Origin: Antitrichia curtipendula
Taxonomy: Eukaryota; Streptophyta; Bryopsida; Hypnales; Leucodontaceae
Assembly: GCA_951230915.1 (NCBI GenBank)
Contig: OX579635.1
Location: forward strand, 33,418,001 to 33,482,000
Direction of reading: 5' to 3'
Length of the DNA stretch: 64,000 bases
The notes under the pieces were generated by a model. It saw nothing but the letters and a program-made list of their open reading frames with translations. It made no database searches and was not told the DNA's origin. Below are positions 1-64,000 of the stretch, one piece after another (position 1 is the stretch's first letter; the number at the start of each line of letters is the position of its first letter). The position numbers and the translations under genes were made by a program.

Positions 1-1440
1 AGTTAGACCTTGTAATTCTATTGGGTCTTCACCTCTCTTCTTGCTATATGTCCTTCATGTTGGACAATTGTAAGGAATTAAAGTAAAGAATTTTTTACAA
101 TCTTTGCTCAAGCATTGGTATCAAGGTTGGTCAAACCTATTGTTGTTGACATACTTATATTTACAACTATTGATGGATTTGCAATGAGGGCAAACTTTTT
201 CTTTATCTACATATTTTTGGGGCTCAATAGCAATTGGATTTCTATTTTTCTTCATTATTGTTTTATTAGGTGTTACATTTAAATTAGACATTTTTGGTGT
301 CAAAATATTCATAATGATATTCTTCTTTTTCATGTTGATGACCAGTTTGATATTTTCAAAGATTGGTGATTTTACAAGTATTCCTATAGTTTGGCAAAGA
401 AAATATAGAGCATATAAAAAGGAATTGCCACAATAATATAAGTACCTAATTTAAAATAAATATGTATTAGTAAAACTATTCTTAGATCAAAATAAAGATT
501 TTCTTCCAATATATATTCATTGTAAAAATAAAAATAAAAATGTTAGACACAAAGATAAAAGTAAAAAATATGAAACTTAGAAATAAAAGGTAAAAACAAT
601 AGTAAATATAAAAGATGTTACACATAATGGGAAATATAAAGATCACGGGGGAAAGCATTGCCTTCAACAAAGACTGAACCACAATATTTATAAGAAAATT
701 AAGCTATTGAAATATCAGTTCAAGAGATAGCAACTTGCGAGGATCAAGGCTTTCATGTATGGCATATAGAACCTCTAACAAATTTGCACGTAATGAGGCT
801 CTAAAAGTGAGTAATTGATGTTTAGTCTTTGGATCTTCACAAACAAATGTGGTAGGGTTCATCCATATGGAGCAATTTGTTAATACACTACCTACAATGT
901 TCACAAAAATATAGGAAAATTTAGCAAAACTTCAACCCAACAATTTTTTTTCAAATACTACAAAAAAATAGGAATGCCAATGTTAAAACCTAATTAATTT
1001 GTAGTGTTTTTTACAACTTGAACTAATTATGAAAATCCCATCACTACATGTATCTGACTCCAGCTTTGAATATGAGGGCGAGCTGTTGTACTGGTTCATA
1101 GTATTGTCAATAGCCAAGGCCAAGGTCCAAATTACTTTGGACAAATGGAAGAGGGTGAGAAAATGTGAGGTGAGTAGCATGAAGAAACATTCGACTTAAG
1201 TAAGTGCATTTCGTAATTTTCTCTGAAGAATCAATTTGTCCCCCCTTTCCCATGCTGTACATTTCCTACACAACCTGCACAACATGTGATTTTCAACTAC
1301 ACCTAAAATTGCACAAATAAGCAATTCAGCATGGTTTCTATTATTATATTAGAAATTTTTTAGTGGTTTGTGTTGGTAGTGAACAGGGGATTCTGGATTC
1401 TCTTAGTATGAATGCATTTTTTTGAACACCGTACAAATAA
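1..1440. other. AT-rich intergenic spacer
   Basis: No supported gene. Short open frames here are AT-rich and low complexity (runs of F, I, K, N) with no recognisable domain. No RNA gene was seen. Confidence 0.6.
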
Positions 1441-1464
1441 ACTACAAATTTTCAAAGTAACGTC

Positions 1465-1571
1465 AATTTCATTAAAATGGCATATGAAATCTGCCACTTT
1501 GTTTGAACATCTGGGACAGTTATAGATGTAAAACCGCCAAAGTTCTGGAATGCCGCCATTTTAATGAAATT
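1465..1571. repeat. Small inverted-repeat element (MITE-like)
   Basis: A perfect 17-bp inverted repeat (1465-1481 and 1555-1571) brackets about 73 bp of unrelated sequence. The size fits a tiny MITE or solo hairpin. No convincing target duplication was seen, so the class is unknown. Confidence 0.4.
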
Positions 1572-1694
1572 CACTTTAAGTGCTAAAAACAGGTGCTCCT
1601 AAAAGCAATCATAGACTCTCATAAAATAATGGGAGTACATTTTAGGCAAGAATCTCTAGTATACCATTTTAGGCATGCATACCTTATTAGGAAG

Positions 1695-1792
1695 GACCTT
1701 GAACCCAATTCGGTCCCTATCTACATGAGTCTAACATTTTAGGAGTTGAATGTTGGACTAGTGTAGATAGGGCCCGGATTGAGTTCAGGGTC
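1695..1792. repeat. Imperfect hairpin, 44-bp arms
   Basis: Positions 1695-1738 are the reverse complement of 1749-1792 with about 7 differences, and the loop is only ~10 nt. Several differences are transitions that would allow G:U pairs in RNA. It could be a MITE remnant or a small-RNA precursor; the sequence alone does not decide. Confidence 0.5.
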
Positions 1793-2311
1793 GACCTTGA
1801 GCTTTGAAAAATGGACTAATGGAAAACGGTTGTGTCAGTGTGTGTTTCAGAGGCACACAGAGAGAAAGGCAAGAGGCTCTAAAATTGCCCACCTCTTCAA
1901 ATGTACACAATGTGTACATGTTTCTTTTTTCATAGCCTTCAACAATGTATAAACAATGCATATTTTAGTAAGTGGGCAATTTTAGAGGCCTATGTTATTT
2001 CAACTTCAAAATTTTATAACTAAGTCCACAAAGCTCCAAAAATATATGAAACAACTTGGGTTAGATGCCAATTCTACTTGTCTCTGTAAGTTACTGTACG
2101 TTGCCTGGGAATCATGTTGCGGCTGTGTGAATTTGTTGAAAACTGACATGGGAATTGACTGATGAATTCACTTCAAGTTGATCGATAGATTTAAAGAATC
2201 AGTCTGCAATCTTTGGTTTCAAATTGTTTAGTATCAAGTTCACTATGAGTGACTTAACTTATGTGTCACTTGCAAATTTCAGTTCACTGTGAATGTTGTG
2301 AAGCTGGAAGA

Positions 2312-2345
2312 GGGTTTAGGGTTCACTAAACCCTGAACCCTAAAC
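2312..2345. promoter_or_regulatory. Inverted pair of telomere-type (telobox) motifs
   Basis: A TTTAGGG-type stretch (2312-2323) is followed within a few bases by its reverse form (2328-2345), giving a small palindrome of plant telomere-like units. Teloboxes are common in promoters and 5' leaders of plant housekeeping genes. This one lies about 1.35 kb upstream of the acetyltransferase start, so it may belong to that gene's promoter or leader. Confidence 0.4.
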
Positions 2346-2789
2346 TCAATTTGGATTGTCACTGTAACCGGTACTTTCTCTAAGGTTAGCTTTCTCAGTT
2401 TAGTTCGATTCAGTTTCACAAATTGCGGCTACTGTGTCAATGCTATGTATCATTAACGAATTTCTTGCCTCCAATTCTTGTTTGGATCTTTGCAGAGTGA
2501 TCGGTTTTACAGATCTCCTGAGGTGCTACTAGCTTGGTCACCGGTACACAACAGCTATCGATGTGGTGTGTGGGTGTTCCACTCTTTCCTGGAGCTTTCG
2601 ACTTAATTTGCCCCTGAGCAAAGTTTCCGGTACTCATTTAGCTGGCGTTTAATTTGCTCCTGAGCATTTGTGTTTTAGAAACAAAATTGTGATTATGTTG
2701 TGCAACTTGACTTAGGGTTTAGGAATTCTGTGAATGATATGAAGAACAGAATCCTTAATATCTGGTATTTGGTGCGATCTTAACAATTC

Positions 2790-3047
2790 ATGAGTCACTG
2801 TAATTGTGCAGCAAAAACAAACAACCGCAAGGTCGACATCGATCGCTTCTGTCACGACCAGTTGGCGATTTCGGGGATACTGATACTGGCAGTTGTTGTG
2901 GGAGCTAACCTTTACTTCATTAAAACAGGAGATACAAAAAGTATCTGCAAGTTCAGTTCAACAAGAGTGAGTACTCAGAAGCCTTCCGTTGAGCTCTGGA
3001 TTTTTTATCTTCATTTTTCCCGATCAGATGGGAGGGTGACTGTCTAG
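2790..3047 (+). CDS. Short ORF in leader region, possible small membrane peptide
   Basis: An ATG-initiated ORF of 85 codons. A Cys-rich start is followed by one hydrophobic stretch (about residues 26-45, I-L-I-L-A-V-V-V) that could be a membrane segment. A GTGAGT-like donor lies inside it near 2966, so it may instead be a leader exon of the downstream acetyltransferase gene. I recognise no family and it may be non-coding. Confidence 0.15.
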   Translation: MSHCNCAAKTNNRKVDIDRFCHDQLAISGILILAVVVGANLYFIKTGDTKSICKFSSTRVSTQKPSVELWIFYLHFSRSDGRVTV

Positions 3048-3699
3048 TCTGTTTACGGTAGAGGTCTACTGATCGGAGTTTCAACCTCAGCTGCACAAAA
3101 TTTTACTGCTCCCTGTTCTTCTTCTTTTCAAGGTGTGTGATGTAGGAATTGGTAGCTTCATCGCCTTTTTATTCTGAGAAAACTATGTTGACGACGTTAG
3201 GATTTAGGGAATGTATCTGGGTGTAACTAATTTCTTCTTAGTTTACGTAATTTTGACTGTAATTGTGTTGCTTTTGCTGCGCAATTCTGTACTATGTACT
3301 GGAAAGTCTGTGAGTTCTTCAACTCAGATCAGGGTTTCAGGGTTATGAAGATTGGGGTTTGCTTTAATTGCGGTTTTCGTTGTATTGATCGGAGTTTCAG
3401 CACAGGTTTTGTTGAACTTTGATTGCTCCTAACTTTAATTTCTTCTAGGTTGGGAGTTTGGAAGTATGCGATTGCCTTCTTTTCGTTGAGAACTAATTTT
3501 CCTATTTCAGGTTATGGTGCGTCTGTGTAACAAATTTGTTTGCACTTTTTCAGCCCAAATTGGCATAATTGTAGATTGATTAGTATTTGACACAAGAAGG
3601 GTTTGGATTTGCCGCAGCTAGGTCTTTTGTGAAGAGAAGGTTAGTGGCTGGAGCTGAAAATAGTAGAAGGAGATCGAGATCGAGAAGGAGCAAAGTGGG

Positions 3700-4416
3700 A
3701 TGCTAGCCATGCCTTACAATACTACCCCATGTCTTTATTCAATTACAAACATAAAGCCAGGGGCCGAGGTTACCACAGAACAACTGAAGCAATGTCGAGA
3801 TTTGTTTAGTAGTTCATACGGAGTTTGGAGTTCACAAGGCCATCATCCTCAGAAGCCTGTGACAGCAAGCACGCGGAGGCTGAAGCTCGACTACTTGTTT
3901 GACCCCAAGACTTGTGGCCTTGTGGTTGCCAAAGACTCCGAAGAAGGATGTTTATCTGGCCAAGCCTTGTATGTGAAGTATCCCTATTCGATAGACAAGG
4001 AGGTCATCTGGATCACGCAGCTTGTAGTGCGAGAAGATCACAGGCACAAGGGTGTGGCCACAGACATGATTCGCAAATGCTTGATGGACTACCGAGACGA
4101 CGTGTGGGCATGCGGCTTGGTCTCCTGTCACCCTTATGCTGTGAAAGCTCTGGAAACAGCGGCCAAGAGCAGGTGCAACCGAAGTTTGAGTGCACAGCAT
4201 GCCCAAGGGTTGATTCAACGCAGTGGCATTCCGTATGTGCAAAACTGCCAACCTTGCATAAGCACCACCAAATGTGCCATCCAAACGCATTTTCATGTGG
4301 ATCATGGGGTAGTTGACAGGGTCGCTGCCGACTTGGAAGATTGGCAATTAGGAAGCCTGGAGCCTGGAGAAGAATACTTCGCTTTCACGTACAACCTACA
4401 GGAGCGGCAGTCTTGA
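3700..4416 (+). CDS. GNAT-family N-acetyltransferase, intronless
   Basis: A 238-residue uninterrupted ORF. GNAT enzymes transfer an acetyl group from acetyl-CoA to an amine; the substrate here is unknown. The core is visible: a beta4-like strand W-I-T-Q-L-V-V (104-110), then the acetyl-CoA pyrophosphate-binding signature R-H-K-G-V-A at 115-120 and the following helix. A C-terminal block has F-H-V-D-H (198-202) and W-x-L-G-x-L-x-x-G-x-E (about 215-225), an arrangement I associate with GNAT proteins annotated mainly in fungi. There is no signal peptide or membrane segment, so a cytosolic or nuclear protein is likely. The ATG at 3700 is followed by a second in-frame ATG at codon 4 (3709) that could be the real start. 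It is intronless while its neighbours have 5, 6 and 13 coding exons. The stop lies inside a tandem duplication rich in TTTAGGG. Confidence 0.8.
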   Translation: MLAMPYNTTPCLYSITNIKPGAEVTTEQLKQCRDLFSSSYGVWSSQGHHPQKPVTASTRRLKLDYLFDPKTCGLVVAKDSEEGCLSGQALYVKYPYSIDKEVIWITQLVVREDHRHKGVATDMIRKCLMDYRDDVWACGLVSCHPYAVKALETAAKSRCNRSLSAQHAQGLIQRSGIPYVQNCQPCISTTKCAIQTHFHVDHGVVDRVAADLEDWQLGSLEPGEEYFAFTYNLQERQS

Positions 4417-4475
4417 TGGGTTTTAGGGTTTAGGGTTTAGGAGCAGCAGTCGTGATGGGTTTTAGGGTTTAGGGT
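4401..4475. repeat. 39-bp tandem duplication with telomere-like TTTAGGG units
   Basis: Two near-identical units start at 4401 and 4440. Each reads GGAGC-R-GCAGTC then TGATGGG then two or three TTTAGGG-like repeats. The first unit contains the acetyltransferase stop codon (4414-4416), so the coding end and the start of the 3' UTR were duplicated together. The telomere-type sequence is interstitial. Confidence 0.8.
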
Positions 4476-4479
4476 TGAT

Positions 4480-5000
4480 GTGCATGCTGGCTTGAAGCTT
4501 AAATTACTCTCAACCTAGTTGTGATATTTGATATCACTCAGTGGCCTGTTTTGTGATGAAACATGAGAAACCCAGGTTTCAATTTATATGGTAGAAGCAC
4601 CCATTTCCAACCACAGATCCATATCCAACATGTAGGGTGCAGCTATTTCCAACTAAGGTTGGAACAGATTTTCAACCAAATCTTGGAATGTGATTTTTTT
4701 CTCCCTTACAATAAGGTTGGGACTAATAAGGTCATGACACATGTCTTGATGTAGTGAGCAAGAAAGTAGGGAGTGTTGAGTGGGGAAGTATTGTAGTTCC
4801 GGAATGATCAGAATTGCCAAAGAGTCTATACATTCGGTATGTGTCAAGACCAACTTTGGGCTTCCAAAACTCATAGAAATTTCAATTCAAGGCATAAAAT
4901 TACCCAAAAATGTTTGCAATCCCCGTGATTTCTATCTTCCTACATGACAAAAGTCAGTTTTGCAGTGCCTTCTATTGCTCCAAAACATGTGTGGAATTGC
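4480..5000. other. Spacer between acetyltransferase and GluTR-binding-protein genes
   Basis: Contains the probable 3' UTR of the upstream gene and no coding sequence that I can support. Confidence 0.5.
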
Positions 5001-5174
5001 TTAACCCGTAAACGACATGGAGGACGTTTTCTGGCCGTTTTCTTTATGTAGGACAAAAGTTCAACTATTTCATACTCCAAATTTTGTGTGGAAAGGGAAG
5101 ATCTTTTGTAGATGTTTGTCTTCCAATGAATACTTTTTCATTTTTTAAAGCCCGGCTCGTCGTTTAAAGGTTAA
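5001..5174. mobile_element. TTAA-flanked MITE, short single-arm copy
   Basis: Bounded by TTAA at 5001-5004 and 5171-5174. The ends start CCCGTAAACGAC and finish GTCGTTTAAAGG, which pair imperfectly. The interior matches the right arm of the foldback element at 17519-17965: a GTAGGACAAAAGT block, a CCAAATTTTGTGTG block and a GGGAAGATC block in the same order. It is non-autonomous and looks like a deletion derivative of that family. Confidence 0.65.
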
Positions 5175-5486
5175 GTAGTCAACTATGGGTGGTTCCACCA
5201 TAACGTGGTGTTCTAAATTCCTTCATGTGCCTATTGTCACTGTCTCCATTTTCTTTGACTGTGTTTTTATTGTTGATTGTTCGTTGGAGGTTGTCAACTC
5301 GGTGCATTGTCTGTCATCCCCACATTTTCATCCATCCATCCATCCCTATCCATCCATCCATCTATCCCCTAAACCGCGGTTCTGGATATTCGTAACACAA
5401 TCCAGTCCCGTCTCTCTCAGCTCAGTCGTCTCCCATTCGGGGCGAGAGCCTTTGCGATTCTTTTGCTTCCCCCGAATTGCGCAGCC

Positions 5487-8400
5487 ATGGAGGCGCTTCA
5501 GAATTCCACGCACCTCGTAACCCAACTCTCCTCCAAGTTACCCCGCATGCACTCGAGCGGGCAACGATTTCCTTCCTCGGGGACCATCGTCTCAAGAAGA
5601 GCAATCAAACAATGGAGTGGTGTGGCAGTAATAACAGCAGGAGCAGGACCAGCCGCAACTCTGCAGCAAGGAGGAGGAGGAGGAGGAGGCGTGACGGAGG
5701 AGAGGAAGAAGAAGAAGAGTGTGCTGCTCCGCCCATCGCCAGCGGAAGGCGCGAGAACGGTGACGGAGTCGTGCAGCGAAGGGACGTTGTCGACGGTGTC
5801 GGAGGAAGGGTGGCCGTTGGGGACGGAAGTGCGATTCGCAGTGGACATGCAAGGGAACCCGGTGTTGCGGCTCATGCCGGGCGCCACGCATTCGTTGCAC
5901 CTCGGAAGGGATAGCCGATGTAGTCTTCATGTGCAGGTGTGTGTGTGTGTGCGTGTGGAAATTGTAGGAATGGGATTGAGAGTTCTTGCGGGGTGTTTGT
6001 TGTTGGTTTTGGGGATTTGACCTAATCTTTTTTTTTGGGGGGGTGGTTGACGGAGTTCACGAGAGGTGACTGGTTTGATACTATACTACTCCGTGTTTGT
6101 TTGTTGTTTATGAATTTTTGTAGTTGAGGGAGTTACAATTGATTGAGTGTCGTTTTGGAATGGGACGATTTTGAAGGTTTAAGAGAGGATCGAGGGTTTT
6201 GAACGCACTGAGGTTTTGATCGCTTTATGGATTTTGTATGCGGAAGTTGTGATGGTTGGAACTTCTGTTTGAACTGGGCTGGAACAACCTGAGCTGCGTG
6301 CATAAGCCAAATGGTATTGGTTCTAGATTCTGATAAAAGTTCACAGATTTTGTGCTTCCTTAACTGTTTTGTTTCGTAATCATGTGGGTTGTGTAAGACG
6401 TACTTCAGTAGAACTATGTCAGGCTTGCGCCAGCTAATCACTACAATAACACAAGCCTTTACTACAAAACTGTAAGCTATTGAAGCAAGTGCAATCTACA
6501 ATACAGATGAACAATCCAGCAGGGAAAGCCTAACCTTATGACATTTGTCGATGCCCTTGCTAACCATCATTTAACCAAGCAGATCGAGCAACAAAACGAT
6601 CGGAAGCATACCGGGAGCATGATCTTACGATTTAATGAATTTCAGGTCCTTGCCCAGATCCTCTACGGGACATCAATTCATCGGCAACATCCCCCATCTT
6701 GCTACTTCGTTTGGCCCCATTGACTGCACAAGATGATTGAGATTAATCAGTAGAAATGAGTTGAAGGACTGATCTCACTCAATAATCTCAATCCACATCA
6801 GCCTGGTTGCACGATAGGGTGTCATTGCTAGTCAAAGCCAGAATGTCTCGATCTGAATATCTGCTATGAATTCGCCTGCTTGCATTTCCTGAGATCGCCG
6901 CAAGCGCAGGCTTATCGACACTCTTAATTTACTTCTACCTAATATGACAGTACAGTTAAGATTTTAAAAATGTATCCTCTCGAAATGTACTTCATTTTAG
7001 AAAAACTAGCTGGAAGGTCTGTATGCTTGAAATGGTGTGACTGGTTTGATACTACCCATCCCGTGTTTGTTGTTTTCGAATTTTTGTAGCTGAGGGAATT
7101 ACAATTGACTGAGTGTCGTTTGAACACCTCGCTCTCACCGACTTTCATCTGTTGATTCTCTACATCTCGTGTAATCAGTATCTGGGGTTTATGTTGGGGT
7201 TTGGAATGGGACGATTTGGAAGGCTTAGGAGGGTAATGAGGGTTTCGAATGCACCGAGGAATGTTGCTTTTGTATTTTATATGCCGAAGTTATTACGGTT
7301 CAAATTTTGGTTGATAGAATTTTTAGTGTAGAGGATTTTAGAGTGGTGCATTTGGGTCGGTGTCTGAGTTAGCTGTTGAAGATGAGTTTCTAGTGTTGAA
7401 AGAACGAAGATGAGTCTCAAAGCATGAAGATGAGACTAAATGTTGCATTTCGGGGTTACAAGTGAACTTTTCTGGATTTTGGATTTTGTGAGATTTTCTC
7501 TTCGCTCAAGAGATGTTTTCTGTTTCTGTTTTGTGGGAAGGGCAGCTGGAGCAACCGGGTCGACGAAAGCCGCAGTGCACATTGCAAGGCTTCATTCGCA
7601 AGGTTGAGGATGAGAAGTTGAAGGAGGTAACCGAAATTTGACTTCTTTTGTTCGCAAGCAAACCGGTTACCAGAATCTGTGAATATGAAATTTTTTCTTG
7701 AAGTTGAAAGGCTTTGTCAAAGTACTTAGTTATTGATTTTTTGCATTGCTTCAAACTTGAACATCAGTAATTGAAGTTAAAACTCTTTGTTAGTTTACTT
7801 GATTTTGAAAGATGAATTTAAAAGCAAATTCTTTTGAATGACTTAAATGGAAACATGCATTTGATACTCTTTGAATGAAGAACCATTATGATTGAAGAAA
7901 AGTTCATGCATTTTCCAAACACTCATGTCTCATTTGTTTTTTTGTGATTAGAGAACTCTTCTACATAAATAAAAAATTTGAATTCACTGAGATGTGGCAG
8001 TAGTTTTGAGTTTTTGTGACCTGAGAAGCCTCCACAAGACCTTTTGGGCATTTAGGGGATGATTTCAGCGGTGATTGCAGAATGAACATGTATGAATCTT
8101 GCTATAACAGAGTTGGTCATTGATAGTGTCCATTGATCCGTTCGCATTCTCAGAGGCTTGAGATTGCATGGGAGAGAAGATTTGCCGCAGAGCACTCAGT
8201 TGGTGAAGATTTATATATTATGGACGTGGAGCAAGTCCTACAATCACCAGACATGGGTGAGGTATGACCAACTACACCCTTGTCAAAACACCCACTGGAA
8301 TTCTGCTGAATTTTATTTTTGAGCTTGTCCAAAACACTTGTGAGAGTAGGGGCAACAGCACTTTTGAGAACAATGCCATATCAGAGAAATTACGAGTTAT

Positions 8401-10072
8401 TTTGAGCAAAAAGGTACGGATGCCACGTCAGAGAAAATCAATCGAAATTAAAGCTTTGACATACTCATACATGTGATGAGAATGGCTCATCAGCTTTAAG
8501 AGCGCTTATTCAAATTGAGGTCAACTTTGCATAACAAATTTTCACGGATTCCTCTTCATGCCAATTGAGAGTGTCCTTAACAATGTTATGTCATGATTGT
8601 ACCGATTTCTCTTATTAGTGACTGTGCAAAATTAGTGTCATCACTATTTTATTAGTACGATGTAGTAGTATTTCAGCCTGCACTCATTGAAACATATTAC
8701 AATTAGTGAGACCTTGTTAAATTAGTGTTGCATCCTAATAGGATGAATTTATGTAGTGGAGATACCTACTTGGTGTCAGTTTTCTAGATGAATAATGATT
8801 CTGTCACCTGTCGCCAATTGCAGTTCATTTGTAATATTTATTTCATGATCTACAGGAGGAGATTTGGGTTCCGGGCTCAGATTATTGGGCTGCTATGGCT
8901 GATCCGTTGAGAGACTGTGCGAAGCGCATTGTGGAAGACATGAACCGGAACCATTGGGAGGATATTCTGCGGTTCTGCAATGTGTACGCAAATTTAGATG
9001 TTGAGGTTTGTTTTCCCCGTCACTGATTCCAATGCCCTGTGCCAAGTTGGATAACATGACCTGCTATTGTCCCATAGTATCTTCACAACGGATTGCAACC
9101 ATCTCAGTTTCGAAACAACCTTGAGTAGTCTTGACCCCTTTTGTCCCTTGGTGGAGTTTTTTTGGATTAGGTGATGGTTACCTAGCATAATTCGTAAGTT
9201 AGTACCTACCGGGCAACAAGGTACATACTTACTTGCTAATTGCTAACCGCGACCTTGATTGGCAATAATTATAATTCACTACCCAAATACAATCCTTGAA
9301 AGTTATAGCTTTGGTAACTAACTTGCAGAATCTGTATGTAGGATCTTGAAGCTAACTTTCTGTTTGTCCTACCCTCACAGAATGAGCTGTTGATTTTTTG
9401 TATCCTAACATTGGAACAGTCAAAGTGTGGACTTCAAAATCCAAATCTGCAGTTTGTGCTTGAGGATAAGTTTGTCTTCTAGATGAGATTATTTAGTGGG
9501 ATGCAAGTGCAATTAAGACGGGTTAATAATATGGGTTCTAAGGTAGGAGGGCCTTAAGTTTACTGGGTTCTAAATGCGTCCCCTATCTAGGAATGTGTGA
9601 CAGGCTCCTTGAAATATCTATTATGAGGTAGGTAGGCTTAAATGGGCAATTTATGAACCTCCTACCTTATTCCTCCTTCTCACTCTGCATTGGCATTATG
9701 TGAAGTCTTTTTGTGGTGTGCTGTGATTTAACCTGTGATTTGTACAGTCAGGTTCCATGTGCGGACGAATCTGCTTACTTTTAAAATTTCATATTTTAAG
9801 TCTTTAAAGTTTTATATTTTCTCAACTGATTTCTTTTTTTCTTTTTGTAGCTGGAGGAGGCAAGTATGACATGGGTGGACAGGCTTGGATTTGACTTGCG
9901 GGTATTGACGAAATCACCTCAAAACATTCTAGAAATCCGGATCCCATTCACAAGGGAGGTTGCAGACGAGCGAGACGCACGGTCGTCTCTCACCATCATG
10001 GCCCAGAAAGCATGGGAACAGGAACGCAGTGTCACACCTTCCGAAATTCTTTTGGCTACCGTTGAGTTTTAG
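5487..10072 (+). CDS. Glutamyl-tRNA-reductase-binding protein, chloroplastic (PGR7-like)
   Basis: Five coding exons: 5487-5936, 7546-7626, 8154-8261, 8856-9005 and 9851-10072. All junctions are GT-AG and phase 0, giving 336 residues. The family (Arabidopsis GluTRBP/PGR7) is a stromal, haem-binding protein related to HugZ and flavin-reductase split-barrel folds. It binds glutamyl-tRNA reductase and tunes 5-aminolevulinic acid supply for haem and chlorophyll. Exon 1 gives a Ser/Arg/Ala-rich N-terminus like a chloroplast transit peptide, a low-complexity Gly/Lys linker (about residues 62-80), and the split-barrel start (G-T-L-S-T near 104-108, then R-F-A-V-D). Exon 2 holds the conserved L-E-Q-P-G...C-T-L-Q-G segment. 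Exons 4-5 hold the DUF2470 dimerisation domain (D-P-L-R-D, F-C-N-V-Y, W-V-D-R-L-G-F-D-L-R-V). The ATG at 5487 has a good plant context (GCAGCCATGG). Length is close to the ~317 residues of Arabidopsis. Intron 1 is 1.6 kb with an internal duplication. Confidence 0.93.
5937..5957. repeat. GT microsatellite at the intron 1 donor
   Basis: A short run of GT dinucleotides starts exactly at the GluTR-binding-protein intron 1 splice donor (after CAG at 5936). This creates several overlapping potential GT donors. Length variation here could shift donor choice. Confidence 0.6.
6063..6275 (+). repeat. Intronic direct repeat, copy 1
   Basis: Lies inside intron 1 of the GluTR-binding-protein gene. It matches 7034-7319 in the same orientation: GTGACTGGTTTGATACTA, GAATTTTTGTAG, GAGTGTCGTTT, TGGAATGGGACGATTT in the same order. 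The GAATTTTTGTAG block looks like a splice acceptor but no conserved coding sequence follows it. Confidence 0.7.
7034..7319 (+). repeat. Intronic direct repeat, copy 2
   Basis: The second copy of the intron 1 duplication, about 970 bp after the first. It carries an extra segment of about 78 bp (7123-7200) missing from copy 1. It ends about 225 bp before exon 2. Confidence 0.7.
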
Positions 10073-12290
10073 AGGTTTCGTTCTCAGACAACCCCGCTTT
10101 CGAATATTTTGTTTCTGAATTGGGGAAAGTTCAGGACAACATTTGAAACTGTATTTTATGCACAATTAATTAGTTGGAGTTTTTTGCAACATTTGAATTG
10201 TGTTTGTTTGTATTTTTTTCCGTCTGAAATTGAGGTAAAGAATATATTATAATATAATATACACAATTAGTTTATAAAATAGCTTATAGTTTATAATTTT
10301 TGCATATTGTATTGTGCTTAAAAGTTTTGGTTTTAATTCATGTTTGTTAGACTCTTCAAGAAATTTGCATGAACTTATTATGTAAATTTTTTTATATTGC
10401 CTTTTTGAAAATGAATTTAGAGATAATATTTCTTATTGATGAGAATTTCAAAATAGTTTAAAATGTACAATGTGATTTTCAAAAAAATCAAGAATGATAA
10501 ATCCTACTTCAAAATTTTTTATTGAGAAATCCCAATTAAAACTAGCTATATATAATAGTAATAATAGTAAAATTAGATTGTTTTAACAATTAGGTTGCCT
10601 TACATCAAGAAAGTTACTGTATAAGCCATCAAAGTCAACAAATATTTATGTTTATACACATGGAGGTTTATGAGTCCCAATTAGAGCAATACCTACTTCA
10701 AAAGTAGCACATTTATGTACAATAATTGAAAAATATTTAAACAATATATACACTATTTTGTGTAGAGTTAGCTAGAATTAATATTGAGATGAAATTAAAA
10801 TTTAAAAAACTAATTTTGCTATCTAGTATGCAAATTACAAATTACTTATGGCAAACAATATAAAGTCAAATGATACAATACAAAAGTCACTCGGAAGAAT
10901 TGTGTTAAAAATTATAAATAAAATGATTGTAATTGTTGTTTAAAATTAATGAAAGTCAAATTCATGCTCTAAAATTGTGTATAAAGAAATTCAATATGAG
11001 AAACCAATTCATTACAAATACATTTGCCTAAACAAGCAAGCAACATTTTTTTCCAACTATATTATAAATAAATTCAAGTACACTTTATATTTGATTTATT
11101 TTTAATAGAGTTTTCTATGGATCTTGATTAAAGAAACTCTTGAATAAACCATCCTTAAAAAATAAGGACAACTTGAAATAAATCCTTTTACTTCTGCAAA
11201 TTCATTTGAATATTATTTTATTTTTAGGAACATAAAAATTCAAGTTTTTGAAGACATGTAAATCAGAGATTGATCAAATATGTAAATCGAAATTTCCTAT
11301 TGCAATTGTATGTATAAATGTAAAATCTGAATACAAATTATTAAAAAAAATAAAATATCATTAAATTAAAATAATACAGTGACATGTGAAAAACCCAAAA
11401 TTTGTTCCGACATTTGTTTATTGAAAGAAAGAAAAAATCTAACAATAGATGAGAACAAAACCTTATAATAATTTTCTATAAAATATACAATTACATTGAA
11501 GTATATCATAAATTAGAAAAAAAAAATGAAAGCAATTCAGATGCACCTTTATTAGTTTTACACTAAATTAATGAAAAAACAACAAATTTTGGATTTCATT
11601 CAATTTTGAACAGCAGTAATAACGCCATTTTTATTCAAAATTATGTCCAATTTTAGTCTTTTAGTTCTCAAGTAGGACAAAATGAACAACTAAAACTCTT
11701 TTGCAATTGCTTAGCATATTATGTTAATTGAAAACTATCCACGTTAATATGTGGAATTAGGAGGGTGTCAGAACATGCTAACCAAAGCTCCCCAACATCC
11801 CATGAAAACTTCTCTATTTAAAAAAGCTCAAGAAAGAAAAAATTGCTGAGCACTTGCTATATCGTTTACTATATTGTTTTCCTTATCAATGCAAATTCTC
11901 CATGTTTCAAGGAGAGAAAAATAATCTCCTCTATACAATTCTAAGGAAATTTCCATATAAAACAATACAACTCTAATTCTCCATTTGGAACTAACTTCTT
12001 TGAACTTATTACATACATTATCATATTCAAAAGGATTTGCACAAATCCTCATATTAATCTTCAAAAGATGAGGCATATGCGTAATTGAAATAAAATAATA
12101 TTTCCTCTGTCCCAAAATGATTGTCTACTTTGAATGTCATATTTTTATAAGGTTGTTTTAGAAGATGTAATTTACAAATTTCCTTATAGCTAATTCTATT
12201 TAAATTTCAATGAACACTCCTTCATTGATCTCAGTGATATAAAATTTAAAACCTTGCTCAACCAATTAGTGACACGAAGGATGTATTTTA
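10073..12290. other. Very AT-rich intergenic spacer
   Basis: The first ~200 bp are probably the 3' UTR of the GluTR-binding-protein gene. The rest is AT-rich with no supported ORF or RNA gene. A 95-codon minus ORF near 11828-12115 is low complexity and has no recognisable domain. Confidence 0.55.
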
Positions 12291-12291
12291 G

Positions 12292-12559
12292 CTAATGAAT
12301 GACAAAGAATCTCTTCATGTAGGATAAAAGTGGAACTATTCATCTTCCAAATATTGAAGGGAAAGGGAAGATCTTCTACTTGTACAATAGTTTGCCTTCC
12401 AATGAGTGCTTTCTCCTTTATTTTAAGTCAGCAACTCACACAGAACCCAAACAAATGATTTTCCACACAATGAGTGCTTTTTCATATTTTTAAGCCAACA
12501 ATTCAAGCAATACCCAAACAAACGATTTTCCAGAGACCAACTCATCATTCAATGGTTAA
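12292..12559. mobile_element. TTAA-element relative with internal duplication
   Basis: The same family as the element at 17519-17965: AATGACAAAGAATCTCTT, ATGTAGGATAAAAGT and AGGGAAGATCTTCTAC blocks occur in the right-arm order. The right end CATTCAATGG runs into TTAA at 12556-12559. A segment of about 65 bp (AATGAGTGCTTT...GATTTTCCA) is present twice in tandem. The left arm is missing. Confidence 0.6.
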
Positions 12560-13740
12560 TTATGCCACATGTCATCTTCTGACTTGTATACGGTGACATG
12601 AACCTGCCAAAATCTAACATGTGGAATTCCATATTGACACTCCACCATATCCAACCCATATTGTATAGTAGAACCTACAATCATCAAATTAATTCGAAAA
12701 AAGCACCTAAATACAACCCCACCTGACTACACGACCTAGTTTCATTACCATACTCTGATGCAAGAGGGTGTACTTCAAATTTGTGTTATCTCTTAGTGGA
12801 AATCTCTTTTGAGGCAGCTCTAGCTCCTCTGATTGGCATCAAAAGGTGGTTCTTGTCTGAATTGTTTCTCTAAGAACGAATTTATAGGACATCATTTGAG
12901 CAAATTATGATTTTTTTTAATGCTATAAAAAGGTAACCCAAAATTGACGTTGAACTCTCACGAAATTGGAGCTACAAATCATTAGAGACAATCAGGTCCC
13001 ATTCAGTGCCCAGGCCTGTGAGTTTGCAATCTTCCGTGACAGCGAGTTGAACCCAAAGTGTACGAGAGCGAGCGACCTGTACACGTCGAATTTCCATAAA
13101 CAAATCTAAAGAAATTCAAAATAGGTTTCAGCATGCCAACACAGAGAGCGAGTTCCTATGCCCAAAGGTTAAAGACACTTTAGATAGTGCAAAACGTTTA
13201 GGCAGCAACTACACGTCAAAGACAAGAAACAGATTTTATAACCAAACGTCAAATATATGGAGGCAAATTGGCGAGCTCCAGTCAAATTGTTGAGTCAAGT
13301 AATTTGACCGAGAATCTCAGATGAACCATTGTCTCCGGCTGTTAATAGAGGTCAAAACATAGGGTTAAGAACCTAGCAAGTTACTCTATAATTGAGTTCA
13401 AAATCTAGCAGCGTGCAGTTCCAGCAAGCCTAATTATAACCGCCAAAGTCATGTGGGTTTAGGCACACCATCAAAGTCTACGGTTATGTACTTGCACATA
13501 GTGCTCTGTCACAGCTAAACGCTATAATATCACAAGCCACATTGTTATGTATCATAACATACGTAAAACAAGACAACTTACTTGGACAAGACGATAATCG
13601 GAAGACGCGAGCTGGTGATCACAAGAAGCCACATGCTATGCAGATTTCAGAAGCACCAACATTGCCGGATGAGCCGAGCAGAAATATGATGAAAACGATG
13701 CAGCAAATGACACCCAAAGGACTGAGGGAAAGTCTGCAGT
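12560..13740. other. Spacer and probable 3' flank of the RSZ gene
   Basis: No supported gene. Base composition becomes less AT-rich after about 12.95 kb, which would fit the 3' UTR or flank of the minus-strand RSZ gene. The 81-codon plus ORF at 13542-13787 runs into a minisatellite and has no recognisable domain. Confidence 0.45.
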
Positions 13741-13742
13741 AC

Positions 13743-13865
13743 ATCGCAGAAGCCAGGAAGAGCAGAGCAGAGCAGAGCATGCAGTAGTATCGCAGAAGCC
13801 AGGAGGAAGAGCAGAGCAGAGCATGCAGTGTATCGCAGAAGCCAGGAGGAAGAGCAGAGCAGAGT
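13743..13865. repeat. ~43-bp minisatellite, three units
   Basis: Units start at about 13743, 13788 and 13831. Each reads ATCGCAGAAGCCAGG, an A/G-rich GAAGAGCAGAGCAG stretch, then GCATGCAGT. It lies about 500-630 bp downstream of the RSZ stop codon, possibly in its 3' UTR. On the plus strand the units read as E/R/S-rich peptide, but this is probably a by-product of purine richness. Confidence 0.8.
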
Positions 13866-14369
13866 ACTGTCGTGCCCTGCCGTTTCAGGCAACCACACCT
13901 CACAAAAACACCAACAAATGGCAACATGCCTGAGTAAGTTCATCATCCTTATGCCAAACAAGGATTTCAAGCATTCACCATTGCCCCCCAAAACCAGCAT
14001 ATCAAATAACGAGGATTTTAAAATATACTGAGCAATGTTTAAAATCCATTAACAGAATCCAGTAACAAAACCACAACAAGAAAAGGAACTTGTCACAGGT
14101 CGGGAGGCAGCTGAAGCTTCAGCAAAAGATTCAGTCCTACTGAAGCAGCGAGCAAAATTAAATGGACGTCCAAAGCTGTCACAAGTCTAGTATTGTGAGC
14201 TTATGGCAACTCAAAAATTAGTAACAAGCCCACCTCAACATGCGCTCTAGAACCTGCAAGGGCGTGAAAGTGCAGACAGCAGAAGCAGAAAAGACAGTTT
14301 CTTCACAAACCAACTCCAAGACTTCAGGAGGCACAAAGTGCACCATAAACCTGCGGGTGCATGACATCT

Positions 14370-16479
14370 TCAAGGACTTCTGCTCCTGCTCCGACGGCGA
14401 TCCCGGGCAGCTATCGGGCTTCTGCAAGTCCATTCAATTAAATATTGAGTTAGCCACCCAAGTTCAATTGCATGCACCAACACAAATGACAACTTCCAAG
14501 ATTGACTGTATATAAAAATGTCACAAAGATTCAACATACCCATTCGCAACTGGCGATCCACGTCGGTCACGTCTTGGTGGTGGTGATCGACTAGGGCTTC
14601 TGCCGCGGCGAACCACAGGCGAGATACTTCTCTGGCGCGGCGAAGATTTGCTCCTTCCTCGAGGACTTCCCCGAGGAGGTGGGCTGGACAGCAAAAAGAT
14701 CACAAAATGACAAGCTATCAATTGATATGCCCAGCTTACATGAACGCAAATGTACAAACAACTAAGAAATAGGGAACGCTATCCGAAGCATAATCTGTTG
14801 TTCCTAAGGGAGTAATAATGTGTAAAGAGATGATTGAACCATCAATTTGCTCATATTTTACTGGGAAAGACGGCAAATGGAACGTACCTGCGAGCACCAT
14901 AGCCATAGCTTGGGCTGCGACGATATCGTGGGCTGGCAGAGGAATGGCCCCCATTTTTCACCGTCAGATACCAAGACCGAGGAGACCGTGCGAAAAATGA
15001 AAGAGAACCAAAAATAAAATATTCATAAAATCCATAGTAACCCCTGAACGACCGTGATTTCATGGATTTTAAAAGATCTACGTACTTGATCATACTGTGA
15101 AGGAAATAATTCAGAGGGAGCGGAATTATAGATCACCAGTCACTGAAGAACATTGCAAGCGCATATCAAAAGAATATAAGGAAGAAACGAAAAAATGTCC
15201 CTACATGACGCACTCAAAAGAAGAAAAAAAACAAGGTCCAATTTGGGCCTCTTGGTTCTCCAGAGTGGGTTGAGATGAGAAGGAGAGTGACGGTACCTTC
15301 GGGCTCCGTAGCTTGGGCTGCGACGGTATCTTGGGCTAGCACGAGGGCTCTTACCACGGCCGCCAGTGCCCAATCCTCCAGCTCCAATACGAAGGCGGCA
15401 TTCTCGTGCAAAATGACCAGGCTCTCCACATTCGTAGCACTTCATGTCATCCCCTCCGCGACCACGAGGCCCACCGCCTCCGCCTGAGCTGCGAGAGAGC
15501 TCAACTCGCCAACCATTCTTACCTGCATGTCGAAAACCACATGAAAAGCAATTTTCCACTTCAATCGCTGAATAAATTCTTTAAGGTGTGCAAGAGCAGC
15601 CTTAATGTTCTGTGACCCCTTACAATAGCTACAGAACCACTCACTACGGGCTTACCATCCACAACCCGAACTGCATCTCGAGCATCTCGTATGTCATCGA
15701 ACTCCACAAAAGCAAACCCCGCCGGTTTCCGGGCGACCCAGACACTGTGTCACCAGATACATACAACAATAGCATCAAAACCATGATGAGGCACATACCA
15801 TTCAAGTCACGTATGGCATCATCTGCATCTCTTCGATCTTCAAATTCGATAAAAGCAAAGCCCGGCGGTTTGCGGCCCACCCATACACTGAAATTCATGG
15901 GTCAGACAGCAGAACGACTTTCAGCAGCATACCTTCAAAATGAAAAATCAACATCCCTCCCTGCATGTGCTTCCCCAAGTGCGCCCGCAATACATCCTAA
16001 ATCCCACTCAACATAAAACTCCTCTACGACTAAAATACACTAACAAAATTCGCAGATCCTCCTTGATAACGGCGTTCGTTCACATAATCCAAATCTACAA
16101 CGCCTATCATTAAAATTCACTCCTACAGCCAAAAAAATTCACCACGCATCAACATCGCTCAAAACCTCAAAAATCTAAAAACTCCAAAAATCATCCAACC
16201 AAACAAAACCATTAAGCGAACAAGAAAAATCAAAATCACCAATGAATCTCAAAAAATACGCGAAGAAAAAATAGGTGGAACATTCATAAACGAAAAAAAG
16301 TGACCGAAACCCTCATCCAACAAACCCTCGTCTCCATCCCCAAAACGAAGTGACTCATTCCGGAGGCGCAAATAGAAGTGGAAAACGGACCTGCGAAGCA
16401 CGCCGTAGACACGGAACTCATCCTCAAGCTCGCGCTCGGTGGCGCGCGGGTCCAAGTTGCCGACGTAAACACGCGACAT
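14370..16479 (-). CDS. RSZ-type SR splicing factor (RRM + zinc knuckle + RS domain)
   Basis: SR protein of the plant RSZ class (orthologous group of SRSF7/9G8), a nuclear regulator of splice-site choice. Coding exons in transcript order: 1, 16479-16391; 2a, 15887-15799 or 2b, 15744-15656; 3, 15522-15297; 4, 14932-14888; 5, 14683-14540; 6, 14421-14370. With one exon 2 the frame closes at 214 residues. RNP2 (V-Y-V-G-N-L, 4-9) is in exon 1. RNP1 (G-F-A-F-I-E-F-E in 2a, G-F-A-F-V-E-F-D in 2b, 39-46) is in exon 2. Exon 3 has a Gly/Arg linker and a CCHC knuckle, [14 protein letters not shown] (88-101). Exons 3-6 encode the RS domain, ending R-S-R-S-R-S-P. An in-frame upstream ATG exists, but MSRVYVGNL is the family start. 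Oddities: exon 2 is duplicated, and exon 4 looks copied from the end of exon 3. A telobox lies upstream. Confidence 0.93.
14888..14932 (-). other. RSZ exon 4, 45-nt in-frame duplicate of the exon 3 tail
   Basis: Encodes [14 protein letters not shown], nearly the same as the end of exon 3 ([12 protein letters not shown]). The donor context is also shared (GTACS). Its length is a multiple of three and both ends have the same phase, so it can be included or skipped without a frameshift. Confidence 0.8.
15656..15744 (-). other. RSZ alternative exon 2b (89 nt)
   Basis: Flanked by GACACAG acceptor and GTAAGC donor, with the same phase and length as exon 2a. It encodes [16 protein letters not shown] and then [12 protein letters not shown]. 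The gap to exon 2a is 15745-15798 (54 nt), shorter than usual plant introns. The reading frame is intact and RNP1 aromatics are kept, so it does not look like a decayed copy. Confidence 0.88.
15799..15887 (-). other. RSZ alternative exon 2a (89 nt)
   Basis: Flanked by TTTCAG acceptor and GTATGT donor. It completes the Ser codon begun by exon 1 and ends one base into a Gly codon. It encodes [16 protein letters not shown] and then [12 protein letters not shown]. It shares 20 of 30 encoded residues, exact length and phase with exon 2b. Confidence 0.88.
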
Positions 16480-16699
16480 GGCGCGCGACAAGAAGAGCGC
16501 GCAAGACGCCGCAGCGGCAGGAAAAGAAGGCAAAACAAGAAGATGAAGTAGAAGAAGAATTTCAAGAACAATAATAAGAAGACGGAGCTTTCCTAGGCAG
16601 CTCCGAAAGGCCGCTGCGAGACCAGAAGCACGAAGAAAGGTAGACACGGGCCAGAGAAAGAAAGTGGGAGACGACGACGGGGAAGGGTAGACGAGCATG

Positions 16700-16708
16700 A
16701 AACCCTAA
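16700..16708 (-). promoter_or_regulatory. Telobox upstream of RSZ
   Basis: AAACCCTAA on the plus strand, about 220 bp upstream of the RSZ start codon. In plants this motif is typical of promoters and leaders of translation and RNA-processing genes. A similar motif lies upstream of the RBM39-like gene at 49027. Confidence 0.5.
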
Positions 16709-16777
16709 AGGCCACCCTGTAGAGATGCTGACTCATTTCTTCAACTGAACGTTCACTTAACCGCAGGACGTTAACCC

Positions 16778-17522
16778 TTAACCCCTAAATGACGGACCTA
16801 TAACCACTGATTTTAGGCCTCAGTGCCTATCACTCAATTTGCTGCCATTTTGCAACTAGACATGTATGAAAAAAATTTAATTTATTTTTCAGAGATGAAA
16901 TTACATGTTTTCTTTACTTCACAAAAAATTTAGATTTTTTTGTGGAAAATTGATTTTTTTGAGAATTTTTGAAGAAAAAGAGAAGAAAAATCACATCAAA
17001 TAGAAAATTGTTTCAAAAAAACTGAAAATTTCACCGTGTGTGTATATTACAATGAAAAACATCATGGTGTAAACTCAATTTCCGTCTCATTCTATAATTA
17101 GAAAATAATAGACATTGAAAATACACCCAAAGTTCAAATTGCAATAAAATGTGCAATATTAAGAATTTTTTCAAAATTCAAATTAGAGAAGAAATTAGAT
17201 TAGATGACCTTCATTTTGTTAGTTGGGCTCACACTCAAAAAATATCATTTTTGTGGAGAAATTTCAGACTTAGAGCAAGGAACAACAACTTCCCAAAATA
17301 CACTAAAATAGCATATTTTGTGATCCGTTTTTTTTAATAACTTCTCATTTATGTGAAGATAGACACTTGCATGACTACAAATTCAACTATACACTCTTTG
17401 TAATCCACCATGAAGGGTGAACAAAAATGAAATGGATGAAAAAAAAGTTTCCAAGCAATGTACAGATGACTGTACAATCATCCAAACCCCAAAAATTGGC
17501 GTCCTTGGCGTTCCAGGGTTAA
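16778..17522. mobile_element. TTAA-flanked element A (~0.74 kb)
   Basis: Starts TTAA-CCCCTAAATGACGG at 16778 (a second TTAA lies at 16771). Ends CGTCCTTGGCGTTCCAGGG-TTAA at 17519-17522. The terminal sequences are only loosely inverted (GGAC/GTCC blocks). The interior is AT-rich and non-coding, including a 62-codon ORF without a known domain. It begins about 300 bp upstream of the RSZ start codon. Confidence 0.45.
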
Positions 17523-17965
17523 CCCTTAAAACAACGGGCTCATAACCGTGGAAATCATCTGTTTTGTCACCGTGTGAATTGTTGGATTAAAATAATGCAA
17601 AAGCACTCATCGGAAGTCAAACTACTGTAGATGATCTTCCCTTTTCACACAAAATTTGGAGGATGAGTAGTTGCACTTTTGTCCTTTACATGAGATTCTT
17701 TGTCATTCATCAGCCAGAAAACGTCCTCGGCGACGTTTATGGATTAAGCGTTGAGGCGGATGTTCTATGGTTGATGAATGACAAGAGAATCTCATGTGTA
17801 GGACAAAAGTGCAACTACTCATCCTCCAAATTTTGTGTGAAAAGGAAAGATCATCTACAGTAGTTTAACTTCCGATCAATGCTTTTGCATTATTTTAATT
17901 CAACAATTCACACGGTGTCAAAACAGGTGATTACCACAATTATGAGCCCGTCATTGAAGGGTTAA
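17519..17965. mobile_element. TTAA-flanked foldback element B (447 bp)
   Basis: Bounded by TTAA at 17519-17522 and 17962-17965. The arms (about 17523-17725 and 17755-17961) are inverted copies with roughly 90% identity by eye, leaving a loop of about 30-40 bp. Landmarks in both arms: GGGCTCATAA, CACCGTGTGAATTGTTG, AATGCAAAAGCA, TAAACTACTGTAGATGATC-like and CACAAAATTTGGAGGATGAG. No ORF covers it. It is the best-preserved member of the family also seen at 5001-5174 and 12292-12559. Confidence 0.88.
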
Positions 17966-18183
17966 GCGCTCCGATTTCCATTTTTTGGACAATGAACAGA
18001 GGGCTTGCAGGCGCTATTTCGTCCAACCAACTTTTCATTCATCCAATGTAACACTTGAATCTTGAAAAGGCAACCTTCCTTAATGACCAATTTCATGAAA
18101 TTTTGATAAATGATATTTTTGAACAAAGATATAAGCAAAAATGTACAAAATTTCAAAAAAGGATTGAGGCGTGAAGGGGTTAA
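17962..18183. mobile_element. TTAA-bounded segment C (222 bp)
   Basis: Shares the TTAA at 17962-17965 with element B and ends AGGGG-TTAA at 18180-18183. Its two ends are not clearly inverted. It may be a separate element or old target sequence between insertions. Confidence 0.3.
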
Positions 18184-18350
18184 ATCCTCCATTTCAAAGG
18201 TGGGCCCGGCTGACATGGCTCATGGATGCGAGTTCAGGCCTTGGCCTTGACCATGCGGACTAGTTGGCCGGCCCAGTCCGATGGAGGAGCAACCCGACCC
18301 TCGATGACGATAGGACCGGCATGGCCCCAACTCCCTCTACCTTTGACAGA
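18184..18350 (-). repeat. GC-rich dispersed repeat, copy 1
   Basis: In reverse orientation this matches 36370-36545: CTCCTCCATCGG, GGCCGGCCAACT, GGTCAAGGC, CCCACCTTTG and GGATTTAAC blocks in the same order. It is far richer in GC than its surroundings. I know no named family for it. Confidence 0.6.
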
Positions 18351-18889
18351 CGAGGTAGCAACTGAATAAACACGGGCACCCGTTGTAGTGCAGAGACTTG
18401 GCTAGAAGCGAAATGATGTCTTGCGCCTCCAGAGGCGCTACGGGCAATGAGTAGAACAATAATATCGTTCTATGGTAGAACAACAGAACAAAAGTTTGTC
18501 CCTCTAAATGGTTTAGGGTTCAAGGTAGGGATTGTATCCCGCCATGCCGACATTTTTATAGCTAGACACCTCCCTTGTACTGTGGTAGAAGAACATTGCA
18601 AGGACTTTTTTTTTAAATGGACGGTGGCTTAGGTTAGTGTTTTAGACAAGTGACGGCAGTTTCGGGTTTATATGTGTTGCGCTACTCCAAGAAAGAGATT
18701 GTTCAAACAATGCATTCCACCTCTAATGCACATTCAAAATAGCATTGGATTTCGTAATTAGGAGAATTCATCTCCAACCCTACAGATAGAATTTAGGGCG
18801 GCAATTAGGGATTCAATCGGGTTCTTCGTGACCCACCTCTACTTACCATCCTCTCTCTCTTGCCTTAGCCACTCCATATCATGTGAGGA

Positions 18890-19070
18890 CTTCAATTAGA
18901 CATAGGACAATGACACGTTGATCTTATAAGCTTCGGTGTTGACAAAACGACTGCGATTAGGCGTAGGACGATGACATGTTGATCTTACAAGTTTTGGTGT
19001 TGACAAGACAATTGCGATTAGGCGTATGATAACGATACTTTGATCTTGTAAGCTTTTGTGTTGACAGAAC
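18890..19070. repeat. ~60-bp minisatellite, three units
   Basis: Units start near 18890, 18950 and 19010. Each has GATTAGGCGTAGGA-like, TTGATCTTAYAAG and TGTTGACA blocks at a 60-bp spacing. A degraded fourth copy may lie near 19155-19210. No coding role is visible. Confidence 0.7.
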
Positions 19071-19605
19071 GAATTGTAATTTGTGCAACTCCTAGTCTAC
19101 AATATATACATTTACACGCCGGTTTTTTTTCCATACCTAACTTGTTCCATGAGCTACGGTTTGTTGTAGGACAATGACTCATTGCACTTCTGTAATTATG
19201 TAGTGACAAGAAGTTTGCAAATCCCCTCAATTCTTACTCCTTAGGTATGTACGTTCACACCATAGTGCGTATTTCTTTTGTAGCTAGCTTGTCAATTACG
19301 TTTCACCTTCTCATGCGGCAGAGCTTATAGGATTCAAGATCATCGTAGCTTTTGGAGAATGGTATACGATGTCATCTACAACACTTTCAAATTCATGAGA
19401 CAAACACGTAGACATTCAATTGTGCGTTGCAAATGGAGTTGGAGCACGCCTATCCATTGATGTATCTGATGATGAGAAGCCCGAGTTCTAGAGAGATTAC
19501 AATCCACAAAGGGAGACAAAAGTCATCGAAGCACTATATTACACTATGTAGTATCCGCCTCCGAGCTCATCAAATACAATGACCTGCAATAGATTCTTCA
19601 TTAAA

Positions 19606-20878
19606 CACGCTATAAGAAACCTGTGTTTTTTGAGAGATTACAAAAAATGTCACAAAAAATGGGAGATTACGGTTTTCAGGACATCACTTGCGTTTGCGGA
19701 GATGTCACCTTAAATTCGTTATAATTGACGGGCAAAAAACATGACCATGTTTTCAAAAAACGTGCCTGATTTGTACTTGTTATACTCTAACATAATAAAA
19801 ACATGCTTTCATGAACTCCAAAAAACATGGCACGTGGATGCCATGATGGCGACATGTCAGCGTTTTCCATCCGGGTAGTACCACGTGGGATACTTTTTCA
19901 TTCGGCCCGCCTATGACATAGCACCTGACGAGGTGGAGGGAAATAATGACGTGGCATGCCTAGTCAACATATTTTTATTTTGTTTGAAAATTTTAATGTT
20001 GTTTTTTGAGACGTCAATTTAGACGTTTTTTGAGACATCAATTGGTGCATACCCTATCCATCAGACAAGATCAACAAAAAAATAATTAGTTAAAATAAAT
20101 TATAAAATAAAATAAAATCAACAAAAAATAATGTTGAAATCACTAAGAATTAAAGAAAAATTACCATCTACCATCAAGATAATTTTTGATGGCCAAATGA
20201 AGGAATTCCTTTGTTGAAAATTAGATTACAAAAGTTATATTTGTATCCATTCTCTGTCCATGGTGAGACAAAAAATATGGGGTAACTAGAATATAGAAAC
20301 TTGGCCATTGTACATCTTGACATTGTTTCAAACATCTTGACATTGTTTCAAACATCTAGACGTTGTTCTGACATCTGCATCCTGTTGTTTCAGACATTTT
20401 ACATTGAACACAATTCTTGTTGTGTATATTCCATATGGATTGTTTCACTTTTTACCACCCTACTTGTATAAAGATCAACTCTTTTCATCCATGGTGCTCA
20501 TCCGTCCATTTCTATTTTTTTGCAAAGCATGCCATGTGGCTGCCCTTTGCCTAAAATTTTCACATATGGTCAATATTTTACCATAGACTGTAGTAAGTTT
20601 TACTAACTTACCCATAGGCAAAATTGGTATACTTGTTGACGTGGACTCCACATGTCTTCCTAGATGTCAAAAAAAACAAGTCTATGTTTTTTTTGACGTC
20701 ACTCACGATATGCCCGTCACAGTTGACGTTCATGCGTTTTTCATATAACATGTATATGTTCCCTGCAACATCCAATAGAATTTGCATAAAAAAGCCTGTA
20801 GACTGACCAACGCTGAGACATCTATACAAACAAGGCACATTTTTTGCTAGCCCCAAAAAACGAAGGTTTCGTATAGTG
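19606..20878. mobile_element. Possible CACTA-like non-autonomous element
   Basis: The left end reads CACGCTATAAGAAACCTGTG and the right end, reversed, CACTATACGAAACCTTCG. These resemble each other and the ends of the MITEs at 23479 and 35515. The interior lacks transposase. It holds a short tandem array of CATCTTGACATTGTTTCAAA-like units at about 20312-20395 and hydrophobic short ORFs. No matching 3-bp target duplication was seen, so the boundaries are uncertain. Confidence 0.35.
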
Positions 20879-21780
20879 ACAATAGGGAAGGGATCCTTTG
20901 TAGATTCTGAAATTTCAACTCTTCCGGGGAGGAGGCTAGAGGACTTCATGTACAAGTAGCAGCATAACACGGATTACCCTGCAAAGTTCAATCGACATGT
21001 CTAGAAGCGGAATCCAGTGGGTTTGTTGGCCTTCCCATGTGCTTCATCACTTGCACTCATTATAAGGTAAACACAACCCACAACCTCTTCCTCTAAACCC
21101 GATCAGTGGAGGTTCTTAGGTTTTTCCATGTCTTTTATTATAGTGGACATTTATGTAAGTCACTTAGTTCTTGGTGGCAACAAATCTAAAATGTGCGGGC
21201 GTAATTTTAGTAGCACGCTCCTCAGAAGTGAATCTACTTTTTGATTTAGAATCCAAATATCCTAGTGTGGTTTACACAAAATTTGCCTGAGCAGGTAATA
21301 TTGCATGCATTCCATGACCAGCATGTCTTATTAGTCATGTGCAAAACTGCCTATATGCAGAAATTGCCCATTGCAAGTAATATAACAGACGTAATATTCT
21401 ACCGTGTACTAATATATGGTGGGCTATATACTTACGAGTTCTGTTACATTGTATAAGGTACTATCGTTGTTTTGGACCACAAGACCATTCCAACATCGTG
21501 CCGCACAACATTGAGGCACTTCTGGACTCCACCATCAAATAAAGAAGGCAGTCTAGATAGCACGCACAACACAAACAAATGGCAAAGAAAGAAAGTGGTC
21601 TTAGAGTACGACGTCTTTTTAGAGTCGAAATCAACATAGTAGAAGGTAACACAAATTGGAATAAAACAAATCGGCAGATCCATTAAGTGTAGATATCTCT
21701 ACTGCTTCTATGCCAAACACCCATACCAAAACAACTCAATCTACCAACTGATATACTAATGTTCACAACATTCAAACAAA

Positions 21781-24325
21781 AAAAAGGTAGTATACAAGAT
21801 CATTGTCCCTGGCTTCAAGGACAATTTGGGTTTCACAATAGCGGAAGATATGAAGAAGCATATATCTAACCTTCTATGGCTTGGTCTCTCCCCATCTCAA
21901 GTTATGTCCTAGCACAAGACATTCATGAAGGACATAGCTATGATAAATGGTGTTGTTTCTTGAGACACATTTGTCCAAGCGCAAAATGTTAGGAACCTCA
22001 CTAAGGTCCATGACAAAGCATTGTAGCAAAAGCATGCAAGCAACCCTAAAAGCGTTAAAATATGAGTTGATGAGAACCTAGACTCTGTGTTCTGCTATAG
22101 AAAACATGGCCTTCTCGATCTGAATGAAAAGAAGTAGGACAATACACCCTTCATGTTGGGGATTCAAATACCATAGCAACTCTAAATGCACCTCAAATTT
22201 GGGTGCAAAAATGCACTTTCTTCAACACTGCCTTTAGAACTTCCGAAACAAGGATATTGCACTTCCAATTCACTTTGTACTTCTCTCTATGATCTTTGGT
22301 GGTATGGTTCTTCATGACTCCGAGACCGTTACTTCTTCTACTGACAAGGTACTGGATATTATGTAGTATTGGCCATATTGGCAATAGAATTCTTTTGATT
22401 AGGACTTGGATGACATCTAATCAAATACCTTCTTTGTTGTTCATTTGACACATAACATTCCGTGATGAATATGCCCATATTAACAATGCTTGCCTCTGGA
22501 CAGTACTCAATGTACACAGTTATGGTTCTTGACAAGTAGAGGAATGGAATCCTTGTTGCATTCTTTGTTATTTCCCAGTGCCATGAAAAGGATCTACAAT
22601 ACGTCATGTTTGAATTGCAGAAGTGAGTTCATGAGGTGTAACTTACTTAGGCTCCGTTGACGATTATAGTAAATAATGCCTAAGCAAAAATTAATGTCCT
22701 CAAATACGTACTAAGTTTGGAGCGGACACTTACGAGCTACATCAAAGAGGTTGTATGATATTGTTATTCATGAAACTGGCATATGAGACGCATGACCACA
22801 TAAGCTATTCACTCTTGCGGGTTGATCATTTGTCTTCTTCAGTCTGTATTGTATACCCGACATTGCAATTATGGCCTTCAACTTTAAATCTTTGATTGTT
22901 CCTCTGCCAACAAGTCTTGACGTAATCCGCTTTAATTGTCTTTTGTGTAGGACAATGTGGCCCAACTGCAAGATTTTCCTCTACTTGTGGCATGTCCAGA
23001 AGTCTTGGCAGGAGAATGCTGTCAAGAAAATTTCAACAATTGGAGAGCGGGCCCATGTCTTAAATGCACTAGGGGATATTATGTACAGCAAGGGCCTGGT
23101 TGTGGACGAGGACCCAATATGATGGGGCCGAAAAACAACTCCTTGTTCTTACTACAGAACGTCCTAAGGCAAAAAAGTCATGAAGTACATGAATAAACAC
23201 TAGTTTCATAAGGCTGCTATGTGGTGCGCTAGCTATCGCACCATTCTACACGCCAAAAAGAACATGAACACAATAATAGAGTTTTATCACAAAAACTTAA
23301 AGAGTATTCTAAGGTCAGTCTTTTAGAGAAAGGTTTGATGGAAGGATAATGGACTGGCTGATTAACCACTTAGTGGGTGACATAATCACCCACTATTGGT
23401 ATGCAGTACAATGCAAATTGTTTGCATTTGTCCGAAACAAGAATTCATTGTAGCTATTGCTATTGTTTGAGCTAGATACACTAGAAGAAACCTGTGTTTT
23501 TTTTTATGTCCAAAATTTAGACGTCCACTTTTTTGGACATCAAACATAACGTTAGGATGCTAGTTTTGATGTCAAAACTAGCATCCTAATGTTATGTTTG
23601 ATGTCCAAAAAAGTGGACGTCTAAATTTTGGACATCAAAAAAAACATAGGTTTCTTCTAGTGATAGATACAGACAAAGCAGTCCGAATTTACCTTGACGG
23701 AAACAAGATTGCTCTCATGGCATTAGTGAACAATTGTCCTATAGTCTAGACAATCCACGGACTAAATTCAAAGTGGGCACAATGTGATTGTCTTGTGGGC
23801 TTGCAATGTATGATTTGCAAACACATAATGAAAATGTTTTGTATTCTACATTCATATGTCACCGATAGACTCATAGTACGCGAGGTTGGTATGTAGCACG
23901 AAGTTGACAAAAGTATATCTTTGTTGCAGTGCTTCATTGCGGAGGAACCGCTCTCGCAATTGCTACAAGACATTGTCATTAGTAATTTGAAGGCTGAGGG
24001 AAGGACTCAGTCATTTGGACAGACGACATCTAAAGAACCCAGGAGTATTGAAAATTTGGACGTGACTGCTACAAAGTTGTAATGCACAGTAATAGAAAAC
24101 GTGAAGGAGCATCAGCAACTTTTGGATTTCTTTATTGCCGACCTGAAGATAGCGAAAGAAAAGCAAATTGCCCTACTAGCGTGGAAAATTGCAAGAGTTG
24201 AGCACCTAAAAGGTCTTTGTATGTTTCATAAGGCACCTTGTGACAATAATTCATTAAAGTGGTATCGTAGTTTTCTTGAACCAAAATCTAGAAAGGTTTC
24301 CCGAACAAGGATATCAAATAATTAG
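21781..24325 (+). pseudogene. Decayed SWIM-zinc-finger / MULE-type transposase gene
   Basis: Readable in pieces across frames with many stops and shifts. In order: a segment with P-G-F-K-D-N and L-S-P-S-Q-V (from 21786); a block with R-N-G-I-L-V-A-F-F-V-I (about 22540-22575), a position used in MULE transposases; L-W-H-V-Q-K-S-W and L-G-D-I-M-Y-S (about 22990-23090); M-W-C-A-S-Y then I-I-E-F-Y-H-K-N-L-K (about 23217-23310); and a SWIM-type finger C-D-C...C-K-H at 23783-23824. A C-terminal Lys-rich piece follows (24101-24325). A hairpin MITE at 23479-23662 interrupts it. The gene cannot encode a full protein. Confidence 0.75.
23479..23662. mobile_element. CACTA-type hairpin MITE 1 (184 bp)
   Basis: Ends are CACTAGAAGAAACC...GGTTTCTTCTAGTG and nearly the whole element is one inverted repeat, with arms of about 85 bp and only a few mismatches. 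It is flanked by a 3-bp ATA duplication (23476-23478 and 23663-23665), as expected for CACTA/EnSpm elements. It sits inside the decayed transposase gene. Confidence 0.92.
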
Positions 24326-27300
24326 GCCTACAATATATGAATGTACTACTGCAACACAACAACAGTGTATCTTGTTGTTAGGATGAATTTGATAGGGTGG
24401 TGGATTTTCTTAGGGTTGAATTAGTTATGGTGTTGAGCTGAATGTTATGGTGTCATGATTTTCTTTGTCCCGTAATGCAACTTGCAATTTGCACTTCAAC
24501 TCTTTTGTCGAGCACTCGGGCTCCTACTCTTATCCTTTGGGTTCTCTAAAAAACTACTTTGCAATCCACATGGTATTATACCTATTGTTCTAGTTGTCAT
24601 GCACCTTGTATACATCATGAATGCTTTATGTTTTTCCGCTTGAAGACCACTTTCTTATTTCTATGGGCACAAAATAGAGTCATTTTGAAACAGAAAACTA
24701 TATTGTAGTGATAAAGCTTGCCTAGATGACAGTACATTTTTCTATCATAGGACGTCAGTGTATAGGAAGTTCTGTTTTATAGACATTGCAGAACAACAAG
24801 ATGTGGTATCAAGGTTATAGGGGCAAATATGAACTACCTAACGTCAAAGCTTCTTTTTTTGGCTTTTTAGTGCCAGATTGCACCAAAAAAAATGATCTAG
24901 CTGAAAAATGGCAAAAAATTTGCCAAGAAAATTGAATGAAATCGCCAAAAAAACTTCAAATTAAAAAAGTCTTGGATGAAATCACCAAATTGTGGATGAA
25001 ACCAAATTATAGACATATAATATGTGCTGATGTGATATTTTTTATCCAATACATGGATGGATGTTGAAATTTGAATTACCACTGTAACATTTTATGTTGC
25101 CACTTTGCCACTTCTTAAAAAATGAAAAAAAGCCCTACCTGATGTAGTGAAACATGGCATAGCATCTTCATTTGCACTATCTGAATTGTCCGTGCATTTC
25201 ATCAAGACTTGCCATACCTCATTGCTTGCATGCTTGCTTGCTTTGTGAAATAAAGTGGCCCCCGCTTATCTTGTGCGACAGGACAATAATTCGTAAACTC
25301 AATAGATTTATTTCACACCGTATGTGGTGAAATTTAGAAACACCACCACGAAAATGTAGGTTAGGGTTCAATTTCAGGATATAAATGACACCTCTATTGT
25401 GAGGACATTCCATATTAGGATAGCAATGTACTTGAACATAATAGTCAATTGGAACCATGGCTCAAGTTTTGACAAATTGAGGTCCAACATTTTCTTCCTC
25501 TACCTTTTTATTAGCTTTGAACATGAAGAACCAACCAAAGAAGATTGTTCACAATTGTTACATCATTACTCTAATTCATCTTTAACCAAAGATGGCAAGG
25601 GGCTTACCTTATATGGTCAAAGGGCTTTTGTATTGGCAGCTTATAACTCATTAGGGTTTGGAGTGCACGCTAAGTAGTCATACACATTGTTTCCAAGTAT
25701 TTCCAGATAGTTCAAGGTGTATTTTCTTTACCTTTTTTTTTTTTTAATTAAGATCATTTAGAATTTTTTTCCTTCTTCTTTCTTTGGGCTTGAGGTACTT
25801 GAAGTTTGTTTTTTCCTATCCACTTCTTTGGGCTTCATATACTTTGAGGGTTTTTTCCTTCCCATTTTTGGGGCTCAAAGTACTTGAAGTTTTATCCTCC
25901 TCCCAATTTTTTTTGGGTGTTGGATCACATCAATCTAACACCCTCTCCATTTGTTTTGCCTACTTCACATTCCACATTTTCTTTACTTATAATGAAATAA
26001 GGGTCTTATGAAATGCCCTTCTTTGCAAATTCAAAGAGGGAATACAAAACACTTAAAATGCTATAAATTCCTAAATTAGATAATAATAGGGACCCTTTAA
26101 TGGATCATGGCAATCTAAATACCTCCTTGAAAAAAATACTTGTCCACACAAGATATGCAAATGTCCATATGGAGTGACCCCCACATGGATACATTGGTAT
26201 ACTGGAATCCAAAAGGAGACACATTTGTATGAGAGTGTGGTAGGGAGGGCACTTTGTGCGAACAAATGCATATCATTTGTGGCTACGGTTTTATTGCAAG
26301 GAACATTTATATGACCTGGTCGAAACTTGTGACACCAAATTTTACCTTATTTAGGATGCCAAAGGTATTCTATAACCTTGTCCTAGTTCTTTGAAGACAA
26401 GTTTGAAGAAGCAAACATGTGTATTTTTAAATAACTTTTCTTCATGCAAAGAAAAATAAAATAAAATTCTAAAAAGCTAATACCAAGATTAAATCCTAAA
26501 GCAAAATGACGCGGGATAGATTAGAAAGCCAAAACATCATACACTACTTTAAACCACCCAAAAGAAAAATGAAGCTAAAAAACCATAAATTATACAATGT
26601 CCAATATAATAAAAATAATAAAAAAATTATTAACTACTTGGAGCATAGGAAAATGTGAAGGTCTTGTACCTTAAAGGAACTTCAAGCCTTAAAGATGAAG
26701 GTGGAAAAAAACTAGTAAAGTAACAAAAGGACCAAAAAATAAATACTGGTTGAAGGCACTTAACGGTTTGAATATACTTCTTGAATGCATCAAAAAATGG
26801 ATAGGAACATAAATCACAATTGTTGTACAACATATATTCTTTGATTAGAATAATTTGAGATTTCTTTCGTATGTTTGTAGTTGTAGAAGTAAAGAAGCAA
26901 AGTACTTTACCTTCTTATTAATCTTTTGGGTGCTTTTTCTTCTGAGAACTAGATAGAAATTAAATGAGCGGTCAATACAAGCACCAATGGGTGTTAGGCT
27001 AGCCATATAGGCTTCAAACAAGCTAAAGTCCACTTCACTTGGGTGATAGAAGCTGAAGAAAAGGCCGAGGACAAGGAGAGGACTCTTATTCTTCCTTTTC
27101 CCAGATTGTTAAGGTAGGCCACATGTTGAAGCCGATATTGCGTGTTCTACATTTTGCATTTCTGCATGGAAATTTTTGCGATTTGCTATGTTTGTTGTAC
27201 CTTTATAAAAATTATGTTGTAGTTCCTTAATTATGAAAGTTCTAGACTTGAGAATTTATCATTGCACTTCAACCTTTATGATGGATTTGAATGCATATCT

Positions 27301-29020
27301 TGAAACTTAGAAATAAGCTCAAGTGGGTTGTACGTGCTATTAAATAGTAATTAGGGTGGTGGTAGATAGCTTGGAAGCCTTTGAACTGGAAAAGTTGGAA
27401 AATTTTGCGCTTATTGCCAGACTCAAACTCCAATTGGAACAAATACACTTCATATGGTCAATTTAAAATTGTCATAGGTGTGTGGATCGCATTGTAGATT
27501 GATGATGTGCTATGATTGATTTTAGATTGTAACATGTAATTGCCAAATGGGGAGTGGTCGAGTGGAGACAGGTGCTAATAGATGACGCACTTTTTTAGAT
27601 TGTTTTACACAATGCAAAGAGGTTGGAGATGCAGGCAAGTGTTGTAGTCATAAGCCTATAGAAAATGAGTGGATAATGGTAATTTTTTTGTTAATTCTCT
27701 GTTTTTCTATAGTTCTCTTGTGTTGAAACTATTAATCTTTGGCTACTACCAAGTCAGAGAGAAATTTATTATAGAACTTGGTCCTTAAATGAATGGAAAT
27801 GGATGAATGGGATATAATCTAAAGTGGCAGTTAGAATTGATCTGGTGAAGCAGGTAAAATCAATTGTCAAGCAAATTTGGAAGTTAGTTTGGAAGGGATC
27901 CAAAGCTCCTACATGTTTGAGGCCAGCAATGTGTGGAGTGAATAATAGATATAGATTTGTGTGAATTAAGTGTGGTGAGGATTTAAGTTTTGATTCTATT
28001 GATATCTATTATTGATATGTTAGGTCAATTGAGGTTAATAGAGAGTGAGGCTATGAAGGAAATGAAAAACAATTGTAATTTGGTGGTGAAATATAATGTG
28101 GAAATTTTTCAATTTGAAGTGCATTGTGTTCAATTGAATTTAGTTTGTTGTACATGATGAATTTTGCATGTGAAAATCTATAGTGTGATAATGTGTGGAT
28201 GCGTTATGGAATTGTGGTTTTCCATGGTGTTATAACTATTGTTGTGAGTGTGTTGGAAACTGTAATGAATCAATTGTGAATGTTAATGTTTGTATTAAGT
28301 ATTAGATCTATGGATTTAGTCGTGGAAAATTACCTATTGATGTGATTGAGAATCAATGTTGAAGGATGGCTGATTGTATTTATATTATCAATTGTGAATG
28401 GCATGCGGGATGTAGTATGAGAATTGATAGAAGTTATATTAATTGGTGTAATACAATAGTTTTTCCATCTTAAGCCATATAGATGGGTAGTTGCAAGAAA
28501 CACTTGTCCTATTTCTTGCCCCCTTGCCCTTGGATGGGTACTTTTTGGCTTGTAACTTTTGCATACTTTGTCCGATGGATGTGAAATTTGGAGTGAAGGT
28601 AGCTACAATAGTTTCAAAAAAACTGTTTTTTTTTTAATTTAAAAAAAATTAGTTTACTTTTTTTAAGCTGCCCCCAATTGGGTGTCTACCTTGAACATTT
28701 TGGAGGGTTTTAGTCCTGTTTTTGACCCAAAATTGCAAATTTAAGGCCACAAATTGGACAAATAGGAATTCTACTAAAATTACAAGGATTGACCGAAGTT
28801 TTTTTTGAAAATAGCAACATGTCCGTTGCACAAATGATGTCAAAGTGACCTTCCTTTGCGCAAAGGCTACGAAGAGGAAACAAATTCCTCCATGAATTTT
28901 TTGGTGCAATGCAAGTGCATTCTTTTCTAGCAAAATGGCTTTATTTATGGAATTTTTTTGAATTTTTTTTGAATTACTAAAAATGAAAAACTCCACATAT
29001 CCCTTTTCTGCTCCTAATGG
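24326..29020. other. AT-rich spacer without recognisable genes
   Basis: No supported CDS or RNA gene. Plus ORFs at 25399-25677 and 25784-26011 and minus ORFs at 26630-27033 are low complexity or use non-ATG starts and match no family I recognise. The region from 27.3 to 28.5 kb is notably T/G-rich on the plus strand and may be old transposon sequence. Confidence 0.5.
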
Positions 29021-29024
29021 TTTC

Positions 29025-29170
29025 TGTAGTACTGCATAGTAGTTTGTAGTACTGCATAGTACAACATAGTATTAAATCAATGGTTAAATCTGCAGGTGCC
29101 TAGAATTGATAGTTGAGATTTGTCAGGGTGCTGCTAAAACATAATATTGATAGTACTGCATAGTACTACC
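29025..29170. repeat. Cluster of short GTAGTACTGCATAGTA repeats
   Basis: The motif GTAGTACTGCATAGTA or close variants occurs at least three times (about 29025, 29045 and 29150). Each contains a small AGTACT palindrome. No function is evident. Confidence 0.5.
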
Positions 29171-29884
29171 AATCTTGTGGCCAAAAAACGCAGTTTTGGC
29201 CAGAAAATGTAAAGTGTTTCTTGCAACAGCCCAGATATAAAATAAGTGGATTCAACACAAAGAGCAATAAATCTAAATTTTGTCGTAAAGAAAATTATTC
29301 AAAATAGATCTGTAGAAGTTGTATAGTCAATTTAAAGAAGCAATTGGAACTAGAGCAAAAGGAAGCAAATCAAAGTGGCCAAATATCCATTGAAGCTGAC
29401 AAGACTAAATTGGAGAATAAAATTGCAATTCAAATAAAAGATTAAAAAGTAAATAGTTATTGAATGGAGAAAAAAAGATCAAGCTGGAGATTATAGAATC
29501 ATATCAACAATTGTTGTGATAAGACCATTAACATTGATTTTGAATATAATAAGAATGAATGTTTATCCATTGTTAATCAGCTTTGATTAGTTATTATCTA
29601 TTCTTTTAAATGTGCACAACTTTGGGGATTAATTAGATTTTCATATAAATTACCTTAGTGCATCTATACCTCCCTATGAATGAACTTAAACTATAAGAGT
29701 TTATCAATGGTTCATCTATTGAAAATTCTAACCTACATTTGGCGTTGCTACCAGGGAGGTAGTGGATTAAACGTCAATAGGTAATTCTATTAGTTGAGCC
29801 AAGAGGAGAGGGAAATATATGTTGTAGATGGCTATTATATGAGTTATAGGTGGCCATTTAGTTCCAATTTTTTTGTGAAATAGC

Positions 29885-30350
29885 AAAAGAAAAGGCTACT
29901 CAGAATGAACGAGCAAGAGTGAGAGCATTAAGAAATTTAAATCAACAAAAAATTAGTGGTAAAGCAAAGAATTTTATTGTCTTGTAGTTTGTGGCTGAAG
30001 AAAGTGGGCTATCTATAGAATCATTAATTACAGAACATGATAATATCCAAAATTGATCTGTTGTAACAATACAAGAATTAGATCAATTGAACTTTTTTCA
30101 CAAAACAGCTGAACTAAACCAAGTAGACCCAGGCTTTGACAGTCAATCAAGATCATCAAAATCTATAGTTGAATCTACTCAATAACAAAGAGCATCTTTT
30201 AGTGGGTCCTATAAAAGATTTGGACTTTCACATACATTTTGTGAGGATATTTGCTTGTCAAAATTGCCTACTCTAGAAGGAACTTTAATTGGAAAATTTA
30301 CAAGTCAGGAAAATGTATAATTAAATGATTTAATATCTAGTGAAAAAGAG
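29885..30350 (+). pseudogene. Unrecognised decayed coding segment
   Basis: One frame reads as protein-like sequence interrupted by a few stops: a charged start (E-R-A-R-V-R-A-L-R-N-L-N-Q-Q-K), then E-E-S-G-L-S-I-E-S-L-I, then Q-S-R-S-S-K-S-I-V-E-S-T-Q. The composition is mixed and hydrophilic, unlike random AT-rich frames nearby. I do not recognise the family; a transposon ORF is the likeliest source. Confidence 0.3.
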
Positions 30351-30423
30351 AATAGTAAATTTGTGCCCAATTTTTTTGGTTGCTCTAAGACCTAACTCTT
30401 TTTCTGCTTGTCTGATGAGCTTA

Positions 30424-32345
30424 TTAGAATATCAGTGCTTGAGGGGAGTCGGCTTGCCACATGCTTAACCTTCTTTGCCATTTTGTATTATACTTTGTGT
30501 TGACCATGGCTTCATGTTTCAATCTGTAGTTATGGCTCAAATGATGTTTCCTTGCCATCTTTGATATATCATCGTATAATGTTCGCGAGTGAATTTCAAT
30601 CACAACATTATTAATACCGTCCTCCAACTCATCCACATGCAAGTTTGTAAAATTTGCAATACATCATTGGCAATGCCTCTTTCTTCATATAGTCCAGAGA
30701 TATACTCATCATCAAGAATCACCCTCATTTTTAAAAGATTTTTCTCTGATTTTTTTATAACCTTTTTATATATAGGGTCTATATTCTTCACGTCTCTGAA
30801 ATACACAAATCCATCATTTGTCACACTTAAAAATTCACACCTATTGTAATATCAATATGTACATTGGGAAGTCTAGAATTCTTCATTTCCTCTACACTTG
30901 TGGTTCCTCATACCCCACATGTGCCTTCTAGCCCCAAATGGTTGATGAAACTTAGATTGGTTTTTGTTTTTTGTAAAATATTGGAATGATCATAGATGCA
31001 TTGAAAGTTTATAACCTCCACCTTTGTTGCATTTCTATCTATTGCCTCAATCTTTGTTTCTTCTGTCGTGACTCTGTTTTCTTATGGAAATTTTGAGGGC
31101 TTAATTTTAATCTTTGAGTTGTCCACCTCCTCTAACTTTCTTCCTTCAATTCATCGCTCATGACTCTTTCATCTTGAGCCACCGAATCACCCATCATAGC
31201 AAACACTACACCAATCTCCATGATCTCTTCATCTTTGGTCATATAGGTATCTAAATCATTCACCATCACAACCTCTATTGTCATCTGTCTCTTTTTCTTG
31301 ATGATATCAATGATGAACTCATTAAAGTCTTTTTTGGCTATGCCAAGAGCTTTCCTTAAAGCAAATTCAATCTTAGCATCAAAGTGCCTCGTCTTTAATA
31401 TCCCTTTTATATCAATAGAGATTTCAATGTCAGATTGAAGCTTGTAAGTAGGACCATTATTCTTAGCCTTGCTAAAGTCTCCCTTTTCACAGTCATTTCT
31501 ACTGTTGCTAGACTGTCCCTAGTCCTTGTCAAGGAGCGGTGTAAAGCTCGGATGCCCAAGGTCACTAGGTTGAATCCTGTTGATGCCCAAGGTCATGACT
31601 TTTGTGAGGAACTAGATGTTTGTGACCTCTTTAGTTCACTCATTTCTATCCTTAGTTCTTGAAAATCCTTGATAAGCTCCTCAAAGGCATCTCCTTTAGT
31701 GCTTTTTGTAGCCTTCAAAATGGATCATGGGTAAGAGAAGGGTGTTGGAGCAAAAGACACCTTCGAAGATCTTGGTGTCAGAATAGTCTTAGCGTCATTT
31801 CTTGCCTCAACATCTGTTGACCTCACATATTGTTGTTTGGCCAATAGAATCTCTATCTCTTACATCCTCCTCTAATTGTTGGTGAAGCCATCTTTTGTAG
31901 TATGATATCCAAGGAATAAGAGAAGCCTATCCTTCAATGCATCATTAGTTGCTTGGAGGAAAAACTTTGCTTTTCTAGAGTCTAGAAAATATTTTTCTAC
32001 CAAAGATGATTGACCAAATTTTTTCTCAAAATCTTTCAGCAGCTTGTTTGGGCCCATGCTTTTCTTAGGTCATTGTTCCATCCATTCTAAGAAAGACCTT
32101 TTTGTCATCCTCTATGTGTCTTCATTAAAGTCTTCATCTCAAAATTGCTTAATAACCCACAAGTCAACAATTTCATAGATCTCTTGTACCCGGTCACAAA
32201 TGTCAAGGACAACCGCCATATCAAACGTGTGCAACATCCAGTTTTCATCAACCTAATGCACCTCCATTTCACAAATGTAAGCTCGCAAGAATTTAGAAAT
32301 GTTTTTGTCATCAAACCTCCCAATTTTAATGACAACAGCCTTTAG
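30424..32345 (-). pseudogene. Decayed retroelement gag-like gene (bryophyte type)
   Basis: The minus strand reads through several frameshifts and stops. From the N-terminal side (right): F-D-D-K-N-I-S-K-F-L-R-A-Y then C-E-M-E-V-H (about 32220-32310), M-A-V-V-L-D-I (about 32200), and M-G-P-N-K-L-L-K-D-F-E-K-K-F-G-Q with F-L-D-S-R-K-A-K-F-F-L-Q-A (31920-32057). The left part has an acidic stretch and two ORF pieces (30600-30824, 30424-30642). This layout resembles gag-like proteins I associate with moss LTR retroelements. No protease, reverse transcriptase or integrase and no LTR pair were identified. Confidence 0.55.
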
Positions 32346-34100
32346 AGCCTTGCTGGCATCTTGTTCAACTTGATTTGCTCTATGTTGCTTCATATATAGG
32401 ATCAATGCCCTTAAATGTCATCATAGGCAATTGCACTCTACCATTACCTCTTCCACCAATACTGGTAGCCCGTTCAGTGTCTTCCATAGCAAAAAATCAC
32501 CAATCATTCTAAAGCTCTTTTAGTAGAAGCACCAAATGTCGGATAGAGATGAGGATGCTTCAGGAATACTTAGAGTATCTAACTGTGACTGGGAATAATT
32601 TGCTTAGAAGTTGAGTTGAGTCTTCTAGTTTTCCAATCTTCAAACTGCTTTTCGTTGGCCTATCTAGTAATGGCTCTAAATGGATTCAAAGATAAAGGTA
32701 GGTGATAAGAAACCATAAGCTTTGGATGAATAGAACGGGACGGCCAGACTACAAACTGAACCACCCGAAAGATTGGCTCTTAAACTTCAAGCCTATGGTG
32801 ACCAGCAATTGTGCCTCAACAATGGCAACGACATAAAAGAACGACCATTTGGGTGATCAATCCTATTTTGTCACCACAAACGCAAAGTGGGTCTATTATT
32901 AGATATTCACATAACCCGCAATAATGTTTACAATTCAGAAATGAAAACAACAAGCCTCTAAAATCGGCTAAGAAAAACAATAGAAAGACAATAAGCCTCC
33001 AAAATTGGTTAGGAATAATAAGTTATAAGCCACAATATACGAGTCTTCATTCTTCTTGTCTTCAAATCTTGAAGTCTTTAAATCTTCAAAAGAAACAAAA
33101 ATCTAAACCCATCATATTTACATTCTTCTCAAAATAAGAAAGCAACAGACCTTCCTTTGCTTCACTACTTATAACTTTTGCAATTTTTTATCAAGGTAAG
33201 AATTTAATAGCTTTTCAAAAAGCTAACAAATTATCTTATTATAAATAAAAATTTCACTTGCAATTGCTTATTCAAACAAAATTTATAACCTTACAAAGAT
33301 TCAGGTTTTTCAAACAATAAGGGCAACAAACACTCTACTACTCAAAAATACATATTTTTCTCCACAAAGCTCTGATTGCTTTAAGTGATGGGTCTATTGA
33401 AAGATTAAAAGAAAATTTATTCTAAATTTCAAAAATTTCATAAAGATAAGCAAAAAACACAAACTTTGGTGGTCGCTCAAATCTTTGTCCTCTTTGTCGG
33501 GTGACAACACATTTTCTTCCACTCACATGCTCGTAACTTCTTAGTCTCAACTCCAAATCATACAAGAAAGGTCTCTCTGAAACGGCAGTGGAGAAAAATT
33601 CTTAAATTTTTATTTTAAAATATCTTACACATCAAAAATTACGACCACTTGAATACTCGACCTTTTCAAAATCCAACACATACATCCCATACACACAATA
33701 CATACAAATTCCGACTACAAGGGAAGAAGAAGATGCCTATCTAAGCTTCTAGACCCCTAAAGTAGATGGAATCAACCCATGTACACATTACATGGTCCTC
33801 CAAACACCTATTGGCCTAAGGAAAATATTCAAAGGTAAATTCCTATTCATCTTTCAAAGCCAAGGATCCTTTAAGGTTCAAACTATGAGGTAGATTTCCT
33901 TTATTTTCCTAACTTTCAATTTCTAACATACAAATAGAGTACAAAAAACTCAAATTAGTTATATAACTTCAACCAAAATCAAATGGAGATAAACATTAAA
34001 GCTGAAAAAAATTTCAAGAACTTGAAGATGTGCCTGATAGTATTTGCAACATAATTTGTACGTTTGATCTTCATAAAGGATTCATTAGCCCCTTCAACCA
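32346..34100. other. Spacer, possibly retroelement flank
   Basis: No supported gene. It lies upstream of the minus-strand gag relic, so a degraded 5' LTR would be expected here, but I could not define one. Confidence 0.4.
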
Positions 34101-34201
34101 ACATTGGTGGCCAAGGCTTTTTTTTATAGATCTTATCATATAATAATATTGGCCATTGTTCAAGCGTTCTTAACTCCCTTCAAATATCACTTTTTGGATG
34201 C

Positions 34202-34486
34202 ATGTTTCAACTTATCAAACTTGGAGAAGAATCACCAAGGCACGAGCGCCTTTTTGGAGATTACCATGCCAATGTTGCTCCATACAAGATTTATTCAACG
34301 GACGAGAAGGTCCAATCTCATCTTGCAAATAAATTGATAATGATGCAAAAATTGTTGGCTAAGATGGTTGAACTTGCAACTATGACAAGGAAAGCTCCAG
34401 TTCAGCCTCCAGTTCTTGCGATTCCAAAAAAATCCCTCCAGTTTGACATTCTAGAATTGAACTTCAAACCCACACATAAATTCTAA
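34202..34486 (+). CDS. Unrecognised ORF, possible relic
   Basis: A 94-codon ATG ORF with mixed composition. It has a charged middle part (D-E-K-V-Q-S-H-L-A-N-K then M-M-Q-K-L-L-A-K-M-V-E-L) that could form a helix. No domain is recognised and there is no conserved context. It is probably part of decayed mobile DNA. Confidence 0.15.
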   Translation: MFQLIKLGEESPRHERLFGDYHANVAPYKIYSTDEKVQSHLANKLIMMQKLLAKMVELATMTRKAPVQPPVLAIPKKSLQFDILELNFKPTHKF

Positions 34487-34674
34487 ATAAATTTAAAAGA
34501 ATACTCAAAACTGGTAAAACACATCTAAGGCTTTTTGTCTTTTCAACAACTCCATTAACAACAAGCATCACCTTGAAGCCACTAATAGCATCACCAATAA
34601 ATTTCAACCTTCAAATCATCTTTGAAATACAAATTAGCACACATCTTATATAGTGTACATATTTATATCACGAC

Positions 34675-34831
34675 AATGTTGTATCATGCGGCTCGTCCTC
34701 GAAGTCATTGCTAGCATTGCTAGAAATGCCGCTCACATTATCTTCCTCATCGCCTAAACCCTAGCTGGGCTCCTTGTACTCTTCGGTGGACAAGCTTGCT
34801 ATGACATTGCAATTCCACGGGGCTAGATCCT
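34675..34831 (-). pseudogene. Exon-like remnant with acidic tail
   Basis: On the minus strand a good acceptor (TTATAG) is followed by D-L-A-P-W-N-C, L-S-T-E-E-Y-K-E-P-S, one in-frame TAG, then an acidic Ser/Asp/Glu-rich run ending D-E-P-H-D-T-T-L-S-stop. The area 34.66-35.1 kb is less AT-rich than its surroundings. It could be the last exon of a dead gene. The family is unknown. Confidence 0.25.
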
Positions 34832-35514
34832 ATAACGTGAATTGAAATCAGCCAAGGGAAACCACAAAGACGTTTGATCTAATGCGCTTGAGCCGCGCCC
34901 CTCCCCCCCACCGTGACGGAGGAGTTGTAAAAAGGCGACGAAAACACATCGTAGATGAGCTATCGACCTAATTCCTAAACTAGAGACGTAACAACGATTG
35001 AAGAGAGGCACAACGCAAGTGAATTGCTGCAGCTACGCACGTCGTAGAAGTCAAGCACAAGTCTTCAAATCTCATGCAAGCAAAAGAAAAGAACAGCTGT
35101 GTCTCCAATTTCACACCAAAACACCAAAATCCATCAAAAGCAACTTCAACCAGACGCTCTGAAACCCCGCCTGCTCCAATGACATAGTGTCAATGTTGTA
35201 CAACACCTAAATTATAACAGATAACGGAACGCCAAACCACACAAAGAAAGACCTTCAAAAAACCACAAACCACAAGAACCTCTAACTGTGAAAGTACAAG
35301 AAGGTGATATTCTTTCATTGTCGCATCATTATTTTGCTACCAAACTATCATGACCCTTGTGACAACCTTCAAACCTTTGATGGATGAATGCATTCATGGA
35401 TCATGAACTAATTCATGATTAAATGTGCACTAGTAGATAAGCAGAGATTGCTTGGAAATAGAAATCTCTAGATGGTGGATTTGTGCATTGGAATTAGACA
35501 ACTTCAATTGGATG

Positions 35515-35730
35515 CACTAGAAGAAATCCATGTTTTTTTGACATGCCCTGATTTTTTATGATGGATTTTTTGGGACATCTATTTTGACATCTAGCTGTTT
35601 TTATGTTGTTTCTGATGTTCATTGGATGTTATTGTTGACATAAAAACAGCTAGATGTCAAAATAGATGTCCCAAAAAATTCGTCATAAAAAATCAGGGCA
35701 TGTCAAAAAAAACATAGGTTTCTTCTAGTG
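35515..35730. mobile_element. CACTA-type hairpin MITE 2 (216 bp)
   Basis: Ends CACTAGAAGAAA...TTTCTTCTAGTG match MITE 1. The arms are nearly perfect inverted repeats of about 85-90 bp with a short loop (about 35605-35635). It is flanked by a 3-bp ATG duplication (35512-35514 and 35731-35733). The inner arm sequence differs from MITE 1, so the two share ends but not interiors. Confidence 0.92.
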
Positions 35731-36369
35731 ATGACAAGGGTACTAGAGTACTTAGTCTATCGATGATGGATTTTTATAGTGAAGTTGACAACTCCACTTG
35801 GATGACTAGTGCACTGGAGTTAGACAACTTCCAGACAAAGACAAACAGATGGAACTTGGAGTTAGATAACTCCAAGTAGAAGATCAAGATATGGATAAGA
35901 AATTTAGATAAACTATGATTGGAGAAGTATAACTAGGATTTTTACTATAGTGGATGGTTTTAGATAGAATCACGGATAGAAAGCTAAAAGTAGAAAAGAA
36001 TGCCTAGTCTATATTAAGGGCTAATAGTCTTTATTGATAGTCTCGATGATATAAGATGGAGCTTGGGAGTGAGGAGACAATCTCTTCTTGGAGATCTCTC
36101 TCTCTCTATGGTCAGGTGGTTTGAGCTCTTCTATAACGTTCTTGTAATAAGTACATTTGGTGTTCATACTTAGAGTGCATCATGATTTGACGTTACAAGC
36201 CATGGGAGGTTTGTAACACAAATCCCAATCTTTACTCTAGTCCCATTATTATCCTGCACCTCTGGAAGCGCAAGATGTCAATTTGCTACCAGTTCAGTCT
36301 CCACATTGTGACGAGGGCTTGTGTTCGTCCATTGTTGCTGCGCCCGTCGGGGGTGGACAGAGTTGGAGT

Positions 36370-36545
36370 CGCGCTGATGTCAGTTGGGCCGCGCCGGTCC
36401 TTTCAACTTGGCGGGTCAAGTCACTCCTCCATCGGGATGGGTCGGCCAACTCGCCCGGTCAAGGCTAGGGCCCAAACTCACGCCCGCAAGCCACGTCGGC
36501 CATACCCACCTTTGGATGGATTTAACATCTTGCCATTTAATCCTT
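36370..36545 (+). repeat. GC-rich dispersed repeat, copy 2
   Basis: Matches 18184-18350 in inverted orientation. GC-rich blocks: CTCCTCCATCGG, GTCGGCCAACT, GGTCAAGGC, CCCACCTTTGG and GGATTTAAC. Open frames across it on the plus strand (36275-36566) are by-products of GC richness and overlap in three frames. Confidence 0.6.
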
Positions 36546-37312
36546 GAGGTATCCACCTGCAATTAAAGTAATCACCTTAAGGTAATTTGCCTTTAGATAA
36601 CCACCACTATATGAGGATCACATTTAGACATAAAATAAGCCATTAAGGACCGTGGTTGATTCAAGAATGGGCAAGATTTTTTTTGGTTTTAAGCTAAAAT
36701 GAAAAAATACCAAACCTCAATGCATTCTAAAGATTTGACATAGCTGTTGGAATTTGCATGAATGCTTGGGGCTCTACAGTTAAAGAATGACAAATTTGGC
36801 ACTGATTATTGAATTGATTTTGGTATTTTCAACCAATATTTTATTAGTTTTTTTACTCTAGAATCGCATACTAGCACATATAGTCATCTACTGGAAACAT
36901 CTACCAACCATCTACTGAAAACATCTACCAACCAATCAATATTTGTCATTTGTATTTTTAAATGAATAATTCAATTTTTTTAAATTGAATAAATATTAAA
37001 TACTAATGATTTTTGATATTATCAATTTAGAATCCAAAATTTGACTTTGGTCTTTTCTTACTGTAATTGTCTTTCTAATTAATTATAATAATTTGCAAGG
37101 AACATTTTTAAACCTTAAAACGTTAATTTTTGTGGTGAAACACATATTTTTAATCTTCAATATCTATATTGGTTGAATATAATGGTTTAAGAATTAAAGC
37201 ATGCTAAAGTGCATTGGAGTCTCTTTTCACTTGACTATTAGATATATAAAAAAGAATTTATGTATAATAATAATAAATATTATCACATATTAGTAGTGTT
37301 GATTATTAATCA

Positions 37313-40312
37313 TTAAAGTCATATTGGCCCTCTAGGGGCCAAAATGCAACTTTTTGAGTAGGCTCATATGTTCTCAATATTAATTGTAATTTTTTGAAAC
37401 TTATTGTGAAGCTAGAAAAATACATAAGCTACTTAGGAATTCAACAATTGGTGCCCAAGAGAAAAAGTTATGGCATAATAAACCAAAATCAGAAGTCAAC
37501 GAGAAGCATAAAAAAAAAAGACATAATTTAGAAATTTTAAATTTTTTTCCTAAAATGTTATATTATTGTCTACATGTAAAGCTTTGATTCATTTTATTTG
37601 GACTAGTGATGAGAAAGTTATGAACAATTTTGTTTTTGGGGCAATTTTTTTGAACATTAGTCTTCCAAATTTTTGAAATTTTTGAACTTATTTGATGAAA
37701 TAAATTGAGTTTTTCTATTCATGACTAAGTGTATTCCTTTTTTAAATTCTTTTAAGAAGGATGATTTCTAGGTAGTAACAAAAAAATTTCAAATTTCCAG
37801 AAATAGTTCAACTTTTATTTTTTATATTTAAGACATGTTTCAATTTTCTCTAAATATTTACGAAATTGATTTGAATGTATATTAGTAAAAAAAAATACAA
37901 GATTGACTAGAAAAATGATCCATTTAAGAATCCTCAACACAATCTTGACTTCTTTTAGAACTTTTCATAATCACTTCCTTAATCAATGCAACCATTCTTA
38001 CCACAACATTACGTAGTCAAATCGCTTTTTTTGCCTCAATTTTTTTTTAGCATGCAATTTTCTACATATTTTTGAATACCTTATAGAATTTCTATTTTCA
38101 CTCCAAAAGATGGTCTCTCAATAGGATTGGACTACCAATACATTCTTATCAATTCATGTATCCATCCATCAATATACTTTGGTACTTTGGACCTTTCTCC
38201 TACCAGTACATGATTGAAATCATTTTTTCTATCCTCAAATAGAAGCCTTTTTGTCATGATCTCATATTACAGTGCCATCCTATAACTATAAACATCAACT
38301 TCTTTTATAAACAATTCAAGCTTGTCATTGGTACTATGATCCTTGGATGCTTGCAATATTTCAAAAGCTTTGACGAACCGTGTTCTAATAATTCAATCAA
38401 GCATTTGAAATCGGCTACAACACATGTCCAACCATGTTCCAATTTTGTACAAAGCATGTTGAATGCTTTGAGGTTCTGATGAAATATACCACGGCTATGC
38501 AACCACTCCATTCCCAGGGCCACTTTATTCATAAGTACTTCCACAACTTCAATATTCAAATATAGATAACAATTCTTGCTTGTTGTCAATATCAAATAGT
38601 CATTCTGATGTCGCAAATTTTTATGTTCCTTCACCATTATGAATGCTAAAATTGGCCATATTCCAACAATATTCCAAGGAACTCATCATTGTCATATATG
38701 GTTCTCGAAAGATTACCACAATGTACAAATTTCATTCTATGGCCACATGATCTTGCAACATTCCATGAGGCCATTATAATTGCAATTGTTGCAAAGAAAT
38801 TTCTTTCTTGAACACCTTCATTGCCCATTTCTGTCCATGTCTTAAGTCCTCCTCATTCTTCCATGGATTAAAGTATGTTTGCACTTGGTTTTAGAGGTCC
38901 ATGATGTTTGCAATCTAAATCCGGTCTAGAAGTAGGTCTAAATTTGTTATTAAGACCCTCAATAATAACCCTCTTTAATACCAAATGAGAACATATCTAT
39001 ATTCCACTGAATTTCCAAATCATAAAACATTATTTGTCTACCTTTGGCAAACTTCTAATCCATTACCAACTCACCAATTTCATCTTTACCAAAATTCTCG
39101 AAGAAAGTACCCCATTTGCAATGCAACTAAAAAGCTTAGAAGACTTTTACATTGTTCACTTTTGCTACTTTGTCCGCATCCATTTCAGAACCAGCCACTT
39201 GGTTCCAATAAACCTTAGAGTGCTCAATTTTCTTTCAATAGTTCTTGAAGAACTCTAACCTTCCAAAGACTCTCTAATGATGTCATGATAATAAAAAAAT
39301 AATATGGATTGAAGAAAAAAGCTTTGCAAGTTTTGCTCTGTAGTTCAAATGTGAGCATGATCCACCTGTTTTAGCGGCTATGAGATTCACTACAAGTCTT
39401 GGTGGTGATAGTAAGGAGAAATGTCACTTGATTTAGGTGTCACTGCTTATTACTTCTATTACTTGAATTATCTGGTTCTAAATTGAACACAATCAGAAAA
39501 TATGATAACTTAACTATTAAAATCTTGTTCTAAATGCAAACTAGAATATTTGAAGGGATGTAAAAGTAATCCACAATTTGTAATTTAATGATCTTCCCAA
39601 GCAACTCCAGAGTAAGGATTTTCTATCAAAATCATCAAACATCACCTCCAAATACTTTCAATTGGTCATTTACAAAAGTGTGGCTAAGTCATTACAAAAA
39701 TTCAACAACAAAGTTCTAAATTTTATGCATCTTTCAAAAAATCACCAGATTACTGAATTTTAACCAATTAAAAAAAAAAATTCAAATCCTAAAAGTAAAA
39801 ATTATATTTTTAGTGAATTTCTGAAGTTATATCTTCAAAATTCATTTGAAGAGAATCTAAAAATATTTTTATAATTTTAATCATACGAAGATTTTCTACT
39901 TTTCATACTTTACATTATCTTCTTTGATACAAACTTCAATAAAGTTATAGAACTTATATTTTATAACACATTTGTATTTTGTGCTAACCCCTTGGGCTTA
40001 TAGAGATTAAATACAACAAACTGACTTGTTAATTTTCAAAATTATTCAGCACTAAAATTTTTAATTATTTTTTGCCAAAATTGACCTCTTGCTATGGTAA
40101 TCTAATCAAAGAAGATGCTCAAAACCTTGTTTTCTTCACTTAGAATGTAAATATTTTGCAATCTATATGCTCAAAGTCTCTGAAATTTCAAAGTTCTCCA
40201 TAATCTAATGCACAAAAAGCAATTAGTAAAAAGAATTGCTCTTTGCAAAATAAATGACGATTTTGAGTGTTTTTTTGATGAAAATAGGATCATGAAACTT
40301 TTAGAGTTTAAA
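37313..40312. mobile_element. Large TTAA-family element (~3 kb) enclosing a kinase relic
   Basis: The left end (from about 37313: TTAAAGTC, then GGCCCTCTAGGGGCC) and the next ~330 bp match the left parts of the elements at 52150 and 55249. Shared blocks include AAAGCTTTGATTCATTT and TTTGGACTAGTGATGAGAA. The right end (about 40255-40312, GATTTTGAGTGTTTTTTTGA then CTTTTAGAGTTTAAA) matches the right end at 56115-56178. Between them lies a minus-strand kinase pseudogene. Boundaries are approximate because the termini have drifted. Confidence 0.5.
38140..39260 (-). pseudogene. Decayed TKL-type protein kinase
   Basis: Minus strand, in pieces. N-terminal block with F-G-K-D-E-I-G-E-L-V (about 39070-39100), then V-Q-E-R-N-F-F-A (about 38795-38820), then the 38305-38637 ORF with A-L-G-M-E-W-L-H-S-R-G-I-F-H-Q-N-L-K-A-F-N, equivalent to kinase catalytic loop H-R-D-L-K-x-x-N. 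Further on, reading a shifted frame, are V-D-V-Y-S-Y (about 38290) and N-P-I-E-R-P-S-F-G (about 38140). The catalytic Asp of HRD is Asn here and stops and frameshifts interrupt the gene, so it is inactive. The arrangement resembles a TKL family I know as expanded in mosses. Confidence 0.65.
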
Positions 40313-41090
40313 AATTTACAAAATATTATCCAAGTGATGAGAAATACAAAACAACTTAGATTGGATTGATCATGATACCGCAAACAAACTCATAAAATCT
40401 AAATTGCAATTTAACCTCACGAGACAGGTATGGTAGAAAAAATGACAATTTTGAGTGTTGCTACAGTATTTATCCTAGAAATCAAAGCTTACTCAACTTC
40501 AATACAAAGCCAAATTTTTCAATGGGGCACTCAATACACTAATTTATCCAATTAGTGATTGTGACTGATTAACTAAAATCTACAAATAAAATTAGTGCAA
40601 GTTGATGTATTGTATTGTTATGTAATTCCCTAATGATTTTTTTTTCACATCCTTGGCTTGAGTAACTTCACCAGATATTCCAAACCACGTATCACAACCA
40701 TTCGTGATGCAAGCGTCACTTCTTTAATTAACTATTAATGATGTCATTAGAAGCAAATTACACTTGGAGAATTCTACCAAAAAGTCTTTGAACAACCACG
40801 ACTTTTTTTTGCTCTTTATGAAGCATGTCAGTAGCTTGCCAATGTAGTGAGAGCTAAGTATTCCCATTGCGACACAAGAGTGCTTCACTTCATCAGTCAT
40901 TAGATATTTGCACACTCCAAATTATGCTTTGAAGACACTGAGCTACAAATAGAACTTGCCATTTGATTAGAGGTGAATTTTTGTGTTGTAGAAAAGGAGT
41001 GAGGTGCATTGTGTTTTTACAAGGGAGTGTGTTGAATGTTGTGGGTAGCTTCAGTGGTGTCATTTGTTTAGAGAGATGAAGAATAGAAAA
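40313..41090. other. AT-rich spacer
   Basis: No supported gene. A minus ORF at 40724-40915 has no recognised domain. Confidence 0.5.
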
Positions 41091-41099
41091 TGTTGAGAA

Positions 41100-41870
41100 A
41101 AGACTAGTGGCTCAAATGTACAAAGTTGAAATGAGAGGTGCACAAATAGCACAAGAACTGGAGATGCCGCCTTCAACCGTTTATACTGTTCTATAGAACT
41201 ATAGTTTTGCCAAACCTAGTAGACCTCAAATACTTACAAATCGCAACGTAATGCTTGGAAAATATGTTTCAAGATGATTGTTGCTTACTACTCATGGAGA
41301 TTACAAATCAGATGGTGGACATAGCAAAAGTATATTCTTGTACTATAAGAAAATCTTTGAATGAACTTGGATATATATATCGTGTTGTAGCAAAAGAAAA
41401 AAAATTTAAGAAAAAGCATAAAGCAAAAAAGTTAGTATTTGCTTGATAACATAGATATTGATTTGGGAAAGATTGTAAGGAAGTCTTTTGGAATGATGAG
41501 TCTTGTTTTGAAGTTGGGAAGAATTCGACAAATTAAAGTGGTAAAAATCATGTGACAATATAAATCTAAATGTTTGGCACCTATTTTCAAGTCAAGCCAC
41601 AATTCAATGATGGTTTGAAGTGCTTTTAGTGGCTTCAATAAATGTTCTTTAGTAATCATATCTCTACAATTCAACGATGGTTTGAAGTGCTTTTAGTGGC
41701 TTCAATAAATGTCCTTTAGTGATTACTCCAATTCACCATAATCTATTGTTAGATTTCTAAAAGAATTTGAATTGGCCACCCAATTCTCTACACCTGAATC
41801 CAATAGAAAACTTATGAAAGATAGTGAAAGATGAAGTTTAGGGACTCTTCATGCTAAAGAACAGGATCAA
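41100..41870 (+). pseudogene. Decayed Tc1/mariner-type transposase
   Basis: The plus strand reads in pieces: a helix-turn-helix block M-R-G-A-Q-I-A-Q-E-L-E-M-P-P-S-T-V-Y (41129-41185), then a DNA-binding/linker ORF ending K-K-H-K-A-K-K-L-V-F-A (41255-41446). A core block S-H-N-S-M-M-V-stop-S-A-F-S-G-F (about 41590-41640) follows, then W-P-P-N-S...L-N-P-I-E-N-L (about 41770-41815), a hallmark segment near the last catalytic acid. Sequence between the last two blocks is missing, and a 67-bp tandem duplication replaces part of it. It is not functional. Confidence 0.75.
41599..41732 (+). repeat. 67-bp tandem duplication within the mariner relic
   Basis: Two units start at 41599 and 41666. Each starts ACAATTCAAYGATGGTTTGA and includes GTGCTTTTAGTGGCTTCAAT. 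The duplication arose inside the transposase coding sequence. Confidence 0.85.
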
Positions 41871-43403
41871 GAAGTCATTGATTTCCACCAATCAAATTAA
41901 CAAAATCCATGAATTCTTGAAATTTCAGCCTCTCAACCCTTGGCCTTCAGAGACTTTACACTATGGCTGTCCAAGCTGAGAGGCTATACCCCAAATGGGA
42001 AGTCACCTTTAGAGATCTTACAAACTCTTCTTGCTTGCATGCCTATTTGGATGGAGGAAGTAATATATGCTAGTGGTGGTAGTACTAGATTTTAGATGAC
42101 TACAGAAGCAAAGTTGTTTATTGATTTGAAATTATGTGTAAATAGAGCGCTACAGTTTCCAAATGCAATTTCTTTCACAAGATTTGGTGAATTTTTGAGC
42201 CTACACGAGTACGGTGAAATGACTTCTGCATGCCTTGTTTCAGTAACGAACTGAAAATTCCATAACAGTACTTCCGGGTACTGTACAGTGACACTAATTT
42301 CGAAGGTGGCGCGGTTCCCTTAGTGTCCAGTCTTGAGAGGGGTGTGTTGTCGTCCATAAGATAGTTAAGCAGAATTGTTAAATCCTGAACATGGTGCATC
42401 TGTAGTGTGGCTACCTGCTGAATTCCGCTGGCATAGTCAAGAACTCAAGATGATCATGCTTTCAACAAGCTCATGGAGAGCTCAAAGCTTCTTCAAAAAT
42501 GGGAAAACTGCCGACAATGACGGAAGACTGCACTCAGGGTCTGGTCCATGAGTTCAATATCAATTCCGACAACAAATCAATGAGGTGTGCTTTCCAAACT
42601 TGGATTGTTCACCTAAAATAATTCATCTTGGCCCAGGAATCAATGTCTAGATCTGAACAAAAGTAAGGCACAAGCTTAGAGAGAAATAACACTACGACAG
42701 AAATTCAAAGACAGAAAATTGTTCAGGAAATATGAAGTAACTAGGTTCCGGGTAACTCCTCTAAGATCAGCTGAAGGCTTTGAGTTGAGAACCACCAGGA
42801 TTGCCTGTCAAGAAGATTCGACGGCAGTCAACGAGGATACAAAAGCTCACATGATACAATTCGACTGAAATGCTGAAAATTCACGAACTGCAAATCTTCA
42901 TCCTAAAAACTTTTAAAACCAGCCTAGGTGTTCATTGAAACACCTAAAGAAACAATTCAACTAGCAAATAGACATAAAAGGTTAATCATATCTAAAGTCA
43001 GCTCCAACATACCAAAAATACATTTGTAACCTCAATATAGAAAACTTGAAACATTTTTGTTCCTCACTGAAAGGAAGGCTCTACACTGAAAAACACAATT
43101 TCCACCAACAAACCTGGAACTCGTCGTACTCTCCAAATTCCTCATCCCCTTAACCTACATTTCAGTCCATAAACCAATCTGATTGGCAAGAAAAAATTTA
43201 AAAGCAGAAAACCACAACCATCAAAGTAGCTATGCGAAACTAGTATATTTGATAGTTTGACATCAGTGCTTTTCTTTTTGGCCCCAACTCTGGTGGACAC
43301 AGCAAAGTACTCAAAACCCCGTACATGCTGTGTAGGAGTGGGTAGATTGGCAATCCTCCAAGCCAGTCAAAATCGAGTGACCAGAACAATTGGTCACGTT
43401 GAA
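41871..43403. other. Spacer and probable 3' flank of the RBM39-like gene
   Basis: No supported ORF. After about 42.2 kb composition is less AT-rich, consistent with 3' UTR or terminal sequence of the minus-strand gene whose stop is at 43404. A 74-codon minus ORF at 42175-42399 is unrecognised. Confidence 0.45.
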
Positions 43404-46400
43404 TCATCTGCTTTCTGGAAACTTTGTTTGGTATGCGACCGCACTCTGCAAAGATACAATCTAAATTAGAGCCCATGATAAAATTAAGTCAGAGGCAGTT
43501 AACAGACTCTGTTGTGTGAAAAAGTATCCATAAGCAAACTCACCATGTAAGTGGCTGTGATCATTTTCCCAGCAAACCATCGCCCATGTAAAGCCCGTTG
43601 AGCAGCCATGGCAGCAGAGATCGAATCAAAGCAGAGATAGACATGACCAGCGCTGTTTCTGCACAATAAAAATAAGGAAGTTAGATACGGCAACTACTCC
43701 AAATTCCATGTATAATACTGATCCAAAATCCATGTATGATCCTATTAAGGTAACTAACATCTCAGTCGAGAGTATCAACACTCCAAAACGGAATAAAACA
43801 TCGCAACTATTTATGATCTTAACATTCTTCACAAGAAAAATTGTAATACCAAACTCTCAGCTCGAGATAACTTAAACTGGAATACAGACCCTCAATAAAT
43901 AGTCTTCTGTATTGAGGGTTTGTAATGCAGTGAGTAATAATGAATACATGAACAGTAGAATATGCTCAAAATTCTTAGTATCCATGAAATATGACAGAGA
44001 ACAGTAGAGAAAAAACTTGTAGATTCCAGCGGACTTACTTGTCAACGAAGATATGCTTTACCGCACCAAACTTCGAGCATTCCTCTTGCACATCCTCCTT
44101 GATATCGAGGTCAAAGTCCTGATCAGACTGCCCAATTTGTGTCCCACCAAAAAATGGAACTATTAGCATAATCGTAGAGGACCTACAAATCATCCACTTA
44201 ACATACACTCTTCAAGAACAGAAAGTATTATAATCCAGATGTCATGTCTAAAAACGGAACAACTTCGAAAAGTTTACAAGCTAAACAAATTGGACCACAG
44301 AAGACAGTTAACATGAAAGGGAAGAACTAACCTCGCTCGTAGGGTCAAACATATTTTTTAGGAGTAAATATTCACTAGGCTGCCCAATTGCGTCAACTGC
44401 ACCAGCTACAGGAGGAACCACAAGGCCAGGAGATCCAAGAGCCGCAGCCCCCAATCCGGTAGTTGCACCCGCTACAAGCATTGGATTCTGGACAAAAAAT
44501 GGCGGCCTTACTAAGGGAGTAACAGCAGGGGGTACAGCTGTTCCAAGAAGGCCTAGTGCTGGGGCTGAGGTAGCAGGCAAAGGAGCAGGGGCATTGCTGA
44601 CGTGCACAAAAGTCTCAATGTTAGTGAAAAGTGTTTGAATTTCAATACAAAAAAACAAATAACCAGGAACAACAGTCAAGTGACCAGGATGTTCAACACC
44701 TTGGGTCATTAGCAAATCAGCTTTGACGATACAGTAAGAGGCCAGTAAGAATACCTTGTTCCACTTCCACTCCGATCCAGTTTCTGCATGAGGAGGGCTC
44801 TCGAACGGGCATTCAAAGACTGCGACCAACATTGCACGCAAAAAACGATTATTAGTGAGATGGTTTCCACAATCATAGATGTTGGCTATTGCAAGTCACT
44901 AACTAAGATAATATAAAGCACGAAGTCCAAGTTCAGAATCAAGTACTCACCAGGCCTCCGCCTTCATCATCGTCAAGTTCCCCAGGATGAACGCCCATGT
45001 CTTCCATGCCAATTTGGTCAGAGACTGCAGACACCTGAAAGGAAAATAAATTGAACAGTCAAATACGATATGATCATTGAACCGTCAAGAAACAGCATAT
45101 TCCAAACTATCCGTTTGTCCAGCACAGAGAAAGCAAAAATCAAATCGTTCCCCGGGAAGTAGATTGAACCTTTATTGGACGTCCTGCAAGCTCCAGCCCA
45201 TTTAGACTTTGTTGAGCAGCACGGGCATCTTCCAGTCTAGCATACTGCAATAAGTTTCAACAAGCATATACTGAGTGATACGAAGTACCTTATTGTTTCA
45301 TACGATTCAATGAACTACACCAAAAAGAAACCTAAACAAATGAAACCCAGTCCTCAAAAACATACCCTGGCCCAGCGTGAGGAATCGCAGAATTACATAC
45401 TACTGCGATAACTGGTATGCAATAGAACACGTGACAAAAAATTCTTACCTGCACGAACCCAAAACCTTTGCTTTGCCCGGTTTCGAGATCAGAAGGTAGC
45501 TGCACTAGCTCAACGGGTCCAAAAGGCTCAAAAACCTGTTACAAATGACATAGAATCCATGTACAGTAAAAAGATCAGAAATTAAATACCACCATAGACG
45601 TCACATATGATAACCATTTTTTTTAAGTGACCAACTCTCTGAACTTAATCAAACAGGAAATATTCATGTGTGGATGTCCACGTCCAGAACCTTCGAAAAT
45701 AAAGTAATAAAAGTAATCCAAGCGCAATGAACACGCAATCACTGGCATCAACCTTGCAAACAGCACCCACTGACCTAGACACAAGGAGCCCACACCAGCA
45801 ATGCAGGAGCAAGTGATTGAAAACATGTTACCTGACGTAGCTGGTCCTCTGTCATGTTGAAATGAAGATTCCCAACATAAAGACGGCGGGCACCTCCTGA
45901 GTATGGACCAATGAAGCCACCAGCAACTCCTGGAACCGCAGTTGTGGACTGTACGAGATTCTTCTCAGCTTCAGAAGGTTTTACCATGACCGGTTGATTC
46001 AATAGCAGCTGGCCTGACAAAGCTATAGCCATCGGGACTGACATGGCATCATAGAACTCAATATACCTGAAATAGGCATCACCATGCGGTAAGTTCGGCA
46101 ATAATGATTCATCGACCATCTTCTAGAGATATAACATCTCATGGAGAAATATGACATTAATGAAAGGTTGCAGAATGAAAACCAGTGACGCAAAAAGTTA
46201 AGAGAACATCTTACCCAACTCCTTTGGAACGCCTCGAATTCCGGTCCATGATTAGCCGGACATCCCGCACCTAACAAACATGAGCTATTAGTAAAAACCA
46301 TAGCAGATTCTGTTACACTGGAAAGTGAAAAGGAGTACCAGTAGAAAAGGATCCAAACCATGGGATTTTGACAGTACACTGACATCCTCATGGATCACAA

Positions 46401-48935
46401 CCCCTCACACCTGAGGAGGGGCCCCAAAGAAGCTACTTACGCAAGTAAATCAGTTTAGCGCTCACCACAAGCTCCGGTCCAGAATCACAAAGAAGGCCAC
46501 AAGTCTGACCTCATTGCAAGCAAACTCAGGTATGTGCACTGCAAAGAAGCAGAGGGTTTGATTCATACTCATTGTGTAATCAATGAACTCTCTGTGTTCC
46601 ACAGAAGATTACAGAGTAAGAAAGCAACAGCATCCTAGTGAACCTTCGACCATTTTCTCCATACAAACCCAGATCAGAGTTTGTGACTTCGGGTATGAAA
46701 TGAGACATCAATTGCTAAACAGCCACGCACTAGCAAAGACACCACGAGTACCATCACTATACGAGTAGCTGATGACCTTTGAGAGAGTGCCTTTGTTTTA
46801 CCCTCGCAGCGCTTTACAAAACTAAAGTTCCGTAGCTCTACTCTTACAAAAGGACAAAAAGACCGACTAGTATGACAAAGGTCAGGCCTCACCTTTCCAG
46901 CCCGAGAGAAAAAATCGTAAACATCGCGCTCATCCGCTTTCAAAGAAATCTGCATCATAAACACAATGAAATCCCAATTAGTTCAATATCATGGAAATAG
47001 GTGAGTATCACTAAATTCATAATTGACTCCACATGGATGTACAGCCCGTCTACGAATGAAACTTTCGGACACTATTTGAAGTATTCGCCAATTGCAGCAA
47101 CTGCTGGAACCCAAGGGAAGCCAGGAGAATTATAATGTAACAACTCGGGCCAGCATGAGGGGCCAAGTTTCGCTTCCACGTAACTGCCAAGTTAGCACCT
47201 TTAGGTAGCAATAAAGGTTCCTGTAAGCTCTCAAGCAGTCACAACAGGAAGTGGGAGCTTACACTGCCTGAAGCAGAAATAAATTTATTTGACCAATCGA
47301 ACAAACCTGCATGACCAGATCCCCCTCGGTCTCATTGCTGTACCCCTAAAAAATAATCTCCTGGGTGCAAGGACTCCTTAAGTTCAACTCAATGTGACCA
47401 CTGGCGCAAATTATTCCCAGGGTCACAAAGATCGACTCCTGCATTTACATGTGGGGATAATCCACTACCATCAGTTTCAGGGTAACCTGCTGGCCTTAAA
47501 CAGAAGAAACGAGGACCTACATCTTTGAACATTTAAGACTTCACATTGTCCCATTGCATCTCAGGGTACTAACTTCGGGGCTCGTTTATCGAAGGTACAA
47601 AGAAGAAGACCATTACACTTTGAGTAATTCACCATTGTCACTGCCACACGTCTAAGCATGAAGCAGGCCGCTCATTCACACAGAAATTTACTCACAAGAA
47701 GAGGTGAGTGACCGACATATCGATGTGGACATAGCAACCACTAACTGTGATAACGGTTGAAAATAACTCGATTACAGCCTGTAACTCTCATATACTCGAC
47801 ATTTTGGTGATTGAATGAAGCTCAACAACTCAGCTACTCTTAATTAAGGGAAGTGCAGAGCGGTACAAATCAAAATTAGGGGAAAAAGGTAGTCGCCATT
47901 CACCTGATACGCAAAAACTGTCCTCTGATCTCTTTCAGGATCAGCCTCAGGTTCATTCGCCACCTGCTCCACCTTACGCTCCTTGAGCTCTCGAGACCGT
48001 CTCCTGTGAAGTCCACAAACCGAAAACTACTGTTAGAAAAACTAGCTCATACAGACGTTTAGGGCAAAGAATCATGTACATTGCCAAGTCCGCAACACTC
48101 AAGCGTCTTTAAACAAACGAGAGAAGCCAAAATTGCTGAGGCATTCGTTCAAAACTAAAAACTATTGCCAGAAAGGCTAGGTGATACATTTCAAGAGCTC
48201 ATAATACGTATGCAATAAATCATGGCTCTTCCATTCCATTCCAAGGTCCAGATAATCTTCATAAACGAGCTACAAGTGCCAAAAACAATACCGGTGCTCT
48301 CGTTCGCGCTCTTTCTCCCGTTCTCTTTCTCTCTCTCGTTCCTTCTCCCTCTCCTTTTCCCTCTCCCGCTCCTTCTCGCGCTCCCGCTCGCGGTCTTTAT
48401 CCCTGCTGCGATGCCGATCCCGCGACCTGTCCCTCTCCTTTTCCTTTTCCTTATCTCGCTCGCGCTCCTTCTCCCGCGACCGCGGCTTCTCGCTGCTCTT
48501 CTTCACACTCCCTTCCCTCCCTTCCCGCTGTCTGGACGCCTCCTTCTCCACCTCCCCTCCTTTCTCTCTCCCCTTGTCTGACCTGCTGCTCCTACTTCCC
48601 CGCTCCTTCTCCTTCTCCTGGCCCCTGTCCTCACCGTGATCCCCCCGCACACTCCTGGAAGAACGATCGCGCTCTTTCTCCCCGCCGCCCCGCTCCTTCT
48701 CCCTCTCATCGTCCTCCGCGCGCGTGCGCTTGGTGCGGTGGTCGTGGACGTCGCTGGTGTCGCCGCTGCGGCGCTTGTAACTGGAGTTGCGTCGGCTGTC
48801 GCGATCGTTCCCGTTGTGGTTGTTGTTCACCTCGCTTGTTACATGGCTGCTATTGGTGTTGTTGTTGGCGGCTTTCGTAGCGGTGTCGTTCGCCTCCGTC
48901 ATCTTCTCCAGATACTCGTACTCGTCGAACTCCAT
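43404..48935 (-). CDS. RBM39/CAPER-like (CC1-like) splicing factor
   Basis: Thirteen coding exons: 48935-48292, 48003-47904, 46949-46893, 46270-46215, 46066-45832, 45535-45449, 45244-45170, 45034-44951, 44819-44755, 44596-44332, 44127-44039, 43658-43544 and 43445-43404. All are GT-AG, phases close, and 637 residues result. The family is a nuclear U2AF65-related factor that helps recruit U2 snRNP at 3' splice sites. Exon 1 encodes a plant-type start (M-E-F-D-E-Y-E-Y-L-E-K) and a long Arg/Glu/Asp/Lys-repeat RS-like region to about residue 215. RRM1 is about 242-317 (V-F-A-Y-Q...G-Y-I-E-F). RRM2 is about 346-421 (R-L-Y-V-G-N-L and G-F-G-F-V-Q-Y). A conserved S-R-A-L-L-M-Q-K-L-D-R linker and an Ala/Pro/Gly-rich stretch follow. 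The C-terminal UHM-type RRM is about 547-624 (N-M-F-D-P...E-D-V-Q-E-E-C, with R-W-F loop), and the protein ends K-F-P-E-S-R. The UHM R-x-F motif needed for ligand binding is intact. Confidence 0.95.
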
Positions 48936-49026
48936 GATGGCGGCGACAGAAGAAGAAAATTAGGCGCTCCGCCGTGCAACCGCAAGGCCGAGCGACACCG
49001 AGATGGAAAAAACACTGGCTGCTACC

Positions 49027-49035
49027 AAACCCTAG
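49027..49035 (-). promoter_or_regulatory. Telobox-like motif upstream of the RBM39-like gene
   Basis: AAACCCTAG on the plus strand about 90 bp upstream of the start codon, probably in the leader or core promoter. It parallels the motif upstream of the RSZ gene. Confidence 0.45.
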
Positions 49036-49209
49036 AAGACGGGACGGACAGACGGGCGGGGGAAAGGGTGGAAAAGGGAGGAGAGGAGAACACAACGGAA
49101 GTCTGCGAGAGGCCCAAGACTTGCGAAACGAAGCCCCTCCTGCCCAAGACCCTTCACCGTGGAGCCGCCCTTTCTACTTTTTATTATTTATTATCTCCAC
49201 CTATAAGTA

Positions 49210-50000
49210 AATGAAAATGAAAGTGAAACATGTGCTAAAAGCAATACCATAGTTGTATGCATCATAAAATAACTTTAAAAATAGATGCCAAATTTTTTAA
49301 GAAATTCTTATTTTTTAAACACAAAAATTGTGAGGTGAAAAAATATATTTTTTTAGCATCTATTCAATCTTGTTTTTCAAGAAGGAAAAAAAATTACTTG
49401 ACAAAGGGGTGCCGATCTTGCCCTATATTTATAGTAGTGGCATGTTGGGGCCTATCATTTTCAATAATTTATTTGTTAAAACTAGTTGAATTGAGACATG
49501 TGGATATTTAAAAATGGTAGCATTCTAAGACTGTCACATAAGGATTTATATATATATAATAATCAAATAGACGATTATACTAAAGATCGCATGAAAAGAA
49601 ATATACTAAAGGAACACATAATTATTTATTTAGGTAGAAATATTTGCAATTTGACACCTTTTCCAAGATAAGTGACATTGCTATAAAATATTCTACCAAC
49701 ATATTACTATGCGAATGTAAACTTGAAAACAACCAAACACTTCCCCCTACTAGACCTACACTAAACATTTCCTTATATCCGGTATCAAGCATGCTCACAC
49801 TTTAATCATAGAACATTACCTATGTATCCTACAATTTATCCACCTCCCTACTTCATTTGCAATTTTTCCACTTACTTCATATGAATCATGAATACCAGAT
49901 ATTATTCCCTATTCCCCATACTTTAGTTGTGCATAGTAGAACATCCAACAACACTAATATATGAGCCTAAAAATGCAAGCCTAAGTGTAAGTAGGTACTT
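49210..50000. other. AT-rich spacer
   Basis: No supported gene or repeat beyond low-complexity AT tracts. Confidence 0.5.
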
Positions 50001-50004
50001 TACA

Positions 50005-50235
50005 ACTTTTGAAGGTGTCTATAACATACATTCTTATAATATAAATATCTTCTAACCACAGAAGGTACCTATAATATAGATACCAATAATATAATTATAT
50101 ACCTATAATACAAATATCATATATCCATAGAAGGTGCTTATAATATAGGTACCTACAACAGACATTTATAATGTAAATATCCTATAACTATGGAAGGTGA
50201 CTATAATATAGGTATCTATAACATAGGAGCCTAGG
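50005..50235. repeat. AT-rich minisatellite
   Basis: Degenerate repeats of about 60 bp. Each contains AAATATC-YTMTAACYA, GAAGGTRMCTATAATATAG and a GTACCTA-like block, with roughly three to four units. No ORF. Confidence 0.65.
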
Positions 50236-52149
50236 TTCATGGGCTCAAGATCCTAGGCTCACATATTATAATTATATTGGTAAAACATCATAGACTACTA
50301 ATTTAAAAACAAATCTTTCTTTCAACAACAAATGTAACATAATTATCACTTGTACATGTTCATGAATTGAAGTATACAATAAGGTACATTAGTCCATCAT
50401 CATTTGTCATCCAATATCCTCATCTACAATATCCTCCATTTGCAAAAGATTGTTATGCATAACCACAATGAATCTGATTGATTTATAATTTGAATTATAG
50501 AATAGTGTCATTAGATGAAATAGTACACAAATACAAATTTTGGGATAAATGTCACTAAGGTTGACTTTATAGAATAAAATTTGGCCAAGTTGAAGATATG
50601 GTGGCTTACCAAACTAAACCATACAATTGAATATATAAGATTTGTGATTGTGATTTGTTGTATCATAATTAGAAAAATATGCATTAATTGACTTATAGAT
50701 GGATTGATTTGCATGTGGATAGGAGAATTAGCAAAACAAGTTTGAGTAGTTCTGAAATGAACAATGACAATGAAATTTGCAAGTTTCATTATTTGGACTT
50801 TGATTTAGATTCTAGTAGTACATTCATAAAGCAATGGATTGAACGAGAAAGGCAAGATATTGACATCTGAAAAATGATGGTTAAGTACACCTTTAAAGAA
50901 ATTGTACAAGAAAGTGCAAGCTTGAAGCATGGGATGGGGCTTTATTCAAAAAAATTGTAGTTTAGTATTTTATGGTTTGGAGTGTATACAATTTAAGTGA
51001 CTTGAGAGATTTTCTTATGAGTAGAGTTTAAATTGGATGGAGGCAAATTTCAGTGCCAATTGTACGTGAAATCAAGGAAGAAAATCACAATGACCAAAAT
51101 GACAGTGATTCCATCAAAGTTTCATAACTATGATGTTTGGGCCAAATATAAATACATGAAAATTGAGTCTAAAAAAAGTGATAAGGGATTTTCTTCCCAA
51201 ATTAAATGAAAAAAACTTAGAAAGGACACCAAATGGTTAGGTTTAATTTGTCAGTTTCTTGGTCAAATAATGAATTCAAGTTTGGCAAATGCTTATATTC
51301 ATGATTATCTCATGCGATTGTTTTTAGTACATATATTTTTTTCCAAATGAAAGCTTTAGCATCTACTTTTGGAAACATCTTTTGTCAACATTGACAAAAG
51401 ATATCGTATTTTGTAATATATTTGTATTTACTATAACTGTAGTGGATAATCAAAGATTGAACACTAACTAGAATTTAATTGTCATTGAGATAACTTCAAA
51501 GGTTTTATGATTGTATATGACATGTACGTAGAGAAAAATATGAATCCTTTTATCATGTCATACATATTGAAAAGGAAGTTGACAATCATATCTTACATTT
51601 TGAAGCAAATGCATGGAAGAAGTAATTGAAGAACAAAAAAAAGAGTCTATTGGTTGAGACTCTCTGGTTGATCTATTTTGATCGTTTTCTTTCCTCAATT
51701 ATTTTGTCTATGTTTTTATTCTAGAAAAAAACAAAATGTAAGATATGATTGTTAATCCCTTAAGTTTTTAATTTGTATGACACAATAAATGGATTCATTA
51801 TATTTCCTACATGCATGTAATATCAAATCGTTTGACTTTCAAGATACCTTAGTGATAGTTAAGTTTTTAGTCACCATTTAATCATTGATTTACCACCTCC
51901 TAGACCACCTCAAATCCGCAACCATACATATTAACAACTAAACAATGAATTCAAAGCCAAGCACAATGCAAATCCACAAATAAAACTCTTAAAAGACTCT
52001 TAACTCCATATAGGCAAGTCATGTGTTCAAAATTTGAATAATAGATCAATCCAAACATGTCTCAAGCATACAAAAAATTGATTTTTTCATCAACATAACT
52101 GTTTATAGATGCTTAGGTAAATTTTCTAACATTTGTATATTCTAGAGGT
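50236..52149. other. AT-rich spacer with one foldback
   Basis: No supported gene. A 60-codon plus ORF at 50688-50870 is hydrophilic (Ser/Asp-rich) but unrecognised and might be the edge of decayed coding sequence. A foldback is at 51542-51796. Confidence 0.45.
51542..51796. repeat. Foldback with ~60-bp arms
   Basis: The left arm (51542-51601, with CATGTCATACATATTGAAAA and CAATCATATCTTACATTTT) is the reverse complement, with scattered mismatches, of the right arm (51733-51796, starting AAAATGTAAGATATGATTGT). The loop is about 130 bp. It resembles a decayed MITE. Confidence 0.65.
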
Positions 52150-53031
52150 TTAATCTTTGGAGTCCAATTGTCCCCTCAAGGGTAGACTAATGGATTTGGA
52201 TTTTGAGCACATTTGTATAAGCTCAATTTTGGTGAAACTTTTTGAAACTTTCTCATAATATAGAAAACCTTATTAGCTTTGTGGCAATATAATTTTTTTT
52301 ATTGCAATTGGTGCATGGGAGCAAAAGTTATACAACAATAAGCCCAAAATTGAATGCAGTGCAGAGCACAAAAAAATTCATGAAACATCAAAATACATTT
52401 TTTCAAATCTTTTCCTAAAATATTATAATTTTGTCTACATATAAAGCTTTGATTCATTCTATTTGGACTAGTGATGAGAAAAGTACATACAATCTTGTTT
52501 TTCAGGCAATCTAAGCATTTTCTTGATAAAATAATTTACAAAATCCATTTTTGAATGCAATTTTTTAATTTTTCCAAAAAATTGTTTGATAGGGTCGAGT
52601 TTGTTTGACTTAGAATTACTTTCAACACAATTCTTCAACATAATTTATTTTTTAATTCAAAGTCCACAGTGCAAAAAAAACCCACAAAGGACAGTCAAAA
52701 TCATCTAAAAGTGCAAGCTAGTGTTTATAAACCCTTTTTAAAAACTCCAAATGCTAGTGTTTTCCGACCTATACGGTCAAACTTCATGAAAATTTTACCA
52801 GACGATCAAAAATAAGTTAACCACTAAATGCCTAACCAACCATATATGGTCAATCCAAAATTTCAGGTTCAATTTTGTATAGACAATTAAATTTGGCAAG
52901 CACTTGACATACACTTGAAAATTACTTTTATTGTGAGTTAGTGGAGTTGTATACACAATTTCTCTATACAAGTGAGGTGGTAGGAGGTAAAACAACCCAT
53001 GTGGGATTGAAGCTCAATTGCTCATTCATAG

Positions 53032-53444
53032 TTAACCCATTAAGGACCGTGGTTGATTTCGGGGTTGGGCAATCCTTTGTATGGCCAATTGGGAGCAATC
53101 TTTAAACTTTTGAATGCAAGTGCCTATTGGAGATCTAACCATACGGATGAAAGTGTTGCGCATGATATAGAATTTAGCACTGAAATTTTTGGTGAAGGTG
53201 CCTTGTAAAGCAAGAATTTTTAGCAAATCTTGGTGTAATTTCAGCCCCTGTTGTCTTGGATTTTTCAACCCTCTGGCCACATGCCACCTCAGATTGGCCT
53301 AGTTATTGTCCTAAACTCTTCACTTCCCAATTTCCCAGACTCGTCTCCTTTGCCATGTCATCAAATTCATTGACATGCTCTCTCTACAAACCAAAAAGGA
53401 CCCAAATCGACCACAAAATGGTCGACCGGTCCTTAATGGGTTAA
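53032..53444. mobile_element. TTAA-flanked MITE nested in the larger element (413 bp)
   Basis: Flanked by TTAA (53032-53035, 53441-53444). Terminal inverted repeats are CCCATTAAGGACCG at the left and CGGTCCTTAATGGG at the right, perfect over 14 bp. It interrupts a repeat whose second copy near 57220 lacks the insertion. A related left end (CATTAAGGACCGTGGTTGATT) also occurs at about 36640. Confidence 0.9.
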
Positions 53445-53843
53445 GTCAAAAGTAAGAATTGAATTCAATGTAGAACTTTAGACCTCATTTTGACAATAGT
53501 AAAATAATTGTTTTCAAATATTTTGAGCTAATAAAATTTGGAAAATCAATCTAACTTTCATCTCCAAATATATGTTTGAAATTTTGATCTTCCAATAAAA
53601 AATTATAGACAAAATTCAAAGAGGGGTTGGGAGGAACATTTTCTTTGACGTTTCAAACATACTCTGTGAATTTTGTCCATAACTTTTGGGGGGAGGCTAA
53701 AAATCACAAATGCGTTTTTAAAATGGAATTCAACTTAATTAAAAAGTTTTGCTTTCTTTAAAATTTAAGAAGAAAATATATTTCTACTATACTAAAATGA
53801 GGTGTAAAGTTCTACATTGAACACAATTCTTGCTTTTTGACAA
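53445..53843. repeat. Inverted repeat inside the large element
   Basis: About 57 bp at 53445-53503 (AAGAATTG, TTCAATGTAGAACTTTA, ACCTCATTTT) are inverted at 53786-53843. The copy at 57220-57330 preserves part of the left arm, so this structure belongs to the element family. Confidence 0.65.
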
Positions 53844-54312
53844 TTAGCGGTCAAACTTTCAATCTTCAAATTGTTCCATATCCTTTGAGGATTCATGATG
53901 AATTATGGATTTAATTATAGAAATGACCTCTCCACCCATTTTTCAATAGACATGTGCTAGCATCTAGATGTATTGGTATCTTTTTTAACATTTGAGCTTT
54001 TTTTACAAGATTTGGCAAGGTAACTTGATAATTTTCAAAAACACTCAACATTTAAATTCTTAATTATTTTTTGCCAAAGGTGACATGTGGCTATAGTATG
54101 TACCATTAGTGGAAGTGTAAAGCTTGCCAATTTTACTTCATTTTCCAACTTTGAGCAAAGTTGGCAAATTTCACTTCATTTGAAATCTAAAAAAATTGTA
54201 CTTATCCATTTGCTTTGAAAATGGTCCCAATGGAAAGATTAAAGTATTTTCATGATTTTCACCATTGAAAATTTAAACATGCAAGTATTGATTTGGAGTT
54301 GTTTGAGAAATT

Positions 54313-54436
54313 AGAAATAGGAATATGTACATATTCCTATTTCTATAATGTTTGAGAAATATGTACATATTCCTATTTATATAATGTTTGACAATATGTA
54401 CATATCAAGCATATTAGAAATAGGAATATGTACATT
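54313..54436. repeat. Cluster of short palindromic repeats
   Basis: Units AGAAATAGGAATATGTACAT and their reverse complements occur repeatedly around AATGTTTGA spacers. They probably arose by local duplication of a small palindrome. Confidence 0.6.
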
Positions 54437-55248
54437 TTCTTTTGTTATAATCTCACAACTCCTATCGACAATTTTACACTCAAAAATGGTTTTTTAACTT
54501 ATAAGCAAGCTCTTTAAACATCTATATGGTTAGATTTTGAAAAAATAAAAAATTTACTTCATTAGAAATAACTATAAGCCCATGTTCTTTTTTCACAGGA
54601 ATAACACATTTGGAAAGGCTTGGGCACTTAGGAGTTAAGTATAAGATCCTATGGTTAGATTCTAAAAAAAATATATCTTTTATTTCAGTGGGCAAATACA
54701 ATTAAAGTGACAATTTTGAATGTTTTTTGACAAAAAAATGATCTTGAGACTTTTAAGGTTACGACTTTGATTTGCATATTTTCTGTAGCTCAAATGTTCA
54801 AGTACATTTCATCTTTACAAATTATTTTTCTATTTCAAAAAATGGCCTTTAAAATATTATTTGAATTAAAATCTTAATCTTTAAGAAAATAATAAAGAGT
54901 TCAGGCAATTAATGAAAAAGATACAAATTCTTTTGAAAATTACAAATAGACAACCTTTAATTACTTTTAGAATGAATTTTCTGATTCTAGTTTAAAATCT
55001 AAGTAAAACACATTTATTTAAGTTACAGTAGATCTAATGGTATGGGTATGATCTATAGATCACATCCTACAACTTTAATATAAAGGTCATTGTTGAATTA
55101 TAAATCTAAGTCGCATTAAATATTTTAACTTTACAACTTTAGTAATTTGGACTATTCCTTATTTCACAAACATTATTACACCAGACTAGAAAAATATAAC
55201 ATTAATAAAAGTGTTTATTAAATAGCAATGGTGTATGTTAGAGTCATT

Positions 55249-56178
55249 TTAACCCCTAAAGGACCATTGTCCCCTCGGGGGACAAATGGGTTTTCGGGCA
55301 GGTACCTACGAGCTGAAATTTTCTCTTGATTTTTTGAAACTTTTTTTGGAGGTAGAAAATCTGATTAGCTTTATGGGAATATAATTTTTTTCACAATCGG
55401 TGCCTGGGAAAAAAAGTTATGCCCAAATAAGCTCAAAACAGGGGGCGAGGGGCAGCAAAAAAATTTACAATTTTTTTTTTTTTTTTTTTTCTAATTTTTT
55501 TTTCTTGTAGATTATATTTTTGTCTATCTGAAAAGCTTTGATTCATTTCATTTGGATTTTTTATGAGAATGTTATGGACAAGCTTGTTTTTCGGGCACTT
55601 AGAGCATCTTCCTGAAAAAATAACTTGTAGGATTCATTTCTGAATGTAATTTTTATAATTTTTCAAAAAAAAAAGTTCCACAAGGTTTAGTTTTTTTGCT
55701 AGAACAATCTCACCATTGAAATTAGTGATTTTTAATTCCATATAAAAGATATTAATATTTTAGATTTTCTTTCTATCTTGTACCTACTTCTACTTAACAA
55801 TTTCTTTAATAATGAAAATTAAGTTTTTTTGGATTTTTTTTTTCCCCTAGACTCTCAACTCAATTCTCCACTATAAAGATTAAAAGCTCAAAACTCTGTA
55901 GTGCAAAATATTTAAGTTAAAAATGTTCAAAGTCATAAAATCTAGTCCCGCAATGTGCTGAAAAACTTGTTTTTTTCACTTTAAACGCAGATATCTTGCA
56001 ATCTGTGCGGTCAAAAATTCTGAAATTTTTTCCATACATTTTCATACTAGTTAGGTATAAGATCCTACGGTTAGATGTGAAAAAAAAACAATTTTCAATT
56101 TTTTTTACTCTTTGCTATAGAAATGGCAGTTTTGAGTGTTTTTTGGCAGAAAAATGGCCTTGGTCCTTTAGGGGTTAA
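55249..56178. mobile_element. TTAA-flanked element (930 bp)
   Basis: Bounded by TTAA at 55249-55252 and 56175-56178. Terminal inverted repeats are perfect over 14 bp, CCCCTAAAGGACCA and TGGTCCTTTAGGGG. Its first ~420 bp match the left parts of the larger copies at 37313 and 52150, and its last ~130 bp match their right parts, so it is an internally deleted derivative. A poly-T tract lies near 55471-55490. Non-autonomous. Confidence 0.9.
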
Positions 56179-56190
56179 ATAACATGTGGT

Positions 56191-58652
56191 TTAACCCCTA
56201 GATGTCCAAATTCTTCATGGACAATTTGAGAAAAATCATCATAAAGTATTCTTTGGAAGCATCTTTTGGAATTGTAGAACAAATTATGGAATTCCAAATT
56301 CCATATCTACAATTAGATTCACTAATGCTATCACTAATATTTTTCTATAAATTTTGAGAGGAAAATTTTAAAATTCTTTGAAATTCAATTACAAGCAAAA
56401 TATTATCATTTTTTTACTAAAATTTGTTGGAATGGATTTGAAATGAGGTTCTTTTGATATGTTGATTTTTTGAATTTCTTTTATTCTTGAAATCTATGAC
56501 CTCATTTTTGCAAATCTAGTTTTGAATCTAGTCAATGTAATTTTGGCTCAGTCAACCATTTGATACTTCTACATATGTAATTTTAGAAAAATTTGGTATA
56601 TTATAGTAACATCAAATCCAACCATTAGATAGGACAACAATTTGACAAAGTATTTCCACAAATTAGGATGATTTTCATCTAGTAGTAATGAGAAAGAAAA
56701 ATAATCTTGAATCTATTCATTGTCCAAAAGTTGGATGTCAAAGCGCTTCAAAATTAATCTTTAAAGTTCTTTTATGTTTAGAGGCCCATAACAACTTCAA
56801 AATACTACCATATTTTTTTTAGGCCCAACTTTGCCATTGCCGAGGTAAATTATTAATTAAATTGAAAATTAAAAATTTTGCTACCTAAAAAAGGAATTTT
56901 TTGAAATTCAATTTTTTGGATAAATAAATAATTAATTATAGTTTTACCTTTCATCTAACCTTTAAACTAGATCATCTAGCCTAATATGACTATGTGCCCC
57001 AAAGATGCAAGCAGTGCATCATTGGGGCATTAATTTTACTATAGTTAATCACACTATCCACGCACATGACTATTCACCTCATGTATAAGTCTCTAGGATA
57101 GCTTCAAAAGCCACTTAATGAGTGTAAAGAATTGAGAAGACAAGTTTATACAAGTAGGTGGTAGGAGATAAAACAAACCATGTGGGATAGGTATGTAAAT
57201 TAGGTTTAGTAAGAGCTCAACAATTCATAGTAAAGTGAAAAGCAAAAATTATGTTTAAAGTAAAATTTTAGACTTCATTTAAGCATAGTACAATCTTATT
57301 TTTGAACTTTGAACTAAAGTATTGTAGAAAATTAATCTAGATTTCATCTCCAAAAGTCTGTTTGAGATTTCAATCATCAAATCAAAAATTATGGACAAAG
57401 TTTTGACAATGACCTATCAAGCCTTCATCTTCAAATTATCCCATATCCTGTGATGATATATGACAAACAATGAATTTCATTATAAAAATTACCTCTCTAC
57501 AATTCACTTGTATAATGTCTATGAAATAGTTCCTTCACTTGGTCATCATAAATTTTTTTCATGGTAGATGGTCAAAAGATGGATTAGCCTTGCACATGGA
57601 CAATTTATTCTCACCTTGAAAACTTAATTTACTTGATTTTTTCCTCATGTGTTGTAATTTCTAATGTTTTGCTATTCTTTTCATATATTTTAATGTTTTT
57701 TTGTCAAATTTTTGGCATAATTTGCAAAATAATTCACCATCAATTTTTTGAATTATTTTTTGGTGAAGTTGCCCTAAAGGTACAATAGTCTCCAAAGCAA
57801 AGCTAAAATCTTCATTCTATATTTATTTTTTAACAAGTCCAATTGTAGGATCCTTTATTTAACTCGTTAAAGTACACACTCCTAAAATTTTAGGATAAGA
57901 AACCTTACCAACTGCAAGATCATGATCAAAAAGAAGTATTTTAAGCTCTTCCCCAATGGTTAGATTTCATCTTTCAAACATTTTATTGTAAAATGCATAG
58001 ATTCTACAACTTGCAACTCTCCATAATATCTTTAAAAAATAAGTTGGGAATACATATAAAATTTAAAAATATATATATTTCATATTCATGCTTGGAAAGA
58101 TTAGCAAATAGAAAGAAATAGAGAATGATTTAAAATACTAAATTGTTGAGAATTTTTGTGGAATTGAAAAATGTCAATACTAATGGTTGTAATGTTGTTA
58201 TGAACAATCTCCATCTTATGGTTTTATTTTCTTCAAAAAATATAAAAGCACATTCAAATAAAAGACTTCAAAGTTTATGTTAGAATAGAGATTCCATAAT
58301 TGCCCGCAAACAAAAACTCCTTATAAATTTCATCATCTCATTAATCAAAATGAAATGATTCAAAGTTTTTGTGAACATATAAATTTAAAAACCAATTTCA
58401 AATTTGGTTTCTTGTAAAAGTCATTTTTTGTTAGCTGCCCAAGCTGCTTGTGTTGAAAAAAACACTACATTTCATATAATAACTTTTAAACCATGTACTC
58501 AAAAGTTACAAAAATTGTTGCACCTTAAGTCTCCTCCTTGGCTACATGTTGTATGAAAATTCCAAAAAAAATTAAATTACACTTTTGTTTTTAGTGAGCT
58601 GCCTAACATTTTGATGTTGCCAAAAAGTGTTGTTTGGTCCTTTAGGAGTTAA
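56191..58652. mobile_element. TTAA-flanked element (~2.46 kb), tandem neighbour
   Basis: Starts TTAA-CCCCTAGATGTCC at 56191, only 12 bp after the previous element. Ends GGTCCTTTAGGAG-TTAA at 58649-58652. The termini are partly inverted. The interior segment 57130-57520 matches 52920-53970 of another copy. No transposase was recognised. The assignment of both ends to one element is an inference. Confidence 0.5.
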
Positions 58653-61600
58653 TACTAGTGTGTCTAAGATGTTGAAGACAAATATTAGGAAATATCATTT
58701 GGCAAAGTGCTATAAAAAAATAAATTTTGCTAAAATAATTCTAAAAAACCTAGTGAACTCCTATTTTTTTGTTGAAAACTTGCTTGATTTCCACTTATCT
58801 ATAAGGTCTAGGTCAAGTTGCTTGAATTAGTTATTGGACATGCCTACAATATAGAGTTAGTGATCTACTATATGTATGCAAATTAGATTTTAGTTGCAAA
58901 ATTTACATGATTGAGAGCTTATTGTATATGTAATCTTCTTTTGTTAATGCCATATTAGACATGACAATTGAAAAAGAAGAAGAAGATTTAGCAAGGGAAT
59001 AAACTTTTTACATTGTATCCTAATTCTTGCCACATTTTTTGATTGGGCCATGGATTTATAGCATTTAACAGTCTTGGTCTGATTTGAAGGAGATGCTTAG
59101 AATAAATTGTTAGATCTTGGGCTTCTTGGTCTTAGTTTGGTTGTCTAATATAAATCCTTCTTGTAACTTTCATCACAACATGTACCACATTTGAAGTGTA
59201 AAAAAAAGATAAAGATCTATTCAGAGTTGTAATCCCATCTTTCCTTCCTTCTTTGAAAGAAATGTATGTATATTTTTCAATATTTGATGGTATTGATGAA
59301 GTGTAGAGAAGAATGTTATTTATGTTCAATATCCAATTCAAACCTCCCATCTCTCATTCAATTATCTAGTACTCCAGATTTAATATTTTTGTATCACTTT
59401 CATTGCCATTTGGTACATTAGGGTTGCAACAAAAAATAGGAGATTTAGAGCCATATATAACCCCATCTCTTTAGTCTTGACATTCCTTCATAGATTAGAA
59501 GATCAATAAGAGCTTAGGATTTTGATATGGTTTGGAAGAAAAGATTGTGCCCAAACTTGATTTGGACTTTAAGTTCTCTTTTTAGTTTTCAAATATATAA
59601 ACCTATTTTATCATTTTTATTGCCATAACTAAAGGTGCATAATAAATGGAAAGACAAAAATGATTTGGAAGAAAATTCCAATGATCTTTTCCATATTCTT
59701 TGGAAGAATTGTAAATCTTACAAACACCATGTATTTAATCTAATTTAGAAGGGTGGATTATGGATGAGAGGTTATGTCTATGAACCAACTTGGACGTTTA
59801 TTCCTGCATTTAGTTATGTAATGCATAAGCACTGTTGATTATGAAACCTTAAGTTTTAATGCATAGGTTGGAAGAAAGAACACAAGTCCATATGCTAAAG
59901 ACTCCCTATGTCTTTACAGATCAATGTCTAGAATTATAAGAGACCACAAATGATTACATCTTAAAATTTATTGAAACCATCTAGCCAATATCTATATATT
60001 TAATACATAACTTTCACCCAAGTCTATATTGTTGCTTCCATCAATCCTCCAATCATAACACTCTTAAAAAAATCAACGCCTCGTGAACATCAAAGGAGGC
60101 TACAAGAAATTATTTTCAAAAGCCACAATTGATTTTTAGTGCATAGCTTTTCTCTAAGTATATGTTGCAAACTCTTCTCCACCCTCTACTCACAAGATTA
60201 TGAAAATTTCAATGTCTACTATCTCAAGATTCACAACCAATTATATCCAAAAATCACAAACCAATTACTTAGTGCGTAACTTTTATTTGAGTCTATATTG
60301 CAAGGGATAGGATGGGGTGGAGGGATCTCTTTATCACCCTAATATGTGATAATTAAAGTCACATTATTCTTTTCTTTTCATCCCTTGCATGCACTCTTAA
60401 ATTGAAGTTCTTTTTAGGTATCCTAGGAAAGACATACCTCTTTCATGGGACCTTGGATTGGAGGTTACATATTTGTGTGTTGCCATGGACTTGGGAAGCC
60501 ATAGTTTACATGCATTCTCCACAAGAAGTTCTCAACAAGTTTGCATACATATTATTTGTCCTTTGAAAGGAGTACAAATTCTTCACTGAGTTTGGGGAGG
60601 CAACCATACAATCCAACCAAAGCATTTTATGTACAACTACACCAAGTTGGGAGAATGAGGTAGTAGCACCTAAAAGAGACATTTTTAATTCTCCGACATT
60701 TAGAAAATGACCTTAAATGAACACTTTCAAGACTCAAAACCACTACAACTTTTCAAAAAACAACAAGTGAGAGATAAAGAGTATTTTGAAGCAACCAATG
60801 AAAGTTGAGACAATTTGTGTTTTAAGGGGGGCCATCAAGGTGAGTCTAATATTAAATATAGGTTTTCCATTCTATATTATTAACATTGAAAATTTGTAAA
60901 ATACTCCTAATGTGTCAAAAATTTACAAAACCACTTGGGTTGTCTCTTGAATTTGCTAATAGCTTCATTAGTTTTTGGGGGGTCATTTGATCTTTGAGGG
61001 AGTGAGATTAGAAAAAGTGAGGTTGTTGCCTTGTTTACTTGAGCTACCCTAATTCTTGCTATTACACCTTTCTAATAAAGGGAGTCACAGTACGCTAGAG
61101 ATTGTTCAACAAATTTACCAAATTTTTTAATCACCTTTTCAATCATTGAACAATTCTTCACCAAGTCCCCTAAACATCCTAGCGTTATCTTTTGTCAGAT
61201 TGACACGTCACATTTTCATCAAGTTCGGTGAGTCAAAAGAGTTTGTATAGGATAAAACACTTGCAAGAGGAGTCTTATGCATGCAAGGTGCTAAATCCAA
61301 ATTGCAAGAGGCTAGCGGAGCTCAACACATGTGGGACAAGACACCTTTCAAGCGAAAAGACTTGCATGCAAGGGTCTTACAACAAAATTCCCTGCTTGTG
61401 AGATTGAGAGAGCTTTCGCAAAGAAGATGCCGTGCAACTACTAAAACGAAAGGCCCCACTCAACATGTCTTCACGGGTTCAAAGTTCAATTGTTACTCCT
61501 CTTTACTAATGTTATGCACCCTCCCACCCCCAAGATCCTCAAGACTTAGGGACGCTTTACACCTGGAGGCCAGGTCTAATTCCCCTTAAGAGACCGATTG

Positions 61601-61870
61601 CACAAATCTCAACCTTTTGTCCATCCACAAGCAAGGATTTCAAAACCTCTTACACAACAAATTGGCCCAGCCTCTAGGTCGTAAAACGTCCCCAAATTAC
61701 CACCACACAAGCCCCTGCCCAATTCAAATCCCCAAACCACACCCCAACCCCCTATCCAATTAATTTATCTTGCACCCCTACCTGTTAAAAAAAAAAAAAA
61801 ATTGTACCCCACCTTTTTTTAATTTTTTATTGCACCCACACCTTTTAAATTTTTTATTTATTGTACCCAC
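58653..61870. other. AT-rich intergenic region
   Basis: No supported gene. ORFs at 58627-58830 and 59132-59350 are low complexity. A 102-codon plus ORF at 61281-61589 is basic and mixed in composition but has no recognisable domain or splice context, and is left unassigned. Confidence 0.5.
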
Positions 61871-61879
61871 ACCTTAAAA

Positions 61880-62960
61880 AAAAAATTTGTACCCCACCTC
61901 TTTCACCCCCGCACTCAAAGGAATTCCAGAAATGCCCCACCCTCAGCTCTCAAATCCCCCTTCCAAAAAGAAAACTCCAAAAAAAGAAAAGAGCAGATAA
62001 GCAGAGCCTTTTGGCGGAGAATCCTGCTCCCAGGGCCCCCCCCCCCCCCACACACACCCACACCTCCTTTTCCTTGGCCTTTCCTTTGCCTGCTCCTCCT
62101 CTTCTTTCACGTGGCTCCTCCTCCCCGCCTTCCGCGATTCCATTCCCATTCCATTCCAAGTTCCCAGTTTCCCCAGACAGAGCTCCGTCCCATTTTTTTT
62201 TGTCTTCCTCTCTTGCTCCTGTCTGTCAGGATTCTGTTTTTCTGGCATTCTTTTTCTTCACAGGAACTTGTACTCCTACATACTCTTGTTGTTGTTCTTC
62301 TTTGCATCCCGAGCTTCGCATCCCGGTTTGCAAATGTCTGTGCAACTCGTGATGGTGTGCGTTTGTTTGGAATTCAAGCGCGGGCGGGCGGAGAATTTGA
62401 ATTCTCGTGTGGTGTAGTGGATTGGATTGTGTGTCTGTTGGTTGGTGGTTTTGTTGGCTTCCTTCCCCCCTTCCCTGTGGGCTTGTTGGCAGCACAGGTG
62501 CTGTGCTCCACCAGCTTTATGAATGTGGAAGCGGAGTGAGAACATTGTGCATCGGCTTTTCTCCCGACAAATCAGTCGTGGCGCTCCCAATACTCATGTA
62601 CGATGATGGACTCCCTCGCCCTCTCTCCCTGTGTTCAATTGGTGGAATCGGTCGTGAATTGGAGTTTCTGGGTTGTTTGGAAAGGTTTCGGTTGTGGATG
62701 TGGATGGTGGGATTGGGTTTAGGGGTGGAGGGAGGTGCGAGAAGTGGGGTAGTTTCTAGGGTTTGGGTTTGGGTTTGGGTTTTACAAGGATTTGACGAGG
62801 ATTCTGGTGTCAGGGATGCACACCTAGAATCAACACTGTTCAAAATGCGATACCTACCTACATTTGGACCAATGAGCGACACAAAAACCTCCGTGAGATG
62901 CACACGCTGCATACAATCAGAGCATGAGAGTCGAGGAGAGGGTACTGTTGGTTTTTAGTG
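61880..62960 (+). promoter_or_regulatory. Probable promoter and leader of a gene running out of the window
   Basis: Composition changes abruptly from AT-rich to pyrimidine-rich (C/T runs at 61900-62300), then to G/T-rich with TAGGGTTTGGGTTT at about 62757. The same signature occurs upstream of the other genes here. Several long overlapping ORFs in all frames are by-products of this composition and none resembles a known protein. No TATA box or start codon can be fixed. Confidence 0.35.
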
Positions 62961-63660
62961 GAGCTTGAGACTGTGCTTTGAAAATTCATAAGTTTTTTCA
63001 TATGGTGTGATGCTTTACTAAATAATGTGTGCTGAAGTGCTCTGGAATCTCTTTCGGTTGCCAATATGATCCAATAATAATGGCGTATGTATGTTTTACG
63101 ATAATGAAATTGGATTTAGTGGCAGTTGTCGGGTGCGCAGACCTTAATTGGAGGGAATTCGATGTGAATGTGTGAAGTCTGAGGTGGTGGCTTGAATTTT
63201 CTAGGTTTTGTTGTTTTTGAAGTGCGACTGCAGCGATTTTCAGCTGGAATGCCGGACTGGCTGAATTGGGATTTTTTAAGGCAGTTTTGAGTTGGTCATG
63301 TGGGGACTGACTGAGCGAATATTATTCTACCTTTTGACGAACACATTGAATGTTCTTCGTGATATGAATTTGGACCCGACGGAAATTCAATAATGTCGAA
63401 ACAAATTCTCCTATTTCGAGCCTAAAATCCTTGTTTTCGTATTTAGGGGACGAGCAAGGTAGAGAGGTCCTGTGAAGGTTGGTTTTGGAAACTCCAAAGG
63501 CTTGCTAATATATGTCATTCGGATCAATGTCGGAGGAATGTGAAATAAATAAACAATATACTCCTTTAGTAGATATTTACAAATTTATTTATTCATAAAT
63601 TTTTTATTGATTAATTTGTTGAGCTGTTCATGAATGTGAACTATTTTTCCTTACTGCGTT

Positions 63661-64000
63661 GCAGATGTATCGAACTAGAAATATTGGTACTGATGAATGT
63701 GAAGTTTTGAAAGCTCGTTAGAAGACACATAGAGTCCTAAACATTGGTATTCTTGAATAATAATTAGTTCTAATTGGCTTGCAGATCCATAGAGTTACCT
63801 GGAGACATTGTTACTCGTGAATATATTAAGTATTGCTAATTGGGTTGCAGATCCATAGAGCTGGAATTCTTGTCACTCATGAATGTCCAATGTTTCTGAT
63901 CCAGGTGCAGATATATAGGGTTGGAGACCCTGTTCCTCATGAATGTTACGTGTTTTTAACTGAGTTGCAAATACATAGAGCTCGACATGTTGTTACGCAT
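63661..64000 (+). repeat. ~60-bp tandem repeats at the window end
   Basis: Six degenerate units start at about 63661, 63721, 63780, 63846, 63905 and 63963. Each begins (T)TGCAGAT-like, then CATAGAG-Y-T, then TTGTTACTCATGAATGT or a variant. Most units carry TTGCAG, a splice-acceptor-like hexamer. The array reaches the window edge and may continue. Confidence 0.7.

Follow-up and report, generated by a model that had tools for sequence, protein, structure and literature searches.

The window, by which we mean the whole 64,000-nucleotide (64-kb) stretch analysed here, carries on its minus strand a gene for an SR protein of the RSZ type, which runs from position 16479 down to 14370 and has six coding exons in its mRNA. 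Exon 1 (16391..16479) starts with the ATG codon and encodes the N-terminal part of the RRM. The next exon is present in two versions, exon 2a (15799..15887), which is of type A as defined below, and exon 2b (15656..15744), which is of a diverged type B. Both are 89 nt long, and they are separated by an intron of 54 nt (15745..15798). Exon 3 (15297..15522) encodes the end of the RRM, the glycine-rich stretch, the zinc knuckle and the start of the RS region, and is followed by a 45-nt, in-frame exon 4 (14888..14932) that resembles the end of exon 3, by exon 5 (14540..14683), encoding RS region, and by exon 6 (14370..14421) with the stop codon, all on the minus strand.

Elsewhere in the window there is a second gene of the splicing-factor type (~44000-48935, minus strand), with an N-terminal part rich in arginine, glutamate and aspartate, followed by RRM-like exons and with an RRM match at 45449-45544; it resembles RBM39/CAPER. 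An open reading frame on the plus strand (3700-4416, 238 residues) matched the GNAT acetyltransferases (PF00583, E 2.7e-8). A large imperfect inverted repeat (17515-17970), with 185-nt arms that are 89% complementary and 86 nt apart, is located some 1 kb upstream of where RSZ translation starts and may represent a small non-autonomous transposon. The 64-kb window gave no matches in scans for Rfam families and tRNAs.

Use of either 2a or 2b results in a protein of 214 residues, and the two forms differ at 10 of these. The Pfam domains RRM_1 and zf-CCHC were found above the cut-offs in both forms, and the glycine-rich and RS stretches are directly visible in the translated protein. The protein therefore shows all features of the RSZ subfamily, i.e., one RRM, a glycine-rich stretch, one CCHC zinc knuckle, and an RS region. 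Among the matches listed, the nearest named proteins were RSZ21 and RSZ23. Together with the Pfam matches to the RRM and the zinc knuckle, this bears out an earlier interpretation made without database searches (the sequence-only reading), which had assigned the gene to the RSZ group of SR splicing factors. The closest proteins among the matches listed were P0001 from Physcomitrium patens, with a 93% match across the whole 2a form, and the environmental record P0002, also with 93%. A stretch matching exon 4 occurs in P0001, whereas P0002 and P0003 lack it, and exon 4 looks like an in-frame cassette exon. Its similarity to the end of exon 3 (14903-14938 versus 15306-15341; 36 nt, 89%), with both stretches encoding the same 11 residues, constitutes a second duplication within the gene.

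The part of the RRM that is encoded by exon 2a or 2b comprises the RNP1 strand and the second helix. The RNP1 loop reads GRKPPG in 2a and ARKPAG in 2b, and helix 2 is different as well. The RRM structures of SRSF3 and SRSF7 (2i2y, 2hvz, and 9asq) match the moss RRM in sequence over residues 3-73 or more, and the β2 tryptophan and both RNP1 phenylalanines of these mammalian proteins align with it. Since the loop and the second helix vary between 2a and 2b, while the tryptophan and the two phenylalanines are identical in both, RNA binding would be expected to be tuned rather than lost between the two forms.

The duplication itself, described in the sequence-only reading as two copies of an RNP1 exon, proved correct base for base with regard to coordinates, length of 89 nt, phase, GT-AG sites, open frames, and identity at 20 of the 30 residues. 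Each copy is preceded by AG and followed by GT, both have the same phase, and both reading frames are open. At the nucleotide level, 62 of the 89 bases are identical (binomial chance ~6e-17), and a repeat finder independently picked up the pair (95 nt, 72%). In a study on predicting mutually exclusive exons, the criteria are that exons are adjacent, have a similar length, the same frame, matching splice sites, and a similar sequence (PMC3923563), and 2a and 2b agree with these criteria in position, length, frame, splice sites, and similarity.

Because 89 is not a multiple of three, including both exons or neither of them breaks the reading frame. Joining 2a to 2b leads to a TGA codon within exon 3 (15442..15444, minus strand; nt 346-348 of the coding sequence), and joining exon 1 directly to exon 3 gives AGG-TAA, with the TAA at 15519..15521 (minus strand), so both unproductive outcomes that had been foreseen for this gene are indeed encoded. 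The TGA is located 334 nt and the TAA 411 nt before the last exon junction, and in both cases three junctions lie downstream. Early stops upstream of exon junctions are characteristic of SR genes with unproductive splicing, and the frame-broken transcripts should be subject to decay. A stop followed by three junctions is also what would be expected if 2b were mainly a poison exon, with 2a making the protein and the addition of 2b causing an early stop by which RSZ damps itself, as other SR genes do. Unproductive splicing is common among splicing-factor genes, also in plants (PMC4379411). We nevertheless consider this explanation unlikely, since conservation of the amino acids would be unnecessary in a poison exon, whereas the differences between 2a and 2b are mainly synonymous, and the 2b form keeps a full RRM.

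The pairwise comparison of 2a and 2b over 29 codons gave dN ~0.22, dS ~1.90, and dN/dS ~0.11, with the synonymous sites near saturation, which makes dS imprecise. The 27 nucleotide differences are distributed over the first, second and third codon positions as 8, 4, and 15, an excess of third-position differences (Fisher p 1e-4, on rounded counts), and this is the pattern of two exons that are both kept as coding by selection. Since the differences are mostly synonymous, 2b can hardly have decayed freely for most of its time, and it does not look like a decaying or a recent copy. These data also bear on another explanation, according to which 2b is a relic, i.e., a former alternative that is now unused in A. 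curtipendula and of which the frame and splice sites are still present. Since 2b retains its open frame, its two splice sites and its length of 89 nt, and most substitutions are synonymous, any loss of use must have been recent.

We searched the A. curtipendula genome (400.2 Mb, 303 contigs) with the protein, accepting matches with E values up to 1. This gave 61 matches, of which the top four were exons 3, 2b, 1, and 2a (E 6e-43 to 2e-6), and the fifth-best had an E value of 0.004. Two other RRM spots were examined as possible RSZ paralogues and were found not to be RSZ. No second RSZ gene was found in this search of the 400.2-Mb genome, and the assembly seems to contain no RSZ gene other than the one in the window, which would leave 2a and 2b as the only source of RRM variety among the RSZ proteins of this moss. 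Pattern searches of prokaryote and viral collections revealed no moss DNA, with no relatives among 35 pattern matches and two distant RRM loci among 72.

The two exons were compared with exon 2 of RSZ proteins from other plants, using the best 120 matches from each of three protein searches (of 1110, 1482, and 146 matches), together 246 different proteins, from a collection clustered at 90% identity. A type A exon 2 was found, by a strict pattern, in 9 of the 246 listed proteins and occurs in Physcomitrium, Marchantia, Calypogeia, and divergent Sphagnum genes. Type B (VEFDDLRDAQDAIRAMD and similar) was found in 11 of the 246 and occurs in Riccia, Sphagnum, three Diphasiastrum genes, and environmental records. 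Exon 2a of the window matches type A at 28 of 30 residues and type B at 22, and exon 2b matches type B at 24 of 30 residues and type A at 21. At the six positions that separate the two types, 2b has the B state at three and the A state at none, some of the B states being common in other plants as well, and it lacks the glycine that 2a and Physcomitrium have in common. In a tree of 28 selected exon 2 peptides (30 columns), 2b formed one group with Riccia, Sphagnum, and three Diphasiastrum rows (99/95), and 2a grouped with Physcomitrium (94/93). The type A rows were on the opposite side from 2b, intermixed with ferns and others, and 2b itself was a long branch (0.39). Constraining 2a and 2b to one clade was rejected with these 30 columns (p-AU 0.0065), as was a grouping of 2a, 2b, and Physcomitrium (p-AU 0.024) and one of 2b with four type A rows (p-AU 0.0048), all three groupings having been named after the tree had been seen. 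Exons 2a and 2b appear to be of separate ancestry, and the pair probably arose long before the species did. A recent duplication of 2a in the moss lineage, kept by chance, would fit with the adjacency and equal length of the copies, but it is disfavoured by the dS value and the tree tests, and it agrees poorly with the missing glycine and the B states of 2b. We consider it very improbable.

With respect to the use of the two exons, 2a is the version present in P0001, P0002, and P0003, and the truncated Ceratodon record P0218 has a 2a-like start. A moss 2b form was not seen among the 246 listed proteins, from clusters of 90% identity that could hide forms differing at 10 of 214 residues. That no such protein is listed would suit a poison exon, and that the nearest records (P0001, P0002, P0003, and partly P0218) carry 2a would suit a relic, as would the long branch of 2b and its greater distance from its type. 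The same points, 24 of 30 matches to type for 2b against 28 of 30 for 2a, the long branch, and the nearest records having 2a, count against a functional pair. In P0002, a single open frame on contigs no longer than 1,930 bases covers exons 1-2a-3-5-6, and in the environmental records P0153-P0156, a type B exon directly follows exon 1 before other sequence takes over. These open frames suggest that P0002 and P0153-P0156 derive from cDNA. In the Riccia, Sphagnum, and Diphasiastrum records, type B is an in-frame part of RSZ proteins, which argues against a poison exon. In view of its intact coding features, we regard a 2b relic as quite unlikely. P0218 is Ceratodon M758_UG145000, perhaps from the U sex chromosome, going by its name, and P0221 is Riccia R1sor_023464, in which type B is followed by a shifted frame; both fragmentary records may be processed pseudogenes.

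Riccia belongs to the class Marchantiopsida, as does Marchantia paleacea, and Calypogeia belongs to a different liverwort class. The RSZ proteins of M. paleacea and Riccia differ at 6 of the 30 exon 2 residues and at none of the other 70 of residues 1-100 (p 5e-4), and exon 2 of M. paleacea differs from that of Physcomitrium at 1 of 30 residues and from that of Calypogeia at 0 of 30. The simplest reading is that one exon pair is present in both and that gene annotation settled on one member in Marchantia and on the other in Riccia. P0221 is a second, fragmentary RSZ-like record of Riccia, also of type B, so the difference could also lie between paralogues. For M. polymorpha, one RSZ gene has been reported (PMC7105729). 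The M. polymorpha record P0159, named 'protein MpSR4', has 62 residues and ends with DDAIRALN-VFG-stop, an ending found only once among the 246 listed proteins. V-F-G-stop is the shifted-frame reading of an exon that begins with T-GTT-TGG-GTA-G, which gives SVWV in the right frame, and a retained GT intron after a type A exon would read N-G, unlike P0159. Judging from the protein record, P0159 would represent a type A exon that has been spliced to another copy of exon 2, read in a shifted frame, the counterpart of 2a-2b joining. Going by its ending, liverworts probably have the tandem exon pair, too. P0159 resembles exactly the product that a poison exon would give, and it suggests that double inclusion can occur in Marchantia and that exclusion may be leaky there. 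The strict mutual exclusivity that had been proposed for 2a and 2b is so far unsupported, as P0159 looks like an A-to-B joined transcript in Marchantia.

In Sphagnum and Diphasiastrum, the type A or A-like records and the type B records come from different genes, which by itself does not point to a tandem pair there. We see an even chance that the A/B pair predates the split between mosses and liverworts, perhaps even the diversification of land plants, and has since been kept as a coding switch of the RRM, whereby some lineages, such as Sphagnum and Diphasiastrum, may have swapped exon choice for separate A and B genes, and A. curtipendula keeps both in one gene. The A/B pair would then rank among the oldest pairs of mutually exclusive exons known from plants.

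The 54-nt gap between 2a and 2b is unusually short, as noted in the sequence-only reading. The other introns of the gene measure 118-503 nt, and seven that were measured in a further gene of the window, with borders set by eye, ~131-954 nt. Physcomitrella introns are reported to cluster around 180 bp (PMC1079823). The better of two branch-point-like adenines, by a simple YTNAY pattern only, is 24 nt away from the donor of 2a, with 30 nt remaining to the acceptor of 2b. With such a short gap and with this adenine so near to the 2a donor, splicing from the 2a donor should interfere with use of the 2b acceptor, so that 1-2a-3 or 1-2b-3 would be the remaining products, and 2a-2b joining, which a poison exon depends on, should be hard in A. 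curtipendula. Doubly included or skipped transcripts that leak through would be left to decay. Both spacing and decay have been described as enforcers of mutually exclusive clusters of two exons (PMC6071210). Competing RNA structure was considered as an enforcer and rejected, since the fold is ordinary (z -0.06; 44 of 100 shuffles fold as well) and the duplexes around the exons have ordinary energies (206-258 of 300 shuffles as good). A 14-nt inverted repeat (93%) connects the start of intron 1 (16372-16385) with the intron before exon 3 (15552-15565) and spans both exon 2 copies. Its perfect 11-nt core, picked after it had been seen, occurred in 8 of 1000 shuffles, and as a weak lead, the repeat could favour skipping of both exons, or it could be due to chance.

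Taken together, we consider it probable that 2a and 2b form a functional pair of mutually exclusive exons of considerable age, coupled to unproductive splicing, in what seems to be the only RSZ gene of A. curtipendula. The anatomy of the pair, its coding logic, the stop positions, the selection signature, and the seemingly separate ancestry of the exons are legible in the DNA itself; that the 54-nt gap hinders 2a-2b joining, that decay removes leaks, and that both exons are productively spliced in A. curtipendula is what we infer. Of the sequence-only interpretation, the assignment to RSZ, the coding logic by which exactly one copy is needed, and both unproductive outcomes hold, whereas strictness and steric exclusion have so far not gained support. 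Each exon would supply its own RNP1 strand and helix 2, giving two RSZ proteins that differ only there, and as frame-broken transcripts should decay, the choice of exon could also set the RSZ protein level. If this is true, the splicing of a splicing regulator can choose its own binding domain, beyond its amount. If kept across early land plants, such a pair in the RNA-binding domain of a general splicing regulator would offer a natural experiment on the joint tuning of RNA recognition and gene dose by exon choice, and Physcomitrium and Marchantia are easy to edit and have few RSZ genes.

To our knowledge, plants have few well-documented cases of mutually exclusive coding exons. In Arabidopsis, 99 exons have been predicted as candidates, none of the internal ones being already annotated as such in the available part of that study (PMC3923563). 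A clear plant case is FLM/MAF1 of Arabidopsis, which, like 2a/2b, has two neighbouring alternative coding exons in a regulator gene that give two protein forms, and for both of which ribosome-associated reads have been reported. FLM/MAF1 is a MADS-domain protein in which the I-domain is changed, whereas the moss pair lies within an RRM, and remnants of the second exon are reported, in the accessible text, only in the close relatives MAF2 and MAF3, whereas the moss pair seems far older (PMC3266260). In two-exon clusters, exons can be too close for mutual splicing, as may hold for 2a and 2b, and frame-breaking doubles can be removed by decay (PMC6071210), but the role of spacing is inferred in the moss, and the Marchantia record suggests double inclusion in that liverwort. 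SR genes with unproductive splicing share with the moss RSZ gene the early stops before downstream junctions, but the alternative exon of the moss is a complete in-frame replacement for its neighbour (PMC4379411). The RSZ genes of Physcomitrella patens belong to the same subfamily; two have been reported, compared with the one found in A. curtipendula, as have novel pp-RSZ23 isoforms and a locus with two overlapping RSZ gene models, and the main texts, as far as available, contain the term 'mutually exclusive' 0 times and mention no duplicated exons (PMC7105729, PMC5457400). In the literature covered, which includes part of the papers on SR splicing, we recognised no description of such a pair in RSZ genes. 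Mutually exclusive exons are of a known kind, and the moss RSZ pair is notable among them for its location in the RRM and its likely age.
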